Source of the DNA: Thiomicrospira aerophila AL3 | Lineage (GTDB): Bacteria > Pseudomonadota > Gammaproteobacteria > Thiomicrospirales > Thiomicrospiraceae | Direction of reading: 5' to 3' | Assembly (NCBI RefSeq): GCF_000227665.2 | Contig: NZ_CP007030.1 | Span: forward strand, 2,046,001 to 2,110,000 | Length of the DNA stretch: 64,000 bases | Part shown: piece after piece, positions 1-64,000 of the stretch | How the letters are laid out: each line of letters opens with the position of its first letter | Position numbering within the stretch: position 1 is the first letter of the stretch | Notes under the pieces: model-generated | Told to the model about the DNA's origin: nothing | What the model saw: the letters and a program-made list of their open reading frames with translations, nothing else | Database searches by the model: none | Program-made: the position numbers and the translations under genes

Positions 1-3000
1 AAGAGTCCAATACATCTTTCAAAATCATTTCAAAAAAGCCCGGAGTGGGTGGCATCATCGCGCGGGCCGACTGAAAATCTGTTCCTGGAATGGAATCTAT
101 ATCTGACATAGCTTCTGCCCCTTGTTGTACTTCTTCTTCTTGATCAAAATTGTTGTTATTAAAGTCATTGTTAACACTGTCTTCAGCAAGATATCTAGCC
201 AGCAACTCATACAACATGGTTGGCAAAATAGGTTTAGCTAAATGATCATTCATACCTGTTGCGGCGAAGTTGGCTACCTCATCAGCCAACACATGCGCGG
301 TCATCGCAATAATAGGCAGCTGCGTTGCAGTAAATTGCTCTCTAATCACCTTAGTCGCTTCAATACCATTCATTATTGGCATTTGGATATCCATTAAAAC
401 CAGATCGAATGATAGATTGGTATGACAAATAAAATTAATGGCCTGCTCACCATTTTCAGCCAAGGTAATATCTACGCCAGTCACACTCAACAACTCTTGT
501 GCAATTTGTTGATTAAGACGATTATCTTCCACTAACAAAAGTTTCTTACCCGATAAAGCCGGCACCGGTTGCACCTTAGCTGACTGTGATGACGAGCTTA
601 CTTTATCACTAGGTCGATCAGTCAGCGCTGTAACAAAAGTATTAGGCATAACCGGTTTTGCCAATACACGGCTGATATTATGAAGATGAGCAACATGCTG
701 CAACTCAGCCAAATCATAAAACGAAATCAGCACACAACGCTCATGCCAGTTCTGATCAAGGGTCGATATTTTGGCAATCAGCTCAACACCATCGAGTTCA
801 GGCATCACATAATCGACAAATACCTTTAAAATTTGCGCAGGCTCAAACTGATCAATAACAGCTAACAAATCCTTAGCCGATTGAAAACAATAACACTCAA
901 AGCCAAAATCAGCGGCCAATTTTTCAAATTGCATCAGCGCCACTGGATTATCATCCACAATAATAATTTGCGCTGACCAACTCGGACATCTTGCGCTGGG
1001 CGCGGCTAATTCAACATCAAATGGTAGGCTTAGGGTAAACTCACTGCCTTCATTAACTTTAGACGCTACAGTTAAATCACCGCCCATTTGCTGGGCTAAT
1101 TGTTTTGATATCGCAAGTCCGAGGCCTGTTCCGCCATAATTTCGTGCAACCGACTCATCAGTTTGGTTGTAGGACTCAAATAGTTGCGATAGTTGGTTGC
1201 TTGTCATACCCACACCTGTATCGGTCACCTTGAAGGTTATCCACCAGGTCGTGTTATGTTGTTCTATCAGTTCAATCTGTACCGCGACATGTCCTTGCGC
1301 AGTAAACTTAACGGCATTACTTAGCAAGTTGATCAATATTTGACTTACTCTGACCGCATCACCTTTCAACACTGGCTGCGCGCAATGCGTTAAGGACGAG
1401 TCTAAATAAACAATAAGCTCTAATTTTTTAGATTGGGCCTGTGTCTGAACGGCGATCAAGGCATCTTCGATCACCTCTTCCACATAAATAGGAATATGCT
1501 CGATAGTTAATTTGCCTGATTCAATTTTTGAAATGTCCAAAATATCATTAATAATGCTTAATAGATGCGTAGCTGAGCGATTGATCTTGTTGATATAGTC
1601 CATCTGTTGAGGGTCTAAATTGGTTTTTAACGCCAGGTGCGTCATCCCCAAAATACCGTTCATAGGCGTTCGAATCTCATGACTCATATTAGCCAAGAAA
1701 TTCGCTTTACTCGTCAGCCCCTTTTCGGGTGTAGCTGTTTCGGTTATAAGGTCAGTACTCAATGCGCTTGTGCTGAGCATTCGATTAAAACAACTTAACC
1801 AAGCAGCCGTATGCTGCAACACCTGCGCTGTGACAATCCATTGTTCATCAAAACCGTATTTTTGGTTATTGAAACCTAAAATACCAATTAATTTTTCATC
1901 TCTTACCAACGGAAAACATAATATATTTTGTAGCTCTGGATAAGCCTTAGATAACTGGTTCCAACGAGAATCTTGCCGAATATTATTTGAAACAACCAGT
2001 CGATTGTTATGTAAATAATTCGCCACCATTCCCTGATTCATCATAAACTCAACTGAGGCTTTGGGTAGACTGCTATCCAAAGCTGTATTGGACAGCATCG
2101 CATCGGCAATGACTTCAGGTACCTCTTGATTAGGATCATTAAACCTAACTAACCAGGCACACTCTACATCCAGAACATTAATGGCGTTGGCTAACCAATA
2201 GTGATAGTCAGCGGCCTTAACAGAGTGCGCCAGGTCTAATTTACGCATTAAATCTAACGAAAGCCTGCTCAACGCCAACTGACTACTCAATTCCTTAGCC
2301 ACGTGTTGATCAGTTGGTTTCTTTAATTTGAGCAGCGTATAGGTACCTGCTTGACCTTTAAAATCTTGCGCTGCAACTAAATACTCTAATCGATTACCTA
2401 GGCCATCAATAAATCGCGCTAAGCTTGCATCAAGACTTAGCTGACTTAATTGTTGATCATAGTCTGGCATCCAAATACTGATAGCTTGTCCAATGACTTG
2501 ATGATCAAGGCTTAAATAAGCTTGAGCAAGACCATTAAATTTTACTAGCCTGCCTTGTTGGTCTAATAGCAGTGTCGCGACCTCTGCTGAATCCAAAAAA
2601 GCCTTTTCTTCATCCAGGGCTTTTAAATTTTCTTGGCGATTAACGCGGGCTTGAATAAACAAGACTAAAATCAAAAATATTAAAAACACCAAAAACACGC
2701 CAAATAGAATGACATTTTTAACCATACTCGCGCGTAGGCTCGACATCATATTGCCACGGTTTAGCACCACGAGGTTTAACAGCTGACCATGTAAGCTCTG
2801 ATAACGGTTAAGCTGTCTGATCACTAAATCCTCTGAACTTGTAAAGATCCTATTACTCGTCACCGCATCGACTTGAAAGGCCATTTGCGTCTGCTGTATG
2901 CGCCACAAATCCACCCATTCAGTCACATTTTCACTGTATCCCAGCTGAACAAGATCTTGCATCAAACCCTGGTGAGTCTGCCAGCGCACCAAATGGTTTT

Positions 3001-3643
3001 GTAAACTTTCCTGCCACATTTCATTTGGACTGATGGCCATCATAAACGCACTAAATGCAAGGTGCTCAGACACCACATACCAGCGATTAATATGACTTTG
3101 TAGTTGCGTTAGTTGAACAAGCTCTTCATTAATGAACGGGATTTGTCTAAAACGATAATCTGCACGTGATAACAACTTATTTTGAATAGAGATAAATGCG
3201 TTGTTAAGGTTTTCTGCAATAAAACTGCACTCCTCTTTGCTATGGCAAGAGACGTTACTTTGTCGATAAAAGTTTATTTGCTGCCAGGCCTGCTGCCAGT
3301 CATCCTTAAAGGGTCCACTGGGCAATGAAGCCACGAAGCGATGATAGGTCTCATCTGTAATGCTCGTTAAGCCTGATAAGGTATTGGGGTGAAAGGTGGC
3401 TAAATAATCTTGCTCTAGGATGCGGTCATCCACAACTGACTCTAATTGAAAAAGGCGCGAACGCGTTTCCTTTAACAAGGCCTGATGAAAGGATTGAATA
3501 AGTTGTTGATCCTGAACGATTGCCTGATAATTCAGATAGTATCTTATGCCCAATAGACCGAGCACTAGAGTGGTAATTAAGATAAACAGCCAGGTAAATC
3601 GAATTGAAAAAATACGACTTAAAGCAGGACTTTTAGACACCAT
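1..3643 (-). CDS. Hybrid sensor histidine kinase, BarA-like, C-terminus cut off by the window
   Basis: Partial gene. From an ATG at 3643 the frame stays open to base 1, about 1,214 codons. Order read from the translation: N-terminal membrane segment (about residues 15-33), long periplasmic region with a Cys pair (SCHSKEECS), second membrane segment near residue 300, PAS (from about 325), GAF-like domain, HisKA with the phospho-acceptor motif NMSHEIRTP, HATPase, two receiver domains (phospho-acceptor contexts VDYVMPELDG and LMDIQMPIMNG), an Asn/Glu/Gln-rich linker and the likely start of an HPt domain (IPGTDFQSA). This is the phosphorelay architecture of BarA/ArcB kinases. It starts 35 bases after the kinase at 3679-6324, so the two are probably co-transcribed. 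AAGGG about 10 bases upstream supports the start. The ligand is unknown. Confidence 0.9.
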   Translation of the reverse strand, partial: MVSKSPALSRIFSIRFTWLFILITTLVLGLLGIRYYLNYQAIVQDQQLIQSFHQALLKETRSRLFQLESVVDDRILEQDYLATFHPNTLSGLTSITDETYHRFVASLPSGPFKDDWQQAWQQINFYRQSNVSCHSKEECSFIAENLNNAFISIQNKLLSRADYRFRQIPFINEELVQLTQLQSHINRWYVVSEHLAFSAFMMAISPNEMWQESLQNHLVRWQTHQGLMQDLVQLGYSENVTEWVDLWRIQQTQMAFQVDAVTSNRIFTSSEDLVIRQLNRYQSLHGQLLNLVVLNRGNMMSSLRASMVKNVILFGVFLVFLIFLILVLFIQARVNRQENLKALDEEKAFLDSAEVATLLLDQQGRLVKFNGLAQAYLSLDHQVIGQAISIWMPDYDQQLSQLSLDASLARFIDGLGNRLEYLVAAQDFKGQAGTYTLLKLKKPTDQHVAKELSSQLALSRLSLDLMRKLDLAHSVKAADYHYWLANAINVLDVECAWLVRFNDPNQEVPEVIADAMLSNTALDSSLPKASVEFMMNQGMVANYLHNNRLVVSNNIRQDSRWNQLSKAYPELQNILCFPLVRDEKLIGILGFNNQKYGFDEQWIVTAQVLQHTAAWLSCFNRMLSTSALSTDLITETATPEKGLTSKANFLANMSHEIRTPMNGILGMTHLALKTNLDPQQMDYINKINRSATHLLSIINDILDISKIESGKLTIEHIPIYVEEVIEDALIAVQTQAQSKKLELIVYLDSSLTHCAQPVLKGDAVRVSQILINLLSNAVKFTAQGHVAVQIELIEQHNTTWWITFKVTDTGVGMTSNQLSQLFESYNQTDESVARNYGGTGLGLAISKQLAQQMGGDLTVASKVNEGSEFTLSLPFDVELAAPSARCPSWSAQIIIVDDNPVALMQFEKLAADFGFECYCFQSAKDLLAVIDQFEPAQILKVFVDYVMPELDGVELIAKISTLDQNWHERCVLISFYDLAELQHVAHLHNISRVLAKPVMPNTFVTALTDRPSDKVSSSSQSAKVQPVPALSGKKLLLVEDNRLNQQIAQELLSVTGVDITLAENGEQAINFICHTNLSFDLVLMDIQMPIMNGIEATKVIREQFTATQLPIIAMTAHVLADEVANFAATGMNDHLAKPILPTMLYELLARYLAEDSVNNDFNNNNFDQEEEVQQGAEAMSDIDSIPGTDFQSARAMMPPTPGFFEMILKDVLDS

Positions 3644-3678
3644 TAAACACAACCCTTTTTTCACCGGTCTATTAACAA

Positions 3679-6324
3679 CTAAACCGCTTTTTTGTCTGAC
3701 AACCACTTGGTTAATTTTTCAGCAAGAATGCTCGGATTTACCGGCTTAGAGATGTAATCATCCATGCCCGCTGCATAACAACGTTCTTCATCGCCCTGCA
3801 TCGCATTAGCCGTCATCGCGATAACGGGTACGCTTTGGTTGAGTCCCTTAGCAAACCTTAATTCGGCCGTCGCTTCAAAGCCATCTTTTACTGGCATTTG
3901 ACAATCCATCAGTACCAAATCAAATTTATCCTTGGCAAGGATGGCCAAGGCTTCCTCGCCATTGCTGGCTAGCCTAGCCTCTAAGCCCAGTTCTTTTAGC
4001 AATGCGATAGCCAATTTCTGATTGATAAGGTTATCTTCCACAAGTAGTATCTTCGCATTAGCTGTTAAACTGACTTCTAACTGTTTAGGCTTAGACTCTT
4101 CAAGAGCAGAATGGCTGACTGTAAAAGACGTTAACCAATGGGTTAAATTCTCATATTTTATCGGCTTGATACGCATTTTGATATTGAGCTTTGCAAGCGG
4201 ATTGCGCCAATTGCTCGCTTGTTTGTGAGACACCAATAACGTGACCTGATGATACTGTGCTGCAATGTCGTTTAATAAACTCAGCGGGCGCTCATAAAGA
4301 CTTAGCAGCGCGTCTAAATCTATCCAAATAACGGTATTAGCGTCTAGTTTGGCTTCATTTAATGCCACCAAATCTAAGATATCAACCTCAACATTAAGTT
4401 GAGAAAACTGCTCTTTGTAACGTTCGGCTAGCGCATCACAGGGTCTTACCCATGCCAGTTTTTTAACTTCTTTCATCGGACGCAAACACACTTGATCAGT
4501 GACCGCACGTTGTGGCAATGAAAAATAGAAAGTAGATCCTTGGCCTAGTTCACTCTTAACGCCAATTTCTCCCCCCATTAACTCAATCAATTGCCGCGAT
4601 ATGGCCAGTCCCAGACCCGTGCCACCAAAACTGCGGGTTGAAGAACTATCAACCTGAGAAAATGCGCCAAATAATTTAGCCTGCCCTTGCGACGATATGC
4701 CAACACCCGTATCAACAATTTCAAAAAGGATCGTGTCGCTATCACCTTTAGTGACGTTCAAAAACACATAGCCTGCTTGGGTAAATTTAACCGCATTGCC
4801 TAACAAGTTAATAATAACCTGTCTTAACCGAACAGAGTCTGCTTCTATGACTTCGGGCAATGAAGGTTCTATATAATAGGCAATATCAAGATTTTTGATT
4901 TGAGCTGATGCCGCCACCATATCAATCACACTGTCAAGCAAATGGACAAGCTTAATTGGCTCAAAGGTGACTTCTAACTTACCTGCCTCTATTTTAGAAA
5001 AATCTAAAATATCGTTGATAATACCCAACAGCGATTCAGAGCTCGATTTGACGGTCAGAGTTAACTCTTTTTGTTCGGGAGTAAGCGGCGTTGAAAGCAA
5101 CAAACCGGTCATGCCAATAACACCATTCATTGGCGTACGAATTTCATGACTCATATTGGCTAAAAACTCTGATTTTAATCGCGCAGACTCTAAAGCTTGA
5201 TCTCGGGCAGACTCAACGGCTAACTCTGCCTTTTTTCGCTCACTGACATCGCGAATAACACCGGTAAATCGTCTTTTACCAGCTAACACCACTTCACTTA
5301 CCGCTAAATCTACTGGAATAATTTCACCACAACGTTTTACGGCTGAGACATGCCGTGTCTCCCCAATAACCGATTTAATACCGGTGGTTAAATATTGTTT
5401 TAAATAACCATCATGCGCTGCATGAAAGGGCTCTGGTACGATAAGCTTAATATTTTGCCCAATAAGTTCTTCAGATCGATACCCTAGAACAGACTCTACC
5501 GCTTGGTTGGTTTCCAGAACAATGCCTTTTTCATCAGTAACAATAATGGCATCCACTACCGAGTTCATTATGGTTAGCGTTTTATGCTGTTCAGCTTGCG
5601 CTTGAATCGTCGCAGTTTTATTGCGCCGTAACACCAAACCGAGGGTGCCTAATGACAGTATGGCTAACGCAAACATGGCTAAAAAGGTTTGCCAAGCGTG
5701 TACTTGGGTTTCAGACTGCATCGTTGATAATGGCCGTGCAACCTCCAACACACCCCTAACATCACCCACTTGCCAGGTAGTTTTTGGCGTACCAGGATAG
5801 TAGTTATGACAGGCGACACAGGAGGTTTGCAACACATCTGCAACAGCAAAACGCAGTACAGGTTCACCATTAATATCTTCAAAGCGACTAAAGGATTCTG
5901 TAGGATTATGACGCAGATACTCCATCGCATCACGCTCAAAATCATCACGAACCCCTGCGTCTTTACGCCACTCAAAAGGCATATCACTGAATAAACGTAC
6001 TTTATAATTCGAATTAGATGACAACAGATCACCAAAATCTATGGCAAAGGTGGCTGGCAAAGGAACGGAACCGGGAATGTTTAAGTAGTCGTGCGTGACT
6101 TGAATATCATGCATCGCCAAGGCGGGGATAATGGTGTTAGCATAAAAGTTACGAAATTGCGCTACAGATTTAGAAAAATCCTGCGCTTCTTCTATGGCAC
6201 TGAGTTTGATATAAGCCTGTGAACGGTCATAGTGCCACCAAAATATCACACTTATACCAATTAGCAGTGCAACAGCCACCAGTTGCAGGGAGTAATCCCA
6301 TAACCTGTCAAAAAATCGCTGCAT
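3679..6324 (-). CDS. Hybrid histidine kinase with periplasmic c-type-heme (Tll0287/DUF3365-like) sensor domain
   Basis: 881 aa inner-membrane hybrid kinase. Membrane segments lie at about 13-31 and 213-233. The periplasmic part between them carries a CxxCH heme motif (C169-V-A-C172-H173) in a context ([11 protein letters not shown], then GDVRGVLEV) typical of DUF3365/Tll0287-like sensor domains. A PAS domain follows (about 250-365), then HisKA with [12 protein letters not shown] (about 390-400), HATPase, a degenerate receiver-like stretch (about 640-740) and a genuine receiver (ILLVEDN to [11 protein letters not shown], about 755-875). A covalently bound heme suggests redox or gas sensing; that is inference. 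It is the first gene of a two-kinase operon. No cognate separate response regulator lies nearby. Confidence 0.9.
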
Positions 6325-6460
6325 TCGCCCCCCCGCACATACTTACTTACCTTATCCAAACTATAAGAATAATACCACGGCAATGAAAATGCGATTGAAT
6401 TTACCGGTTTTATAAGCAAGGTTAACGTCTCAACTAATGCGGTTGTCTATTGACAAGCTC

Positions 6461-6489
6461 TTGACAAGATTAGGGCACTCACTTAATAT
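6461..6489 (+). promoter_or_regulatory. Sigma-70 promoter of the thi operon
   Basis: TTGACA at 6461-6466 is separated by exactly 17 bases from TAATAT at 6484-6489. The predicted transcription start, about 6496, coincides with the 5' edge of the TPP aptamer, which supports the assignment. A second TTGACA begins 11 bases upstream (6450-6455). Confidence 0.8.
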
Positions 6490-6493
6490 AGCA

Positions 6494-6598
6494 GCATCTC
6501 TCGGGGTGCGATTGCGTGTTTTTGTTGCGCGAACGCTGAGAAGGTCTTCGACCTAACCCGCTGAACTTGAACTGGTTAGAACCAGCGTAGGGAAGAGA
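6494..6598 (+). promoter_or_regulatory. TPP riboswitch (THI element)
   Basis: The hallmark conserved blocks are present in order: TCTCGGGGTGCG (6497-6510 region), GCTGAGAAGG (6535-6544), then ACCCGCTGAACTTGAACTGGTTAGAACC and AGCGTAGGGAAGAG (about 6556-6597; only the key boxes are quoted). The ends TCTC and GAGA can close the P1 helix. In this family, thiamine pyrophosphate binding lowers expression of thiamine synthesis genes. It lies 250 bases upstream of thiC and immediately after a consensus promoter, so it most likely controls the whole thiC-thiO-thiS-thiG operon. Confidence 0.95.
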
Positions 6599-6608
6599 AT
6601 CATTTAAT

Positions 6609-8722
<2,114 letters not shown>

Positions 8723-8725
8723 GTC

Positions 8726-9766
8726 ATGACTGATTTGTCCACTTTAAAATCCGTGGGCATTGCAGGTGCAGGCCTGGTGGGTCGGGTGTTGGCGTTGAAT
8801 TTAATTCAGCGCGGCATTCAGGTCACGCTGTATGAAAAAGATACCGCCACAGCGCCACCCAATGCTGCAGGCTACACCGCGGCCGGCATGCTTGCGCCCT
8901 ATGCCGAATTGGAACTGATGGATGCCGAACTCTTTCAACTCGGGGTACGCTCAATCGAACTCTGGTCAGGCCTGGTGGATTGGATGGCAGCGCAAGGTTA
9001 TCCGGTCGATTTTCAACAACGCGGCAGCCTGATTCTGGCACATCAAAATGACCGCGCAGATTTGCAACATTTTATGCGTCAACTGCTGCATAAATTGCCT
9101 GCAGGTTATCAAGTGGAACCGCTTAATAATCCACGTATCAGCGAGCTTGAACCAGAACTGGCGCATCATCACCAGGCCTGGTGGTTGCCGAATGAAGGCC
9201 AGGTCGATTCCACCCAGTTTTTTGCGCAAAGCGAAACGCTGCTGAAAAACCATCCCTTGGTGACATGGCGTGACAATATCGAGGTTAAACAGCTGTCATC
9301 TCGGCAGATTGATGAGCAGACGTTTGACTGGGTATTTGACTGTCGTGGTTTAGGGGCGAAAACGGATATTAAAGATTTGCGCGGGGTGCGTGGCGAGGTG
9401 TTTTGGCTGGATGCGCCCGAGGTTCAGCTCAGCCGTCCGGTGCGGTTAATGCACCCGCGTTATCGCATTTATATTGTGCCGCGCGCCCATGGGCGTTATG
9501 TGATCGGCGCAAGCGAAATCGAAAGCGAAGACCGCAGTCCGATGTCGGTGCGTTCCAGCTTGGAATTGCTGTCGGCGGTCTATAGCGTACATCCTGGGTT
9601 TGCTGAGGCGCGAATTGTCAATCAACTGACCAACTGCCGTCCGGCATTGGGTGATAATTTACCGCGCATTGAACAGCTCGACGGCCTGACGCGAATCAAT
9701 GGCCTCTATCGCCACGGCTATTTATTTTCGCCCGCGATAATTGAAAAAGCACTGGGCGCTTTTTAA
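8726..9766 (+). CDS. thiO: FAD-dependent glycine oxidase ThiO
   Basis: 346 aa flavoprotein of the D-amino-acid-oxidase type. The N-terminal dinucleotide-binding motif GIAGAGLVGRVLALNL (from residue 11) binds FAD. AAGYTAAGMLAPYAE and the C-terminal NGLYRHGYLFSPA block are typical of ThiO. It oxidises glycine to the iminoglycine needed for thiazole formation with ThiG and ThiS, which follow. It starts 3 bases after the thiC stop, so translation is probably coupled. The gene contains three CAGGCCTG palindromes, two encoding GL and one encoding QAW. Confidence 0.93.
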   Translation: MTDLSTLKSVGIAGAGLVGRVLALNLIQRGIQVTLYEKDTATAPPNAAGYTAAGMLAPYAELELMDAELFQLGVRSIELWSGLVDWMAAQGYPVDFQQRGSLILAHQNDRADLQHFMRQLLHKLPAGYQVEPLNNPRISELEPELAHHHQAWWLPNEGQVDSTQFFAQSETLLKNHPLVTWRDNIEVKQLSSRQIDEQTFDWVFDCRGLGAKTDIKDLRGVRGEVFWLDAPEVQLSRPVRLMHPRYRIYIVPRAHGRYVIGASEIESEDRSPMSVRSSLELLSAVYSVHPGFAEARIVNQLTNCRPALGDNLPRIEQLDGLTRINGLYRHGYLFSPAIIEKALGAF

Positions 9767-9836
9767 TGCTTAATTTTGAATGTTGAGTTTTGAGTTTTCG
9801 GCTCTACTCGTTGGTTTTGGTTGACAAGTGGAATCG

Positions 9837-9901
9837 CGTCATGCCGAGCGCAACGAAGCCATCTCTAGAGATCGCCACGGCCTTCGGCCTCGCGATGACT
9901 G
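9837..9901 (+). repeat. Palindromic intergenic repeat
   Basis: The element begins CGTCATGCCGAG and ends CTCGCGATGACT, so its ends are imperfect inverted repeats (GTCAT/ATGAC). It contains the perfect palindrome ATCTCTAGAGAT (9861-9872) and a GGCC-TTC-GGCC mini-hairpin. This layout matches widely dispersed bacterial intergenic elements of the GTCAT-GCGAG type. It lies inside the thi operon between thiO and thiS and explains the unusually long 178-base gap. Only one copy is seen here, so repeat status is from recognition, not from counting. Confidence 0.6.
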
Positions 9902-9944
9902 AAAGCACTCTAAAATCTGGTTGTATTAAAAAAACAGGTGAAAG

Positions 9945-10139
9945 ATGATTTTACTGATTAACGATCAACCCACAGAAACAGCTGCCAAGGATCTAGCAGG
10001 CCTGGTGGTGGAATTAAAAATTAAAGGTGCATTTGCGTTGGCACTCAATGAAAACTTTGTGCCCAAAAGCCAATACGCCGACACGCTTATAAATGAAAAC
10101 GACCGTATTGAAATCGTCGCGCCCATGCAAGGAGGTTAA
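9945..10139 (+). CDS. thiS: Sulfur carrier protein ThiS
   Basis: 64 aa ubiquitin-like sulfur carrier. It ends in the diagnostic Gly-Gly (VAPMQGG), which is adenylated and converted to a thiocarboxylate that donates sulfur to ThiG. Length and position directly before thiG fit the family. GGTGAAAG precedes the ATG. It overlaps nothing; thiG starts 3 bases after its stop. No thiF-type activating enzyme is visible nearby, so that activity must come from elsewhere in the genome. Confidence 0.93.
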   Translation: MILLINDQPTETAAKDLAGLVVELKIKGAFALALNENFVPKSQYADTLINENDRIEIVAPMQGG

Positions 10140-10142
10140 AAA

Positions 10143-10937
10143 ATGAACAACAACCAGGCCTGGTTACTCGCGGATCAGGAAATCAACAGTCGTTTATTGA
10201 TCGGTTCAGCACTTTATCCGTCACCTGACATTATGCGCCAAGCAATTCAAGCCAGTGGTAGCCAAGTGGTGACGGTGTCGATTCGTCGCCAAAATCCTGG
10301 CGATCAAAGTGGACAAGCCTTTTGGCAAATTATTCAATCACTGGGTTGTCATATTCTGCCGAACACGGCTGGCTGTCGTAATGCTAAAGAGGCGATTACC
10401 ACTGCCCACATGGCGCGTGAAATTTTTGGCACAAACTGGATTAAGCTCGAAGTCATTGGCGATGACTATACGTTACAACCCGACCCGTTTGATCTGGTCA
10501 AAGCCGCGCAAGCGTTAATCGAAGACGGTTTTGAAGTCTTTCCTTATGCCAGTGATGATCTGGTTTTGTGCCAAAAATTGGTGGATGTCGGTTGTCGTAT
10601 TGTGATGCCTTGGGCATCGCCAATTGGTTCCGGCAAAGGCATTATGAACCCCTACAATATGGAACTGATTCGTCAACGTCTGCCCAATACCACCCTGATA
10701 GTCGATGCCGGTATCGGCAAACCGTCTCACGCGGCGCAAGCATTAGAAATGGGCTTTGATGGCGTATTACTCAACTCCGCCGTCGCCCTTGCCGATGATC
10801 CGGTGAAAATGGCCACCGCATTTAAACAGGCGATGGAAGCCGGACGTTTAGGCTTTGAAGCCGGCACTATGCCACAACGCGAATTCGCCAGCGCCTCCAC
10901 CCCAACCCTGGGCACGCCGTTTTGGCATCAAGATTAA
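10143..10937 (+). CDS. thiG: Thiazole synthase ThiG
   Basis: 264 aa TIM-barrel enzyme that builds the thiazole phosphate of thiamine from deoxyxylulose phosphate, iminoglycine (from ThiO) and ThiS thiocarboxylate. Seen motifs: [11 protein letters not shown] at the N-terminus, [20 protein letters not shown] with the Schiff-base lysine, [18 protein letters not shown] and [30 protein letters not shown]. The ribosome site GGAGG overlaps the end of thiS (10131-10135). Last recognisable gene of the operon; thiE and thiD are not in the window. Confidence 0.97.
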
Positions 10938-11022
10938 TTGCGCTAGCCTAGCGAATTTCGGTTAAAATCAACTTAATCTATTGAAATTAATCCACATTAA
11001 TCTTGTTTACTAAGAGGTCTTT

Positions 11023-11655
11023 ATGATCATTCAAATCGGCAACATTAAAGGCGGCTGTGGTAAAAGTACCGTCAGCGTCAATCTTGCTGCCCTGCTCGCC
11101 AACCTAGGTAAAGATGTCATTATCATTGATGCCGATCGTCAAGCCACCTCATCCAACTGGGTACTCGATCGCAATGAAACCGGGCTTGCCCGAGTCAATC
11201 ATGTCCAAGTTTTTGATAATATTCGTGACACGGTGAAAGACCTTGGAAAACGCTATGAATATGTGATCGTTGATTCAGCGGGTCAAGATGGTCGCGAATT
11301 ACGCACCGGTTTAACCGTGGTCGATAGATTACTCATTCCTTTTCGTCCTTCGCAGCCTGATTTAGATGTATTGCCACAACTACAAGAAGTGATTCAACTG
11401 TCTAAAGATTACAATCCTAACCTGCAAGTAAGCGCTATTTTAACTCTTGCACCCACCAATCCGTCCGTGCGTGAAATTGAAGAAGCACAGGACTATATCA
11501 GCGATTATCAAGACATTCAGCTGTTAAGCAGTATAATAAGAGATCGTAAAGTCTACCGTGATGCCATGGGCCTAGGTAAAGGCGTGGTTGAAATGGACAA
11601 TGACAAAGCTAAATTCGAAATTAACCAGTTATGGGAGGAACTCCATGGTCACTAA
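11023..11655 (+). CDS. ParA/MinD-family ATPase, orphan; McdA-like candidate
   Basis: 210 aa single-domain deviant-Walker ATPase. Walker A with the signature lysine is KGGCGKST (residues about 9-16), Walker A' is VIIIDADRQATSS and Walker B is YVIVDSAGQDG. It is shorter than chromosomal Soj/ParA and lacks an N-terminal DNA-binding extension. The genome also has the standard parA-parB pair at 23-25 kb, so this one should position something other than the chromosome. It overlaps the next gene by 11 bases, a small basic/disordered protein that is its likely partner. That arrangement resembles McdA-McdB carboxysome positioning. The cargo is unknown, as no carboxysome gene is nearby. Confidence 0.85.
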   Translation: MIIQIGNIKGGCGKSTVSVNLAALLANLGKDVIIIDADRQATSSNWVLDRNETGLARVNHVQVFDNIRDTVKDLGKRYEYVIVDSAGQDGRELRTGLTVVDRLLIPFRPSQPDLDVLPQLQEVIQLSKDYNPNLQVSAILTLAPTNPSVREIEEAQDYISDYQDIQLLSSIIRDRKVYRDAMGLGKGVVEMDNDKAKFEINQLWEELHGH

Positions 11656-11890
11656 ACGCACACCGCGCACGCGTCAAACATCAGCTCGTACTACCGCCGC
11701 AAAAGCCGCCGAGGCGAAAATTGAAACTACAACAGAAGCAGAAGTAATCACTCCCGCAACTGAGGCTAAAGATACCGCTGCAGCAAAACCCGCGGCCAAA
11801 CCAGCGCCAAAAGCTGAGACCAAGCCAGCGCCCAAAAAAGAAGAAGAACCACGTCGCATTTTTTCTTCTCGCCGTGTATGGCCTGACTAA
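11645..11890 (+). CDS. Small basic/disordered partner of the ParA ATPase; McdB-like candidate
   Basis: 81 aa, no recognised domain. It has a strongly basic N-terminus (KRTPRTRQTSAR), an Ala/Thr/Glu stretch, an Ala-Pro-Lys-rich middle (KPAAKPAPKAE repeats) and a conserved-looking C-terminal tail with Arg and Trp (FSSRRVWPD). The start at 11645 has GGGAGGA 7-12 bases upstream; a longer frame from 11588 lies entirely inside the ATPase gene and has no such site. Known: basic N-termini of ParB and McdB stimulate their ATPases, and McdB proteins carry an invariant C-terminal Trp used for cargo binding. That this protein is an McdB is inference from these features and the overlap. Confidence 0.65.
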   Translation: MVTKRTPRTRQTSARTTAAKAAEAKIETTTEAEVITPATEAKDTAAAKPAAKPAPKAETKPAPKKEEEPRRIFSSRRVWPD

Positions 11891-11922
11891 TAACTTAACA
11901 CCTTAAATAACAGGAGTAAGAT

Positions 11923-12426
11923 ATGGCTGAAATCACCTTAAAAGGCAATCCAATCCATACCTGTGGCGAATTGCCCGAAGTGGGCTGCGACGCAGCTGAT
12001 TTTTGTTTGGTAGCAAGCGATTTAAGCGACACCTGCATGGCAGCTGGCACCCCCTTGCTCCTTAATATCTTCCCAAGCATCGACACCGGCGTCTGTGCCG
12101 CTTCAGTGCGCCAGTTTAATGCTTTGGCAAGCCAAGTTGGCCAAGCTGAAGTTTGGTGTATTTCTGCCGACTTGCCTTTTGCACAGCAACGTTTTTGCGG
12201 CGCTGAAGGACTCGATAAGGTTAAAACGCTATCAAGCTTTCGCAATAGCCAATTTGGTGAAGCCTATGGTTTAACCATTACGGATGGTCCCTTAGCAGGC
12301 CTGCTCGCGCGGGCAGTCATAGTTATTGATGCTCAAGGCAGGGTTGCCTATACCGAGCTGGTACCAGAAATTGCTCAAGAGCCTAACTATGATGCGGCCC
12401 TTAACGCGCTAAAATCGCTCGTCTAA
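11923..12426 (+). CDS. tpx: Thiol peroxidase Tpx
   Basis: 167 aa atypical 2-Cys peroxiredoxin that reduces H2O2 and alkyl hydroperoxides with thioredoxin as donor. The family signature around the peroxidatic cysteine is [19 protein letters not shown] (residues about 46-64), with the resolving Cys in [11 protein letters not shown] (about 93). AGGAG lies 8 bases before the ATG. It follows the small ParA partner by 32 bases on the same strand and is closed by a strong terminator, so it may share a transcript with the ATPase pair. Its N-terminal third is richer in Cys than usual (four Cys before the peroxidatic one). Confidence 0.95.
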
Positions 12427-12446
12427 TTCAACTAGTTGCCCATCCC

Positions 12447-12486
12447 AACCCTGAATGGCTTAAATAGCATTCAGGGTTTTTTATTT
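12447..12486 (+). terminator. Rho-independent terminator after tpx
   Basis: Perfect 11-bp stem: AACCCTGAATG (12447-12457) pairs with CATTCAGGGTT (12468-12478), loop GCTTAAATAG, followed by TTTTTTATTTT. Confidence 0.95.
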
Positions 12487-12612
12487 TCTAAACAAAATAT
12501 TTTCCAAATAGAAAAAGTATTTTGTCAAAACAGCTATTTTTTCTTTTGGTGCCGGTCGTTAGAATGAATGCGTTACTAAGAAATATCAAATGATTGCTAA
12601 AGGAGTTTTACT

Positions 12613-13197
12613 ATGACCAAATTTAAATCACTGGCTATGGCCACTGCGCTCTTCGCCGTCAGTCCTTGGGCGCTTGCCAATCCAACCACTTACGACATCG
12701 ACATTCCAGGCATGCACGCTGCCATTAATTTCAAGGTCAATCACCTTGGTTTTAGCTGGTTAACAGGACGTTTTGATACATTTGAGGGTTATTTCATCCA
12801 CGATGAGACCAATCCAGCCAATGAAAAAGTTGAGGTGCGTATTGATACCCGCAGTGTTAACTCTAACCACGGTGAGCGTGATGAGCACCTGCGCAGTGAT
12901 GACTTTTTAAACGTTGAACGCTTTCCAGAAGCCAAATTTGTCAGCACCAGCGTAACCAATCAGCCGGATGGCACTAAACTAATTAAAGGCGATTTCACCC
13001 TAAATGGCGTAACAAAACCTATTGAAATTGTTGCCAAAAAAATAGGTGAAGGAACGGACCCCTGGGGTGGGCACCGTGCCGGCTTTGAAGGACGCGCAGA
13101 ATTCAAGATGGCCGATTTTAATTTTAAAATGGATTTAGGCCCAACCTCATCAACCGTCTATTTAGACCTGCATGTTGAAGGAATTAAGCGGGATTAA
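12613..13197 (+). CDS. YceI-family periplasmic lipid-binding protein
   Basis: 194 aa. A Sec signal peptide (MTKFKSLAMATALFAVSPWALA, cleavage near residue 22) precedes one YceI domain: IDIPGMHAAINFKVNHLGFSW at the start, FDTFEG, the SDDFLNVERFPEAKF segment and the GDFTLNGVTKPIE strand are typical. YceI proteins are lipocalin-like barrels that bind long isoprenoids such as polyprenyl chains. It ends against ubiA on the opposite strand, overlapping by 4 bases; ubiA makes the polyprenylated quinone precursor, a possibly meaningful neighbour. GGAG lies 8 bases before the ATG. Confidence 0.93.
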   Translation: MTKFKSLAMATALFAVSPWALANPTTYDIDIPGMHAAINFKVNHLGFSWLTGRFDTFEGYFIHDETNPANEKVEVRIDTRSVNSNHGERDEHLRSDDFLNVERFPEAKFVSTSVTNQPDGTKLIKGDFTLNGVTKPIEIVAKKIGEGTDPWGGHRAGFEGRAEFKMADFNFKMDLGPTSSTVYLDLHVEGIKRD

Positions 13198-14060
13198 TAA
13201 TAATCAATTATTAACCCGACTAGAATGACCAAGCCGACCCAGTGATTTTGCTTGAATGCTTTAAAGCAGGCCTGCGGATCACGATGTCGGCTTTGCCATA
13301 AATGCCACGCAAATAAGCCGGCAACGAAAAGTAAACTCAACCAAAATGCTACACCCAGCTGCAACCAGATTCCTAACCAAACCAGCAATAGCAGCATGAG
13401 ACTTTGCAACAAGCCAATCACCAACAAATCATAACGTCCAAATAAAATAGCGGTCGATTTAATCCCAACTTTTAAATCATCTTCACGATCAGTAATGGCA
13501 TAAAAGGTGTCATAAATTAATGTCCAGACCAAGGTAATCGCAAAGACTAACCAGGCCTGGTAAGGAACGGTCCCTAATACTGCAGCGTACCCCATCGGTA
13601 CCGCCCAAGCAAAGGCGGCACCCAAAAACATCTGCGGCCAGTAGGTAAAACGTTTGGTAAAGGGATACAAGGTGGCTAATACCAACGCCCCCAGCGACAG
13701 TAGGATAGTTAAAGTATTAAGTTGCAGTACCAGGCCAAATCCGACTAAACACAAGCCTGCAAAGAGTATCAATGCCGCCTTAGGTGTGATTAAACCCCTT
13801 GCCAGCGGTCGCTGAGCGGTACGCGCCACGGCACCATCCCAATGACGATCAGCATAATCATTGATAACACAACCGGCAGAACGCATTACAATGGCACCTA
13901 AAATAAAAACCAGTAATACTAGACCTGGGGGTAAACCCTCTGCTGCCAACCATAGTGCCCACAACGCTGGCCACAACACTAGATAAATCCCAACGGGCTT
14001 GTCTAGGCGCATTAATTGAATATAGGGCCCTATCTTGGTATGCAACAAACTAATACTCAA
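13194..14060 (-). CDS. ubiA: 4-hydroxybenzoate polyprenyltransferase UbiA
   Basis: 288 aa integral membrane prenyltransferase of ubiquinone synthesis, with about eight hydrophobic segments. The two Asp-rich motifs are seen: MRSAGCVINDYADRHWDGAVART (Asp box 1) and YDTFYAITDREDDLKVGIKSTA (Asp box 2), plus RPLARG. The N-terminus YIQLMRLDKPVGIYLVLWPALWALWLA is typical. Its start overlaps the end of the 82-aa gene upstream by 11 bases. No ubiC (chorismate lyase) is present next to it, unlike in Escherichia coli. Confidence 0.97.
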   Translation of the reverse strand: MSISLLHTKIGPYIQLMRLDKPVGIYLVLWPALWALWLAAEGLPPGLVLLVFILGAIVMRSAGCVINDYADRHWDGAVARTAQRPLARGLITPKAALILFAGLCLVGFGLVLQLNTLTILLSLGALVLATLYPFTKRFTYWPQMFLGAAFAWAVPMGYAAVLGTVPYQAWLVFAITLVWTLIYDTFYAITDREDDLKVGIKSTAILFGRYDLLVIGLLQSLMLLLLVWLGIWLQLGVAFWLSLLFVAGLFAWHLWQSRHRDPQACFKAFKQNHWVGLVILVGLIIDYY

Positions 14061-14298
14061 AAATATGCCCCCAGCCTTGTTCTCGCAACCAAACTAATCC
14101 CAGGGGATTGGCTTCCGCTTCAAACGTGACTTCATTGTAACGCTCACTATGATGCAGGGTAATTTTTGCCTTATCACGAACCCAAACCGACCGAACTGTC
14201 CAACCCATTAAGTGGCTTTGCCCACCATCAAACTCAATGCGCTCCCAACCTTGGCTCGGTAACCAATGGTTCAATTGGTCATAGTCTGCTTGTGTCAT
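14050..14298 (-). CDS. Small conserved-looking protein of unknown function
   Basis: 82 aa, no domain recognised. It is rich in aromatic residues (seven Trp) with no signal peptide or membrane segment, so it is a likely cytosolic small beta-rich protein. The start has GGAGG 5 bases upstream of the ATG. It lies between glmU and ubiA on the same strand, 26 bases after glmU, and overlaps ubiA by 11 bases, which suggests one transcript and translational coupling to ubiA. I cannot assign a function. Confidence 0.75.
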   Translation of the reverse strand: MTQADYDQLNHWLPSQGWERIEFDGGQSHLMGWTVRSVWVRDKAKITLHHSERYNEVTFEAEANPLGLVWLREQGWGHIFEY

Positions 14299-14324
14299 AG
14301 CACCTCCATTTTTGGGTTCTGCGA

Positions 14325-15698
14325 TTAGGATTTTGCTTTCTTAGTTGGTTTTTGCCAACCTTTGATTGTTACCTGCTTGCTACGACTTAGTGTTAGCTCC
14401 GACGCAACCACTGGTTTAGTAATCGTTGAACCCGCCCCAATGGTAGCATCATCACCGATGGTGACGGGGGCGACCAACTGAGTATCCGACCCTACAAATA
14501 CCCGGTCACCAATAAGGGTTTGGTGTTTATTTGCGCCATCATAGTTACAGGTAATGGTGCCGGCACCGATATTACATTCCTCACCCATTACCGTATCACC
14601 AATATAGCTCAAATGATTTACTTTTGAACCCCGTGCAATGCGGGCTTGCTTGGTTTCAACAAAATTGCCAATGCGAACCTCATCAGCCAACTCAGTTCCG
14701 GGTCTTAGACGTGCATAGGGACCGACACTGACATGCTTGCCAAGTGTCACACCATCTAGATGACTAAATGGATGAATAATTGTATCGTCACCTAGATTGA
14801 CATCTTTAAGAATACAATTTGCACCTATCCTAACGCGATGGCCTAAGTGCACGTTACCCTCAAAGACAACATTGGCATCAATCTCAACGTCTTGACCGAT
14901 ACGAACCTGACCACGAATATCAATACGTGATGGATCAATCAGCGTTGCGCCCTGTAACATCAACTCCTTCGCTAAGGAATATTGATACTGTCGTTCTAGG
15001 TTAGCTAATTGAATTTTATCGTTAACACCAAGCACTTCCATTTCCATCAGAGGTTGTGTCGTTTGAACCGCAAACCCATCTGCTACAGCTAAAGCAATAA
15101 TATCGGTCAAATAATACTCACCCTGCGCGTTATTGGATTGCAACTGAGTTAACCAATGCTTTATTTTAGCGCCATTCGCAGCCAAAATACCCGTATTCAC
15201 CTCGGTCACCTGTAATTGAGCGGGGGAAGCATCTTTTTGCTCGACAATCGCCGTTACCTGGTGATGCTGATCACGTAGTATGCGACCGTAGCCGGTAGGA
15301 TTGGTAAGATTCAAGGTTAATAAAGCGAGCGGATGCTGATGGTCAATCAAAGAAAGCAAATCCTTTAGCGTTGCGCTAGTAGTAAGCGGCACATCGCCAT
15401 AAAGCACTAAAAGCGTATCGTCGTCTTGGATATAGGGGATGACTTGTTGCACGGCATGACCCGTACCTAATTGCTCGGCTTGGAGAACAAAATCCACCCC
15501 TTGATCCGACATCACCTCTTCGACTAAATGAGACTGATGACCTACAACTGTAAGAATTTGATTGGCTGCAAGATTTTTTGCCCGTTCAATAACATGCTGT
15601 AATAAGGGTTTGCCCGCGAGAGGCTGTAAAACCTTCGGCAATGATGAACGCATACGTGTGCCTTTACCCGCAGCCAAAATAACAACTTTTAACGACAT
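14325..15698 (-). CDS. glmU: Bifunctional UDP-N-acetylglucosamine pyrophosphorylase / glucosamine-1-phosphate acetyltransferase GlmU
   Basis: 457 aa cytosolic enzyme making UDP-GlcNAc for peptidoglycan and LPS. The N-terminal uridylyltransferase begins VVILAAGKGTRMRSSLPKVLQPLAGKPLL. VLYGDVPLTT and EVNTGILAANG follow. The C-terminal left-handed beta-helix carries hexapeptide repeats (IRGQVRIGQDVEI...) and the acetyltransferase site NHLSYIGDTVMGEECNIGAGTITCNYDG. Length matches the family. Downstream of atpC, as is common in gammaproteobacteria, but a terminator and a large inverted repeat separate it from atpC, so it probably has its own control. GGAG lies about 9 bases upstream of the ATG. Confidence 0.98.
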   Translation of the reverse strand: MSLKVVILAAGKGTRMRSSLPKVLQPLAGKPLLQHVIERAKNLAANQILTVVGHQSHLVEEVMSDQGVDFVLQAEQLGTGHAVQQVIPYIQDDDTLLVLYGDVPLTTSATLKDLLSLIDHQHPLALLTLNLTNPTGYGRILRDQHHQVTAIVEQKDASPAQLQVTEVNTGILAANGAKIKHWLTQLQSNNAQGEYYLTDIIALAVADGFAVQTTQPLMEMEVLGVNDKIQLANLERQYQYSLAKELMLQGATLIDPSRIDIRGQVRIGQDVEIDANVVFEGNVHLGHRVRIGANCILKDVNLGDDTIIHPFSHLDGVTLGKHVSVGPYARLRPGTELADEVRIGNFVETKQARIARGSKVNHLSYIGDTVMGEECNIGAGTITCNYDGANKHQTLIGDRVFVGSDTQLVAPVTIGDDATIGAGSTITKPVVASELTLSRSKQVTIKGWQKPTKKAKS

Positions 15699-15713
15699 AA
15701 CCTATCTCCAAGA

Positions 15714-15763
15714 CTATTTATTAATCGCACTAGACTAAGGCATCAAATGCGATTAATAAATAG
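15714..15763. repeat. Perfect 16-bp inverted repeat directly upstream of glmU
   Basis: CTATTTATTAATCGCA (15714-15729) and TGCGATTAATAAATAG (15748-15763) are perfect reverse complements with an 18-base spacer. The inner arm ends 3-4 bases from the glmU Shine-Dalgarno sequence and 15 bases from its ATG. It has no following T run in either direction, so it is not an ordinary terminator. It could be an operator for a dimeric regulator or an mRNA leader structure. Confidence 0.85.
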
Positions 15764-15780
15764 ACCAAAAAAATTTATAT

Positions 15781-15808
15781 AAAAAAAGCGCCCTAAGGCG
15801 CTTTCTTA
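15781..15808 (-). terminator. Terminator after the atp operon
   Basis: On the minus strand, AAAGCGCC-TTAG-GGCGCTTTTTTT forms an 8-bp GC-rich stem followed by seven T residues. It lies 20 bases after the atpC stop and closes the ATP synthase transcript before glmU. A-rich flanks on the other side make it possibly bidirectional. Confidence 0.9.
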
Positions 15809-15827
15809 TCGTTTTTGCGAAACAGCT

Positions 15828-16262
15828 TTAGGCCATCCCAGTTTTTTGCAAACGCTCACGAAGTTTCGCAAGTGTTTGAATTTGAGCAACGGCTTCAGCT
15901 AGTTCAACCTGAGCACGCGCAATGTCAATATCAGATTTAGCGTTCTCCATTGCATCCTCAGCACGCTGTTTAGCTTCTAAAGCTTTCGCTTCATCTAAAT
16001 CACGAGATCGAATACAGGTATCAGCCAAAACTGTTACAACATGCGGTTGAACCTCAATTGTTCCACTGTTAATAAAGAAACAATCTTGTTCATCGCCACT
16101 TCGAACGATAACTTCGCCAGGCTTTAGCTGACTCAAAAACTGGGTATGGAAAGGCAGGATACCTACCTCTCCGTTGGCAGCCTGTGCGAAAAGCATGTCA
16201 GCTTTTCCAGAGAAAATCTCACCTTCCGCACTAACGATATCTACTTGCATAGAGACTGCCAT
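15828..16262 (-). CDS. atpC: ATP synthase F1 subunit epsilon
   Basis: 144 aa. N-terminal beta-sandwich (VDIVSAEGEIFSGKADMLFAQAANGEVGILPFHTQFLSQLKPGEV) and a C-terminal helical hairpin (EAKALEAKQRAEDAM to LAKLRERLQK), as in the regulatory central-stalk epsilon subunit. Six bases separate it from atpD. Last gene of the operon, closed by a terminator. Confidence 0.97.
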   Translation of the reverse strand: MAVSMQVDIVSAEGEIFSGKADMLFAQAANGEVGILPFHTQFLSQLKPGEVIVRSGDEQDCFFINSGTIEVQPHVVTVLADTCIRSRDLDEAKALEAKQRAEDAMENAKSDIDIARAQVELAEAVAQIQTLAKLRERLQKTGMA

Positions 16263-16268
16263 GACACA

Positions 16269-18549
<2,281 letters not shown>

Positions 18550-18561
18550 GGTCAAACCCCC

Positions 18562-20103
18562 TTAGTAAACGCCGGTTGCTTTGAATGACTCGATCGCTGC
18601 TTTAACACCAGCAATAATCTCATCGTTCCAGTCACCTTTAACGTTGATTTTAGCTACTAAGTCTGCACACTCAGAATTAATGTAGGAATGAAGAGCAGCT
18701 TCAAATGCACCGATCTTATCAACTTCTACATCATCTAAATAACCTTCGTTAGCGGCATAAAGAGAGGTTGCCATTTCAGCAATAGTTAATGGTGAATACT
18801 GTTTCTGCTTCATCAACTCAGTTACACGCTTACCACGCTCAAGCTGTGCTTTAGTCGCAGCATCAAGATCTGATGCAAACTGAGCAAAAGCGGCTAGTTC
18901 ACGATACTGTGCCAAGTCAAGACGAATACCACCACCCAACTTCTTGATTGCCTTAGTTTGAGCTGCACCACCTACGCGCGATACTGACAAACCAGCGTTG
19001 ATAGCAGGACGGATACCCTTAGCAAATAGACCTGTTTCCAAGAAGATCTGACCATCTGTAATCGAGATTACGTTGGTAGGTACGAATGCAGAAACGTCAC
19101 CCGCTTGTGTTTCGATAATAGGTAATGCAGTCAATGAACCGGTTTTACCTTTAACTTCACCATTGGTGAATTTTTCAACATAGTCTTCACTAACACGAGC
19201 TGCACGCTCAAGTAAACGAGAATGGAGATAGAAAACGTCACCTGGGAAAGCTTCACGACCTGGTGGACGACGTAATAACAATGAGATCTGACGGTAAGCT
19301 TGCGCTTGTTTAGTCAAATCATCATAGATAATCAACGCATCTTCACCACGGTCACGGAAGTATTCACCCATAGCACAACCAGCGTAAGCGGCTAAGAATA
19401 CCAATGATGCAGGATCAGACGCATTCGCTGCTACAACAACTGTGTTTTCCATAGCGCCATACTGTTCAAGCTTACGAACAATGTTGTTTACAGTAGAGGC
19501 TTTTTGGCCCATCGCTACGTATACACACTTGATGCCCGTGTCTTTTTGGCTGATTACCGCATCGATTGCGATAGCGGTTTTACCTGTCTGACGGTCACCG
19601 ATGATTAACTCACGCTGACCACGACCAACTGGGATCATAGAGTCAATTGACTTGATACCGGTCATCATAGGTTGATCAACGGATTTACGATCGATTACAC
19701 CAGGAGCGATACGCTCAATAGGTGAAGTTAGTTTTGTGTTAATTGGACCTTTGCCATCGATAGGACGACCTAAGCCGTCAACAACACGACCAAGCATTTC
19801 TGGACCAACTGGTACTTCAAGGATACGGCCTGTACAGGTTACCTTGTCACCTTCTGAGATGTGTTCATATTCACCCAGGATAACAACACCTACTGAGTCA
19901 CGCTCAAGGTTAAGTGCCATACCAAAGGTTTGTTCATCAAACTGAACCATCTCACCATACATTACATCTGACACGCCATGAATAAGCGCAATACCGTCAG
20001 CGATACTGACGACTGTGCCTTCACTGCCAGACTCTGCAGTCACTTTAAAACCAGCGATGCGGTCTTTAATTAAGTCACTGATTTCAGAGGGATTCAATTG
20101 CAT
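18562..20103 (-). CDS. atpA: ATP synthase F1 subunit alpha
   Basis: 513 aa nucleotide-binding regulatory subunit. It begins [19 protein letters not shown], has Walker [76 protein letters not shown] (the catalytic-interface block) and the usual C-terminal helices. Length is as in E. coli (513). The start at 20103 matches the family; five in-frame codons upstream lack support. Confidence 0.98.
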
Positions 20104-20118
20104 GTGTCTTCCTCTCAA

Positions 20119-20658
20119 TTAATGGGCGATTGCTGCGCCAAGTTTCTGGATCTGTGTAACTGCGGTGTTTTCAACCACCCAGTCACCCACTTTAATTCGT
20201 ACGCCGGCAATTAATGCACTGTCAGTGGAATATTCCACATCAACTTCAGCGCCAAATTTAGAATTTAGAGCAGCACTTAATTTGCTTTTTTGTTCGTCGG
20301 ATAATTCCATTGCAGAAGCAATAGACGCTTTGATACGTTTTTCTTCAGAAGCTTTTAATTCTTCAAAAAGCTTTGAAACAAATGAAAGTGTATTTAAGCG
20401 ACCCTGCTCAGCTAAGACATTAAGAAAGTTCTTAACTGCATCGGTAGCACTGGCTGCACCCAAAAGACCTAAAAACACATCAAGTTTTTGCTCTTTTGAA
20501 TGTGCAGGATTGGCCAAAAATTTGGCCATATCATCGTTTTTTGTAATAGCGGCTAAATCAGCTAACACATCAGACCAGCTTTGCAATGCATTCTGCTCTT
20601 TAGCATAACTAAACGCAGCTTCTGCATAGGGACGAGCGATGGTGATTAATTCTGCCAT
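20119..20658 (-). CDS. atpH: ATP synthase F1 subunit delta
   Basis: 179 aa peripheral-stalk subunit linking F1 to subunit b. It starts ITIARPYAEAAFSYAKEQNAL and ends with the conserved beta strand VEYSTDSALIAGVRIKVGDWVVENTAVTQIQKL. Length is normal for the OSCP/delta family. It lies 12 bases after atpF and 15 bases before atpA. Confidence 0.96.
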   Translation of the reverse strand: MAELITIARPYAEAAFSYAKEQNALQSWSDVLADLAAITKNDDMAKFLANPAHSKEQKLDVFLGLLGAASATDAVKNFLNVLAEQGRLNTLSFVSKLFEELKASEEKRIKASIASAMELSDEQKSKLSAALNSKFGAEVDVEYSTDSALIAGVRIKVGDWVVENTAVTQIQKLGAAIAH

Positions 20659-20670
20659 ATCAAATATCCC

Positions 20671-21141
20671 TTAGATCTGTTTTACTAGGGCGTCAAGCAT
20701 CTCGTTATGAGCTTTTGCATCGACTTCCTTGTGCAAGATTTTCTCTGCACCTGAAACTACTAAGGCTGCAACTTCTTTACGTAGTTGCTCTCTGGCACGA
20801 CTAATTTCTTGCTCAATATCGGCTTGGGCGGCCGCTTTAATGCGTTCAGCTTCTTCTGCTGCTTTAACCTTAGCGTCTTCGACGATTTCGGTACTGCGTT
20901 TTTCAGCTTGGCTCAACACATTTTGAGCTTGTAACTTAGCGTCTTTTAGCACTTCTTTAGCGCGCTTTTCAGCTAGTTCAAGCTCATGCTTGCCTTTTTC
21001 TGCCGCTGAAAGACCGTCAGCAATACGCTTTTGACGATCTTCTAGTAGCTTAGACATTGGCCCCCACAGCACCTTATTCACAAACCAAATCAATAACACG
21101 AAGGAAATGATTTGAATGATTACGGTTGCATTAATATTCAC
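20671..21141 (-). CDS. atpF: ATP synthase F0 subunit b
   Basis: 156 aa. One N-terminal membrane helix ([27 protein letters not shown]) followed by a long Ala/Glu/Lys/Arg-rich coiled coil, exactly the dimeric b stalk. Length equals that of E. coli AtpF (156). It lies between atpE and atpH in canonical order. Confidence 0.97.
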
Positions 21142-21193
21142 AGTGGTTACCTCGTCATTCGTTGATAATAGTTACAATTAAGCTCGGAGCTAA

Positions 21194-21484
21194 TTAAGCA
21201 CCGATAGCTGCTTGCATTGCACCAACGAATGGGTTAGCGAACAAGAACCACATCGCGAAGGCTAGGATGATGAACGGGAAAGATTCCATCAAACCAGCGA
21301 AGATGAACATGTTAGTCATTAATGCTGGACGCATTTCTGGTTGACGTGCAATACCTTCTAGAGTTTTAGAACAGATTAGACCCCAACCGATTGCTGAACC
21401 CAGACCTGCTGCTGCCAAAATAACCCCAACACCAATTGCAGTGGCGGCGTAAATGTCGGCAATCATCATTGCTGTTACTTCCAT
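21194..21484 (-). CDS. atpE: ATP synthase F0 subunit c
   Basis: 96 aa two-helix proteolipid that forms the rotor ring. The hinge ARQPEMRP is present. Helix 2 carries the ion-binding carboxylate as Glu in AGLMESFPFI. The start MEVTAMMIADIYAATAIG at 21484 has AGGAG 7 bases upstream; a longer in-frame start at 21535 is rejected. Oddities: helix 1 has GWG at the place where sodium-type rings have GQG, while Ser follows the key Glu as in those rings, so ion choice (proton or sodium) cannot be read with certainty. Confidence 0.96.
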   Translation of the reverse strand: MEVTAMMIADIYAATAIGVGVILAAAGLGSAIGWGLICSKTLEGIARQPEMRPALMTNMFIFAGLMESFPFIILAFAMWFLFANPFVGAMQAAIGA

Positions 21485-21594
21485 TGACTTTCTCCTAAGT
21501 TTTTTACAGTTAAAGTTAAAAAAGCTTTTTACCAAAAGGTAGGTGCGCTTAAACCCTGAGGGGTCATAGACCCCGACTTCTTTACCTATCGCTC

Positions 21595-22776
<1,182 letters not shown>

Positions 22777-22784
<8 letters not shown>

Positions 22785-23058
22785 TGTTAACATCTTTGGT
22801 GGATTGTTTGTCCATTCTGTTAACCATGTGTTGCACTTTTCGTGCTCCACCGATCATCCCAAGCACCCCACAAATAAGCATAAAGATTGGCGTAGTGCTT
22901 AGCAGGTAATCAATAAAGTAGCCAACAATAAAACCAGAAATAATCATGGCGGTAAACATTTGGCCTGAGCCAATCATCAAAAAATTGAAACCTTGCTTCG
23001 GCTTGTCTTTGTTTACTTGTGCGCTATTCGATACCGCGTTTTGCTCTTGATCATTCAT
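22777..23058 (-). CDS. AtpZ/AtpI-like small membrane protein heading the atp operon
   Basis: 93 aa (98 if the upstream GTG at 23073 is used). A polar N-terminus is followed by two hydrophobic helices (GSGQMFTAMIISGFIVGYFID and IFMLICGVLGMIGGARKVQHM). The Gly-rich GFIVGYFIDYLL and GLGMIGGxR-type segments fit the AtpZ-like F0F1 accessory family, reported in some bacteria to act with AtpI. Here it would be the first gene of the operon, so both accessory proteins precede atpB. Start choice is not firm: the ATG at 23058 has only a weak ribosome site. Confidence 0.7.
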
Positions 23059-23123
23059 GCACTTTATTTTCACTGGTTATTGGCAAAGCCTGCACATATT
23101 AAACCTTTCAAGATTTAATTGCT

Positions 23124-23152
23124 AGTATTTCGTTATCTCAATAGCAACTCAA
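23124..23152 (-). promoter_or_regulatory. Candidate promoter of the atp operon
   Basis: Minus strand: TTGAGT (23152-23147), 17-base spacer, AATACT (23129-23124), 65 bases upstream of the first atp gene. Four to five matches per box. The 190-base gap between parB and the atp operon has no other clear feature. Confidence 0.45.
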
Positions 23153-23248
23153 TCTAAGCCTATTTTAGTCAACTTGCTAGATTCTGCGTTTTTAGTTAAT
23201 TAGGCCACTAGGTTTTGTGCCTTAAACTCAAACAATTAGTTTAAAAAT

Positions 23249-24121
23249 TTATTTTATTCGACCCAATAAATGCTGCAGCTCTTCAAGATCGCTATAGATG
23301 ATTTCCATTTTGCCGCGTCCGCTCGCATGATGCTTGATTTTAACCTTTGCACCTAACTGCTCGGCAAGCTGTTGTTCTAACGCGCTAATATTCGGATCAA
23401 TAGTTCGAACAGGCGAGTCTTGTACTGTAACTTCAACGCCGACCGTGTCACGCTGTTGAATAGCCTGTTCAATTTGACGCACCGACCAGCCTTCATCAAT
23501 AGCCTGCTGTGCTAATTGCACCTGATCAGACCCCTCCAAGGTTAGCAGGGCACGCACATGGCCCATACTTAACAGCCCATCTTGCAACCAGTCCTGCAAC
23601 AATTCTGGCAGCTTCAGCAAACGCAGTAAATTCGTTACGGCACTGCGTGAGCGCCCGACGGCCTCGGCCACTTCTTGATGCGTTAGTTCAAATTCGGTTA
23701 ATAATCGTGCCAGCGCTTGGGCTTCTTCTAGCGGATTTAAATCTTTCCGCTGAATATTTTCAATCAGCGCCATGGCCAGTGCTTGCTGATCTTCAAGTTC
23801 ACGAATCACTGCTGGAACCTGACTTAAGCCGGCTAACTGCGCAGCGCGCCAACGACGCTCTCCCGCAATCAGCTCATATTGCTGCTCGGCGACTAAACGC
23901 ACAATCACCGGCTGAACCAAACCTTGTGCTTTAATCGAATCGGCTAACTCCTCTAGCGCGTCTTGATCAAAATGTTGCCGAGGTTGATAACGCCCTACTT
24001 GTATTGAGGTCACATCCAGCATCGCCATATCCCAATCTTTTGATCGATTTAGGCTTGTGGGCTTAGTTGCCATCAATACATCGAGCCCCTTACCCAATCC
24101 TGAATGCCGTTTTGCCGCCAT
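23249..24121 (-). CDS. parB: Chromosome partition protein ParB (Noc/Spo0J family)
   Basis: 290 aa centromere-binding protein. It begins KRHSGLGKGLDVLMA, a typical ParB N-terminus. The CTP-binding ParB/sulfiredoxin domain shows VGRYQPRQHFDQDALEELADSIKAQGLVQPVIV, GERRWRAAQLAG and ALIENIQRKDLNPLEEA. A helix-turn-helix follows (HQEVAEAVGRSRSAVTNLLRLLKLP), then a C-terminal dimerisation domain. It loads at parS and slides as a clamp; ParA is encoded immediately upstream. ATG at 24121 with AGGA 9 bases upstream. Confidence 0.96.
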   Translation of the reverse strand: MAAKRHSGLGKGLDVLMATKPTSLNRSKDWDMAMLDVTSIQVGRYQPRQHFDQDALEELADSIKAQGLVQPVIVRLVAEQQYELIAGERRWRAAQLAGLSQVPAVIRELEDQQALAMALIENIQRKDLNPLEEAQALARLLTEFELTHQEVAEAVGRSRSAVTNLLRLLKLPELLQDWLQDGLLSMGHVRALLTLEGSDQVQLAQQAIDEGWSVRQIEQAIQQRDTVGVEVTVQDSPVRTIDPNISALEQQLAEQLGAKVKIKHHASGRGKMEIIYSDLEELQHLLGRIK

Positions 24122-24133
24122 CAACTTATTCCT

Positions 24134-24901
24134 TTAAAACTTGAGTTTGCGTGCTAATTCATTAGCCAGCGCTAAATAGGCCATCGCACCGGTTGAATTC
24201 GCATCATAGTCTAATATGGATTCCCCATAACTAGGCGCTTCTGCTAAACGGATATTACGCGGAATGATCGTTTGCAGGACTTTTAAACCAAAATGCGCAA
24301 CCAGTTGATTTGATACATCATTGGCTAAATTATTACGTCTATCGTGCATAGTGCGCAATAAACCATCAATCGCCAAACTCGGATTTAAATCTGCCTGCAC
24401 TTTACTGACGGTATTCATCAGTGCACTCAAACCTTCAAGCGCAAAATACTCGCATTGCACTGGCACCAATAAGCCATCCGCCGCAGCCAATCCACTCAGG
24501 GTCAACATATTCAAACTCGGTGGACAATCAATTAACACCACATCATACTCATCCACACAGCTGGCGATAGCCTGCTTTAATGCCAGCGCTCCCTGATCTT
24601 GGTTAAGCAGTTCAATTTCGGCTGCGGTTAAATCGCCTTGCGCCGGAATGACATCCAGGCCTGCTTGTTCGGCTCGCAGACGCACTTGATGACAACTGAC
24701 ACCCCCGACTAATAAATCGTAGGCGCTATAAGCCAAATCGCCGCGCTCAAAACCCAATGCAACCGTGGCATTGCCTTGCGGATCTAAATCGATCATCAGC
24801 ACACGTTTTTTAAGCTTTGCTAGGCCTGCGGCTAAATTAACGCTGGTAGTGGTTTTACCCACCCCGCCTTTTTGATTAACTACTGCGATAACTCTTGCCA
24901 T
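24134..24901 (-). CDS. parA: Chromosome partition ATPase ParA (Soj)
   Basis: 255 aa deviant Walker ATPase: VIAVVNQKGGVGKTTTSVNLAAGLA, LMIDLDPQGNATVALG and VVLIDCPPSLNMLTLSGLAAADGLLVPVQCEYFALEGLSAL. It binds nucleoid DNA non-specifically and moves ParB-parS complexes. Its ATG overlaps the rsmG stop by one base and parB follows 12 bases after its stop, the classical gidA-gidB-parA-parB block near the replication origin. Confidence 0.97.
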   Translation of the reverse strand: MARVIAVVNQKGGVGKTTTSVNLAAGLAKLKKRVLMIDLDPQGNATVALGFERGDLAYSAYDLLVGGVSCHQVRLRAEQAGLDVIPAQGDLTAAEIELLNQDQGALALKQAIASCVDEYDVVLIDCPPSLNMLTLSGLAAADGLLVPVQCEYFALEGLSALMNTVSKVQADLNPSLAIDGLLRTMHDRRNNLANDVSNQLVAHFGLKVLQTIIPRNIRLAEAPSYGESILDYDANSTGAMAYLALANELARKLKF

Positions 24902-25533
24902 TAATGTGCTTCCTGCTTGGTTAATCGAACGAGATAACGCGCGGCGTCTAATTCAGGTACCGCTAATGACCAGGCCTGGTGAACATAACCTGCCGGCACC
25001 TCTTGCAATTCATCTTGTAAGGCTTGCGACTTCATCGACCATAAATGGCCATCTGGTGCTAACAAGCCTTGAGTTAGGCTGGCAAAGTTACCTAAAGCAG
25101 TAAAGGCTCTCGAAATAATGGCGTGATACTGGTGTTCATGCTCCTCAATTCGCTCATGGCACACGGTGACATTATCCAATCCCAGCTGCCCTTTTGCTTG
25201 CACTAAAAAACGGGTTTTTTTATGGTTACTGTCTAAGAGACGAATCGGCAAATCAGGCATAACAATGGCTAAAGGAATGCCGGGTAAGCCCGCACCCGTG
25301 CCGACATCCAGCAAATCCCTGATACCTTCGGCCCGTAAAACCGGTGCGACAGCTAAACTATCAAACACATGTTTTACCAGCATCTCATCAGGATCACGAA
25401 TAGCGCTCAGATTATAAACGCGATTCCACTTATCCATCAATTGCACATAATCCAATAGCTGGCGATGCATCTTAGGCGTTAGCGCTAATTGCAACTGCGC
25501 GGCGGCTTGGGTTAAGCGTTGTTCAGCACTCAT
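24901..25533 (-). CDS. rsmG: 16S rRNA 7-methylguanosine methyltransferase RsmG (GidB)
   Basis: 210 aa SAM-dependent enzyme that methylates G527 of 16S rRNA. Seen: [34 protein letters not shown], the SAM motif [20 protein letters not shown], and [33 protein letters not shown] is also typical. Its ATG overlaps the mnmG stop by 4 bases. Contains one CAGGCCTG site encoding QAW. Confidence 0.97.
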
Positions 25534-27446
25534 TCAATTGCCGCCAACCCAGCCTGTTTAGCAGCCACCTCAGCGCGGTGCTTTTTCATAAAAATCAGTA
25601 ACAGTGAAATCGCCGCCGGCGTGATGCCGGAAATACGTGACGCCATACCAATAGTCGCGGGTTTATGCTGACGCAGTTTTTGTTTAACCTCATTCGATAA
25701 ACCCGAAATTCGTTCTAAATCCAAGTCCTCAGGAATAGGCGTATTCTGCTCACGGCTGGTTTTTTCAATTTCTTGCAATTGGCGTTCAATATAACCGGCA
25801 TACTTGGCTTCAATTTCAATTTGTTCAACGACATCAGACGCCACCACTTGATCACCAAACACACTGAGTTCAGCTAGGGCTTGATAGGTCACCCCAGGGC
25901 GACGCAATAAATCAAACAGCGTGTGTTCTTTGCTCAGCGGTAAATTCATCAAGGCTTCGGCTTGTTTCGCTTCTGGATGGGCAGGGTGAATCCACACCTC
26001 TTTTAAACGCTGAGTTTCAAGCTCTAACGCATTGAGTTTTTGCTCATAGGCCGCCCAACGAACATCATCGACTAAACCAAATGCCCGGCCTATTTCGGTT
26101 AAGCGCTGGTCGGCATTGTCTTCGCGCAACAATAGACGGTATTCCGCGCGCGAAGTAAACATACGATAGGGTTCTTGCGTTCCCAGCGTAATCAGGTCAT
26201 CAACCAACACCCCTAGATAGGCTTGATCGCGCCGTGGATACCATAACGCCTTATCTTGTGCCGCTAAGCCGGCATTCAGGCCTGCTAGTAAGCCCTGCGC
26301 GCCAGCCTCTTCATAACCGGTGGTGCCGTTAATTTGACCGGCAAAAAACAACCCCTTAATCGCTTGGGTTTCGAGAGTAGGCTTTAGACCACGGGGATCA
26401 AAATAATCATACTCAATGGCATAGCCAGGACGCATAATCAACGCATTCTCAAGTCCAACCATTGAACGCACAATCTTCACCTGGGTTTCAAAAGGCAAAC
26501 TAGTTGAGATGCCATTAGGATATAACTCTGTTGTGGATAAGCCTTCTGGCTCAATAAACACCTGATGCGATGTTTTATCGGCAAAGCGCATCACCTTATC
26601 TTCAATAGACGGACAATAGCGTGGCCCCACCCCTTCAATCACGCCAGCATACATCGGTGACTGATCGAGCGAACCGCGTATCACGTCATGCGTGTGTTCG
26701 TTGGTATGAGTAATGTAGCAAGGAATTTGTTTGGGATGCATCGCGCGCGAACCCAAATAAGAAAACACCGGCGCAGGGTCATCGCCCGCCTGGACTTGCA
26801 ACTGGCTAAAGTCCACCGTTCTGGCATCAATACGCGGCGGCGTGCCGGTTTTTAAACGACCGACCGGCAAACTGAGCTCTCGTAACTTAGCGGCAAGGCG
26901 ATTCGCCGGTGCATCACCGGCGCGACCACCTTCATAGTTTTGCAAGCCTATATGGATTCGACCCGCTAAAAACGTACCCGCTGTAAGCACCACTTGTCGC
27001 GCATAGAAGTTAAGATTCATTTTAGTAACCACGCCAACAACCTGCTCACCTTCGAGCAATAGATCCTCGACTGGTTGTTGAAACAAGGTCAGGTTAGGTT
27101 GCTGCTGCAAACGTGACAAGATAGCCTGCTTGTAGAGTAGCCGGTCCGCTTGCGCTCTCGTAGCACGCACGGCAGGCCCTTTCGACGAGTTGAGCGTCCG
27201 AAACTGAATACCGCCTTCATCGATCGCCAAAGCCATCGCACCACCCAGTGCATCAATTTCTTTAACCAAATGGCCTTTACCTATGCCGCCGATGGCAGGG
27301 TTACAGGACATGGCCCCAAGCGTATCAATATTATGAGTAAGCAACAGTGTTTTGACCCCCATGCGCGCCGCCGCCAAAGCTGCTTCGGTACCTGCATGAC
27401 CGCCGCCCACTACAATCACATCAAAGTGCGTCATTGCCTTATCCAT
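25530..27446 (-). CDS. mnmG: tRNA uridine 5-carboxymethylaminomethyl modification enzyme MnmG (GidA)
   Basis: 638 aa FAD enzyme that, with MnmE, modifies U34 of several tRNAs. FAD motif [64 protein letters not shown] and the [21 protein letters not shown] block are signatures. C-terminal MnmE-binding helices are present. Start: GTG 27458, ATG 27446 and ATG 27434 are all possible; I prefer 27446, with GAGTGGG upstream. First gene of the rsmG-parA-parB operon. Confidence 0.96.
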
Positions 27447-27620
27447 TTGCCCACTCACTCATAGCATCAAGCTAGTATTCGATTAAAGCCGTTATTTTAT
27501 CACAAAGGGGGCTAGACCCAAGTTTTGGATGTAAAGCGTAGAAAAGCAGACACAGCGTGGGTCATTTGAGTTTAATATAATCAAGTAAATAAAAGATTGG
27601 CAGGCATATTTGGAGTCATT

Positions 27621-28154
27621 ATGCGTCGATTAAAAATCAGTTTATTGGCAGGGGTTGCGCTGGCGACTTTGACGGCATGTCAATTAGTGGATACACCGAA
27701 AAACTATGGGTTGCAAGCGCCCCTTCAACTAACCCTATTAGCCGATTTACACTTTGCACCTGGAACACTGCGGTTTGTCTTTCAGGACGGTGAAGGCTAT
27801 AACGGTCGCCAATTTAACCATTGGCGTGAACACTGCCGGATAGAACTGCGCTATCTGTCCGATACGCCGCAAACCCTTTCGGCAGGGCAATATAAAATTG
27901 AGCGTATTCAGTTTGGCAGCGAACAGGTTGCCAATTTGGAACAGGGCTGGCTAAAAACCAGCGACGGGGCCAACGATAACCCGCCTAAAATAATGGAGTT
28001 AGTCCACTTTTATAGCGCCGACGATCAAGATTTTTATCGGCTAACCTGTGCGAGCGCACTTAGTGATGGCAGCACGGCGGACTACCCTTATTTTATGCGC
28101 CCGAATCCACAGCGGATCCAAGAAATTTTAGGTGATTGGGCGCGGCTTAATTGA
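27621..28154 (+). CDS. Putative lipoprotein of unknown function
   Basis: 177 aa. A lipoprotein signal peptide (MRRLKISLLAGVALATLTAC, lipobox LTAC, Cys20) predicts a lipid-anchored envelope protein. The rest is a beta-rich domain I do not recognise; it contains three further Cys residues (HCRIEL and LTCAS among them). GGAG lies 6 bases before this ATG, which is why I prefer it over an in-frame start 24 bases upstream that would spoil the signal peptide. Its 3' end overlaps the end of hrpB on the other strand by 27 bases. Confidence 0.75.
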   Translation: MRRLKISLLAGVALATLTACQLVDTPKNYGLQAPLQLTLLADLHFAPGTLRFVFQDGEGYNGRQFNHWREHCRIELRYLSDTPQTLSAGQYKIERIQFGSEQVANLEQGWLKTSDGANDNPPKIMELVHFYSADDQDFYRLTCASALSDGSTADYPYFMRPNPQRIQEILGDWARLN

Positions 28155-30622
28155 GCGGCCGGGTTTTTCGTCCAACGGTTTATCCGGCCAGCGATGGCGT
28201 GGATAACGGCCTTTCATATCTTTAATCACCTCAAAATAGGAGTTGCGCCAAAAGTGAGCTAAGTCAGCGGTGGTTTGAATCGGCCGCCGTGCCGGTGACA
28301 GAAGCTCAAATGTCAAGCTAACCTGCCCCCAGGCCAATTGCGGTGAACTTAACTCGCCAAATACCTCTTGCAGTTGGAGCGATACTTTGGCAATTTTTGG
28401 CTGACTATAATCGATGGCGACTTTTTTATCGCTTGGAGCATGGTAAAACCGAGGGCTTCGCTCTCCAACACTTGCTGTTGATCATAATCTAACAAACTGT
28501 GCATTATCGCCACCATATCTAACTTTTGCAGTTCTTTAATGCGGCTGATGCCCGATAAATAAGGCGCTAACCAGCGGTCGATATTGGCCGACAACCAGGC
28601 CTGGTCGTAACTTGGCCAGTCGGCGTTCGCGGTCTGACTTAAATCCGCCAACCAACGTAATCGCGTTAAATAGTCTTGCGCCGCGTCAGTCCACGGCAAT
28701 AAATCCAAATGGTTGGCCAACACCGCCAATAACGCGGTTTGAAACTCGCTCGGTTTAATGGCGTCGGTCGGTTTTTCGCTTAATACCAACTTGCCTAAAC
28801 GGCGCTGCTCGCTGGCGATTAATTCGCGTTTTTTGGCATCAAAACGCAACCCGATATGGCGTTCTATCTGTGCTGAAAAGGTGTGTTCAATGCTCGCTAA
28901 ATCTAACGGCGCCGCCAGATAAATACGCCCTTCTTGGCGCTGGCCGTCGAGATTCGCAATCGCCAACCAGGCCTGCTGACCTAACGGATCTTCATTTTTT
29001 AATAACGCGCCTTTGCCATTAGATAACACATAACGCGGCTCATCACCTTTGCGTCGCTGCGCAATACGGTCGGGGAAGGCTAAAGCAACTAGCGCGCCGC
29101 TTTCGGTTTCGATTTGCGCCAAACTTAGCAGTTTTGGTGCTGATAAGCGGAGTTGTTTACGCCAACTGTCAGCATTTTTTAATGCCTGCTCAATGGCGGC
29201 GATTTGAATGACGTAATCCTGTTTGGCTTGTTTAGGGTTTTGCCGATACGCCTGCAATACCATTAAGCGTTTAATTAAATCCGCCGACGGCTCATTGCGT
29301 AAAATATCGCCCTCCGCCAAGAGTGCGGCAATATCCAACGCCAGCGTTTGCTGTTCGACTGATGGGTTTTGGACACTTAACAACATTCGCGCTAAACGCG
29401 CATTCAGCCCCAAGCCTTGCGCCGCCTGACCCAGCTCAGTCAAACTGCCCGCTGAAGTTATGAGTTGCAACTGTTCCAATAGGCTTTTCGCCGCAGCATA
29501 GTGTGCAGGCGGCGGTGAGGTCAGCCAGCGTAATTCGGCCGGTGAGTTCACCCCCCATAACGCCAACTCCAAACACATATCTGACAAATCACTTTGCGTG
29601 ATCTCTTCGGCCTCAAATTCTGCCATCTGTTGTTGCTGCGACGCCGACCATAAGCGATAACACACCCCGGGCATCACCCGACCGGCACGGCCTTTACGCT
29701 GCTCGGCGGCGGCTTGCGAAATCCGTTGCGTCACCAAACGGGTCATGCCGCTGGACACATCATACACCGCTTTTCGCGCCCAGCCCGAATCGACGACGGC
29801 ATCAATGCCATCAATGGTTAAACTGGTTTCGGCAATATTGGTCGCCAATATAATTTTGCGTCGGCCTTGCGGATCCGATACCAGCGCGATTTCTTGCTGA
29901 TCGGTGGATAATTGACCATATAGCGGACACAGCACCAGGCCTGGTGCAAGCGGATCTTGCAATAAAGCCTGCAGGCGTTTAATTTCCGCTTGCCCCGGCA
30001 AAAACACCAACACATCTTTACGGCTGGTTTTGAGCGCTTGGTTAATCAGCTGTTTTAGCGATGGCAACCAGTCGTTCGGATGACTGGATGTCAGTGCCTG
30101 TGGAAGATAATGGGTTTCGACCGGAAAACTGCGACCTTCGGATTTTAGGATGGGTGCTTTATTTAAAAACGCACTCACTTGATCTGTGTCAATCGTCGCC
30201 GACATGACCAAGAGTTTTAAATCATCGCGCAAGGCCGACTGCACCTCTAAACACAAGGTGAGTGCCAAATCGGCATGAATCGAACGCTCGTGAAACTCAT
30301 CAAAAATCACCAACGCCACATCCGACAATTCAGGATCGGACTGCACACGGCGCGTTAAAATGCCCTCGGTCACAATTTCCAATCGGGTATGCGCCGACAC
30401 CTTGCGCTCATTCCGAATCTGATAACCAATGGTTTGCCCCACCTGTTCGCCCAATAACGCCGCTAAATAATTCGCAATCGAACGCACCGCCAATCGGCGC
30501 GGCTCCAGCATGACAATTTTCTTGCCGGCTAACCAATCGGCTTTTAATAACGCCAACGGCACGGCGGTGGATTTACCCGCCCCCGGTTCGGCCTGCAACA
30601 CCAGGCCTGGTGCTTGCGCCAA
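28128..30622 (-). pseudogene. hrpB: ATP-dependent helicase HrpB, broken by a -1 frameshift near its 3' end
   Basis: DEAH-type helicase: Walker A AEPGAGKST, DEFHERSIHADLALTL, MSATID, ATNIAETSLTIDG and QRKGRAGRVMPGVCYRLW are intact. The long frame ends early at 28349 in non-homologous sequence (IIVSQKLPKYRSN). The true C-terminus (VAIDYSQ... then LTFELLSPARRPIQTT...FWRNSYFEV...RYPRHRWPDKP) continues in another frame to 28128. The break sits at or near a GGG run (28453-28455, plus strand): one extra base there would restore EAPRFYHAPSDKKVAIDYSQ. The 5' end is also odd. Family-like sequence (LLPISPLLAQIVATLAQ) extends upstream of the TTG at 30622 to about 30664, without an ATG, abutting the stop of the previous gene. 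It may be a real lesion or a sequencing error. Confidence 0.85.
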
Positions 30623-30665
30623 AGTCGCAACAATCTGCGCTAAAAGCGGGCTTATAGGTAACAGC

Positions 30666-32597
30666 TTACTGCCCCACGCCTATTTCTGAAAAACGCAACT
30701 CGACATCGGCCACATTATCACTGTGTAAGCCCACCCAAATCGCATAGTCACCTGATAGGGGTTGAGTAAACACCAGTGCGGGATCCAAGGCTAAACCTGG
30801 ATAGTCATCGTTGCAATGCCATTGACCGCTCGGATCTCGCACAATTAAAGTGGTATCGGTTAGCCCGCCCAACACATAAATAGATAAATCAAACTGACCC
30901 GCACGATAATTTAACGTCACATCCGGACGGCTGGCATTGACATAGCCTAAACATTGCCATTGCGTGATCACACTCACGTCCTGATCACCACCGGCTTGTA
31001 GCGTCACCACCGTTGGATCAGGTGCAAAATCAGCCGCCAACTCAACATATTCATATAAAGGTGACGCAGCATAATTTAGCAGGCCTGCTAATCCTGTAGC
31101 ATCCGAGCCAGTTGGTTGTGAATGTGCCGTTTCAGTATCGAGCGCCCAACCCATTAAATTAGCCGCTAAATCAACTAGTGCCATCGCATCTTCAACAGGT
31201 AAGAAATCCTCGCCATTAATCTTGACCTGACCCTGTTCAACGGCTAGAGCAAGCGCCAAATCGCTGCCCGTTTGCTGCAGATAATTCTGAGCCACCATCT
31301 CGGCGATACTGACATCAAGTTGCGCTGTAATCTCTGTTTCATCGGCATTGAAAGGCCAAAAGCTTAACGCTAAACGATCCAACATCGGACGCGTCATGCC
31401 TGCCGTGAGGTTTAAGCGAATATTTTGAGTCAGTGCCTCACTTAGATTAGTTAAACCATCCCAATCTAATGCCACATTAGGCTGGTAGCCCAACAACATC
31501 TTAGCCGTTAAGTGTTCTGTGTCCGTCAAGCGCAGACGCAATTCATCGAGATGGAAACTCGGCCCCGCTGCGAGCAAGCGCTGAACCGCATTTATAAGCG
31601 CTTGTTCGTCCAACTTATCTAACTGTTGCACCGCCAGCATTAAATCTTGATAAGCTTGCCAGTCCAAATCACGTAACGCCATCACTATGCTAGCGCCTGC
31701 GAAGTCAAACACCGTGTCATCGGTCGTTAAGGCTGTTGGGCCAAGCTCATAACGCACCTGGGTATCGAGTTTGTTATTGACAACCTTAGAATCGCCCACA
31801 AGCTGAATTTTTTGAATGCTTAATTTATCCGCATCATCAGCAAAGCGCACTTCGCCCACTCGCGCGGCAATATCGCCCAACCACAAATAAGGCGCCGCAC
31901 GGGTTAAATCATGTTGATACTGAATGTCATCAAGCTGAATACTCAAATCCTCTTGCGCCATATCCATGTGAAGCATCGCTAGACGCCCATCTGCCGTCAT
32001 CTGAGTGAGGTCATCAGCAAACCGCAACTTAAGCTGGCCCCCCTCCCAGACTAAATTGGCCGATTCTTGGCTGTCAGGATCAATTAAGCGACCGCGATAA
32101 TCAATCAACCTCGCTTGCACAACGAGTTCACCGTTGAGTGCAGCATAGGCCTGAATAGCCATTAAAGGGCGCTGCCCTGGGTATTGGGGTAAATAAGGAC
32201 GCAAACTGGCTGGCAATGGAATGTCATAATGGGTGCTGGCGAGACCCAAACCGGAGGGCGTCACCGAACGACCTAACCAAGGGCCTTGTTTAACCGGCAA
32301 CTGACCTTGCAAAGCAATACCCTGTCCATCAGGCCTTAATTCAAGAAACAAGCTATAAGCCGGCGAATCAACGGTGGGCTGCCAAACAAGATCATAATGC
32401 AACTGCCCTTGCAGCAGGCCTGGTTGATAGTCAAAGCGATTCACTCGCACATCATCTCGGGCAATCAGTTGCGCTTCATAAGCAAGAACCTGTTTTTTGA
32501 CACCCTGGCCAATCCAGCCACTAGCCGCAAAAAAACCGATTATGCTTATTACGACTAAACCTAGCCCCGCTATCAGCGGTAATTTTACGCGCGTCAT
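30666..32597 (-). CDS. DUF945 (YdgA-like) family protein with an extra C-terminal beta domain
   Basis: 643 aa. One N-terminal membrane anchor (about 7-27, LPLIAGLGLVVISIIGFFAASGWIG) and then a large periplasmic region starting VKKQVLAYEAQLIARDDVRVNRFDYQPGLLQGQLHYDL, which fits the DUF945/YdgA family. The last 110 residues or so (from QDVSVITQWQCLGYVN) look like a separate carbohydrate- or PPC-type beta sandwich: SIYVLGGLTDTTLIVRDPSGQWHCNDDYPGLALDPALVF...SGDYAIWVG. Function unknown. The hrpB gene begins at or before its stop codon. Confidence 0.7.
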   Translation of the reverse strand: MTRVKLPLIAGLGLVVISIIGFFAASGWIGQGVKKQVLAYEAQLIARDDVRVNRFDYQPGLLQGQLHYDLVWQPTVDSPAYSLFLELRPDGQGIALQGQLPVKQGPWLGRSVTPSGLGLASTHYDIPLPASLRPYLPQYPGQRPLMAIQAYAALNGELVVQARLIDYRGRLIDPDSQESANLVWEGGQLKLRFADDLTQMTADGRLAMLHMDMAQEDLSIQLDDIQYQHDLTRAAPYLWLGDIAARVGEVRFADDADKLSIQKIQLVGDSKVVNNKLDTQVRYELGPTALTTDDTVFDFAGASIVMALRDLDWQAYQDLMLAVQQLDKLDEQALINAVQRLLAAGPSFHLDELRLRLTDTEHLTAKMLLGYQPNVALDWDGLTNLSEALTQNIRLNLTAGMTRPMLDRLALSFWPFNADETEITAQLDVSIAEMVAQNYLQQTGSDLALALAVEQGQVKINGEDFLPVEDAMALVDLAANLMGWALDTETAHSQPTGSDATGLAGLLNYAASPLYEYVELAADFAPDPTVVTLQAGGDQDVSVITQWQCLGYVNASRPDVTLNYRAGQFDLSIYVLGGLTDTTLIVRDPSGQWHCNDDYPGLALDPALVFTQPLSGDYAIWVGLHSDNVADVELRFSEIGVGQ

Positions 32598-32702
32598 ACG
32601 CCATCCTTAATTTTTGACCAAAATAGCATTATCATAATTTGTAGTTAAAAAAGATAGCCAGGCGCACTTAAATTTTACCCACCCTCAAACCAGGATAGCT
32701 TA

Positions 32703-33308
32703 ATGTTTCATCACACCGAACAACTCGAAGCAGGACAAATTTATCAGTATCTGGTTGACGCCATTCTACCGCGGCCCATTGCATGGGTTAGCACTCTTAA
32801 TGCTGAAGGTATTGCCAACCTCGCCCCCTATTCATTTTTTACCGTTGCCAGCGTGAATCCGCCGATTCTGGCAATCAGCCATATTGCACCGCGCCAACAC
32901 CACGCCAAAGACACCCTGGCCAATCTTCAAGCCCATCCAGAATGCGTGGTCAATATTGTCAGCGCAGACCTCGCCGAACAGATGAATGCCACCTGTGCCA
33001 ATCTAGCCAATGACATCAATGAATTTGAAGTCGCACAGGTCACGGCCATCGCCAGCCAGCAAGTTCGCCCACCCAGTGTCGCTGCCGCTAAGGTTCGCTA
33101 TGAGTGTCGCCTAAACAGCATTCAAACTCTGTCCAATGCACCGGCGGGGGGCAGCTTAATCTTATTAGATGTCGTCGGCATTTTTTTAGCTGAAGAGGTG
33201 ATCAACCAGGAGGGCAAGATTGATGGCACACGACTTGATGCCATCGGCAAATTAGGTGGTGACGATTACAGCTATACCCGTGACACTTTTGCGATGCCAC
33301 GACCTTAA
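32703..33308 (+). CDS. Flavin reductase-like FMN-binding protein
   Basis: 201 aa split-barrel flavoprotein of the DIM6/NTAB group: YLVDAILPRPIAWVSTLNAEGIANLAPYSFFTVASVNPPILAIS is the typical flavin-binding start, and HAKDTLANLQAHPECVVNIVS follows. Members bind FMN and reduce flavins or act as oxidoreductases of unknown substrate. Stand-alone gene, divergent from the DUF945 gene and convergent with queF. The electron donor and partner cannot be read from the sequence. Confidence 0.88.
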   Translation: MFHHTEQLEAGQIYQYLVDAILPRPIAWVSTLNAEGIANLAPYSFFTVASVNPPILAISHIAPRQHHAKDTLANLQAHPECVVNIVSADLAEQMNATCANLANDINEFEVAQVTAIASQQVRPPSVAAAKVRYECRLNSIQTLSNAPAGGSLILLDVVGIFLAEEVINQEGKIDGTRLDAIGKLGGDDYSYTRDTFAMPRP

Positions 33309-33327
33309 AACAAACGTCAGCTTTAAA

Positions 33328-34170
33328 CTACTGCCGCACTAAACGCGGCATCACCGCTTCGCTTTGAAAGTTACTACGAAACGGATTAATATCCAAGCCG
33401 CCACGACGGACATAACGCGCGTACACCGTTAGTGCGTCTGGCTGGCACTGACGTTGAATGTCACAAAACATCCGCTCCACACATTGCTCATGAAACTCAT
33501 TATGATCGCGAAACGAAATAATGTAGCGTAACAGACCCGCGCGATCGATCTTAGGACCGCGATATCGAATCACTACCGTACCCCAATCAGGCTGACCGGT
33601 CACCAGGCAATTGGATTTCAGCAAATGGCTGTAAAAGGCTTCTTCAGCATATTGATTCCCGGCACGCAAAAATCCAGGATTGACTTGGTAGGTGTCGATG
33701 TCCAAATCTTGAAAATCTAAACACTCCGCACGATCAATATCAGACACCAAGCAAGGTTCTTGATTAAGGCTAGATAAATGCACCTTCACCTTGCCACCGG
33801 CCGCCGCCGATAAATCCTGCTCCATAATATGTGCCACCGCAGCTTGACTATCAAAACGACTCGCATTAAACGAGTTAAGATATAACTTGAACGACTTGGA
33901 TTCGATAATATTGGGTGTATCGGCACGTAAAATAAACTGACCTATAGCGACCATCGGCTTCCCTTTTGGATTAAGCCATGAAATTTCATAAGCATTCCAT
34001 ACGTCAACACCGGTAAAGGGCAGTTTTTGGCCGCTAATATTCAGCTCATCACGCTTAGTTTGACGCGGAATAGGAAACAATAAACCTGCATCATAGTTCT
34101 GCGGATAAAGCGTTGCTTTACCCAGCTGACTCGCGGCCACATCCCCTACTAATCCATTCGCATCACTCAT
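33328..34170 (-). CDS. queF: NADPH-dependent 7-cyano-7-deazaguanine reductase QueF (long form)
   Basis: 280 aa two-domain (type II, YqcD-like) QueF that reduces preQ0 to preQ1 in queuosine synthesis. The catalytic Cys lies in LLKSNCLVTGQPDWGTVVIRYRGP and the substrate/NADPH block is ISFRDHNEFHEQCVERMFCDI; the end RYVRRGGLDINPFRSN is a family signature. N-terminal half TDVWNAYEISWLNPKGKP-like (VDVWNAYEISWL) is conserved. No other queuosine gene is adjacent. Confidence 0.97.
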   Translation of the reverse strand: MSDANGLVGDVAASQLGKATLYPQNYDAGLLFPIPRQTKRDELNISGQKLPFTGVDVWNAYEISWLNPKGKPMVAIGQFILRADTPNIIESKSFKLYLNSFNASRFDSQAAVAHIMEQDLSAAAGGKVKVHLSSLNQEPCLVSDIDRAECLDFQDLDIDTYQVNPGFLRAGNQYAEEAFYSHLLKSNCLVTGQPDWGTVVIRYRGPKIDRAGLLRYIISFRDHNEFHEQCVERMFCDIQRQCQPDALTVYARYVRRGGLDINPFRSNFQSEAVMPRLVRQ

Positions 34171-34256
34171 AGATTGCGCTCCATAATAAAACTGTCATTA
34201 TTTTACCATTTCAGATTGCATAATATAACGCGGTTTAGGTTCAGAGGATTTTATTC

Positions 34257-34454
34257 ATGTTAGCAACATTGTTTTTAGGGATTTTAGTCACTTTTGGCAG
34301 TCTAGCGGCGCTGTGGATTGGCTTTATTCAAGCGCGAAAATATCCTCGGTTTGAAAAACTCAATAGTCGCAAAGCCAATCAACGCATGGTGCAATTGACG
34401 ATGTTGTTCTATGCGCTAGGGCTCGTGTTTACGATTTGGTTAATGCTGCGATAA
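34257..34454 (+). CDS. Small two-helix membrane protein
   Basis: 65 aa. Two hydrophobic helices (about 3-24 and 46-64) flank a basic polar loop (QARKYPRFEKLNSRKANQR). Positive loop residues suggest the loop is cytoplasmic. No family recognised. Divergent from queF with an 86-base gap and closed by a bidirectional terminator shared with the ferritin gene. The start is the only ATG; the ribosome site (GAGGA, 9-13 bases upstream) is reasonable. Confidence 0.65.
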   Translation: MLATLFLGILVTFGSLAALWIGFIQARKYPRFEKLNSRKANQRMVQLTMLFYALGLVFTIWLMLR

Positions 34455-34464
34455 GCGATCTCAA

Positions 34465-34490
34465 CAAAAAAACCGAGCGCTAGGCTCGGT
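34465..34490 (-). terminator. Terminator between the ferritin gene and the small membrane gene
   Basis: ACCGAGC (34472-34478) pairs with GCTCGGT (34484-34490). On the minus strand the stem is followed by seven T residues, so it mainly terminates the ferritin transcript; it may serve both convergent genes. Confidence 0.85.
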
Positions 34491-34558
34491 CAAAGATCTT
34501 TAGCGGTCATGACTAAAGACGGAGGATACAACACAATGAAAAGAAACACACCCACAAA

Positions 34559-35071
34559 TTAGTGGCTATGGGTCGTTGCCAAACGCTGTAAGTACTGATT
34601 AATCAGATACATAGCTTCGCCGGTTTCACCTTTGAAGGCGACCAGTTTCACTTGATCCAAAATGCCACGGAACAAGACTTCTTCTTCGCGCTGTTCAGCA
34701 ATAAAGAATTGCAGCATATTAAAGGTGTTGAAATCTTTGAAATCCAACGCCATTTCAGCCATCGCATTAATCAACGCGGTCACTTTAAGCTCATGCTCAA
34801 AGGCTTTGTTAATCATATCCACCAGGTTTTTAAACTCGGTCGGCGGCGCAGCCACTGCACCGACCGTCACCGGGGCATCACACTCGATTAAGTAATCAAT
34901 AAACTTGTCGCGATGCGAAAGCTCTTCTGGCACGTGTTGGCGGAAAAACGCCGCTGCACCTGATAGACCTTGCTCTTCACACCAGGCTGACATTTGCAGA
35001 TACAGATTCGAGGCATACATCTCGGCCGTGATCTGCTCGTTCAGTTTTGCAATCATTTCTGGTTTTAACAT
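34559..35071 (-). CDS. Non-heme ferritin
   Basis: 170 aa iron-storage protein of the FtnA type. The ferroxidase-site residues are visible: ITAEMYASNLYLQMS (Glu), FFRQHVPEELSHRDKF (Glu, Glu, His), and FFIAEQREEEVLF (Gln/Glu). Such proteins form 24-mers oxidising Fe(II) and storing Fe(III). The ATG at 35071 (MLKPEMIAKLNEQI) has AGGAGAA upstream; a TTG ten codons earlier is rejected. It lies downstream of the Fur-type hemP-receptor unit on the same strand but with its own 108-base gap. Confidence 0.95.
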   Translation of the reverse strand: MLKPEMIAKLNEQITAEMYASNLYLQMSAWCEEQGLSGAAAFFRQHVPEELSHRDKFIDYLIECDAPVTVGAVAAPPTEFKNLVDMINKAFEHELKVTALINAMAEMALDFKDFNTFNMLQFFIAEQREEEVLFRGILDQVKLVAFKGETGEAMYLINQYLQRLATTHSH

Positions 35072-35179
35072 AGGGTTCTCCTTCATGAATAGGTATGGCA
35101 AAACGCCTACAATTCATTATAGGTAAAAATAGGGCTGAGGGTCATCAAAGCGACCCCCAAAATGTGTAAACCTGGTGGT

Positions 35180-37246
35180 TTAGAACTTGTAACGCGCACC
35201 TAGCTCAAAATTACGTTCTGCGCCAGGAAAAATACCATCTGGGTTACGCCCAGAAATATATTTTTCATCGGTCAAGTTTCTTACCACACCGAACAAACTT
35301 AACTGCTTATTAACGTCATATTTAGCACTTAAATTGAAAGTTGTGTATGCTGGAATTTCACCACGACGACCATCAGTACTTTCAGCCCTGGTATTTTCAG
35401 GGTCAACAAATTGAGCAGATACATGATATGCACTTAATCGTGTTTTTAAGCCACCTGTTGAGTAATTAACGCCAAAGTTTGCAGTCAATTCAGGTGAATA
35501 AACCAAACGATTTCCTTTGCGATCTTCTCCAGCAACAATTTTTGTGCTGTTGTATTTTGATACTGGAATATAAGTGGCATTCATATCCGCTGACCAACCA
35601 AAACCAAAGTCAAATGCTAACGCTGCCTCTAAACCTTGATGAAGTGTTTTACCTGCATTAGTAGATGTAGCACCAACGCCTCCTGCTTCTGATTGAGGAA
35701 CAATTTGGTTTTCAAAGTCCATATGAAATGCAGTCGCTTCATAAGACAAGCGATCAACTGCGCCACGAATACCCATTTCAAAATTTGTTGAACGCTCCGC
35801 TTCTAACTCCTGATCAACGCCTCCAGAGCTTATTGCTGTCGCAACCATTGCGGGTGAAAAACCCTTAAATGCGCCAGCAAACACCTGTGCCTGAGGAACT
35901 ATCTGCCAAGTTGCACCAATGCCAGGTAAAACCTCAGTATTACTTGAAGTTCCAGACGCGCCAGTTAATTCATTTTTACGACTTTGACTGTATGTTTCAA
36001 CCCTTAGACCTGGCGTGACCGCTACAGTATCACTGACAATGAATCGGTTTTGACCGTACAAAGCAATACCATTTGCTTTTTGCGTATCATCTGATGCCAA
36101 GACCCCTGATCGTGCATTAGGTGATCTACCATTTACGCGTTTGTTACTTAAGGAATCCGAATGCAATCGCACCCCGATTTCACTCTCATTTTGCATACCA
36201 AATGCATCGTGAGTTACGTTCAAACGGGAATCAACCCCCATCATTTCAAACGTTCTGTTGCGACCACCAGTACAAGTTACTACACCATCACAGGTTCTAA
36301 AAGTTGTTCCATCAGCTGACCTAGCTGTTACATCCTGACGCCAGTAATCACGATTTAGTTGACTCCAATAAACTAAAGTATTTAATTTTGTATTTGCATT
36401 GATTTGTAGCTCATGATTAACATCAAAAGATTTTCGATCAGTAATAAAGTAGTCATTTGGCGCGGGATTTTTGGTTGGATTATTCTTATACTCATTTGGT
36501 CGCAATCCAACATAAGACGTGTTTATTTCATTTTCATAAAACGAAAACTTTGCACTTACCATTTGGTTATCACCAATAGCCATACCGCCTTTAACCATAA
36601 TATCCGTCATATCAAAGCCGTTATTTCTAAATCCGTCGCCTTGAGATTTAACAATACTAATACCACCAAAAGCATCACCAGACGGATTAGAACCGCCCGC
36701 ATCTAATCCTATTAAACGATATCCGTGCGAACCAGCCTTTGCCGTAACCGCCACACCATCTTCGGGTATTTTGGTGATATAGTTAATCACACCACCAATA
36801 GTTGTTGGTCCATAACGTAACCCTGCGGCACCTTTCAGTACCTCAATTCTTTCCATTCGCTCAATGCGAGGGCTATAGTAAGATTCGTTCGCCAGGAAAA
36901 GACCTGGAGCAACTGGCACACCATCCTCAAGTACTAAAACTTTTTGACTTCTATTTGGATTTAATCCTCTCATACCAATATTAGGAATGAAGCCGTAACC
37001 TTCTTCGTCACGAATAGTAATCCCTGGAACAGTTTTTAACGCATCTTGAACAGATGTGGCTTGGATTACTTGCAAATCTTCTTTAGTCACAATGGCTACC
37101 GAACCCGGTTGTTTCGTAATAGCATCTTCACCTTGTCCGACCACATCAATACGCGGGAGTTGTTTGCTGTCGGCTAATACCGGCGCGGCCATCGCAGCGG
37201 CCATACTGATTACCAGGGTTTTTAGAGCAAGTTTTGGAGTAGACAT
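35180..37246 (-). CDS. TonB-dependent outer-membrane receptor, probably heme or siderophore
   Basis: 688 aa. Signal peptide (cleavage after APVLA, about residue 25), plug domain (QPGSVAIVTKEDLQVIQATSVQDALKTVPGITIRDEEG, GMRGLNPNRSQKVLVLEDGVP, RIEVLKGAAGLRYGPTTIGGVINYIT), then a 22-strand barrel ending ERNFELGARYKF with the terminal Phe needed for assembly. FecA-like by overall pattern. Being third in a transcript with hemP argues for heme or another iron chelate as substrate, which is inference. A Fur-like box overlaps its start codon, so it may also be controlled separately. Confidence 0.93.
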   Translation of the reverse strand: MSTPKLALKTLVISMAAAMAAPVLADSKQLPRIDVVGQGEDAITKQPGSVAIVTKEDLQVIQATSVQDALKTVPGITIRDEEGYGFIPNIGMRGLNPNRSQKVLVLEDGVPVAPGLFLANESYYSPRIERMERIEVLKGAAGLRYGPTTIGGVINYITKIPEDGVAVTAKAGSHGYRLIGLDAGGSNPSGDAFGGISIVKSQGDGFRNNGFDMTDIMVKGGMAIGDNQMVSAKFSFYENEINTSYVGLRPNEYKNNPTKNPAPNDYFITDRKSFDVNHELQINANTKLNTLVYWSQLNRDYWRQDVTARSADGTTFRTCDGVVTCTGGRNRTFEMMGVDSRLNVTHDAFGMQNESEIGVRLHSDSLSNKRVNGRSPNARSGVLASDDTQKANGIALYGQNRFIVSDTVAVTPGLRVETYSQSRKNELTGASGTSSNTEVLPGIGATWQIVPQAQVFAGAFKGFSPAMVATAISSGGVDQELEAERSTNFEMGIRGAVDRLSYEATAFHMDFENQIVPQSEAGGVGATSTNAGKTLHQGLEAALAFDFGFGWSADMNATYIPVSKYNSTKIVAGEDRKGNRLVYSPELTANFGVNYSTGGLKTRLSAYHVSAQFVDPENTRAESTDGRRGEIPAYTTFNLSAKYDVNKQLSLFGVVRNLTDEKYISGRNPDGIFPGAERNFELGARYKF

Positions 37247-37262
37247 AATGATTATCGTTCCT
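37244..37262 (-). promoter_or_regulatory. Fur-like box overlapping the receptor start codon
   Basis: Minus strand reads AGGAACGATAATCATTATG, matching the central and right part (GATAATCATTAT) of the 19-bp Fur consensus; 14 of 19 positions by my alignment. It covers the ribosome-site region and the ATG of the TonB-dependent receptor. Confidence 0.6.
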
Positions 37263-37333
37263 TTGTTATTGACCTGGCTTGCTATTGCTGGCTGGAGTCT
37301 CGTTCTTAGATAGTTTTAAATGGTTGTTAAAGG

Positions 37334-37609
37334 TTAGTTGGCGTAGATGCCGACCCAATGAACCGTGTGCGTGGTTGCGCAACCTTGGCCTTTTGAGCAG
37401 GTTTCGCGCGACGGACAGACTCGACAGAGTTGTTGGGCACAGGTTTGTAAGCAGAGGCGTTGCACCTGATCGCGACTCGCAACGTCTAGACAATCCACAT
37501 CAGCGGCACACAACACACCCAGCCGAAATAGTTCAGCCAATTTTGCTTCGGAGAGGGCAAGGTGAATCTGCGGTGTATGAGTTGACTGCTTCTGGGTTGG
37601 CTGTGTCAT
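37334..37609 (-). CDS. Small cysteine-rich protein of the hemP operon
   Basis: 91 aa, eight Cys, no signal peptide or membrane helix. The C-terminal half carries closely spaced Cys residues (LCLQTCAQQLCRVCPSRETC, then QGC), a pattern that could hold an iron-sulfur cluster or zinc. The N-terminal half (IHLALSEAKLAELFRLGVLCAADVDCLDVASRD) looks helical. It starts 9 bases after the hemP stop and ends 87 bases before the receptor, so it is very likely co-transcribed with both. I do not recognise the family; a role in iron/heme handling is inferred only from the operon. Confidence 0.75.
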   Translation of the reverse strand: MTQPTQKQSTHTPQIHLALSEAKLAELFRLGVLCAADVDCLDVASRDQVQRLCLQTCAQQLCRVCPSRETCSKGQGCATTHTVHWVGIYAN

Positions 37610-37618
37610 GGCTAGTCC

Positions 37619-37738
37619 CTACTTGGTTAAGATCAGTTTGTTTTCTTTGGTTAAACGCAATACATATTGATGCTGGCCATGCTGAATGGTAATCAGCTTT
37701 TGGCCGGCTAATAACGCCTGACTATCAATACTGCGCAT
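37619..37738 (-). CDS. hemP: Hemin uptake protein HemP
   Basis: 39 aa from the ATG at 37738, or 51 aa from a GTG at 37774. It is too short for usual gene finders but shows the HemP signature: RSIDSQALLAGQKLITIQH, HQYVLRLTK and the terminal NKLILTK. HemP proteins are small proteins of heme-uptake loci; in some bacteria HemP activates transcription of the heme receptor gene. It lies directly downstream of a promoter and Fur box and just upstream of the Cys-rich gene. The GTG start would add NNLPQNKAEKP, also plausible for the family. Confidence 0.88.
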   Translation of the reverse strand: MRSIDSQALLAGQKLITIQHGQHQYVLRLTKENKLILTK

Positions 37739-37806
37739 AGGTTTTTCAGCTTTGTTCTGTGGCAAGTTATTCACAGGTTAATCCAATATCAAGCAATTAA
37801 TAAAAT

Positions 37807-37825
37807 GTAAATGATAATAAACCTC
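37807..37825 (-). promoter_or_regulatory. Fur box upstream of hemP
   Basis: GTAAATGATAATAAACCTC on the plus strand matches about 13 of 19 positions of the Fur consensus. It lies just downstream of the predicted -10 box, where a bound repressor would block transcription. Confidence 0.65.
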
Positions 37826-37839
37826 AATTTTGTTTTGCT

Positions 37840-37868
37840 ATGTTAATGAATCATTTTCACCATGTCAA
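37840..37868 (-). promoter_or_regulatory. Promoter of the hemP-receptor operon
   Basis: Minus strand: TTGACA (37868-37863), 17-base spacer, TAACAT (37845-37840). The spacer also contains the Fur-like half-site AAATGATTCATT. Confidence 0.7.
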
Positions 37869-37889
37869 ATAAAAATTAATGCTATTTGC

Positions 37890-37928
37890 AACAAAAACCT
37901 ATTACCCTAAAATTTGTGGGGTAATAGG
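37890..37928 (-). terminator. Terminator of the hemCDXY operon
   Basis: Perfect 10-bp stem: CCTATTACCC (37898-37907) with GGGTAATAGG (37919-37928). On the minus strand the stem is followed by TTTTTGTT. It lies 26 bases after the hemY stop. Confidence 0.9.
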
Positions 37929-37954
37929 TGCCAAGAAGGGATGGAAAGATTGGA

Positions 37955-39136
37955 TTAATACTGCGCCGAATAGGGCAGTTGTGCGAGGGCTTTTTTGTAG
38001 GTGAGTGCGGCCTGACTGTCTTCACCCTCAGCCTCATAGCAATGGGCAAGGGCATGATAGGTTTCCAGTTCTGGCTGGAGCGCTAAACTTTGATTGAAAA
38101 AATGGTGTGCCTGTCCCCAAAGCTGACTTTGACAGGCCAAACGCCCCAAGGTTAGCAACAGCACGGCACTGTTCGGATGCGCCTCTAACCAGGCCTGCGC
38201 CCGCTTAAAACGATCAAATGCCGGACCAAATTCGATGCGTCCGTACCAATAGACTAAAGACTCGTCCCATTGTTTTTTAAGCGCCTTCTCAATCAGCTGC
38301 GCCAGTGGCGCGTCATGTTCAAAGCTAAGTGCTTTTTTAACATATTCAGTCAGTACAACCGGTTGCAACTGAGTACGATGCGCTAAACCGTCCCAGATTG
38401 TCGTCAGTGAGGGCAAATCGACCGCTTGTTGAATTTGCATAACCAGCAACTCTTGTTCAAGATTGGCGAGCTGATCTCGCGATAGGCCGGCGTATTTTTT
38501 CAAACTTGGCCAGATTTTAATCATTAACCCCAACCGCTGTTGCTGCTTCAACAAGCGCCAATAATCCTGTAACACTACAGGATGCTTTGTATGAATACGC
38601 TGAAGCTCTGCCAAAATAACTAGCGCAGTATCAGGCTGCTGTGCAGTCAATAATCGCGCTTCGACTAATCCAATGGTAATGTCTTCTTCAGGGTAACGCT
38701 GGCGTGCTTGCTGTAAATATTGGTCACGGCGCGCGGTGGCTTGTTGCGCATCCGCCATTTTGGCCGCAGCCAAATAATGCATTACGCCATTTTCTGACAG
38801 CTTGGCCGTGGCAATTAATTGTTTTTCAGCTTGCGCCCAATCGGCCAGCTCTTGGGCAATTAGTCCTTTTGTTAGGCTAGTTTGGGCTTGCTGATAGCGT
38901 TTGAGCTGGCGTCTTTTCCGCCAGGCCTGTGGCAAATTCCATAGCCCAACCCATAGCCGTACCAACAGATAAAACACCACCAATCCAATCGCTAACAGCG
39001 CAAGGATTAAGCCTAAACTGGTGGTAAGTTCCCATTGCTCCCAACGCAACACCACTTCACCCAAATTAAGTACTGCTAAACTTGCTAAGGCAACGCCAAC
39101 TACGAAAAACAAACCCCAAGAAATTAAGAGTTTCAT
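37955..39136 (-). CDS. hemY: HemY-type inner-membrane TPR protein
   Basis: 393 aa. Two N-terminal membrane helices (about 5-25 and 42-64) are followed by TPR-like helical repeats (LAEALNQRYPEED-like pairs, ending YHALAHCYEAEGEDSQAALTYKKALAQLP). This is the gammaproteobacterial HemY of heme-synthesis operons, not the protoporphyrinogen oxidase of the same name in Gram-positives; its exact role in heme delivery is not settled. Its ATG overlaps the hemX stop by 4 bases. Contains two CAGGCCTG sites, one encoding AQAW. Confidence 0.92.
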   Translation of the reverse strand: MKLLISWGLFFVVGVALASLAVLNLGEVVLRWEQWELTTSLGLILALLAIGLVVFYLLVRLWVGLWNLPQAWRKRRQLKRYQQAQTSLTKGLIAQELADWAQAEKQLIATAKLSENGVMHYLAAAKMADAQQATARRDQYLQQARQRYPEEDITIGLVEARLLTAQQPDTALVILAELQRIHTKHPVVLQDYWRLLKQQQRLGLMIKIWPSLKKYAGLSRDQLANLEQELLVMQIQQAVDLPSLTTIWDGLAHRTQLQPVVLTEYVKKALSFEHDAPLAQLIEKALKKQWDESLVYWYGRIEFGPAFDRFKRAQAWLEAHPNSAVLLLTLGRLACQSQLWGQAHHFFNQSLALQPELETYHALAHCYEAEGEDSQAALTYKKALAQLPYSAQY

Positions 39137-40125
39137 GGTGTCGCTCCTTGCTCTTGGTTCGGCTCGTTAGACGTCGGTTCCACTTTTTTTAGGGTGAACA
39201 GGTTATTGAATCGGCTTAGCAGACCCTCAAAGGTCGGTGTCATCTCGGTCACGATTGTTTCGACTTCGGGTGCTAACTTAGCCAACCAATCGGCTTGCCA
39301 TTGCGCTTGTTCATTGACTAACTCGCTTAAACGCTGTTGAAACTGGTCTAACTGATTCGCTAATTCTGCTTGACCCGCCTGCCATTCTGGATCTTCCGTT
39401 AAGGCTTGCAGGCCTGCTAACGCCTGATCCGCTTGTTGTTGTAGGCGCTGGACCTCGGCGCGTAACTGCGCCAAGCCTTGTTCTAACTGTCCTTGCGCTT
39501 CGGACAACTCTTGATTTAGATGACCGAGTGCCATTTGCATTTCAGCTTGAATGGCATCACTATCAATATCCGGTACACTCACCGCGGGCGGCGTCACCTC
39601 CGCTAAAGTTTCTGGAACAGAAGGAGGTGCGATTGCAGGCGCACTTTGCTCACTTAATTTAGCAATGTCTTGTGCATGCTGCGCCAATAAGGCTTGCATT
39701 TCAACAAGTTGCGCTTCTAAGGTTTCATAATCACGTAAAAACGAACGCGCACCGCCTTGAAACGATTGCTGCCAGTTTTCCAGCGCGGTTATTTTTTGTT
39801 GTTGATAAGCAATTTTTTGCAACAGTGGCGCAATCTGCTGCTCCAACTGCTGTTCAAGAACCGCATCTGATGCCAGGCCTGCTTGAGCCATTTCATACAA
39901 GCTCGCTGTACGCTGCTCCAAGGCAATCCAGCTGGTCGCACCTAATAAAATCCCCGTCATGGCTAACATTGCCAACCAGGGTTGTTTAGGATTACGCAAT
40001 AGCGATTTGGGTTTTGCTTGTTTGGACTTCTCAGCTTGTTTTGGCTGAGTGGTCGCGGCATCGGTTTCAACAAACTCCCCCTCAACAACATGATGTTCTG
40101 CTTTTGGGGTAATGGGTTCATTCAT
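39133..40125 (-). CDS. hemX: HemX-type membrane protein
   Basis: 330 aa. An acidic N-terminus, one membrane helix (PWLAMLAMTGILLGATSWIAL, about 49-69) and a long Gln/Ala/Glu-rich coiled coil. Annotated in databases as uroporphyrinogen-III C-methyltransferase-like, though such proteins have no methyltransferase motif. It is shorter in its C-terminal domain than E. coli HemX. Overlaps hemD and hemY by 4 bases each, so the three are translated as a unit. Confidence 0.85.
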   Translation of the reverse strand: MNEPITPKAEHHVVEGEFVETDAATTQPKQAEKSKQAKPKSLLRNPKQPWLAMLAMTGILLGATSWIALEQRTASLYEMAQAGLASDAVLEQQLEQQIAPLLQKIAYQQQKITALENWQQSFQGGARSFLRDYETLEAQLVEMQALLAQHAQDIAKLSEQSAPAIAPPSVPETLAEVTPPAVSVPDIDSDAIQAEMQMALGHLNQELSEAQGQLEQGLAQLRAEVQRLQQQADQALAGLQALTEDPEWQAGQAELANQLDQFQQRLSELVNEQAQWQADWLAKLAPEVETIVTEMTPTFEGLLSRFNNLFTLKKVEPTSNEPNQEQGATP

Positions 40126-40946
40126 GGTGTATTCTCCTCGTGAAGGGGGCGACTTAACAATAGTCTTATTTGATTGAGCATACTCGATTGCGATGCATTT
40201 TCACAGACCCGCTGCGGGCCATTGAAACCTAACCTGTTTAAACAATCGGCAATCGTCGGGGTCAGTGCAATCACACCCACAACCACCTTGTCATTAGCTA
40301 ATTGGCACCAGGCCTGATAATGTTGCCACCAAATCTGGGCATTTTCTTGACTGGTCAATAGCACCCAGTAGCTGGAGCTTGGCTCACTTAACGGGGCTAA
40401 CCAGGCCTGCCAAGCGGCCTGATCTAATGGCAAAGCATCGCGACGATAAATCGGATAAAAACGCACGGCCGCGCCTTGCTGGCTGAGTTGCTCAGCCAGC
40501 CAATCACGCCCAATTTCACCGCGCACGATCGCGACTCGCTTGCCACTGACCTGGTTAAAAATGGGCAGCGCCAACATGCCCTCACTGTCGTAGCGTTGCG
40601 GTATCGGTTGTAAACCCGCCCAGCCTAGTGACGCTAATGACTGCCATGTCGCCTGGCCAACCGCCACCAAAGCCACACCTTCAGCGCCTTCCTTACCCTC
40701 ACTGGGTGGTGAAGGCAGCTGATGTTGTTGCAAGGCTTGGCTAAAAAAAGCCACTGCATTGGCACTTACAAACACCCAAATATCGGCATCTAACCAACTA
40801 AATGATGATTTCAAGCTCTGTTCTAAAGGCAAGGCAACCAGCTTTTGTAATGGCGCTTCAATGACCCGCACCTCTGACGACCAGGCCTGCTCAATCGCTC
40901 GAGTCAATGCCTGGGGTTGTGGACGGGTATTGAGCAACGAAATCAA
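40122..40946 (-). CDS. hemD: Uroporphyrinogen-III synthase HemD
   Basis: 274 aa cytosolic enzyme closing hydroxymethylbilane to uroporphyrinogen III. The family is poorly conserved, but LLNTRPQPQALTRAIEQ at the start, WVFVSANAVAFFSQAL, VAVGQATWQSLASLG, RVAIVRGEIGRDWLAEQLSQQGAAVRFYPIYRR and WVLLTSQENAQIW are typical. It lies 13 bases after hemC. Three CAGGCCTG palindromes occur in this gene, each encoding a QAW-type or overlapping triplet. Confidence 0.93.
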   Translation of the reverse strand: MISLLNTRPQPQALTRAIEQAWSSEVRVIEAPLQKLVALPLEQSLKSSFSWLDADIWVFVSANAVAFFSQALQQHQLPSPPSEGKEGAEGVALVAVGQATWQSLASLGWAGLQPIPQRYDSEGMLALPIFNQVSGKRVAIVRGEIGRDWLAEQLSQQGAAVRFYPIYRRDALPLDQAAWQAWLAPLSEPSSSYWVLLTSQENAQIWWQHYQAWCQLANDKVVVGVIALTPTIADCLNRLGFNGPQRVCENASQSSMLNQIRLLLSRPLHEENTP

Positions 40947-40959
40947 CTGACGCCCCAGC

Positions 40960-41898
40960 TTAGGCTGATTGCTCTGGTTGATACAGCTTAGCTAGAATCT
41001 CCTTGGCACCGGCTTCTAGTAATGCCTGACCAATTAGGCGACCCAAGCCTTCCGCTTGCGAAGCCGGCGCGCGGCCTTCCATCTTGATCATTCGTGAACC
41101 ATCCGGCTCAGCCACCAAACCACGTAACCAGACCTGGTCATTCTCTAGCAAGGCAAAACCGCCAATCGGCACCTGACAGCCGCCATCTAAACAGCGGTTC
41201 ATGGCACGCTCGGCTTTAACTACCGTTTCAGTCGCCGGGTCGTTTAATACCGCAATCAAAGCTTGAGTGTCGGTGTCTTCAGCCAGGGTTTCAATCCCCA
41301 ATGCGCCTTGAGCCACAGCGGGCAAAATTTGCTCGGGAAGCATTTTGCATCGAATCCGCTCGTCTAACCCTAAACGCTCTAAGCCTGAGGTCGCCAATAC
41401 AATCGCATCATATTCACCGGCATCAAGCTTACCCAGACGAGTCCCAACATTGCCCCGCAAAAAGCGTATCTCTAAATCCGGACGCATCGCTTGAAATTGA
41501 GCTTGGCGACGTAAACTCGACGTGCCTAAAATAGCGCCCTGTGGCAGTTCATCTAAGCTGGCATACTTATTAGATACAAACGCATCGGATGGATCGTGAC
41601 GCGCCATAATGGCACTTAACGCAAAACCTTCTGGCAATACCATTGGCACATCCTTCATTGAATGCACGGCTAAATCGGCTTGACCAGCCAACATTTGTTC
41701 TTCTAGTTCTTTAGTAAACAGGCCTTTACCACCTACTTTGGCTAAAGGCACGTCTAAAATTTTATCGCCGCGCGTACTCATTGGCACCAAAGTCACCGTT
41801 AGGCCAGGATGAGCTTTCTCTAACTCAGCCTTAACAAACTCAGCTTGCCACAAGGCAAGGGGACTTTTTCGGGTAGCAATACGCAACTGATCTTTCAT
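40960..41898 (-). CDS. hemC: Porphobilinogen deaminase HemC
   Basis: 312 aa. [74 protein letters not shown] and the cofactor-binding [15 protein letters not shown] (dipyrromethane attached to the Cys) are all seen. It condenses four porphobilinogens into hydroxymethylbilane, which HemD, encoded next, closes. First gene of hemC-hemD-hemX-hemY; it is divergent from the thioredoxin-like lipoprotein gene across a 95-base gap. Confidence 0.98.
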
Positions 41899-41993
41899 GG
41901 GTTATCCTTTTGTTTAGTCGTACCATACATTTTACTCAAATAGTGCGCGCAAATTTCGTTAAAATAAAAACACAATAATAGGAGGACAAGAAC

Positions 41994-42521
41994 ATGTTTA
42001 AAAAATGGATCGCTATGCTACTCGCGGTGGGCTTCCTAGCCGGCTGCGATCAAAAGGCGCAAGCAAGCCTATTGCCGGAGATGGACAACTTCCATTTTGT
42101 GGCGCAACAAGCGCGTGAAAAAAATATTCCGATCATGATTATGTTCACCGCTTACCATTGCGAATTCTGCAGCCAGGTCGATGCGGCAGTACTGACCCCG
42201 ATGATGCGCGGTGGCCTTTATGATGGCTACGCGATGTATATGCGGAAGGTCAGCACCGACAATAGTCGTCAAATTGTATTTTCACCAAGCGAAAGCCTGT
42301 CAAAGTTTGACTTTGCTCGTATGTACCGTGCTGACATTACCCCGACCGTCATTTTTGTAGACTGGCGTGGATTACCGGTCGCCGAGCCGCTGGTTGGCAG
42401 CATGGATGTGCAGCTTTATGCCGCAATGATTCATCAGCGTTTGAATGTGGCTTACGAACGCATTGGCAATCCGATGCGCTTGCCCGTCAATCCTGAACAA
42501 ATGCGCCGCCCCCTACCTTAA
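41994..42521 (+). CDS. Thioredoxin-fold lipoprotein (SoxW-like)
   Basis: 175 aa. The signal peptide has a lipobox (FLAGC, Cys18). The mature part is a thioredoxin fold with a CxxC active site in IMIMFTAYHCEFCSQVD (about 56) and the cis-Pro loop DITPTVIFVDWRG. Such proteins reduce or isomerise disulfides in the periplasm; in sulfur oxidisers SoxW is a member, but no sox genes are here, so the label is only a resemblance. An ideal AGGAGG lies 8 bases before the ATG. argH follows 17 bases later, possibly on the same transcript. Confidence 0.85.
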   Translation: MFKKWIAMLLAVGFLAGCDQKAQASLLPEMDNFHFVAQQAREKNIPIMIMFTAYHCEFCSQVDAAVLTPMMRGGLYDGYAMYMRKVSTDNSRQIVFSPSESLSKFDFARMYRADITPTVIFVDWRGLPVAEPLVGSMDVQLYAAMIHQRLNVAYERIGNPMRLPVNPEQMRRPLP

Positions 42522-42538
42522 TCTATAAATGAGATGTC

Positions 42539-43933
42539 ATGAGTCATAATATCAACCAAGAAAAACTGTCGAGCGGTCGCTTTACTGAAGCGACCGACGC
42601 GTTTGTAGAAGAATTCACCGCGTCCATCCAATTTGATCAGCGTATGTACAAGCAAGATATTCAAGGCTCGATCGCCCATGCACGTATGCTTTACAAAGTT
42701 GGCGTGCTAACGGCGAAAGAAGAAGATGCCATTATCAAAGGCCTTGAACATATTTGGAGTGAAATCGAAAACGATCAAATGCATTGGTCGATTAAGCAAG
42801 AAGATATTCATATGAATATCGAATCGCGCTTAACGCAAATGATTGGTGTGACCGGCAAAAAGCTACATACCGGGCGCTCGCGTAACGATCAGGTCGCTAC
42901 CGATATTCGATTATATGTGCGTGACCAGATTGATCTAATTCAACAGGATCTGCGTCGTTTACAAGCCGGTTTAGTTGAGTTAGCTGAACGCGAAGCCGAT
43001 ACCATTATGCCCGGCTTTACCCACTTACAAACCGCGCAACCGGTCACCTTTGGTCATCACATGCTGGCCTGGTATGAAATGTTAGTGCGTGACGAGGAGC
43101 GCTTGCTCGATTGTCGCAAACGGGTAAACAGTTTGCCTTTAGGCTCAGCCGCCCTGGCTGGCACCACCTACCCAATCGATCGTGAATATACTGCACAGCT
43201 ACTGGGCTTTGATCGTGTGTGTCAAAACTCGTTAGATGGGGTGTCTGATCGTGACTTTGCTATCGAGTTTGCGAGTTGGGCCGCCATCTTTATAATGCAC
43301 TTAACCCGCTTTTCTGAAGAACTTATTCTTTGGTCATCAGCGCAATTTCAGTTTATTGACTTACCAGATCGTTTTTGCACCGGTTCATCGATTATGCCGC
43401 AAAAGAAAAACCCTGATGTGCCAGAACTGGTGCGGGGCAAATCCGGTCGCGTTTATGGCCATTTGGTCAGCTTGTTAACCCTGATGAAATCTCAGCCCTT
43501 AGCCTATAACAAAGACAACCAAGAAGACAAAGAACCTTTATTCGACACTATCGACACGGTTCGGGGCTGTTTACGTGCATTTGGTGACATGATGCCGGCA
43601 TTAGAAGTTAAACGCGATAATACTTATCGTGCCGCGCGCAATGGCTTTGCTACTGCGACGGATTTGGCCGATTATCTGGTCCGCAAAGGTCTTGCCTTCC
43701 GCGATGCGCATGAGGCGGTAGGCCTAGCGGTTGCCCATGGCGTTAAAACCAAGCAAGACTTAGCGGATATGTCTTTGGCGACCTTGCAAGGCTTTTGTGA
43801 AGTGATTGAACAAGATGTTTATGAGGTATTAACCTTAGAAGGTTCTGTCAATGCTCGCAATCATTTAGGTGGCACCGCACCGGCACAAGTGCGCTTGCAA
43901 GTCGCACAAGCCAAAACGCGCTTAGCAAGCTAA
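42539..43933 (+). CDS. argH: Argininosuccinate lyase ArgH
   Basis: 464 aa cytosolic enzyme of the fumarase superfamily; splits argininosuccinate to arginine and fumarate. [61 protein letters not shown] and the catalytic-loop signature [20 protein letters not shown] are present. Full length for the family. It runs convergent to the small RelA/SpoT-fold gene with a 10-base gap. One AAGGCCTT near 42739 is a related but not identical palindrome. Confidence 0.98.
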
Positions 43934-43943
43934 GCTTCCAACC

Positions 43944-44525
43944 TTAAACCTGCGGAGTGATATCATCAATAAAACTCCGCTTAAATTTTTCGTGACTGGC
44001 AATGTTGCTACGCACATCGACTTCATCCCAAATTTGCAACTCCCACGGAAAATAGAAGTTACTTTTGTTTTTAAAGTAAACATGCCATCCCCGGTAACCC
44101 GGCTTATCGCGTAAGTACCAGTTTTTTAACCCAAACTCGTCCTGCCAACTATCCATTAAATCCAGTACTTGGCTTATATCTTTTGCCTCTAATAAGATAC
44201 GAGCGCCAAAAATATCATTCATCCAGTTATTAACAGGATACTGATCCTCACGGCTGGCAAATCGAGCCATTTTGTCATCAATACTTTCACGCGTTTTTAC
44301 GCGGTAAAAATATTTAATATCAATATCTGCCACCATTAAATAATCGTTGATACTTTCGTGCAACGTAAGCCGATAACGATAAATATGATGCGCAGGAACC
44401 TGTTTAATTGTTCTCGACAAGTTAAGCTTGTCGATTTTGCCCGTTTCAAAATAATCTTGCGAAAACTGACGATGCAGACGATTGATCTCGCTGACCAGCT
44501 GTTTAACCTGATTAATTTTATCCAT
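43944..44525 (-). CDS. Small RelA/SpoT-fold nucleotidyltransferase-like protein
   Basis: 193 aa from the ATG at 44525, which has AAGGAGA 6-12 bases upstream. It shows the order of a small alarmone synthetase domain: FYRVKTRESIDDKMAR (like RVKxxxSIxxKLxR), NDIFGARILLEAKDISQVLDL (like DIAGIRI), RDKPGYRGWHVYF (like KPNGYRSLH) and WELQIWDEVDV (like EIQIRT), then ASHEKFK. The catalytic Glu/Gln of ExQI is kept, but Arg after it is Trp. It may make a (p)ppGpp-type nucleotide, be a toxin-like synthetase, or be a derived non-synthesising member. No obvious antitoxin is adjacent. Confidence 0.7.
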   Translation of the reverse strand: MDKINQVKQLVSEINRLHRQFSQDYFETGKIDKLNLSRTIKQVPAHHIYRYRLTLHESINDYLMVADIDIKYFYRVKTRESIDDKMARFASREDQYPVNNWMNDIFGARILLEAKDISQVLDLMDSWQDEFGLKNWYLRDKPGYRGWHVYFKNKSNFYFPWELQIWDEVDVRSNIASHEKFKRSFIDDITPQV

Positions 44526-44593
44526 CACGTCTCCTTGTCTAAACACAAGCTCGGCTGCAGGTGACGCGCCGTTAACCCCATATAAATTAACGA

Positions 44594-46411
44594 TTAAAAC
44601 GTGGGGGCCACAGCATCTAAATCCCCTTGGTTTTGCGGTTGATTAGAAGATTTCTGGGCTTCATTAAATAGCTGCATCGCCAATAACAAATGATTAGCGA
44701 GTCCGCGCCAATACATCTCGTCGTTCATAATAGAGGTGGCAATATGCGCACTTAACGCTCTTTGACGAATATCTTGATCTAGCCCAGCTTGCACTTGACG
44801 ACTGGTGTCATCAATTTGCTGTTGCCAATGACTAAAAAACGCCGCCATTTGATCACTAGGTAGCGGCTTATCAGCCTGCATTTGTCGACGCAAAGCACGC
44901 AAAAGTTTAGCCAAGGTAATCCGCATCATGTCATATTTTTGGCGCACTGCCGCCTGATCACTAACCCCATAACGCACTAAGTTTTTGTGCATATGCTTAA
45001 TGGCCTTAACCGCTTGCACCGAATTTAAACTAGCGCGACGTAACTGATAGAGGTTCTCGGTCACTGATTCCGGCAAGGATTGCTGCTGCGCTTGGCCAAT
45101 AAATTCTACAATCGCATTATGCAGGTTTTTAACTTTTTGCTCATAATCGCCATCCAAATCTAACGGCATAAAGCGACGAGTATTTTGCACCGCCGTCGTT
45201 AAGGATTCCTCTGATTCAATGACCGAACGGCGCAAGCCAAGACCTTGTGCTATCAAGCCAAAACTATTATCGAATAAATGCCCCACCTCAAGTGCCACCG
45301 CTTGGCGTGCAGTATCGCCACTACTTAAGGCTGAAGGCAGCACATAACGTGGCTGTTCGCGAGCTACCTGTTTTTCACTGACCCAACGCGTTAAACCATC
45401 GGCTAGCTTTGGCACAAAAGGCCACAGCAACAGTACCCCGGTTAAGTTAAACAAGGTGTGGAACAATGCTAATTTCAATAAATAATTGTCAGGAGTAATG
45501 CCCAGCAGGCCTGCTAAACCATCCACTAGCCAAATAAACACATTGATAAAACCGATCGCAATAACCGCCGTACCGACATTAAAAATAACGTGTGACCAAG
45601 CCAAACGTTTACCCCAGGCATTAGCCGCCATCGCCCCAATCACAATGGTAATCGTACTGCCTAAATTGGCGCCTATCGCCAGAGCCAAGGCATTTTCATA
45701 GCTCACTTGACCGGTGGCCAGCGCTGAAATAATGATCAATAAACTGGCATGACTGGATTGCATGATGGTGGTGATAATCATCCCAATCAGCGTAAACACC
45801 AACACACCTAACAAGCCGGTCATCGCATAGGCACTGAGATCAAAGGTACCTTGCAGGCTTTCAAAGCCTAGCTTCATGTAATGAATGCCTAAAAACAAAA
45901 AAGCAATCCCTAATAAAATCGCCCCTAAGCCGCGCAGTTTTTGACCTTTTTGTAATTGCAACAGCACGCCAATTACTAATAAAGGCAGTGCATAGGCGGC
46001 AATATCAACTTTGAGTCCAAACCCCGCCATCAGCCAAGCACCGGTAGTGGTGCCTAAGTTCGCGCCCATAATAATACCGATGCCAGCGGCCAAGGTAATC
46101 ATTTGCGCACTCACAAACGACACAGTAATTAAGGACACCAAACTGCTCGACTGCATCAGCGTGGTACTCGCCAAACCAAACGCCACACTTTGCGATTGAC
46201 GTGCGGTCGATACCTTTAAAATCCGCTCTAAAATGCCACCGCTTAATGCCTTAAAACCATTTTCTAATAGCGTCATTCCGAATAAAAACAACGCCACGCC
46301 CGCTGCGACTTGGGTAAAGTTCTGGCTCCATATCATTAAGCTAAACAAGCTCAATATAAGCGTCATCAGCAGAATTTGTTGAATTGATAGCCTGGTCATT
46401 ATTCCACTCAT
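44594..46411 (-). CDS. Na/Pi-cotransporter family protein with PhoU-like tail
   Basis: 605 aa. About nine hydrophobic helices carry two inverted Na/Pi motifs: ASTTLMQSSSLVSLITVSFVSAQ with GANLGTTTGAWL, and TIMQSSHASLLIIISALATGQ with GANLGSTITIVIG. The last 240 residues form helical PhoU-like repeats (LEVGHLFDNSFGLIAQGL...). This is the NptA/YjbB type, exporting or importing phosphate with sodium. Its start overlaps the aas stop by 4 bases. The frame may begin at MTRLSIQ four codons later. Confidence 0.92.
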   Translation of the reverse strand: MSGIMTRLSIQQILLMTLILSLFSLMIWSQNFTQVAAGVALFLFGMTLLENGFKALSGGILERILKVSTARQSQSVAFGLASTTLMQSSSLVSLITVSFVSAQMITLAAGIGIIMGANLGTTTGAWLMAGFGLKVDIAAYALPLLVIGVLLQLQKGQKLRGLGAILLGIAFLFLGIHYMKLGFESLQGTFDLSAYAMTGLLGVLVFTLIGMIITTIMQSSHASLLIIISALATGQVSYENALALAIGANLGSTITIVIGAMAANAWGKRLAWSHVIFNVGTAVIAIGFINVFIWLVDGLAGLLGITPDNYLLKLALFHTLFNLTGVLLLWPFVPKLADGLTRWVSEKQVAREQPRYVLPSALSSGDTARQAVALEVGHLFDNSFGLIAQGLGLRRSVIESEESLTTAVQNTRRFMPLDLDGDYEQKVKNLHNAIVEFIGQAQQQSLPESVTENLYQLRRASLNSVQAVKAIKHMHKNLVRYGVSDQAAVRQKYDMMRITLAKLLRALRRQMQADKPLPSDQMAAFFSHWQQQIDDTSRQVQAGLDQDIRQRALSAHIATSIMNDEMYWRGLANHLLLAMQLFNEAQKSSNQPQNQGDLDAVAPTF

Positions 46412-48618
46412 TGTTCAGCGACCCATTGATCCAAGATTTGATAGGCAATTTTACCTGAGCCGAGTAGCGGAATCTGCTCGCGCCAATAAATCATTTTTGG
46501 CCAAGCCAGCTCATTAATACCTGCTTGTGCGAGCGCCTGTTGCGCCTGCCCCAAACTTAAATGCGCATCGCTGGACACCAGCACCACCGTCTCACCTTTT
46601 TTAGCATCACTCACCCTGACGGCGACTACCAGCTTATCCGCGACTAACAAGGGCATAAGCGCTTGCTCTATCGCCACGAGCGATACCATTTCGCCAGCAA
46701 TTTTGGCAAAGCGTTTTGCACGCCCTAATAACCAAATAAAACCCTGCTGATCAATGCGCGCCAAATCGCCGGTGTCATACCAACCATCCGGTGGAGCAAC
46801 TAACTCACCCGGTGCCGTTTCAAACCAGTAACCCAACATGACATTCGGTCCTTTAATCCATAAGCGCCCGCCTTCAGCCAACCCTTCTACCGGCTCTAAG
46901 CGACTCACCAGGCCTGGTAACAAGCGTCCGACACTGCCGTCTTGTCGGGCTTGCGGCGTATTAACCGCCACCACAGGCGAGGCTTCGGTCACGCCATAGC
47001 CTTCTAAAATAGTTTTACCAAACTTTTGCGCATAGACGTCACGCGTTTGTTTGCTTAGCGGCTCGGCGCCGGCCACAAGCACTTCAACCTGATTAAAATC
47101 ATAGGGATCGGCTTTGCGCGCATAGCCTTTGTAAAAGGTATCGGTGGCAAAAAACACTCTGGCATTCGATTGATAAACCGCTTCAGGGATTTGATGATAG
47201 TGTAACGGACTAGGATAGAGGGTCAATTTGGCACCCGCCAACACCGGCCATAGCAGGCCTGCTGTTAGGCCAAAACTATGAAAGGTGGGTAAGGCATTAA
47301 ATACACCATCACCCGGCAATAGCGCAAACTGACTGCCCACCTGTGCAATATTGGCCAATAGATTTTGATGCGATAACACCACCGCTTTTGGCGCCGCTTC
47401 CGACCCCGAGGTAAACAACACCACCGCCGGGTCGGTCGGTGCTTGCTGATAGCCAGGCAACTTGCGGCTTGGCACCGCCAGCGCGCGCAACTTGTCTTTA
47501 AGACCAATGGTTTCGCGGATATCTTCCAAATAAATCCATTCGATATGTGAAGCAAGGGCCAGTTCAATCGCTTGCAGGCCTGCTAATTCAATAAACCGAC
47601 GAGAAGTCAGCACCTGAGTCAATTGCGCTGTTTTACAGGCCGAGATAAGTGCGGCTTCACCAGCGGTAAAATTCAGCATTGCTGGTAACTTTGCCTGACT
47701 TTGTAGCGCCCAAAAAGTGACCAATACTCCGGCCGAATTTGGCAACATCACCCCGACTGTTTGCTGTCGCTGATTTTCGGCTAAGTTTGAGTTTAAGCTG
47801 GCCGTTAATTTGACACCCAAGACCCGTGCCGCCAAGCGCGCCTTTTTATAGGTCAATTGGGTGCCTAACGCATCCTCCACACCCTGCCAACGTCCTACCG
47901 GCCATTGAGTCGTCACCGCATGATCAAACGCCTGCCACAAGCTCATGGGGTGCCAGCGAGCGTTAAAATGACTGGCTTGCAAACGCTGCATCATCACCTG
48001 CTGATAGGCTACATGACGCGCGCGTCCCTTAAGCTGTGGTTCAATCTGCAAGGGTTCAGCAGCACTCAAAGTTAGGGTAATGTGTGGTCGGCGTAATCGA
48101 CGCAGCCAACGCACTCGACCATCTAGGTAAGAGGCCTGACTCCACTGCGCGCCTTCAATATGCACTGCCAGTACTGCCGCACCGGTTTTATCCGCTACCA
48201 GGCCTGCACCAGAATAGACCTTCATTAAACCGCCTTGGGTGCTAATTCGCCCCTCCGGAAAGATCATCACCTGCTCACCGGCTTCGAGCGCTTTAATTAA
48301 ATGTTTTGCCGCCATCGGACTATGTAAATCGGTGACCACATAACGCCCTAAACGCAATAGAGACGTGCGCCACCAGCCCTGAGTATGGCCAGCATCAATC
48401 ATAAAGGTTGTCGGACCCGGAATAAAACCATCAATCAGCGGGCCATCTAATAAGGACACATGGTTGGCCACAATGAGTAACGGACGGTCTTTAGGCCGTT
48501 GTTCATAATGCTCAAGGCCGCGCACCTCAACGCGATACCAGTGTTTAGCCCAAAACGTAATCACCCCACGGATGAGTTTAACCCACCAGGCCTGCTGCTG
48601 ATCACTGTGATTATTCAT
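46408..48618 (-). CDS. aas: Bifunctional acyltransferase / acyl-ACP synthetase (Aas-like)
   Basis: 736 aa. N-terminal PlsC acyltransferase: ANHVSLLDGPLI has the HX4D motif, and FPEGRIST is the glycerophosphate-binding block. From about residue 225 an AMP-binding ligase follows: VVLFTSGSEAAPKAVVLSHQN, EGYGVTEASPVVAVN, WYDTGDLARIDQQGFIWLLGRAKRFAKIAGEMVS. This is the architecture of E. coli Aas, which re-acylates lysophosphatidylethanolamine at the inner membrane. lplT lies immediately upstream with a 4-base overlap, so the flippase-acyltransferase pair is complete. Confidence 0.93.
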   Translation of the reverse strand: MNNHSDQQQAWWVKLIRGVITFWAKHWYRVEVRGLEHYEQRPKDRPLLIVANHVSLLDGPLIDGFIPGPTTFMIDAGHTQGWWRTSLLRLGRYVVTDLHSPMAAKHLIKALEAGEQVMIFPEGRISTQGGLMKVYSGAGLVADKTGAAVLAVHIEGAQWSQASYLDGRVRWLRRLRRPHITLTLSAAEPLQIEPQLKGRARHVAYQQVMMQRLQASHFNARWHPMSLWQAFDHAVTTQWPVGRWQGVEDALGTQLTYKKARLAARVLGVKLTASLNSNLAENQRQQTVGVMLPNSAGVLVTFWALQSQAKLPAMLNFTAGEAALISACKTAQLTQVLTSRRFIELAGLQAIELALASHIEWIYLEDIRETIGLKDKLRALAVPSRKLPGYQQAPTDPAVVLFTSGSEAAPKAVVLSHQNLLANIAQVGSQFALLPGDGVFNALPTFHSFGLTAGLLWPVLAGAKLTLYPSPLHYHQIPEAVYQSNARVFFATDTFYKGYARKADPYDFNQVEVLVAGAEPLSKQTRDVYAQKFGKTILEGYGVTEASPVVAVNTPQARQDGSVGRLLPGLVSRLEPVEGLAEGGRLWIKGPNVMLGYWFETAPGELVAPPDGWYDTGDLARIDQQGFIWLLGRAKRFAKIAGEMVSLVAIEQALMPLLVADKLVVAVRVSDAKKGETVVLVSSDAHLSLGQAQQALAQAGINELAWPKMIYWREQIPLLGSGKIAYQILDQWVAEQ

Positions 48619-49925
48619 ATCTGTTCCTCATCATTTGCCCGCTCGACCAGCCAAGCTGTCTGACCAAATCGCCACGCCACCCATAGCGCCATAAGCATAA
48701 TCATAACGGCAAGCAGGCCTGCTAGTTGTGGCCAAATCAATCCAACACTATAGCCCAACATCAAGGCTAGCGCTGAGGCGACCATCCAAAGCGCATTCAT
48801 CACATTATTGAGTGCAAAAGCACGTGCTCTAGCTTGAGCCGGCACTTGTTTTTGTAATTGCGTGTAGAGTGGCACACTATATAGCCCCCCTAATAACGCG
48901 ATGATGGCTAAATCGATACTCACGCGCCAGGATGATAGGTCACTAAAAAAGACCCTGGGGGCTACGAGTGCTTGCGGCTCTGCTTGATAGCTTAACCATG
49001 CCGCATCAGCCAAGACCAGTGCCATTAACGCTAACCACCAGGCCTGCTGACGCCAATTAAACCAGCGCAGGCTGGCACGCAACCCAGCGCCGATACCAAA
49101 ACAAAGCGCAAAGCCGGCTAGCCAGATAATCGCCACCTGCTCATTGCCGCCCAGACTTTGCACCCATTGTGGCAACTGACTTAAAAGGCTTGCGCCAATA
49201 AACCAAAACAAGGAAATAGCGATGACCAACCGTCCACGACCATCGCCCCAACCCTGCCACACCTGATGCATACTCGACCAGTAACCCAGCCCAACGTTCG
49301 GCGACAACAACCTAGATGAATCGGTTTGTGTCCGTGGTTGCACTAGAAAACTGGCGCCCGCACCGGCAAGTGCTACCAGCACCACGCCCAAAGCCAACAC
49401 GATTAAACTTGCCTCACTGACCGCACCCAAACCGCCCAGCAGAGTGCCTAATAAAATCGCAATAAACGTTGAGCCGCTAAACCACGCATTGGCACGCATC
49501 CACTGGCTTGGCGCCACCCGTTCCGGAATAATGGCATATTTAATCGGTCCAAAAAACGCCGACTGCACCCCAAGTGCCGTCACCGTCACTAACAGCCAAA
49601 GCAGTTGTTGGCTTATCAGCGCCCAGGCCGCAAGCAAAGCTAAACCAATTTCCGCCAACTTGATCAGCCGAATTAAGTGCACCTTGTCATAATGATCGGC
49701 CAGCCGTCCTGCCCAGGGTGAAATCAACATAAAGGGTAATATGAACAGACCGGCGGCGACACTTAACCAAAAACCAGCATCGGCCTCACTGACAAGTCGA
49801 TAACTTATCAGAATGGCCACAGCATTTTTAACTAGATTATCATTGAATGCGCCCAAAAACTGCACACTAAATAATGCAAAGAACCCTTCATTAAATAAAG
49901 GCTTAGCTAAGATATTCTTGCGCAC
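48615..49925 (-). CDS. lplT: Lysophospholipid transporter LplT-like (MFS)
   Basis: 436 aa from a GTG at 49925 (RKNILAKPLFNEGFFALFSVQFLGAFNDNLVKNAVAILI), with 11-12 membrane helices. FLGAFNDNLVKNA and AGRLADHYDK are typical of LplT. It flips lysophospholipids for re-acylation by Aas, encoded next. A longer frame from 49952 overlaps the upstream kinase gene by 50 bases; the GTG start cuts the overlap to 23 bases, still an unusual overlap. Two CAGGCCTG copies lie in this gene. Confidence 0.88.
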   Translation of the reverse strand: MRKNILAKPLFNEGFFALFSVQFLGAFNDNLVKNAVAILISYRLVSEADAGFWLSVAAGLFILPFMLISPWAGRLADHYDKVHLIRLIKLAEIGLALLAAWALISQQLLWLLVTVTALGVQSAFFGPIKYAIIPERVAPSQWMRANAWFSGSTFIAILLGTLLGGLGAVSEASLIVLALGVVLVALAGAGASFLVQPRTQTDSSRLLSPNVGLGYWSSMHQVWQGWGDGRGRLVIAISLFWFIGASLLSQLPQWVQSLGGNEQVAIIWLAGFALCFGIGAGLRASLRWFNWRQQAWWLALMALVLADAAWLSYQAEPQALVAPRVFFSDLSSWRVSIDLAIIALLGGLYSVPLYTQLQKQVPAQARARAFALNNVMNALWMVASALALMLGYSVGLIWPQLAGLLAVMIMLMALWVAWRFGQTAWLVERANDEEQI

Positions 49926-51255
49926 TGACCAAACTCGTCTGTAATGCTTCAAATGAAAGAGGTTTGGCCAAAAATGCGTTCATACCCGCATCTAACGCAC
50001 CGACTCTATCCGACTCAAAAGCATTAGCTGTCAACGCAATAATATAGGGTTGTTTTATATTATCACCCAGTGATCGAATGTATTGACTTGCCCTTAGGCC
50101 ATCCATAGTGGGCATTTGCACATCCATCAACACGATATCAAAATTTTGATCTCTAATTAAATCAACCGCCTCTAAACCATCCTGTGCTACAGCAGGCATG
50201 ATGTGCAATTTGGCTAGCATGGCTTTAACTAACATTTGATTAACAGGGTTATCTTCCACAACCAATACTTTTAAACTATCCAACTGCGGCGTAGCGATAG
50301 TGGGTTGATGATCTCGTTGTCTGAGTTCTTTAGCTACTTGCACTGAAATATTGAATGCAAACTCGCTGCCTGCTCCCACTTCCGAGTACACGCTAATATC
50401 GCCACCCATAGCTTTAACTAAACGATCACAGATGGCTAAACCCAGCCCCGTTCCACCGAATCGTCGTGTAATCGAACTATCAGCTTGGCTAAAGGCTTTA
50501 AACAAACGCTTCATGGCGAGCTGGCTGATGCCAATACCGGTATCTTTCACCTTTACAAATAAACGGTTAGTGGACGGATCAAAGCTTACTTTTAAAGTAA
50601 TCTGGCCTTCATGGGTAAATTTAATAGCGTTACTTAACAAGTTATATAAAATCTGTTGAAAGCGGGTCGGATCGCCGATCAAGCGGTTTGGCAAACCTTT
50701 TTCAATCTGCATCGAAAACACTAAGCCTTTATCAGTAATTTGGGGTTCAAACAAGGTTTTAAGGTTATTAAAGAGTGCAATGGGTTCATACTCAATAGAC
50801 TCAAGTGACAACTTACCGGCTTCAATTTTAGAAAAATCCAAAATATCATTAATCACCGCCAAGAGCGTTTGGCTGCAGTTTTTTAAGGTATTAAGGTATT
50901 CTTTTTGCTGTGCATTAAGCTCTGTAGTAAGCAATAAATCTGTTAAACCAAGCACGCCGTGCATTGGCGTACGAATTTCATGGCTCATGGTCGCTAAAAA
51001 ATCGCTTTTAGCCGTTGCAGCCTGTTCCGATTTTTCTAAGGCTTTTTCAAGTTCACTGGTACGCTGCTCGACCTGTCGTTCCAAATCGACTGTCAATTTT
51101 TTTAAATTTTCATTTGCTAAATACAATTCGATAGTTCGATCTTCAAGTAATCGCTCGGCTTCTAAGCGTGCGTGCTTTTCTTCTCGGACTCTTGCAAGCC
51201 ATACTTGCTCTAAGACTTGCTGGATTTCTTGACGAATTTGTTGCTGCTTGTCCAA
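49903..51255 (-). CDS. Cytosolic hybrid histidine kinase with receiver domain
   Basis: 450 aa without any membrane segment. A long N-terminal coiled coil (about 1-80) is followed by HisKA ([13 protein letters not shown], His about 93), HATPase ([35 protein letters not shown]) and a C-terminal receiver (VLVVEDNPVNQMLVKAML to LMDVQMPTMDGLRAS, Lys AFLAKPL). With no sensory domain of its own it probably depends on a partner protein. Its 3' end overlaps lplT, so it heads a transcript with lplT-aas-Na/Pi transporter. Confidence 0.9.
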   Translation of the reverse strand: MDKQQQIRQEIQQVLEQVWLARVREEKHARLEAERLLEDRTIELYLANENLKKLTVDLERQVEQRTSELEKALEKSEQAATAKSDFLATMSHEIRTPMHGVLGLTDLLLTTELNAQQKEYLNTLKNCSQTLLAVINDILDFSKIEAGKLSLESIEYEPIALFNNLKTLFEPQITDKGLVFSMQIEKGLPNRLIGDPTRFQQILYNLLSNAIKFTHEGQITLKVSFDPSTNRLFVKVKDTGIGISQLAMKRLFKAFSQADSSITRRFGGTGLGLAICDRLVKAMGGDISVYSEVGAGSEFAFNISVQVAKELRQRDHQPTIATPQLDSLKVLVVEDNPVNQMLVKAMLAKLHIMPAVAQDGLEAVDLIRDQNFDIVLMDVQMPTMDGLRASQYIRSLGDNIKQPYIIALTANAFESDRVGALDAGMNAFLAKPLSFEALQTSLVSAQEYLS

Positions 51256-51330
51256 GTTAATGGCTCCATAACATGACGATATTCAATTAAACTATACTAT
51301 TAACTTAATCTAATCAAGCAACCTCAAATC

Positions 51331-51819
51331 ATGGCAACACTCTTAATCACACGTCAAGGCTGGGAAAAACTTCAAGCTGAACACCTACATTTATGGCGAA
51401 GAGAACGCCCTGAAACCACTAAAATTGTGGCTTGGGCAGCTAGCTTAGGGGACCGCTCTGAAAATGCAGATTATCAATACAATAAAAAACGCTTACGTGA
51501 AATAGATCGTCGTGTCCGCTATTTACAGGGCCAATTTGAAAAGTTAAAAATTGTTGATTACCATCCTGCCCAAGAGGGCAAGGTTTACTTTGGCGCCTGG
51601 GTAAGTTTAATCAATGATGAGGACCAGACATTAACATTTCGAATTGTTGGCCCTGATGAAATTTTTCATCAACCAGACTATGTTTCAATTGATGCGCCGA
51701 TTGCACGAGCCTGTTTAGCCAAAACTGTAGGTGATCTAATAAAGGTCAATTTGCCAGGTGAAGCCAGTGCAGCCTGGGAAATTACGCGTATTGAGTATCG
51801 TCAAAACACCGAACAATGA
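51331..51819 (+). CDS. greB: Transcription elongation factor GreB
   Basis: 162 aa. The N-terminal coiled coil ends in the acidic-tip segment WAASLGDRSENADYQYNKKRLREIDRRVRYL, with the catalytic Asp/Glu pair (GDRSENADYQY). The C-terminal FKBP-like domain (YFGAWVSLINDEDQTLTFRIVGPDE, LAKTVGDLIKV) matches GreB more than GreA. It stimulates RNA cleavage in backtracked RNA polymerase. Divergent from the hybrid kinase gene; convergent with the FliG-C-like genes. Confidence 0.96.
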   Translation: MATLLITRQGWEKLQAEHLHLWRRERPETTKIVAWAASLGDRSENADYQYNKKRLREIDRRVRYLQGQFEKLKIVDYHPAQEGKVYFGAWVSLINDEDQTLTFRIVGPDEIFHQPDYVSIDAPIARACLAKTVGDLIKVNLPGEASAAWEITRIEYRQNTEQ

Positions 51820-51835
51820 CGCTTATTAAGCTCAC

Positions 51836-52300
51836 TCAATCTTCACTTAATAAACGTTTACGATCCAAAATTGCCTTTTTTAATAACGGGACAATTTTAT
51901 GTTCCATTTGATTAAGCGCTTTTTTAACCGTTATTTTTTCATTAAAGCCTAATTCTTCTTCCAACTCATGTCGTTTAACAAGGGGCAGATTTTTTAAGAT
52001 TTTTTGTTTTACCTGGCCGGTTGAATCAATACGACATAAGATAATTTTTTGCATGGTCGAGAGTGATGCCAACATCATCTGAATCGTCGCATCTTCCATC
52101 TCAACAATTTTTAACGCAATTTTTCGATACGCTGCTAAACTCCGCTCTAACGCGGCCTCATCTTCAGGCGTCAGTTGCTTAATGCGATAGTCCATCAAAG
52201 AGACTAACTCATTAGCCGCATCGTTAGGCAGCGTAATAATTACATGACCTAGCTCAATTAAGAGCACATTATCATCTTTGCGTTTAACCTTAATTTCCAA
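51836..52300 (-). CDS. FliG-C-like solo protein 2 of the stator operon
   Basis: 154 aa. N-terminal strands VKRKDDNVLLIELGHVIITLPND match those of the adjacent 154-aa protein, and a helical C-terminal part (LASLSTMQKIILCRIDSTGQVKQKILKNLPLVKRHELEEELG...KKALNQMEHKIVPLLKKAIL) follows the FliG C-terminal pattern (KEKIxxNMxxRxxxxLxxxL). It lacks the N-terminal and middle domains of true FliG (about 330 aa). Weaker match than its neighbour, so the assignment leans on paralogy. It is the last gene of prlC-motA-motB-solo1-solo2, 18 bases after solo1. Confidence 0.6.
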   Translation of the reverse strand: MEIKVKRKDDNVLLIELGHVIITLPNDAANELVSLMDYRIKQLTPEDEAALERSLAAYRKIALKIVEMEDATIQMMLASLSTMQKIILCRIDSTGQVKQKILKNLPLVKRHELEEELGFNEKITVKKALNQMEHKIVPLLKKAILDRKRLLSED

Positions 52301-52318
52301 GGCTAGCTATCCTTATAG

Positions 52319-52783
52319 TTATAGGTAAGCAGATTTTTCATAGAAAAATTCAATTTCACCCTCATCTTCCAACTCATAAATTCGTTTTATAAATCGAAAA
52401 ATTGCTTCTTTTTGTGCATTTTCATCTGGTAGCCGAATATTCGCCATATCTTCACGCATTTGGGCTTCAGCGGCATGGCCTAACTTATCCAAAGCGCGAT
52501 TTTTTAGTTTACTATCCTCTACCAGACACAACCAAATTCTAAGATCTTGACGATCAACGTGATCAAGTAACTTAGACCAATCATTTGGAGCAAGTGAATC
52601 AAGCTTGCGGGTCATTCCTAAATAACTTCGCAACAGGGCGTGAGACTTATTAGCAGATGTTTGCGCGCCGTATTTCAAACTGATCCTGAGTAAGTGGGTA
52701 GTAAACCTGTCTAAACGTACAATTGCATTACCCATTTGGATAAGCCATTCATTGTCATTAACTTTTTGCATGCCAACTTTCAT
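52319..52783 (-). CDS. FliG-C-like solo protein 1 of the stator operon
   Basis: 154 aa. The last 90 residues follow the FliG C-terminal torque domain: LLDHVDRQDLRIWLCLVEDSKLKNRALDKLGHAAEAQMREDMANIR then AQKEAIFRFIKRIYELEDEGEIEF, compared with FliG VDxxDLxxALKGAxxxLKEKI...RAAxxLxDDLxxxGP...AQxxIxxxxRRLxExGEI. The acidic pair ED in MREDMAN sits where FliG has the torque residues Asp288/Asp289. No N-terminal FliF- or FliM-binding domains are present. It starts 8 bases after motB. Family similarity is from pattern recognition, so the function is inferred. Confidence 0.7.
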   Translation of the reverse strand: MKVGMQKVNDNEWLIQMGNAIVRLDRFTTHLLRISLKYGAQTSANKSHALLRSYLGMTRKLDSLAPNDWSKLLDHVDRQDLRIWLCLVEDSKLKNRALDKLGHAAEAQMREDMANIRLPDENAQKEAIFRFIKRIYELEDEGEIEFFYEKSAYL

Positions 52784-52791
52784 AAACTACC

Positions 52792-53511
52792 CTACTGTTC
52801 TGTAATAATGACCTGCACGCGACGATCAAGATGATAGTTAGCAAAATCGCCCTCCGCAGACAAGGGCATAGAATCAGCGCGCCCTTCTACCCGCAATGAA
52901 CGGGGCTGAATAAAGCCTTGGTCTAATAAAAATTCACCCACGGATGCGGCACGTGATGCAGATAAGTCCCAGTTAGTTCGATACTGCAACCCTCTATTTA
53001 ACGGTACACGATCAGTATGACCTTGCACAAGCAGATCCAATTCTTGATAGTCTCTTAAGAATGACAAATTCATTAGCTGCCGCCTAAACTCCGGCATTAA
53101 TAACGCTGTGCCCGATGGAAACAAAGCTTCGCCTTGGAAAGTTAAGGTGACTGTTAAGGCATCAGGATCCACTTCAATTTGAACATTTTGCTCTCTCTCA
53201 AACTGCTGCTCGACGCGCTCGACTATTTCTTGAAACCGCTCATTTTCTTTCTGATCATTTTCTACAATCGAGTCAGGATTGAGTTCAATGAGCGTAGTGC
53301 CATCAAACTCTAAGATACTACTGCGTTGATCGCCGAATACGCTCTGAAGCGAAGTGGCCACCTGCTGAAATTTAAAAGGATCGATCGAGCTCATCGCATA
53401 TAGCAATGCAAAAAATGCCATAAGCAAACTCATCAGGTCTGCAAACGTAACCATCCAAGTTGGCGCGCCTTTTTTACAGGGCTTGCTAGGAGGGCATTTA
53501 TTCTCACTCAC
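52792..53511 (-). CDS. motB: Flagellar stator protein MotB/PomB
   Basis: 239 aa. A short cytoplasmic N-terminus, one membrane helix with the ion-binding Asp in VTFADLMSLLMAFFALLYAMSS (Asp about 24), then a plug/linker and a C-terminal OmpA-like peptidoglycan-binding domain (LDLLVQGHTDRVPLNRGLQYRTNWDLSASRAASVGEFLLDQG...DRRVQVIITEQ). It is a short PomB-type protein. Overlaps motA by 4 bases and is followed by the two FliG-C-like genes. Confidence 0.93.
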   Translation of the reverse strand: MSENKCPPSKPCKKGAPTWMVTFADLMSLLMAFFALLYAMSSIDPFKFQQVATSLQSVFGDQRSSILEFDGTTLIELNPDSIVENDQKENERFQEIVERVEQQFEREQNVQIEVDPDALTVTLTFQGEALFPSGTALLMPEFRRQLMNLSFLRDYQELDLLVQGHTDRVPLNRGLQYRTNWDLSASRAASVGEFLLDQGFIQPRSLRVEGRADSMPLSAEGDFANYHLDRRVQVIITEQ

Positions 53512-54272
53512 TCGGCCACCTCAGGCAGCTTATAGAAATCATGGGTTAGGTAGGGTTTCACTGTCTCACGCATAATCATTGGTGATTGCGAATTTTTGAT
53601 CGCTAATAAACACAAGGCAATTAATTCCTGCTCGTGCACCGTGACCGATTGCCAAGCGGCTATTTTTTCAGCCATTGGAATAAATGCCGCATTAGCTAAA
53701 ATCGCGCCATAGAGCGTGGTCAAAAGCGCGATGGCTAGAGCTGGGCCAATCATTTCAGGGTCATCAAGACTACCCATCATCAAAATCAATCCAATGACGG
53801 TACCAATCATCCCAAAAGCCGGCGCAGCATCTGCTAGAGCATCCATCACCGACTTACCACGCTGCGCTTGATTAATCAGGTTTTGAATTTCATCACTCAA
53901 ATAACGCTCGACTGAACGGGCATCAGGTGCGGCCAACATAAATGCCAAACCCTTATCGAAAAAATCATTGCCGGTGGTTTGACCTTCAATAGAAATAAGA
54001 CCTTCACGACGGGTTTTCTTTAATAATTCTTCAGTAGTGTCAACAAGCTGAGATAGGTTTGTTTCATCCTTTCTGCCTTTGGACGCTAACATCGCCGTTT
54101 TAAAGCCTTTTATTAAATCCTTTGGCGGAAATTTAGCGATAGTAGCGCCAATCGTACCCCCAATTACAATCAAAAAAGACTGTGGATCAATAAAAGCGCC
54201 TACGCCACCGCCTAATATCATGGCTAGCACTATAAAGATAAAAGAAAGGGTAATCCCCCCGAACATCAACAT
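53508..54272 (-). CDS. motA: Flagellar stator protein MotA/PomA
   Basis: 254 aa, four membrane helices (near residues 5-25, 29-50, 145-167 and 175-197). GGGVGAFIDPQSFLIVIGGTIGATIAKFPPKDL and APAFGMIGTVIGLILMMGSLDDPEMIGPALAIALLTTLYGAILANAAFIPMAEKIA are close to PomA. It forms the pentameric ion channel around MotB that drives flagellar rotation by contacting FliG. A sodium-type stator is suggested by the PomA-like pattern; ion choice is not proven. It lies 21 bases after prlC. Confidence 0.93.
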   Translation of the reverse strand: MLMFGGITLSFIFIVLAMILGGGVGAFIDPQSFLIVIGGTIGATIAKFPPKDLIKGFKTAMLASKGRKDETNLSQLVDTTEELLKKTRREGLISIEGQTTGNDFFDKGLAFMLAAPDARSVERYLSDEIQNLINQAQRGKSVMDALADAAPAFGMIGTVIGLILMMGSLDDPEMIGPALAIALLTTLYGAILANAAFIPMAEKIAAWQSVTVHEQELIALCLLAIKNSQSPMIMRETVKPYLTHDFYKLPEVAE

Positions 54273-54293
54273 TGTTGCAATCTCGCTTTAAAA

Positions 54294-56339
54294 TTAAGCT
54301 GCCTTAATACCAGAGTGACGTAATAAAGCATCAATTTGTGGTAAACGGCCCCGAAAAGCCTGGAACAAATGCATTGGGTCAAGAGAACCGCCCGCCGCTA
54401 GAATCGTATTTTTAAACCTTTGACCGGTATCAGCGTTTAATACGCCCGTTTCTTCAAATAAGCTAAACGCATCTGCGGATAATACTTCCGCCCATTTATA
54501 ACTAAAATAACCTGCCGCATAACCACCGGCAAAAATATGGCTAAAACTGTGCGCAAACCGATGATAACTTGGCGGAAAAACTACCGCCACTTCATTGCGT
54601 ACGCGTTGCATCAAAACGAGAATATCTCCGGGTGATTCTGAACACTGCTCCATATGAAGCATAAAATCAAAAAGGGAAAATTCGATTTGACGCAATAACA
54701 TCATGGCCGACTGGAAATGACGCGATTCTTTAAGTGCATTCAACAAATGATCTGGCAAGACTTCACCCGTATCAATATGCTTAGACATTAAATCTAAACT
54801 CTCACGCTCCCAACAAAAATTTTCCATAAATTGTGACGGTAACTCCACTGCATCCCAAGGCACACCACTGATACCGGATACACTCAGTTGCTCCATCTCA
54901 GTCAGCATATGATGAAGACCATGACCAAACTCATGAAATAGCGTGGTCACTTCATTATGCGTTAAGCAGGCCTGTTTGCCAGCCACGGGCGGAGTGAAAT
55001 TACACACTAGATAGGCTACCGGCAAGATTAATTCACCCGAGCTTTTGCGCCACCGGCTGTGTACTACGTCCATCCACGCGCCACCACGCTTATTCTCTCT
55101 GGCGTATAAATCTAAGTAAAACCCGGCAATCTGATGACCCGCTGCATTTTTTATAACATAAAATCTAACATCCGAATGCCAAGTATCTATATTAGCTAGC
55201 TGTTCAATGTGAATATCGAACAGACGCGATACAATGCCAAACATACCGCTTAAGGTATGATCTACCGGGAAATAAGGCTTTAATATTTCTTGAGACAGCG
55301 CAAAACGTTGTTCTTTTAGCTTTTCACTCACATAGCTGATATCCCAAGGTTCGAGATGGGTAATGTCCAAGTTTTTCTGACCAAAAGCTTCAAGCTCAGC
55401 TAATTCTTGCAAAGCTTGTGGTTTTGCCCGTTGTGCCAGGTCACGCAAAAAACTGAGCACTTGATCTGGTGATTGAACCATTTTGGTGGCTAGCGAGTAA
55501 TCAGCATAACTTTCAAAACCAAGTAACTGAGCTTTTTGATAACGTAAAATTCGAATCTCATTAATTAAGCTGGCATTATCAAATTCAGGGAAGTCACTTT
55601 GATCGGAAGCGCGAGTTGCATAGGCCTTATAGACCGCTTGGCGAAGTTCAGCATCATCGGCATAGGTCATAATTGCATGATAGCTTGGGAAATCCAGTGT
55701 GATCCGCCAGCCTGTTAAATCTTTTTGTTGGGCATATTGCGCTAATAAATCTAGCGCTGAATCAGGTAAACCAGCCAGTTTGGACACATCCGTTATGTGC
55801 ATCGACCAAGCTTGAGTTGCTTTTAAAACATGACTACCAAACTGACTTGAACACTGCGATAAACGCTGTGATATATCTTTGAAATGGGTTTGATTGTTGG
55901 AGGACAAATCAATCCCTGACAAGCGAAAATCACGCAGTGCATTATCCACTACTTTTTTTTGCGCTAAATTTAGTGTTTGATAGTCCGCACTTGCTGCAAA
56001 CGCCGCAAAACGTTTAAACAATGCGCTATTTTGTCCTAGCTCAGTATAAAAATTTGTAACTTGAGCTAAACAATCTTCATAAACTTGATGCCATTCCTCG
56101 GAGTAACAGACCGCATCAAGGTGCCCAATCGGACCCCATACTTGTTCAAAATCGTGATAAATCGCTTCAAGAGGTGCAACGAGATTATCCCAAGTCGGCT
56201 TATCAGTTATTGAAGTAATGTTAGCCAACTTAAGTTGGCTTTGAGCTATCAAACTTTGAACATGATCAAGTACGTTTTCTAATTTGATTTTAGAAAATGC
56301 GGGTAACTGTTCAACAATTGCGCGTGCTTTCATCACCAC
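54294..56339 (-). CDS. prlC: Oligopeptidase A (PrlC/OpdA), M3 metallopeptidase
   Basis: 681 aa cytosolic zinc peptidase degrading oligopeptides and signal peptides. The zinc motif is TTLFHEFGHGLHHMLTE (HExxH), followed by SQFMENFCWERESL with the third ligand Glu. Family blocks such as VLSAMFGI-like GMFGIVSRLFDI, RENKRGGAWMD, and FSHIFAGGYAAGYFSYKWAEVLSADAF are present. Same length as E. coli PrlC (680). It lies 21 bases upstream of motA on the same strand, so the stator genes may share its promoter. One CAGGCCTG copy at 54967. Confidence 0.97.
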   Translation of the reverse strand: MVMKARAIVEQLPAFSKIKLENVLDHVQSLIAQSQLKLANITSITDKPTWDNLVAPLEAIYHDFEQVWGPIGHLDAVCYSEEWHQVYEDCLAQVTNFYTELGQNSALFKRFAAFAASADYQTLNLAQKKVVDNALRDFRLSGIDLSSNNQTHFKDISQRLSQCSSQFGSHVLKATQAWSMHITDVSKLAGLPDSALDLLAQYAQQKDLTGWRITLDFPSYHAIMTYADDAELRQAVYKAYATRASDQSDFPEFDNASLINEIRILRYQKAQLLGFESYADYSLATKMVQSPDQVLSFLRDLAQRAKPQALQELAELEAFGQKNLDITHLEPWDISYVSEKLKEQRFALSQEILKPYFPVDHTLSGMFGIVSRLFDIHIEQLANIDTWHSDVRFYVIKNAAGHQIAGFYLDLYARENKRGGAWMDVVHSRWRKSSGELILPVAYLVCNFTPPVAGKQACLTHNEVTTLFHEFGHGLHHMLTEMEQLSVSGISGVPWDAVELPSQFMENFCWERESLDLMSKHIDTGEVLPDHLLNALKESRHFQSAMMLLRQIEFSLFDFMLHMEQCSESPGDILVLMQRVRNEVAVVFPPSYHRFAHSFSHIFAGGYAAGYFSYKWAEVLSADAFSLFEETGVLNADTGQRFKNTILAAGGSLDPMHLFQAFRGRLPQIDALLRHSGIKAA

Positions 56340-56502
56340 TCCTAGATTAATAAATGTGATTATAGCGCAAGCTAATTATTTCTATACCATTTGAATAGGA
56401 ATAAATGTATCACAAAAGCAAAAAAATTATGAAACCCTAATGCTTTAAAGCTATCATTAGGTCATTATTATTTTTTGTTCATTTGAGAGCCATATTGTAA
56501 GC

Positions 56503-57468
56503 ATGACACCACTCTCTCGCCGCGACCTTTTTAAAGCCTTAGTCCCTGCCGCCATACCCATGGCTTTAGTTGGCTGCGACCAAAAGCGCTCGCTCTCAGT
56601 AGGTGGCACAACGTGGCTAGGCTATGCAATGATCGATCTCGCCAACAAGCTCAACATCATAGATAGAAACAAAATTGACCTAGTCAAAACATCCTCAGCT
56701 TCCGAGACAATGTCGCGGTTTCAAAATAAGCAACTAGATGTGGCCATGTTAACCTTTGATGAGGCCATCAGGTTGTGTGCCAATGGCACTGAACTTGAAA
56801 TTATTTTGATATTTAATATTTCCATGGGTGCAGATATCGTTTTAAGCCGGCCCACGATTAATGAACTCGCACAGATTAAAGGAAAACGCATTGGCTTAGA
56901 ATTTAATTCTGTTGGCAAGATCATATTGGCAGAACTGCTCAGACGCACTAACTTAAGTTCTGCTGATGTTGAACTGGTCAATGTTGAACACCACCTACAG
57001 CCAGATGCTTGGATTAATCAACAACTTGATTTACTCATTACCTATGAACCTCAAGCTAGTAAATTACTCATTCAATCTCCTGGCATTAAGCTATTTAGCA
57101 GTCTTGCTATACCAGATCGAATTTTTGATGTAATGGTGATTCAAAAGGATCTCTCTAGACAACAAATTAGACTAGTTCGACAGTTGGTAAAAGACTATTT
57201 TCAAGCCACATTTCAATTTAAAAGTAATCCTATCAATGCCAGCTATCACCTAGCTGAAATATTAGAATTACATCCAGAAGAGATTCTCAAACTTTATCGA
57301 CTGATCCAAATCCCTGATCAATTGGCTAATCACCGGTTTTTATCTGGGCAAGACCCTAGATTAATCCAAAACCTCGATTTTCTATCGTCGCTTAATGCAC
57401 AACTAAACCTAGAAAACTGTGATCAAATGCATTTATTTAATGACCGATACATAGGACTAGAAATATGA
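56503..57468 (+). CDS. Tat-type substrate-binding lipoprotein (SsuA/THI5-like)
   Basis: 321 aa. The N-terminus MTPLSRRDLFKALVP is a twin-arginine signal (SRRDLFK), ending in a lipobox (LVGC, Cys25). The mature part resembles NMT1/THI5 or SsuA substrate-binding proteins: GGTTWLGYAMIDLANKLNII, SASETMSRFQNKQLDVAMLTFDEAIRL, IKGKRIGLEFNSVGKIILAELLRR. No ABC permease or ATPase is encoded nearby; instead it overlaps by 4 bases the first of two c-di-GMP enzymes, so it probably presents a ligand to those sensors. The ligand is unknown. Confidence 0.85.
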   Translation: MTPLSRRDLFKALVPAAIPMALVGCDQKRSLSVGGTTWLGYAMIDLANKLNIIDRNKIDLVKTSSASETMSRFQNKQLDVAMLTFDEAIRLCANGTELEIILIFNISMGADIVLSRPTINELAQIKGKRIGLEFNSVGKIILAELLRRTNLSSADVELVNVEHHLQPDAWINQQLDLLITYEPQASKLLIQSPGIKLFSSLAIPDRIFDVMVIQKDLSRQQIRLVRQLVKDYFQATFQFKSNPINASYHLAEILELHPEEILKLYRLIQIPDQLANHRFLSGQDPRLIQNLDFLSSLNAQLNLENCDQMHLFNDRYIGLEI

Positions 57469-60182
57469 TGCGTAAGCTTATAGTCCTCATCTTGACCAGT
57501 TTAGTCTGGGTATCCTCAGTCAGTGCTGCTGCAAAAGAACAAACGGTCATTGGCCTGCTTGCCTTTCAGCCAGCAGATCAAGTCAAGGAAAACTGGCAAT
57601 CTATTATTGATAAATTAAACCATGAATTAACTAGCAGCCAATTTAGCCTACAGGTTTACAACTACGAACAATTAAATTTAGCGGTTGCTAAAAGAGAAGT
57701 CGACTTTGTTTTAACCAACTCTGGCCACTATATTGAAATTAACCATCAATATGGTTTGAGCAGTCCCTTAGTCACCATGATTGCAGCCCATAACCATACC
57801 CCCGTTCGCGGCTTTGGCGGAGTGATAGTCACTAAATCTGATCGGACAGACATACAGCAGCTTGCTGAACTTCAAAACCTTCGTATTGCAACCTCAAGCA
57901 GACAGTCACTTGGCGGCTATATGATGCAAGTATTTGAAATGAAACGGGCCGGAATAGCTAGCCCAAGAGCTACAAATATTATTGAAACAGATATGCCCCA
58001 CGAAAATGCATTGTTTGCCCTAATGGACAATCAAGCGGATGTAGCTTTTGTGCGCACCGGAGTTTTAGAAAATTTTGTAAAACGGCATGGGTTTAAACAA
58101 GACGTCTTCAAAATACTTAACGAGCAGACTATCGAGCATTTTCCGTTTGCGCTTTCAACCCCACTCTATCCCGAATGGCCACTGGCCGCCATGACGCATG
58201 TCAATGAACAACAAGCAGGTGAATTAACCAGTCTTTTGCTATCAATTCCCTTTAACCATGAAAGTCTTGCTCGGGCAGGCATTTATGGGTTTACCATTCC
58301 TGCTGATTATGAACCCGTCAGAAACCTAATGCGCAGTTTACGCGTTGCTCCTTATGACACCAGCGCGCCAGTTTATTGGCATGATATTTGGCAAGCCCAT
58401 CAAACCACGATTTCTATTCTCGCCGTTGCTAGCTTGGTGATCTTATTGCTCGCAACGCTGATTACGATGACTAACATGCGATTGAAAACTGTGGTCAACC
58501 ATCTCACTGAGCGCGAACAAGCACTGGAAGTGGCAGCAGTTGCATTTAAGACTCAAGAGGCGATCCTTATTACCGATAGTAATGAAAAAATCATTAGCGT
58601 GAACCCAGCCTTTACACGTATCACTGGCTATAAAGCTGAAGAAGTGCTTGGATTAACACCCCGAGTTTTAAGCTCTGGTCGGCATAGCGCTGAGTTTTAC
58701 GAGAAAATGTGGCTGGCTATTAAAGATGACGGTGGTTGGCAAGGTGAAATTTGGAATAAGCGTAAAAATGGAGAGGTATTTCCAGAACTGCAAACCATTA
58801 CCGCGATCAAAAATAACAATAGTGAAGTGACCCATTACCTCTCTACCTTTAGTGATATTACTAATCGTAAAAAAGATGAAGAGCAAATTCATAGCCTAGC
58901 TTTTTTTGACCCTCTGACGGGCCTAGCAAATCGTCGACTGCTTGAAGACCATATTAAACAAGCCATGGCAAGTAGCCGCCGTAATAAAAGCCACATGGCA
59001 CTTATGTTTATTGATCTAGACAACTTTAAAACAATTAATGACACCTTAGGGCACAAGTATGGCGATGAAATTCTTAAGCAAGTCGCTAGCCGTTTAGTGA
59101 ACTGTGTACGGGATGGCGATACTGTTGCTCGTCCAGGTGGGGATGAGTTCATTATTCTATTAGAAGGCTTGGCAACAGAACTGGATCTTGCTTCACAGCA
59201 AGCCAAAACGGTAGCTGAAAAATTAGTCGATTTATCTCATCAGCCATACATGCTTATAGATAAGTCCTATGTCATGACTGCGAGTATCGGCATTAGCTTG
59301 TTTAATGGTAACGAGCAAAACTATGATGAATTATTAAAACGATCGGACTTAGCCATGTACAAGGCTAAAGAAGAAGGCCGCAATCGTTTTATGTTTTTTG
59401 ATCATAGCATTCAGGAATCGATTAATAAGCGTCTGCAAATTGAAACGGATCTAAGATTAGCGATTGTCCGCGATGAGTTTGAGCTACACTATCAACCCAA
59501 ATATAACACTGACTACAAACTAGTCGGTTATGAAGGCTTAATTCGTTGGCCTCACCCTGCCAAAGGACTCATTTCGCCCGCTGAGTTTATTCCCGTTTGT
59601 GAAGAAACCAATTTAATTTTGCCGATTGGTTACTGGGTTATCGATGTAGCCTGTCAACGTCTATTAATGTGGCAACAAGACTCAACTAAACAACATCTCA
59701 CTATTGCAATCAACATTAGCAATATTCAATTTAAACAAAAAGATTTTGTAGAGCAATTCAAAATTCGTACGCGAGGCTATGAAAGTATTATTCATAAACT
59801 TGAATTTGAGCTCACGGAAAGCCTGCTAATGAAGGATATTCAAGACAGTATCGAAAAAATGCAACAACTTAATAAATTAGGCATAAGGTTTGCGCTCGAT
59901 GACTTTGGTACAGGCTATTCGTCACTGAGCTATCTGAAAAACCTGCCACTTAGCGCGTTAAAAATTGATCAATCCTTTGTTCGTGATATGCTAATTGATT
60001 CAAACGATGCAGCGATTGTCAAAACCGTCATTGCGCTAGCAAAAACCTTAAATCTTCAGGTCATTGCTGAAGGTGTGGAAAATAACAAGCAAGCCACCAT
60101 GCTGAAACATTTAGGATGTGACCTATTTCAAGGTTATTATTTTGGCCGGCCTTCACTGATAGATGATACGAAAGATGAATAA
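57465..60182 (+). CDS. PhnD-like sensor, PAS, GGDEF, EAL protein (copy 1)
   Basis: 905 aa. A Sec signal (to about residue 22) is followed by a periplasmic PhnD-type binding domain (TVIGLLAFQPADQVKENWQSIIDKL, VDFVLTNSGHYIEI, RIATSSRQSLGGYMMQ), a membrane helix (about 310-330), PAS (about 350-460), GGDEF (about 557, intact, with I-site RDGD five residues upstream) and EAL. The EAL signature reads EGL (VGYEGLIRWPHP, about 689), but DDFGTGYSSLSYL, the Asn and the Lys/Glu ligands are present. It may make and/or degrade c-di-GMP in response to a ligand. Overlaps the SBP gene by 4 bases; 3 bases before copy 2. Confidence 0.93.
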   Translation: MMRKLIVLILTSLVWVSSVSAAAKEQTVIGLLAFQPADQVKENWQSIIDKLNHELTSSQFSLQVYNYEQLNLAVAKREVDFVLTNSGHYIEINHQYGLSSPLVTMIAAHNHTPVRGFGGVIVTKSDRTDIQQLAELQNLRIATSSRQSLGGYMMQVFEMKRAGIASPRATNIIETDMPHENALFALMDNQADVAFVRTGVLENFVKRHGFKQDVFKILNEQTIEHFPFALSTPLYPEWPLAAMTHVNEQQAGELTSLLLSIPFNHESLARAGIYGFTIPADYEPVRNLMRSLRVAPYDTSAPVYWHDIWQAHQTTISILAVASLVILLLATLITMTNMRLKTVVNHLTEREQALEVAAVAFKTQEAILITDSNEKIISVNPAFTRITGYKAEEVLGLTPRVLSSGRHSAEFYEKMWLAIKDDGGWQGEIWNKRKNGEVFPELQTITAIKNNNSEVTHYLSTFSDITNRKKDEEQIHSLAFFDPLTGLANRRLLEDHIKQAMASSRRNKSHMALMFIDLDNFKTINDTLGHKYGDEILKQVASRLVNCVRDGDTVARPGGDEFIILLEGLATELDLASQQAKTVAEKLVDLSHQPYMLIDKSYVMTASIGISLFNGNEQNYDELLKRSDLAMYKAKEEGRNRFMFFDHSIQESINKRLQIETDLRLAIVRDEFELHYQPKYNTDYKLVGYEGLIRWPHPAKGLISPAEFIPVCEETNLILPIGYWVIDVACQRLLMWQQDSTKQHLTIAINISNIQFKQKDFVEQFKIRTRGYESIIHKLEFELTESLLMKDIQDSIEKMQQLNKLGIRFALDDFGTGYSSLSYLKNLPLSALKIDQSFVRDMLIDSNDAAIVKTVIALAKTLNLQVIAEGVENNKQATMLKHLGCDLFQGYYFGRPSLIDDTKDE

Positions 60183-60185
60183 TCA

Positions 60186-62909
60186 ATGATCAAATGTCTG
60201 AAAAAACATACTGCTCTAGCTACTTGCTTGTTACTAAGCCTAGTAATAAGCACTCAAACGCAAGGTGCTAACAATCAAGCGACGCCACAGTTAGTGCTAG
60301 GGGTGCAAACTTTTCAAGACAAAAGTAAAACACTCAATGAATGGACCCCTATTGTTGCACACCTTAACCAACAGCTTCACTCCGTACAACTCGACCTCCA
60401 AGTTTATTTTTTAGATGAATTAAACACTGCCGTTAGGGATAAAAAAGTCGACCTAATCTTCTCTAATCCTCAAGCTTACATTAATCTTGCGGTTACCCAA
60501 GGTCTTTCAAGCCCGCTTGCCAGTCTGATGACTCTCGTTGATCACCAACCTATTCGTGTTTTTGGCGGTGTCATCGCCACTCGATCCGATTATGATCACA
60601 TCAACGATTACAAAGACATCCGTAGAAGAATCATTGCTGCACCAAGCATAGATGGTTTCGGCGGCTACTTGATGCAAAAACGAGAGCTTCAAAATCATGG
60701 TATTCAAATCTACCCTTTTCAAGTTCTGACTACTGGCTCACAAGACTTGGCGATTTCAGCCCTGCTAGATGGCCAAGCTGAGATCGCATTTGTTCGAACA
60801 GGGGTTTTAGAATCCTTAACAAAAGATGGCCGAATTCAAAAGGGTCAAATTAAAGTCCTCGGCCAAAAGGACGCGCCTAATTTTCCACTTGCCCTCTCTA
60901 CGCAACTTTATCCGGAGTGGCCACTCAGTGCATTGGATCATGTTGATATGTTTCATGCGTCAGAAATAACAGGCGCATTCTTAGGCATTCCTTATGGGCA
61001 TCCTGTCTTAGAGGCCGCTAATCTTTATGGCTTTAGTATTCCAACCGATTACGAGCAAATTAGACAACTTATGATGGAGCTTAATGTTCCGCCCTATGAA
61101 AAAACCAACACCATATTACTGAACTCTTTTATCAATCAGCATCGCATGGCGGTGCATGTTGGTCTGGTCGCTATGGTGTTATTTATTATCATGCTCGGCG
61201 TGATTTTATTCTTTAACTACCGCCTCAAACGCAGCAATGAACAACTGATTGAACGCGATGAAGATTTGCGCATTGCTGCGGTAGCGTTTGAAACCCAAAA
61301 AGCCGTTGTCATAACCGACAAATTTGAACAAATTATTCGCGTAAACTATGCCTTCTCTGAAATAACGGGATTCAGTAATGACGAAGTCATGGGGCAAACC
61401 CCTGGAATCCTTCGCTCAAGAAAACATAATCAAAATTTCTACGCCAAAATTTGGCCCAAAATTTTAGCCGATGGCAGTTGGCAAGGTGAAATTTGTAATC
61501 GACGCAAAAATGGTGAACTCTATCCAACCTTTCAAGTTATCAATGCTATCAAAAATGATCAAAATGAAATTACTCATTTTTTGTTTGCTTTTAACGACAT
61601 TTCTGAGCAGAAACGCAACGAGCGTAATATTTACGAAATGGCGTTTTATGATCCATTAACCGGCCTCGCAAACCGCCGTTTACTAGAAAACCACATTACT
61701 AAAGCCTTGGCCGCTGCCGAGCGTCATCATCATTATTGTGCATTGATGTTTATTGACCTAGACCACTTCAAAAATTTAAATGATTCACTCGGTCACAATT
61801 TTGGCGATGAACTGCTTAAACGTGTTGCTGCAAGATTAGAACGCTGTGTACGCAAAGAAGATATTGTCGCCAGGCCTGGTGGTGATGAATTTATTATCTT
61901 GATGGAAAATCTCAGTACCGATGAAAGTGAAGCGGCCAATCAAGCCTTAGCGATTGCTAATAAAATTATTGAACAATGTAATCGCGCCTACACGCTGTCA
62001 GGTAACCGCTACACTATCACGGCCAGCTTAGGTATTCACTTGTTTAGTTCTGGAGATCACACATCAATTGAGCTCATGAAACGTTCGGATCTCGCTATGT
62101 ATCAAGCCAAGGAGCAAGGTCGCAATTCTGTTCGCTTCTTTGATCCAGATATGGAGAAAAAGGTTGAAAACCGCAGTCAACTTGAACACGATCTTCGCCA
62201 AGCTATTGATAATAGAGAATTTTTACTCTTTTACCAAAAAAAGGTTAATGCTCAAGAAGAACTACAAGGCTATGAAGCCCTTATTCGCTGGCCCCACCCT
62301 GAAAAAAACATGATCTCGCCTGCAGACTTTATCCCTGTTGCAGAAGAAACCGGATTAATTATACCTATCGGAGATTGGGTGCTAGAACAGGCTTGTCAAA
62401 CTTTACAACAATTTCAACAAAATAAAGACACCCAGCATTTAAACCTATCAGTTAATGTCAGCGTAAAACAATTTAGACAGGCTGATTTTGTGCCCAAAAT
62501 TATTGCTAAAATTAATCATTACAATATAGATTCTTCCAAACTTGAGTTGGAAATAACCGAAAGTATGTTGATGGATAATCTTGAAGATACCGTAACCAAA
62601 ATGAAGGAACTGAAAACCATTGGCCTAGCCTTCTCACTAGATGATTTTGGCACGGGCTATTCTTCATTAAGCTATCTCAAGAACTTGCCCCTAAGTACCT
62701 TAAAAGTTGATAAATCTTTTGTTAGGGATATGCTGATCGACAAAGAAGATGCCGCGATTGTTGAAACCATCATCGCTCTAGCAAAAACACTTAAATTACA
62801 AGTGATTGCAGAAGGCGTGGAACAAATAGAACAGGTTGACACGCTAAAAAAACTAGGCTGTGACTTATTTCAAGGATTTTTGTATAGTAAACCCCAACCC
62901 TTAGAATAG
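60186..62909 (+). CDS. PhnD-like sensor, PAS, GGDEF, EAL protein (copy 2)
   Basis: 907 aa, a tandem paralogue of copy 1 with the same domain order. The signal peptide is followed by the PhnD-type domain (QLVLGVQTFQDKSKTLNEWTPIVAHLNQQL, VDLIFSNPQAYINLAV), a membrane helix near 320, PAS, GGDEF (about 564, I-site RKED) and a canonical EAL (QGYEALIRWPHP, about 696) with the DDFGTGYSS loop. The two share most residues from PAS onward but differ strongly in the sensor domain, suggesting different ligands. At the GGDEF site it uses AGG CCT for Arg-Pro, creating a CCAGGCCTGG palindrome absent in copy 1. Confidence 0.93.
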   Translation: MIKCLKKHTALATCLLLSLVISTQTQGANNQATPQLVLGVQTFQDKSKTLNEWTPIVAHLNQQLHSVQLDLQVYFLDELNTAVRDKKVDLIFSNPQAYINLAVTQGLSSPLASLMTLVDHQPIRVFGGVIATRSDYDHINDYKDIRRRIIAAPSIDGFGGYLMQKRELQNHGIQIYPFQVLTTGSQDLAISALLDGQAEIAFVRTGVLESLTKDGRIQKGQIKVLGQKDAPNFPLALSTQLYPEWPLSALDHVDMFHASEITGAFLGIPYGHPVLEAANLYGFSIPTDYEQIRQLMMELNVPPYEKTNTILLNSFINQHRMAVHVGLVAMVLFIIMLGVILFFNYRLKRSNEQLIERDEDLRIAAVAFETQKAVVITDKFEQIIRVNYAFSEITGFSNDEVMGQTPGILRSRKHNQNFYAKIWPKILADGSWQGEICNRRKNGELYPTFQVINAIKNDQNEITHFLFAFNDISEQKRNERNIYEMAFYDPLTGLANRRLLENHITKALAAAERHHHYCALMFIDLDHFKNLNDSLGHNFGDELLKRVAARLERCVRKEDIVARPGGDEFIILMENLSTDESEAANQALAIANKIIEQCNRAYTLSGNRYTITASLGIHLFSSGDHTSIELMKRSDLAMYQAKEQGRNSVRFFDPDMEKKVENRSQLEHDLRQAIDNREFLLFYQKKVNAQEELQGYEALIRWPHPEKNMISPADFIPVAEETGLIIPIGDWVLEQACQTLQQFQQNKDTQHLNLSVNVSVKQFRQADFVPKIIAKINHYNIDSSKLELEITESMLMDNLEDTVTKMKELKTIGLAFSLDDFGTGYSSLSYLKNLPLSTLKVDKSFVRDMLIDKEDAAIVETIIALAKTLKLQVIAEGVEQIEQVDTLKKLGCDLFQGFLYSKPQPLE

Positions 62910-62928
62910 ACTTAATACAGGTATTTTT

Positions 62929-63447
62929 ATGTCCTTGCATCCATTAGCACAATTCATTGACAATGTTCCCGACTTTCCCAAACCAGGTATATTATTTCGC
63001 GATATCTCGCCATTACTTCGCGATCACTTTAATGCCACCATTGATGCGATCAGTGATTTATACACAGTAGAAGAGTGGCAACAAATTGATAAACTAGCGG
63101 GTATTGAATCTAGAGGCTTTATTTTTGCCGCAGCACTCGCCTACAAACATCAAAAAGGCTTTGTCAAAGTTCGCAAACCCGGTAAGTTACCACATGTACA
63201 TGCCTCAATAGATTATGGTTTAGAGTATGGTAAAGATTCATTACATATGCAAAAGGGGGATGGTTCACGTATTTTAATCCTAGATGATTTAATTGCGACC
63301 GGTGGTTCACTTAACGCCACCTGCCAACTCTGTGAACAAGTGGGTTACCAAATAGCTGGAATGGCCTGTGTAATTAACCTGACTTCACTTAACAGCTTTG
63401 CATACAAAGGCCATCAGGTACGCTCAGTTATTAATTATAACGATTAA
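62929..63447 (+). CDS. apt: Adenine phosphoribosyltransferase Apt
   Basis: 172 aa cytosolic purine-salvage enzyme. FPKPGILFRDISPLLRD at the start, GIESRGFIFAAALAYK, VRKPGKLPHVHASIDYGLEYGKDSLHMQKG and the PRPP loop ILILDDLIATGGSLNATC are all typical. It starts 19 bases after copy 2 of the GGDEF-EAL genes, so it may be the end of that transcript, but the metabolic link, if any, is not obvious. Confidence 0.97.
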   Translation: MSLHPLAQFIDNVPDFPKPGILFRDISPLLRDHFNATIDAISDLYTVEEWQQIDKLAGIESRGFIFAAALAYKHQKGFVKVRKPGKLPHVHASIDYGLEYGKDSLHMQKGDGSRILILDDLIATGGSLNATCQLCEQVGYQIAGMACVINLTSLNSFAYKGHQVRSVINYND

Positions 63448-63544
63448 ATCTTTTTTCTTTCGCAACTCAGTAGATGACATCACTTGATTCAGTTAGATCA
63501 AATGTGCAATACTAGAGATGTAAAAATTTTTAGGAGTTACGCAA

Positions 63545-63916
63545 ATGAGTACGAGTATCAATCCTGCTATGCAGTCAATGGCACCCATTCAAATGGGGCG
63601 AATGAACTCTGAGCCAAATGCATCTAACACTGCAAACTTAAGTCGTTCTGATGATACCGTTGAAATGACAGCCCCTACAACGCAGGTAAACTTAAATACA
63701 ACCCCTGCATCTGCTCCGGTTGACTATTTAAATTTGCAGCCGACACAGCAAGTCAGTGAGCCAGTTAACGTTGAAAATGCTACCACTGAGCAAAACAACA
63801 TGACATCAGGCTTAACCTATGCTTCTGCATTACAGGCAGAATCAAACTTCTTTGGCATGCAAACCGGCGCAGCTGATCTTTCATCATCTACTCCAAATGG
63901 TGCTGATGCATCTTAA
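63545..63916 (+). CDS. Low-complexity protein of unknown function
   Basis: 123 aa. No domain, signal peptide or membrane helix. It is Ser/Thr/Asn/Gln/Ala-rich, contains eight Met and has no Lys, His, Cys or Trp, so it is likely disordered and acidic. The start has AGGAG 8-12 bases upstream, which supports a real gene. It is separated from apt by 97 bases with a weak promoter-like TTGATT-18-AATACT (63484-63513). It could be an exported or surface-associated protein, but I see no evidence for that. Confidence 0.6.
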   Translation: MSTSINPAMQSMAPIQMGRMNSEPNASNTANLSRSDDTVEMTAPTTQVNLNTTPASAPVDYLNLQPTQQVSEPVNVENATTEQNNMTSGLTYASALQAESNFFGMQTGAADLSSSTPNGADAS

Positions 63917-63950
63917 TTTTAGATGCATAAAGATAGTCTAAACTATCGAT

Positions 63951-63988
63951 TTGGTCGTGGCAGTGACGAGAGTCATCGTCGCGACCAA
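63951..63988 (+). terminator. Long hairpin after the low-complexity gene
   Basis: TTGGTCG at 63951-63957 pairs with CGACCAA at 63982-63988, and inner GTGACGA (63963-63969) with TCATCGT (63973-63979), one mismatch. TTTT follows four bases later (63992-63995). Probably a terminator for the 63545-63916 gene. Confidence 0.5.
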
Positions 63989-64000
63989 GCTGTTTTCAGC

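Follow-up and report, generated by a model that had tools for sequence, protein, structure and literature searches.

A tandem pair of stand-alone FliG torque-subdomain homologues in Thiomicrospirales with a probable role at the flagellar motor

What would two small proteins do that resemble the torque-generating end of FliG and are encoded directly downstream of a flagellar stator? In the current view, the FliG torque domain serves solely as one of the teeth of the rotor ring. The window analyzed here (64,000 nucleotides) comes from a complete 2.16-Mb genome whose closest named relatives are Thiomicrospira sp. ALE5 and T. microaerophila. In this window, motA and motB are followed on the minus strand by two open reading frames, ORF A and ORF B, separated by a gap of 18 bp. 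Their coordinates, strand, and 154-aa length are as an earlier note on this DNA gave them. The features are as follows.

53508–54272, minus strand: motA of a lineage-specific stator (MotA_T); PF01618, PF20560; best NCBIfam PRK08990 (PomA)
52792–53511, minus strand: motB of the same stator (MotB_T); plug/transmembrane region (PF13677, E 1.2e-19) and OmpA domain (PF00691, E 3.3e-10)
52319–52783, minus strand: ORF A, 154 aa, stand-alone FliG torque-domain protein (PF01706, E 4e-6; model pLDDT 83, Z 12.4 to FliG)
52664–52783, minus strand: ORF A N-terminal beta-beta-beta-alpha module (residues 1–40), outside FliG; from DSSP of the model, homologous to the ORF B N-terminus
52349–52609, minus strand: ORF A FliG_C torque subdomain (residues 59–145), D289-equivalent D112; from Pfam, PDB profile, fold, and alignment
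51836–52300, minus strand: ORF B, 154 aa, TTG start, paralogue of ORF A (PF01706, E 0.0013, below cut-off; family profile matches FliG; model pLDDT 76, Z 11.3)
52193–52300, minus strand: ORF B N-terminal beta-beta-beta-alpha module (residues 1–36); from the model and homology to ORF A
51875–52111, minus strand: ORF B FliG_C torque subdomain (residues 64–142), R90 equivalent to K264, E115/E116 equivalent to D288/D289

Homology to the FliG torque subdomain

ORF A exceeds the PF01706 (FliG_C) cut-off of 23.3 bits, with a score of 27.5. ORF B itself scores 19.4 bits; relatives of both proteins across the family exceed the cut-off, those of B in many genomes. Searches of PDB sequences with single A or B sequences returned nothing. 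When family profiles built from 12 A proteins and 12 B proteins were used, FliG was the top match for each (1qc7; E 2.7e-8 for A, 1.9e-4 for B) and the sole convincing one. In the reversed search, the A profile recovered full-length FliG in ~100 gammaproteobacterial genomes and the B profile in ~70 genomes across the phylum. AlphaFold models built from three-sequence alignments superpose on FliG-C at 1.8 Å over 92 residues for ORF A and 2.2 Å over 87 residues for ORF B. The next-best folds are the FliG middle domain (Z ~7) and unrelated folds (Z 4–5). The Pfam, family-profile, reverse-search, and fold scores together place the likeness beyond chance, and it is nearly certain that A and B are true homologues of the FliG torque subdomain. 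The torque-domain match proposed in the earlier note is borne out by PF01706 for A, by the family profiles for both proteins, and by the structural comparison that it had suggested.

Both models open with three strands and one helix. This N-terminal module, which the earlier note had picked out as a shared strand pattern, is indeed common to A and B (profile-profile E 2.9e-11 across residues 1–121). With VIA-align, residues 1–42 of ORF B gave weak, small matches only (TsaB and ribosomal L38e, Z 4–5).

The genome also carries an ordinary 341-aa FliG, encoded in a fliEFGHIJ operon. This true FliG matches the FliF-binding FliG_N (PF14842) with E 1.3e-30 and the FliM-binding FliG_M (PF14841) with E 2.8e-25; neither family matches A or B, which agrees with the reading that these parts are missing. 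The MFXF hinge that precedes the torque subdomain is found in 0/30 A and 0/28 B proteins. In FliG, R281 and D288/D289 are stator-facing and lie at opposite ends of the torque helix (PMC11528121). The D289-equivalent is Asp in all 30 A proteins and Asp or Glu in all 28 B proteins. The D288-equivalent is acidic in 27 of the 28 B proteins and in only about a quarter of A, so that the acidic pair described earlier holds for B and only in part for A. Conversely, the AQxxI...EGEI ending is seen in A and not in B. An Arg or Lys is kept at the K264-equivalent position in 27/28 B and is not kept in A, and the R281-equivalent is lost in every A and B examined. The full set of torque charges (K264, R281, D288, D289) is present in neither protein.

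Likeness to FliG_CC (PF01706; PDB 1qc7, 8wo5, 8ucs) therefore lies in fold, sequence family, and the D289-equivalent acid, and for B additionally in the K264-equivalent Arg/Lys and the D288-equivalent acid. A and B differ from FliG in having the new N-terminal beta-beta-beta-alpha module in place of FliG_N, FliG_M, the hinge, and R281, and in occurring as two paralogues per genome beside the true FliG. By membership the pair is not FliG, as the defining features tested are absent. It may still act like FliG-C at the stator.

Genomic placement, promoter, and distribution

A and B always occur in tandem, and the pair is present in 56 of the 63 genomes of the order (Thiomicrospirales). Outside the order's family, the A profile found no stand-alone copy among 274 gammaproteobacterial genomes. 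Across 398 genomes of the phylum, the B profile gave a single stand-alone match outside the order, on contig 155 of a metagenome-assembled genome labelled as another class (G538). On that contig the order is folB-[B A]-midA-uppP, as in Thiomicrospirales, and the housekeeping neighbours are ~51–79% identical to the Thiomicrospirales ones. The contig probably belongs to this order and reflects a binning or classification problem, and we rejected it as an occurrence elsewhere. A second apparent stand-alone match (G282) proved to be an ordinary FliG truncated by a contig end. No copy of the pair was found in the plasmids and phage families searched.

One could regard the pair as functionless, decaying fliG fragments, given that only part of FliG is represented. 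Across a deep divergence, essentially all of the 56 genomes keep both genes intact, with conserved residues, a common new N-terminal module, and a promoter. This conservation already contradicts decay, which we consider extremely improbable.

The earlier note had taken the proteins to be made with the stator. This applies to five Thiomicrospira genomes: that of the window (G000), G061, G055, G056, and G060. In these five, the pair lies downstream of MotA_T/MotB_T and folB directly adjoins midA. Each of the 19 further family genomes inspected reads dnaG-yqeY-tsaD-plsY-folB-[B A]-midA-uppP, with the pair on the strand opposite to both of its neighbours. Since folB and midA flank the pair elsewhere and adjoin each other in the relocated genomes, the folB-midA site is ancestral and placement in the stator operon is derived. 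The MotA_T/MotB_T stator was found solely in the five relocated genomes, where it is 76–90% identical; the best MotA elsewhere has ~37–41% identity to MotA_T.

A single relocation suffices to explain the stator placement, with no need for a second event or a horizontal transfer, although the trees are compatible with either. The association with the stator may go back to one event only. The housekeeping tree and the A/B tree disagree, which raised the idea that the whole stator-A-B operon was transferred horizontally between two Thiomicrospira clades. A single relocated clade is not rejected by the AU test (p 0.42), and no such transfer is claimed. A/B identity to genome G062 is 27–31% in the relocated genomes vs 46–47% in the non-relocated G057–G059, while housekeeping identity to G062 is 60–66% vs 66–67%. 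A and B diverged fast after relocation.

At the ancestral site, a sigma-54 core (TGG-N8-TTGC) is found 5' of A in 31 of 38 genomes, 41–133 bp from the start. The chance level is 2.0 expected from dinucleotide shuffles, and two were seen on the reverse strand. Among other genes at 14 of these loci, the core occurs in 4 of ~120 upstream regions. An identical core lies 73 bp before fliE in the fliEFGHIJ operon of the window's own genome. In the window, the region preceding the relocated operon gave no sigma-54 core, and sigma-28 promoters showed no excess. At its ancestral site, the pair forms a bicistron oriented independently of its neighbours, with a predicted sigma-54 promoter of the same class as that of the fliEFG operon. 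Gammaproteobacterial polar flagella are built under sigma-54 control (FlrA/FleQ-RpoN hierarchies), and sigma-54 drives non-flagellar genes too.

The complete genome G054 lacks FliG, MotB, and the pair, and it is the only non-flagellate relative. It groups with the relocated genomes in the housekeeping tree; it could have lost the pair merely along with the stator operon, and its loss of flagella is a single event. The pair is also missing from four flagellate g2 genomes and from two flagellate drafts (G017 and G041), so it is dispensable for flagella.

The earlier note had named unrelated neighbours in other genomes as an observation that would speak against its proposal, and such neighbours, folB and midA, are what the 19 genomes have. 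With most genomes holding the pair between these genes, we rejected any conclusion drawn from gene neighbourhood alone. A flagellar role nonetheless survives because of the opposed orientation, the pair's own sigma-54 core as in fliEFG, and its absence from the non-flagellate genome. The same evidence bears on the idea that a torque domain was recycled for use outside the flagellum, in a process tied to the housekeeping neighbours folB, midA, and uppP. The ancestral and majority site among housekeeping genes fits such a use. Against it stand the pair's orientation, a promoter core that its neighbours lack, its absence from the sole non-flagellate genome, and its move into a stator operon; we consider this explanation quite unlikely. 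A and B probably play a role at the flagellar motor.

Possible roles at the motor

Our preferred reading, to which we give a probability of roughly one half, is that A and B are accessory proteins of the motor under sigma-54 control and act as a non-driving rotor mimic by gripping MotA. In this model, the two paralogues, each derived from the torque subdomain of FliG with a new module added at the N-terminus, would form a hetero-oligomer through their N-terminal modules. They would remain outside the C ring, because the FliF-binding, FliM-binding, and hinge parts are absent. The torque-like domain would dock at the site where MotA grips FliG-C itself, its cytoplasmic ring; FliG-C on its own sits clasped between a pair of MotA subunits (PMC11302681). 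Of the charges known to contact MotA, the torque helix of A and B retains only some. Holding of the stator rather than uptake of torque is suggested by the absence of the R281-equivalent and, in A, also of the K264-equivalent. The stator could thereby be held or modulated by a brake, clutch, or parking factor that does not take up torque. On the stator side, MotA_T is PomA-like and, by alignment, retains the rotor-facing Arg and Glu (TRREGLISIE). The rotor mimic acting on the stator, as the earlier note had proposed, is compatible with this evidence; its premise that the proteins are made with the stator applies to five genomes only.

The same torque domain could instead work on the rotor side. 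A and B would then sit on the C ring, via FliM, FliG, or each other, adding or replacing torque teeth and changing rotor diameter, torque, or switching. The domain is the rotor's own, its D289-equivalent acid is conserved throughout A and B, and the promoter class is that of fliEFG. Without FliG_N, FliG_M, and the MFXF hinge, however, the proteins have no known way into the ring, and relocation went to a stator operon and not to the fliG operon. We judge a place on the rotor unlikely.

Three genomes of genus g5 encode a fusion of an A-like FliG_C domain with a protein whose sequence suggests two membrane helices (the two-TM protein). The fusion genes lie directly after apaH (L076:5525-6403 in G018; L170:4155-5045 in G020; G021:C126:2781-3635), and these genomes still have separate A and B. 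Fused or unfused, the two-TM protein is present in 60 of the 63 genomes of the order, being missing from G054 and the drafts G019 and G037, and it was not found outside the order in our genome sample. In the window's own genome, the unfused form follows ksgA-apaH (L173:1426-1983, C1 ~478 kb) and has no Pfam family. Such fusions often mark interacting partners. The fusion partner may be a membrane anchor of A and B, and we treat it as a lead only.

This lead also allows a reading in which A, B, and the apaH-linked two-TM protein bring stators or other motor components together at the membrane close to the pole, with the torque-like domain as a docking module. It overlaps with the stator-side, rotor-side, and non-flagellar readings. 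The fusion itself and the order-specific distribution of the two-TM protein in our sample, including its absence from non-flagellate G054, are in its favour. Yet the fusion is limited to one genus in which separate A and B persist, the two-TM protein also occurs in g2 genomes, where A/B are missing, and it is encoded with apaH and not with flagellar genes. Recruitment of this kind seems unlikely.

Within the preferred reading of a non-driving rotor mimic on MotA, the two-TM protein would be the putative anchor. A fuller version, which we offer tentatively and regard as doubtful, is that the sigma-54-controlled pair fills the clefts in which the MotA pentamer binds FliG, is tethered by the order-specific membrane protein, and holds, selects, or pre-loads stators. 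In some Thiomicrospira it would now belong to one additional stator as its dedicated set of subunits.

Relation to known systems and other stator-like loci

YcgR, MotI, and EpsE are flagellar brakes or clutches of the PilZ or glycosyltransferase-like type. The role proposed for A and B would resemble theirs, as small soluble binders of MotA and/or FliG that alter motor output. They differ in their building blocks: the known proteins use PilZ (c-di-GMP-binding) or glycosyltransferase-like domains, whereas A and B have neither of these, with no PilZ match in Pfam, and use the rotor's own torque domain. Leptospira likewise has extra FliG_C-bearing genes beside fliG, its FliG paralogues and "FliG C-terminal domain-containing" proteins. 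MY479_RS01260 bears this product name in an expression table (PMC13066512) and is compared by that name only. In the literature found, none of the Leptospira genes is reported as a tandem pair or with stators. A search of mostly non-subscription literature on stand-alone FliG-C, FliG-like paralogues, and Thiomicrospira stators gave no description of such a system. The pair, which is restricted to a single order of sulfur bacteria, may represent a motor accessory not described before.

A free torque-domain pair with a flagellar-type promoter and fast change in a stator operon suggests that a stator-rotor contact has turned regulatory. If true, the pair would offer a soluble, naturally occurring tool for probing the interface between MotA and FliG, and a handle on how multi-stator bacteria choose among stators.

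The stator of the window (52792–54272) has the MotA channel and N-terminal domains, the rotor-facing Arg/Glu of MotA, and the MotB plug and OmpA domain. We considered and rejected a Zorya defence motor: its MotA is of normal length, PomA-like, and has no ZorA match, and the likeness of its MotB to ZorB is that of any MotB. Two further stator-like loci were seen. In the window's own genome (L178:4863-7123, C1 ~617 kb), one MotA precedes two MotB-like genes that differ from each other (245 and 230 aa). On contig 30 of G055 (L163:5728-6489), a second MotA_T copy stands without MotB or the A/B pair and is followed by a long chemoreceptor-like gene.
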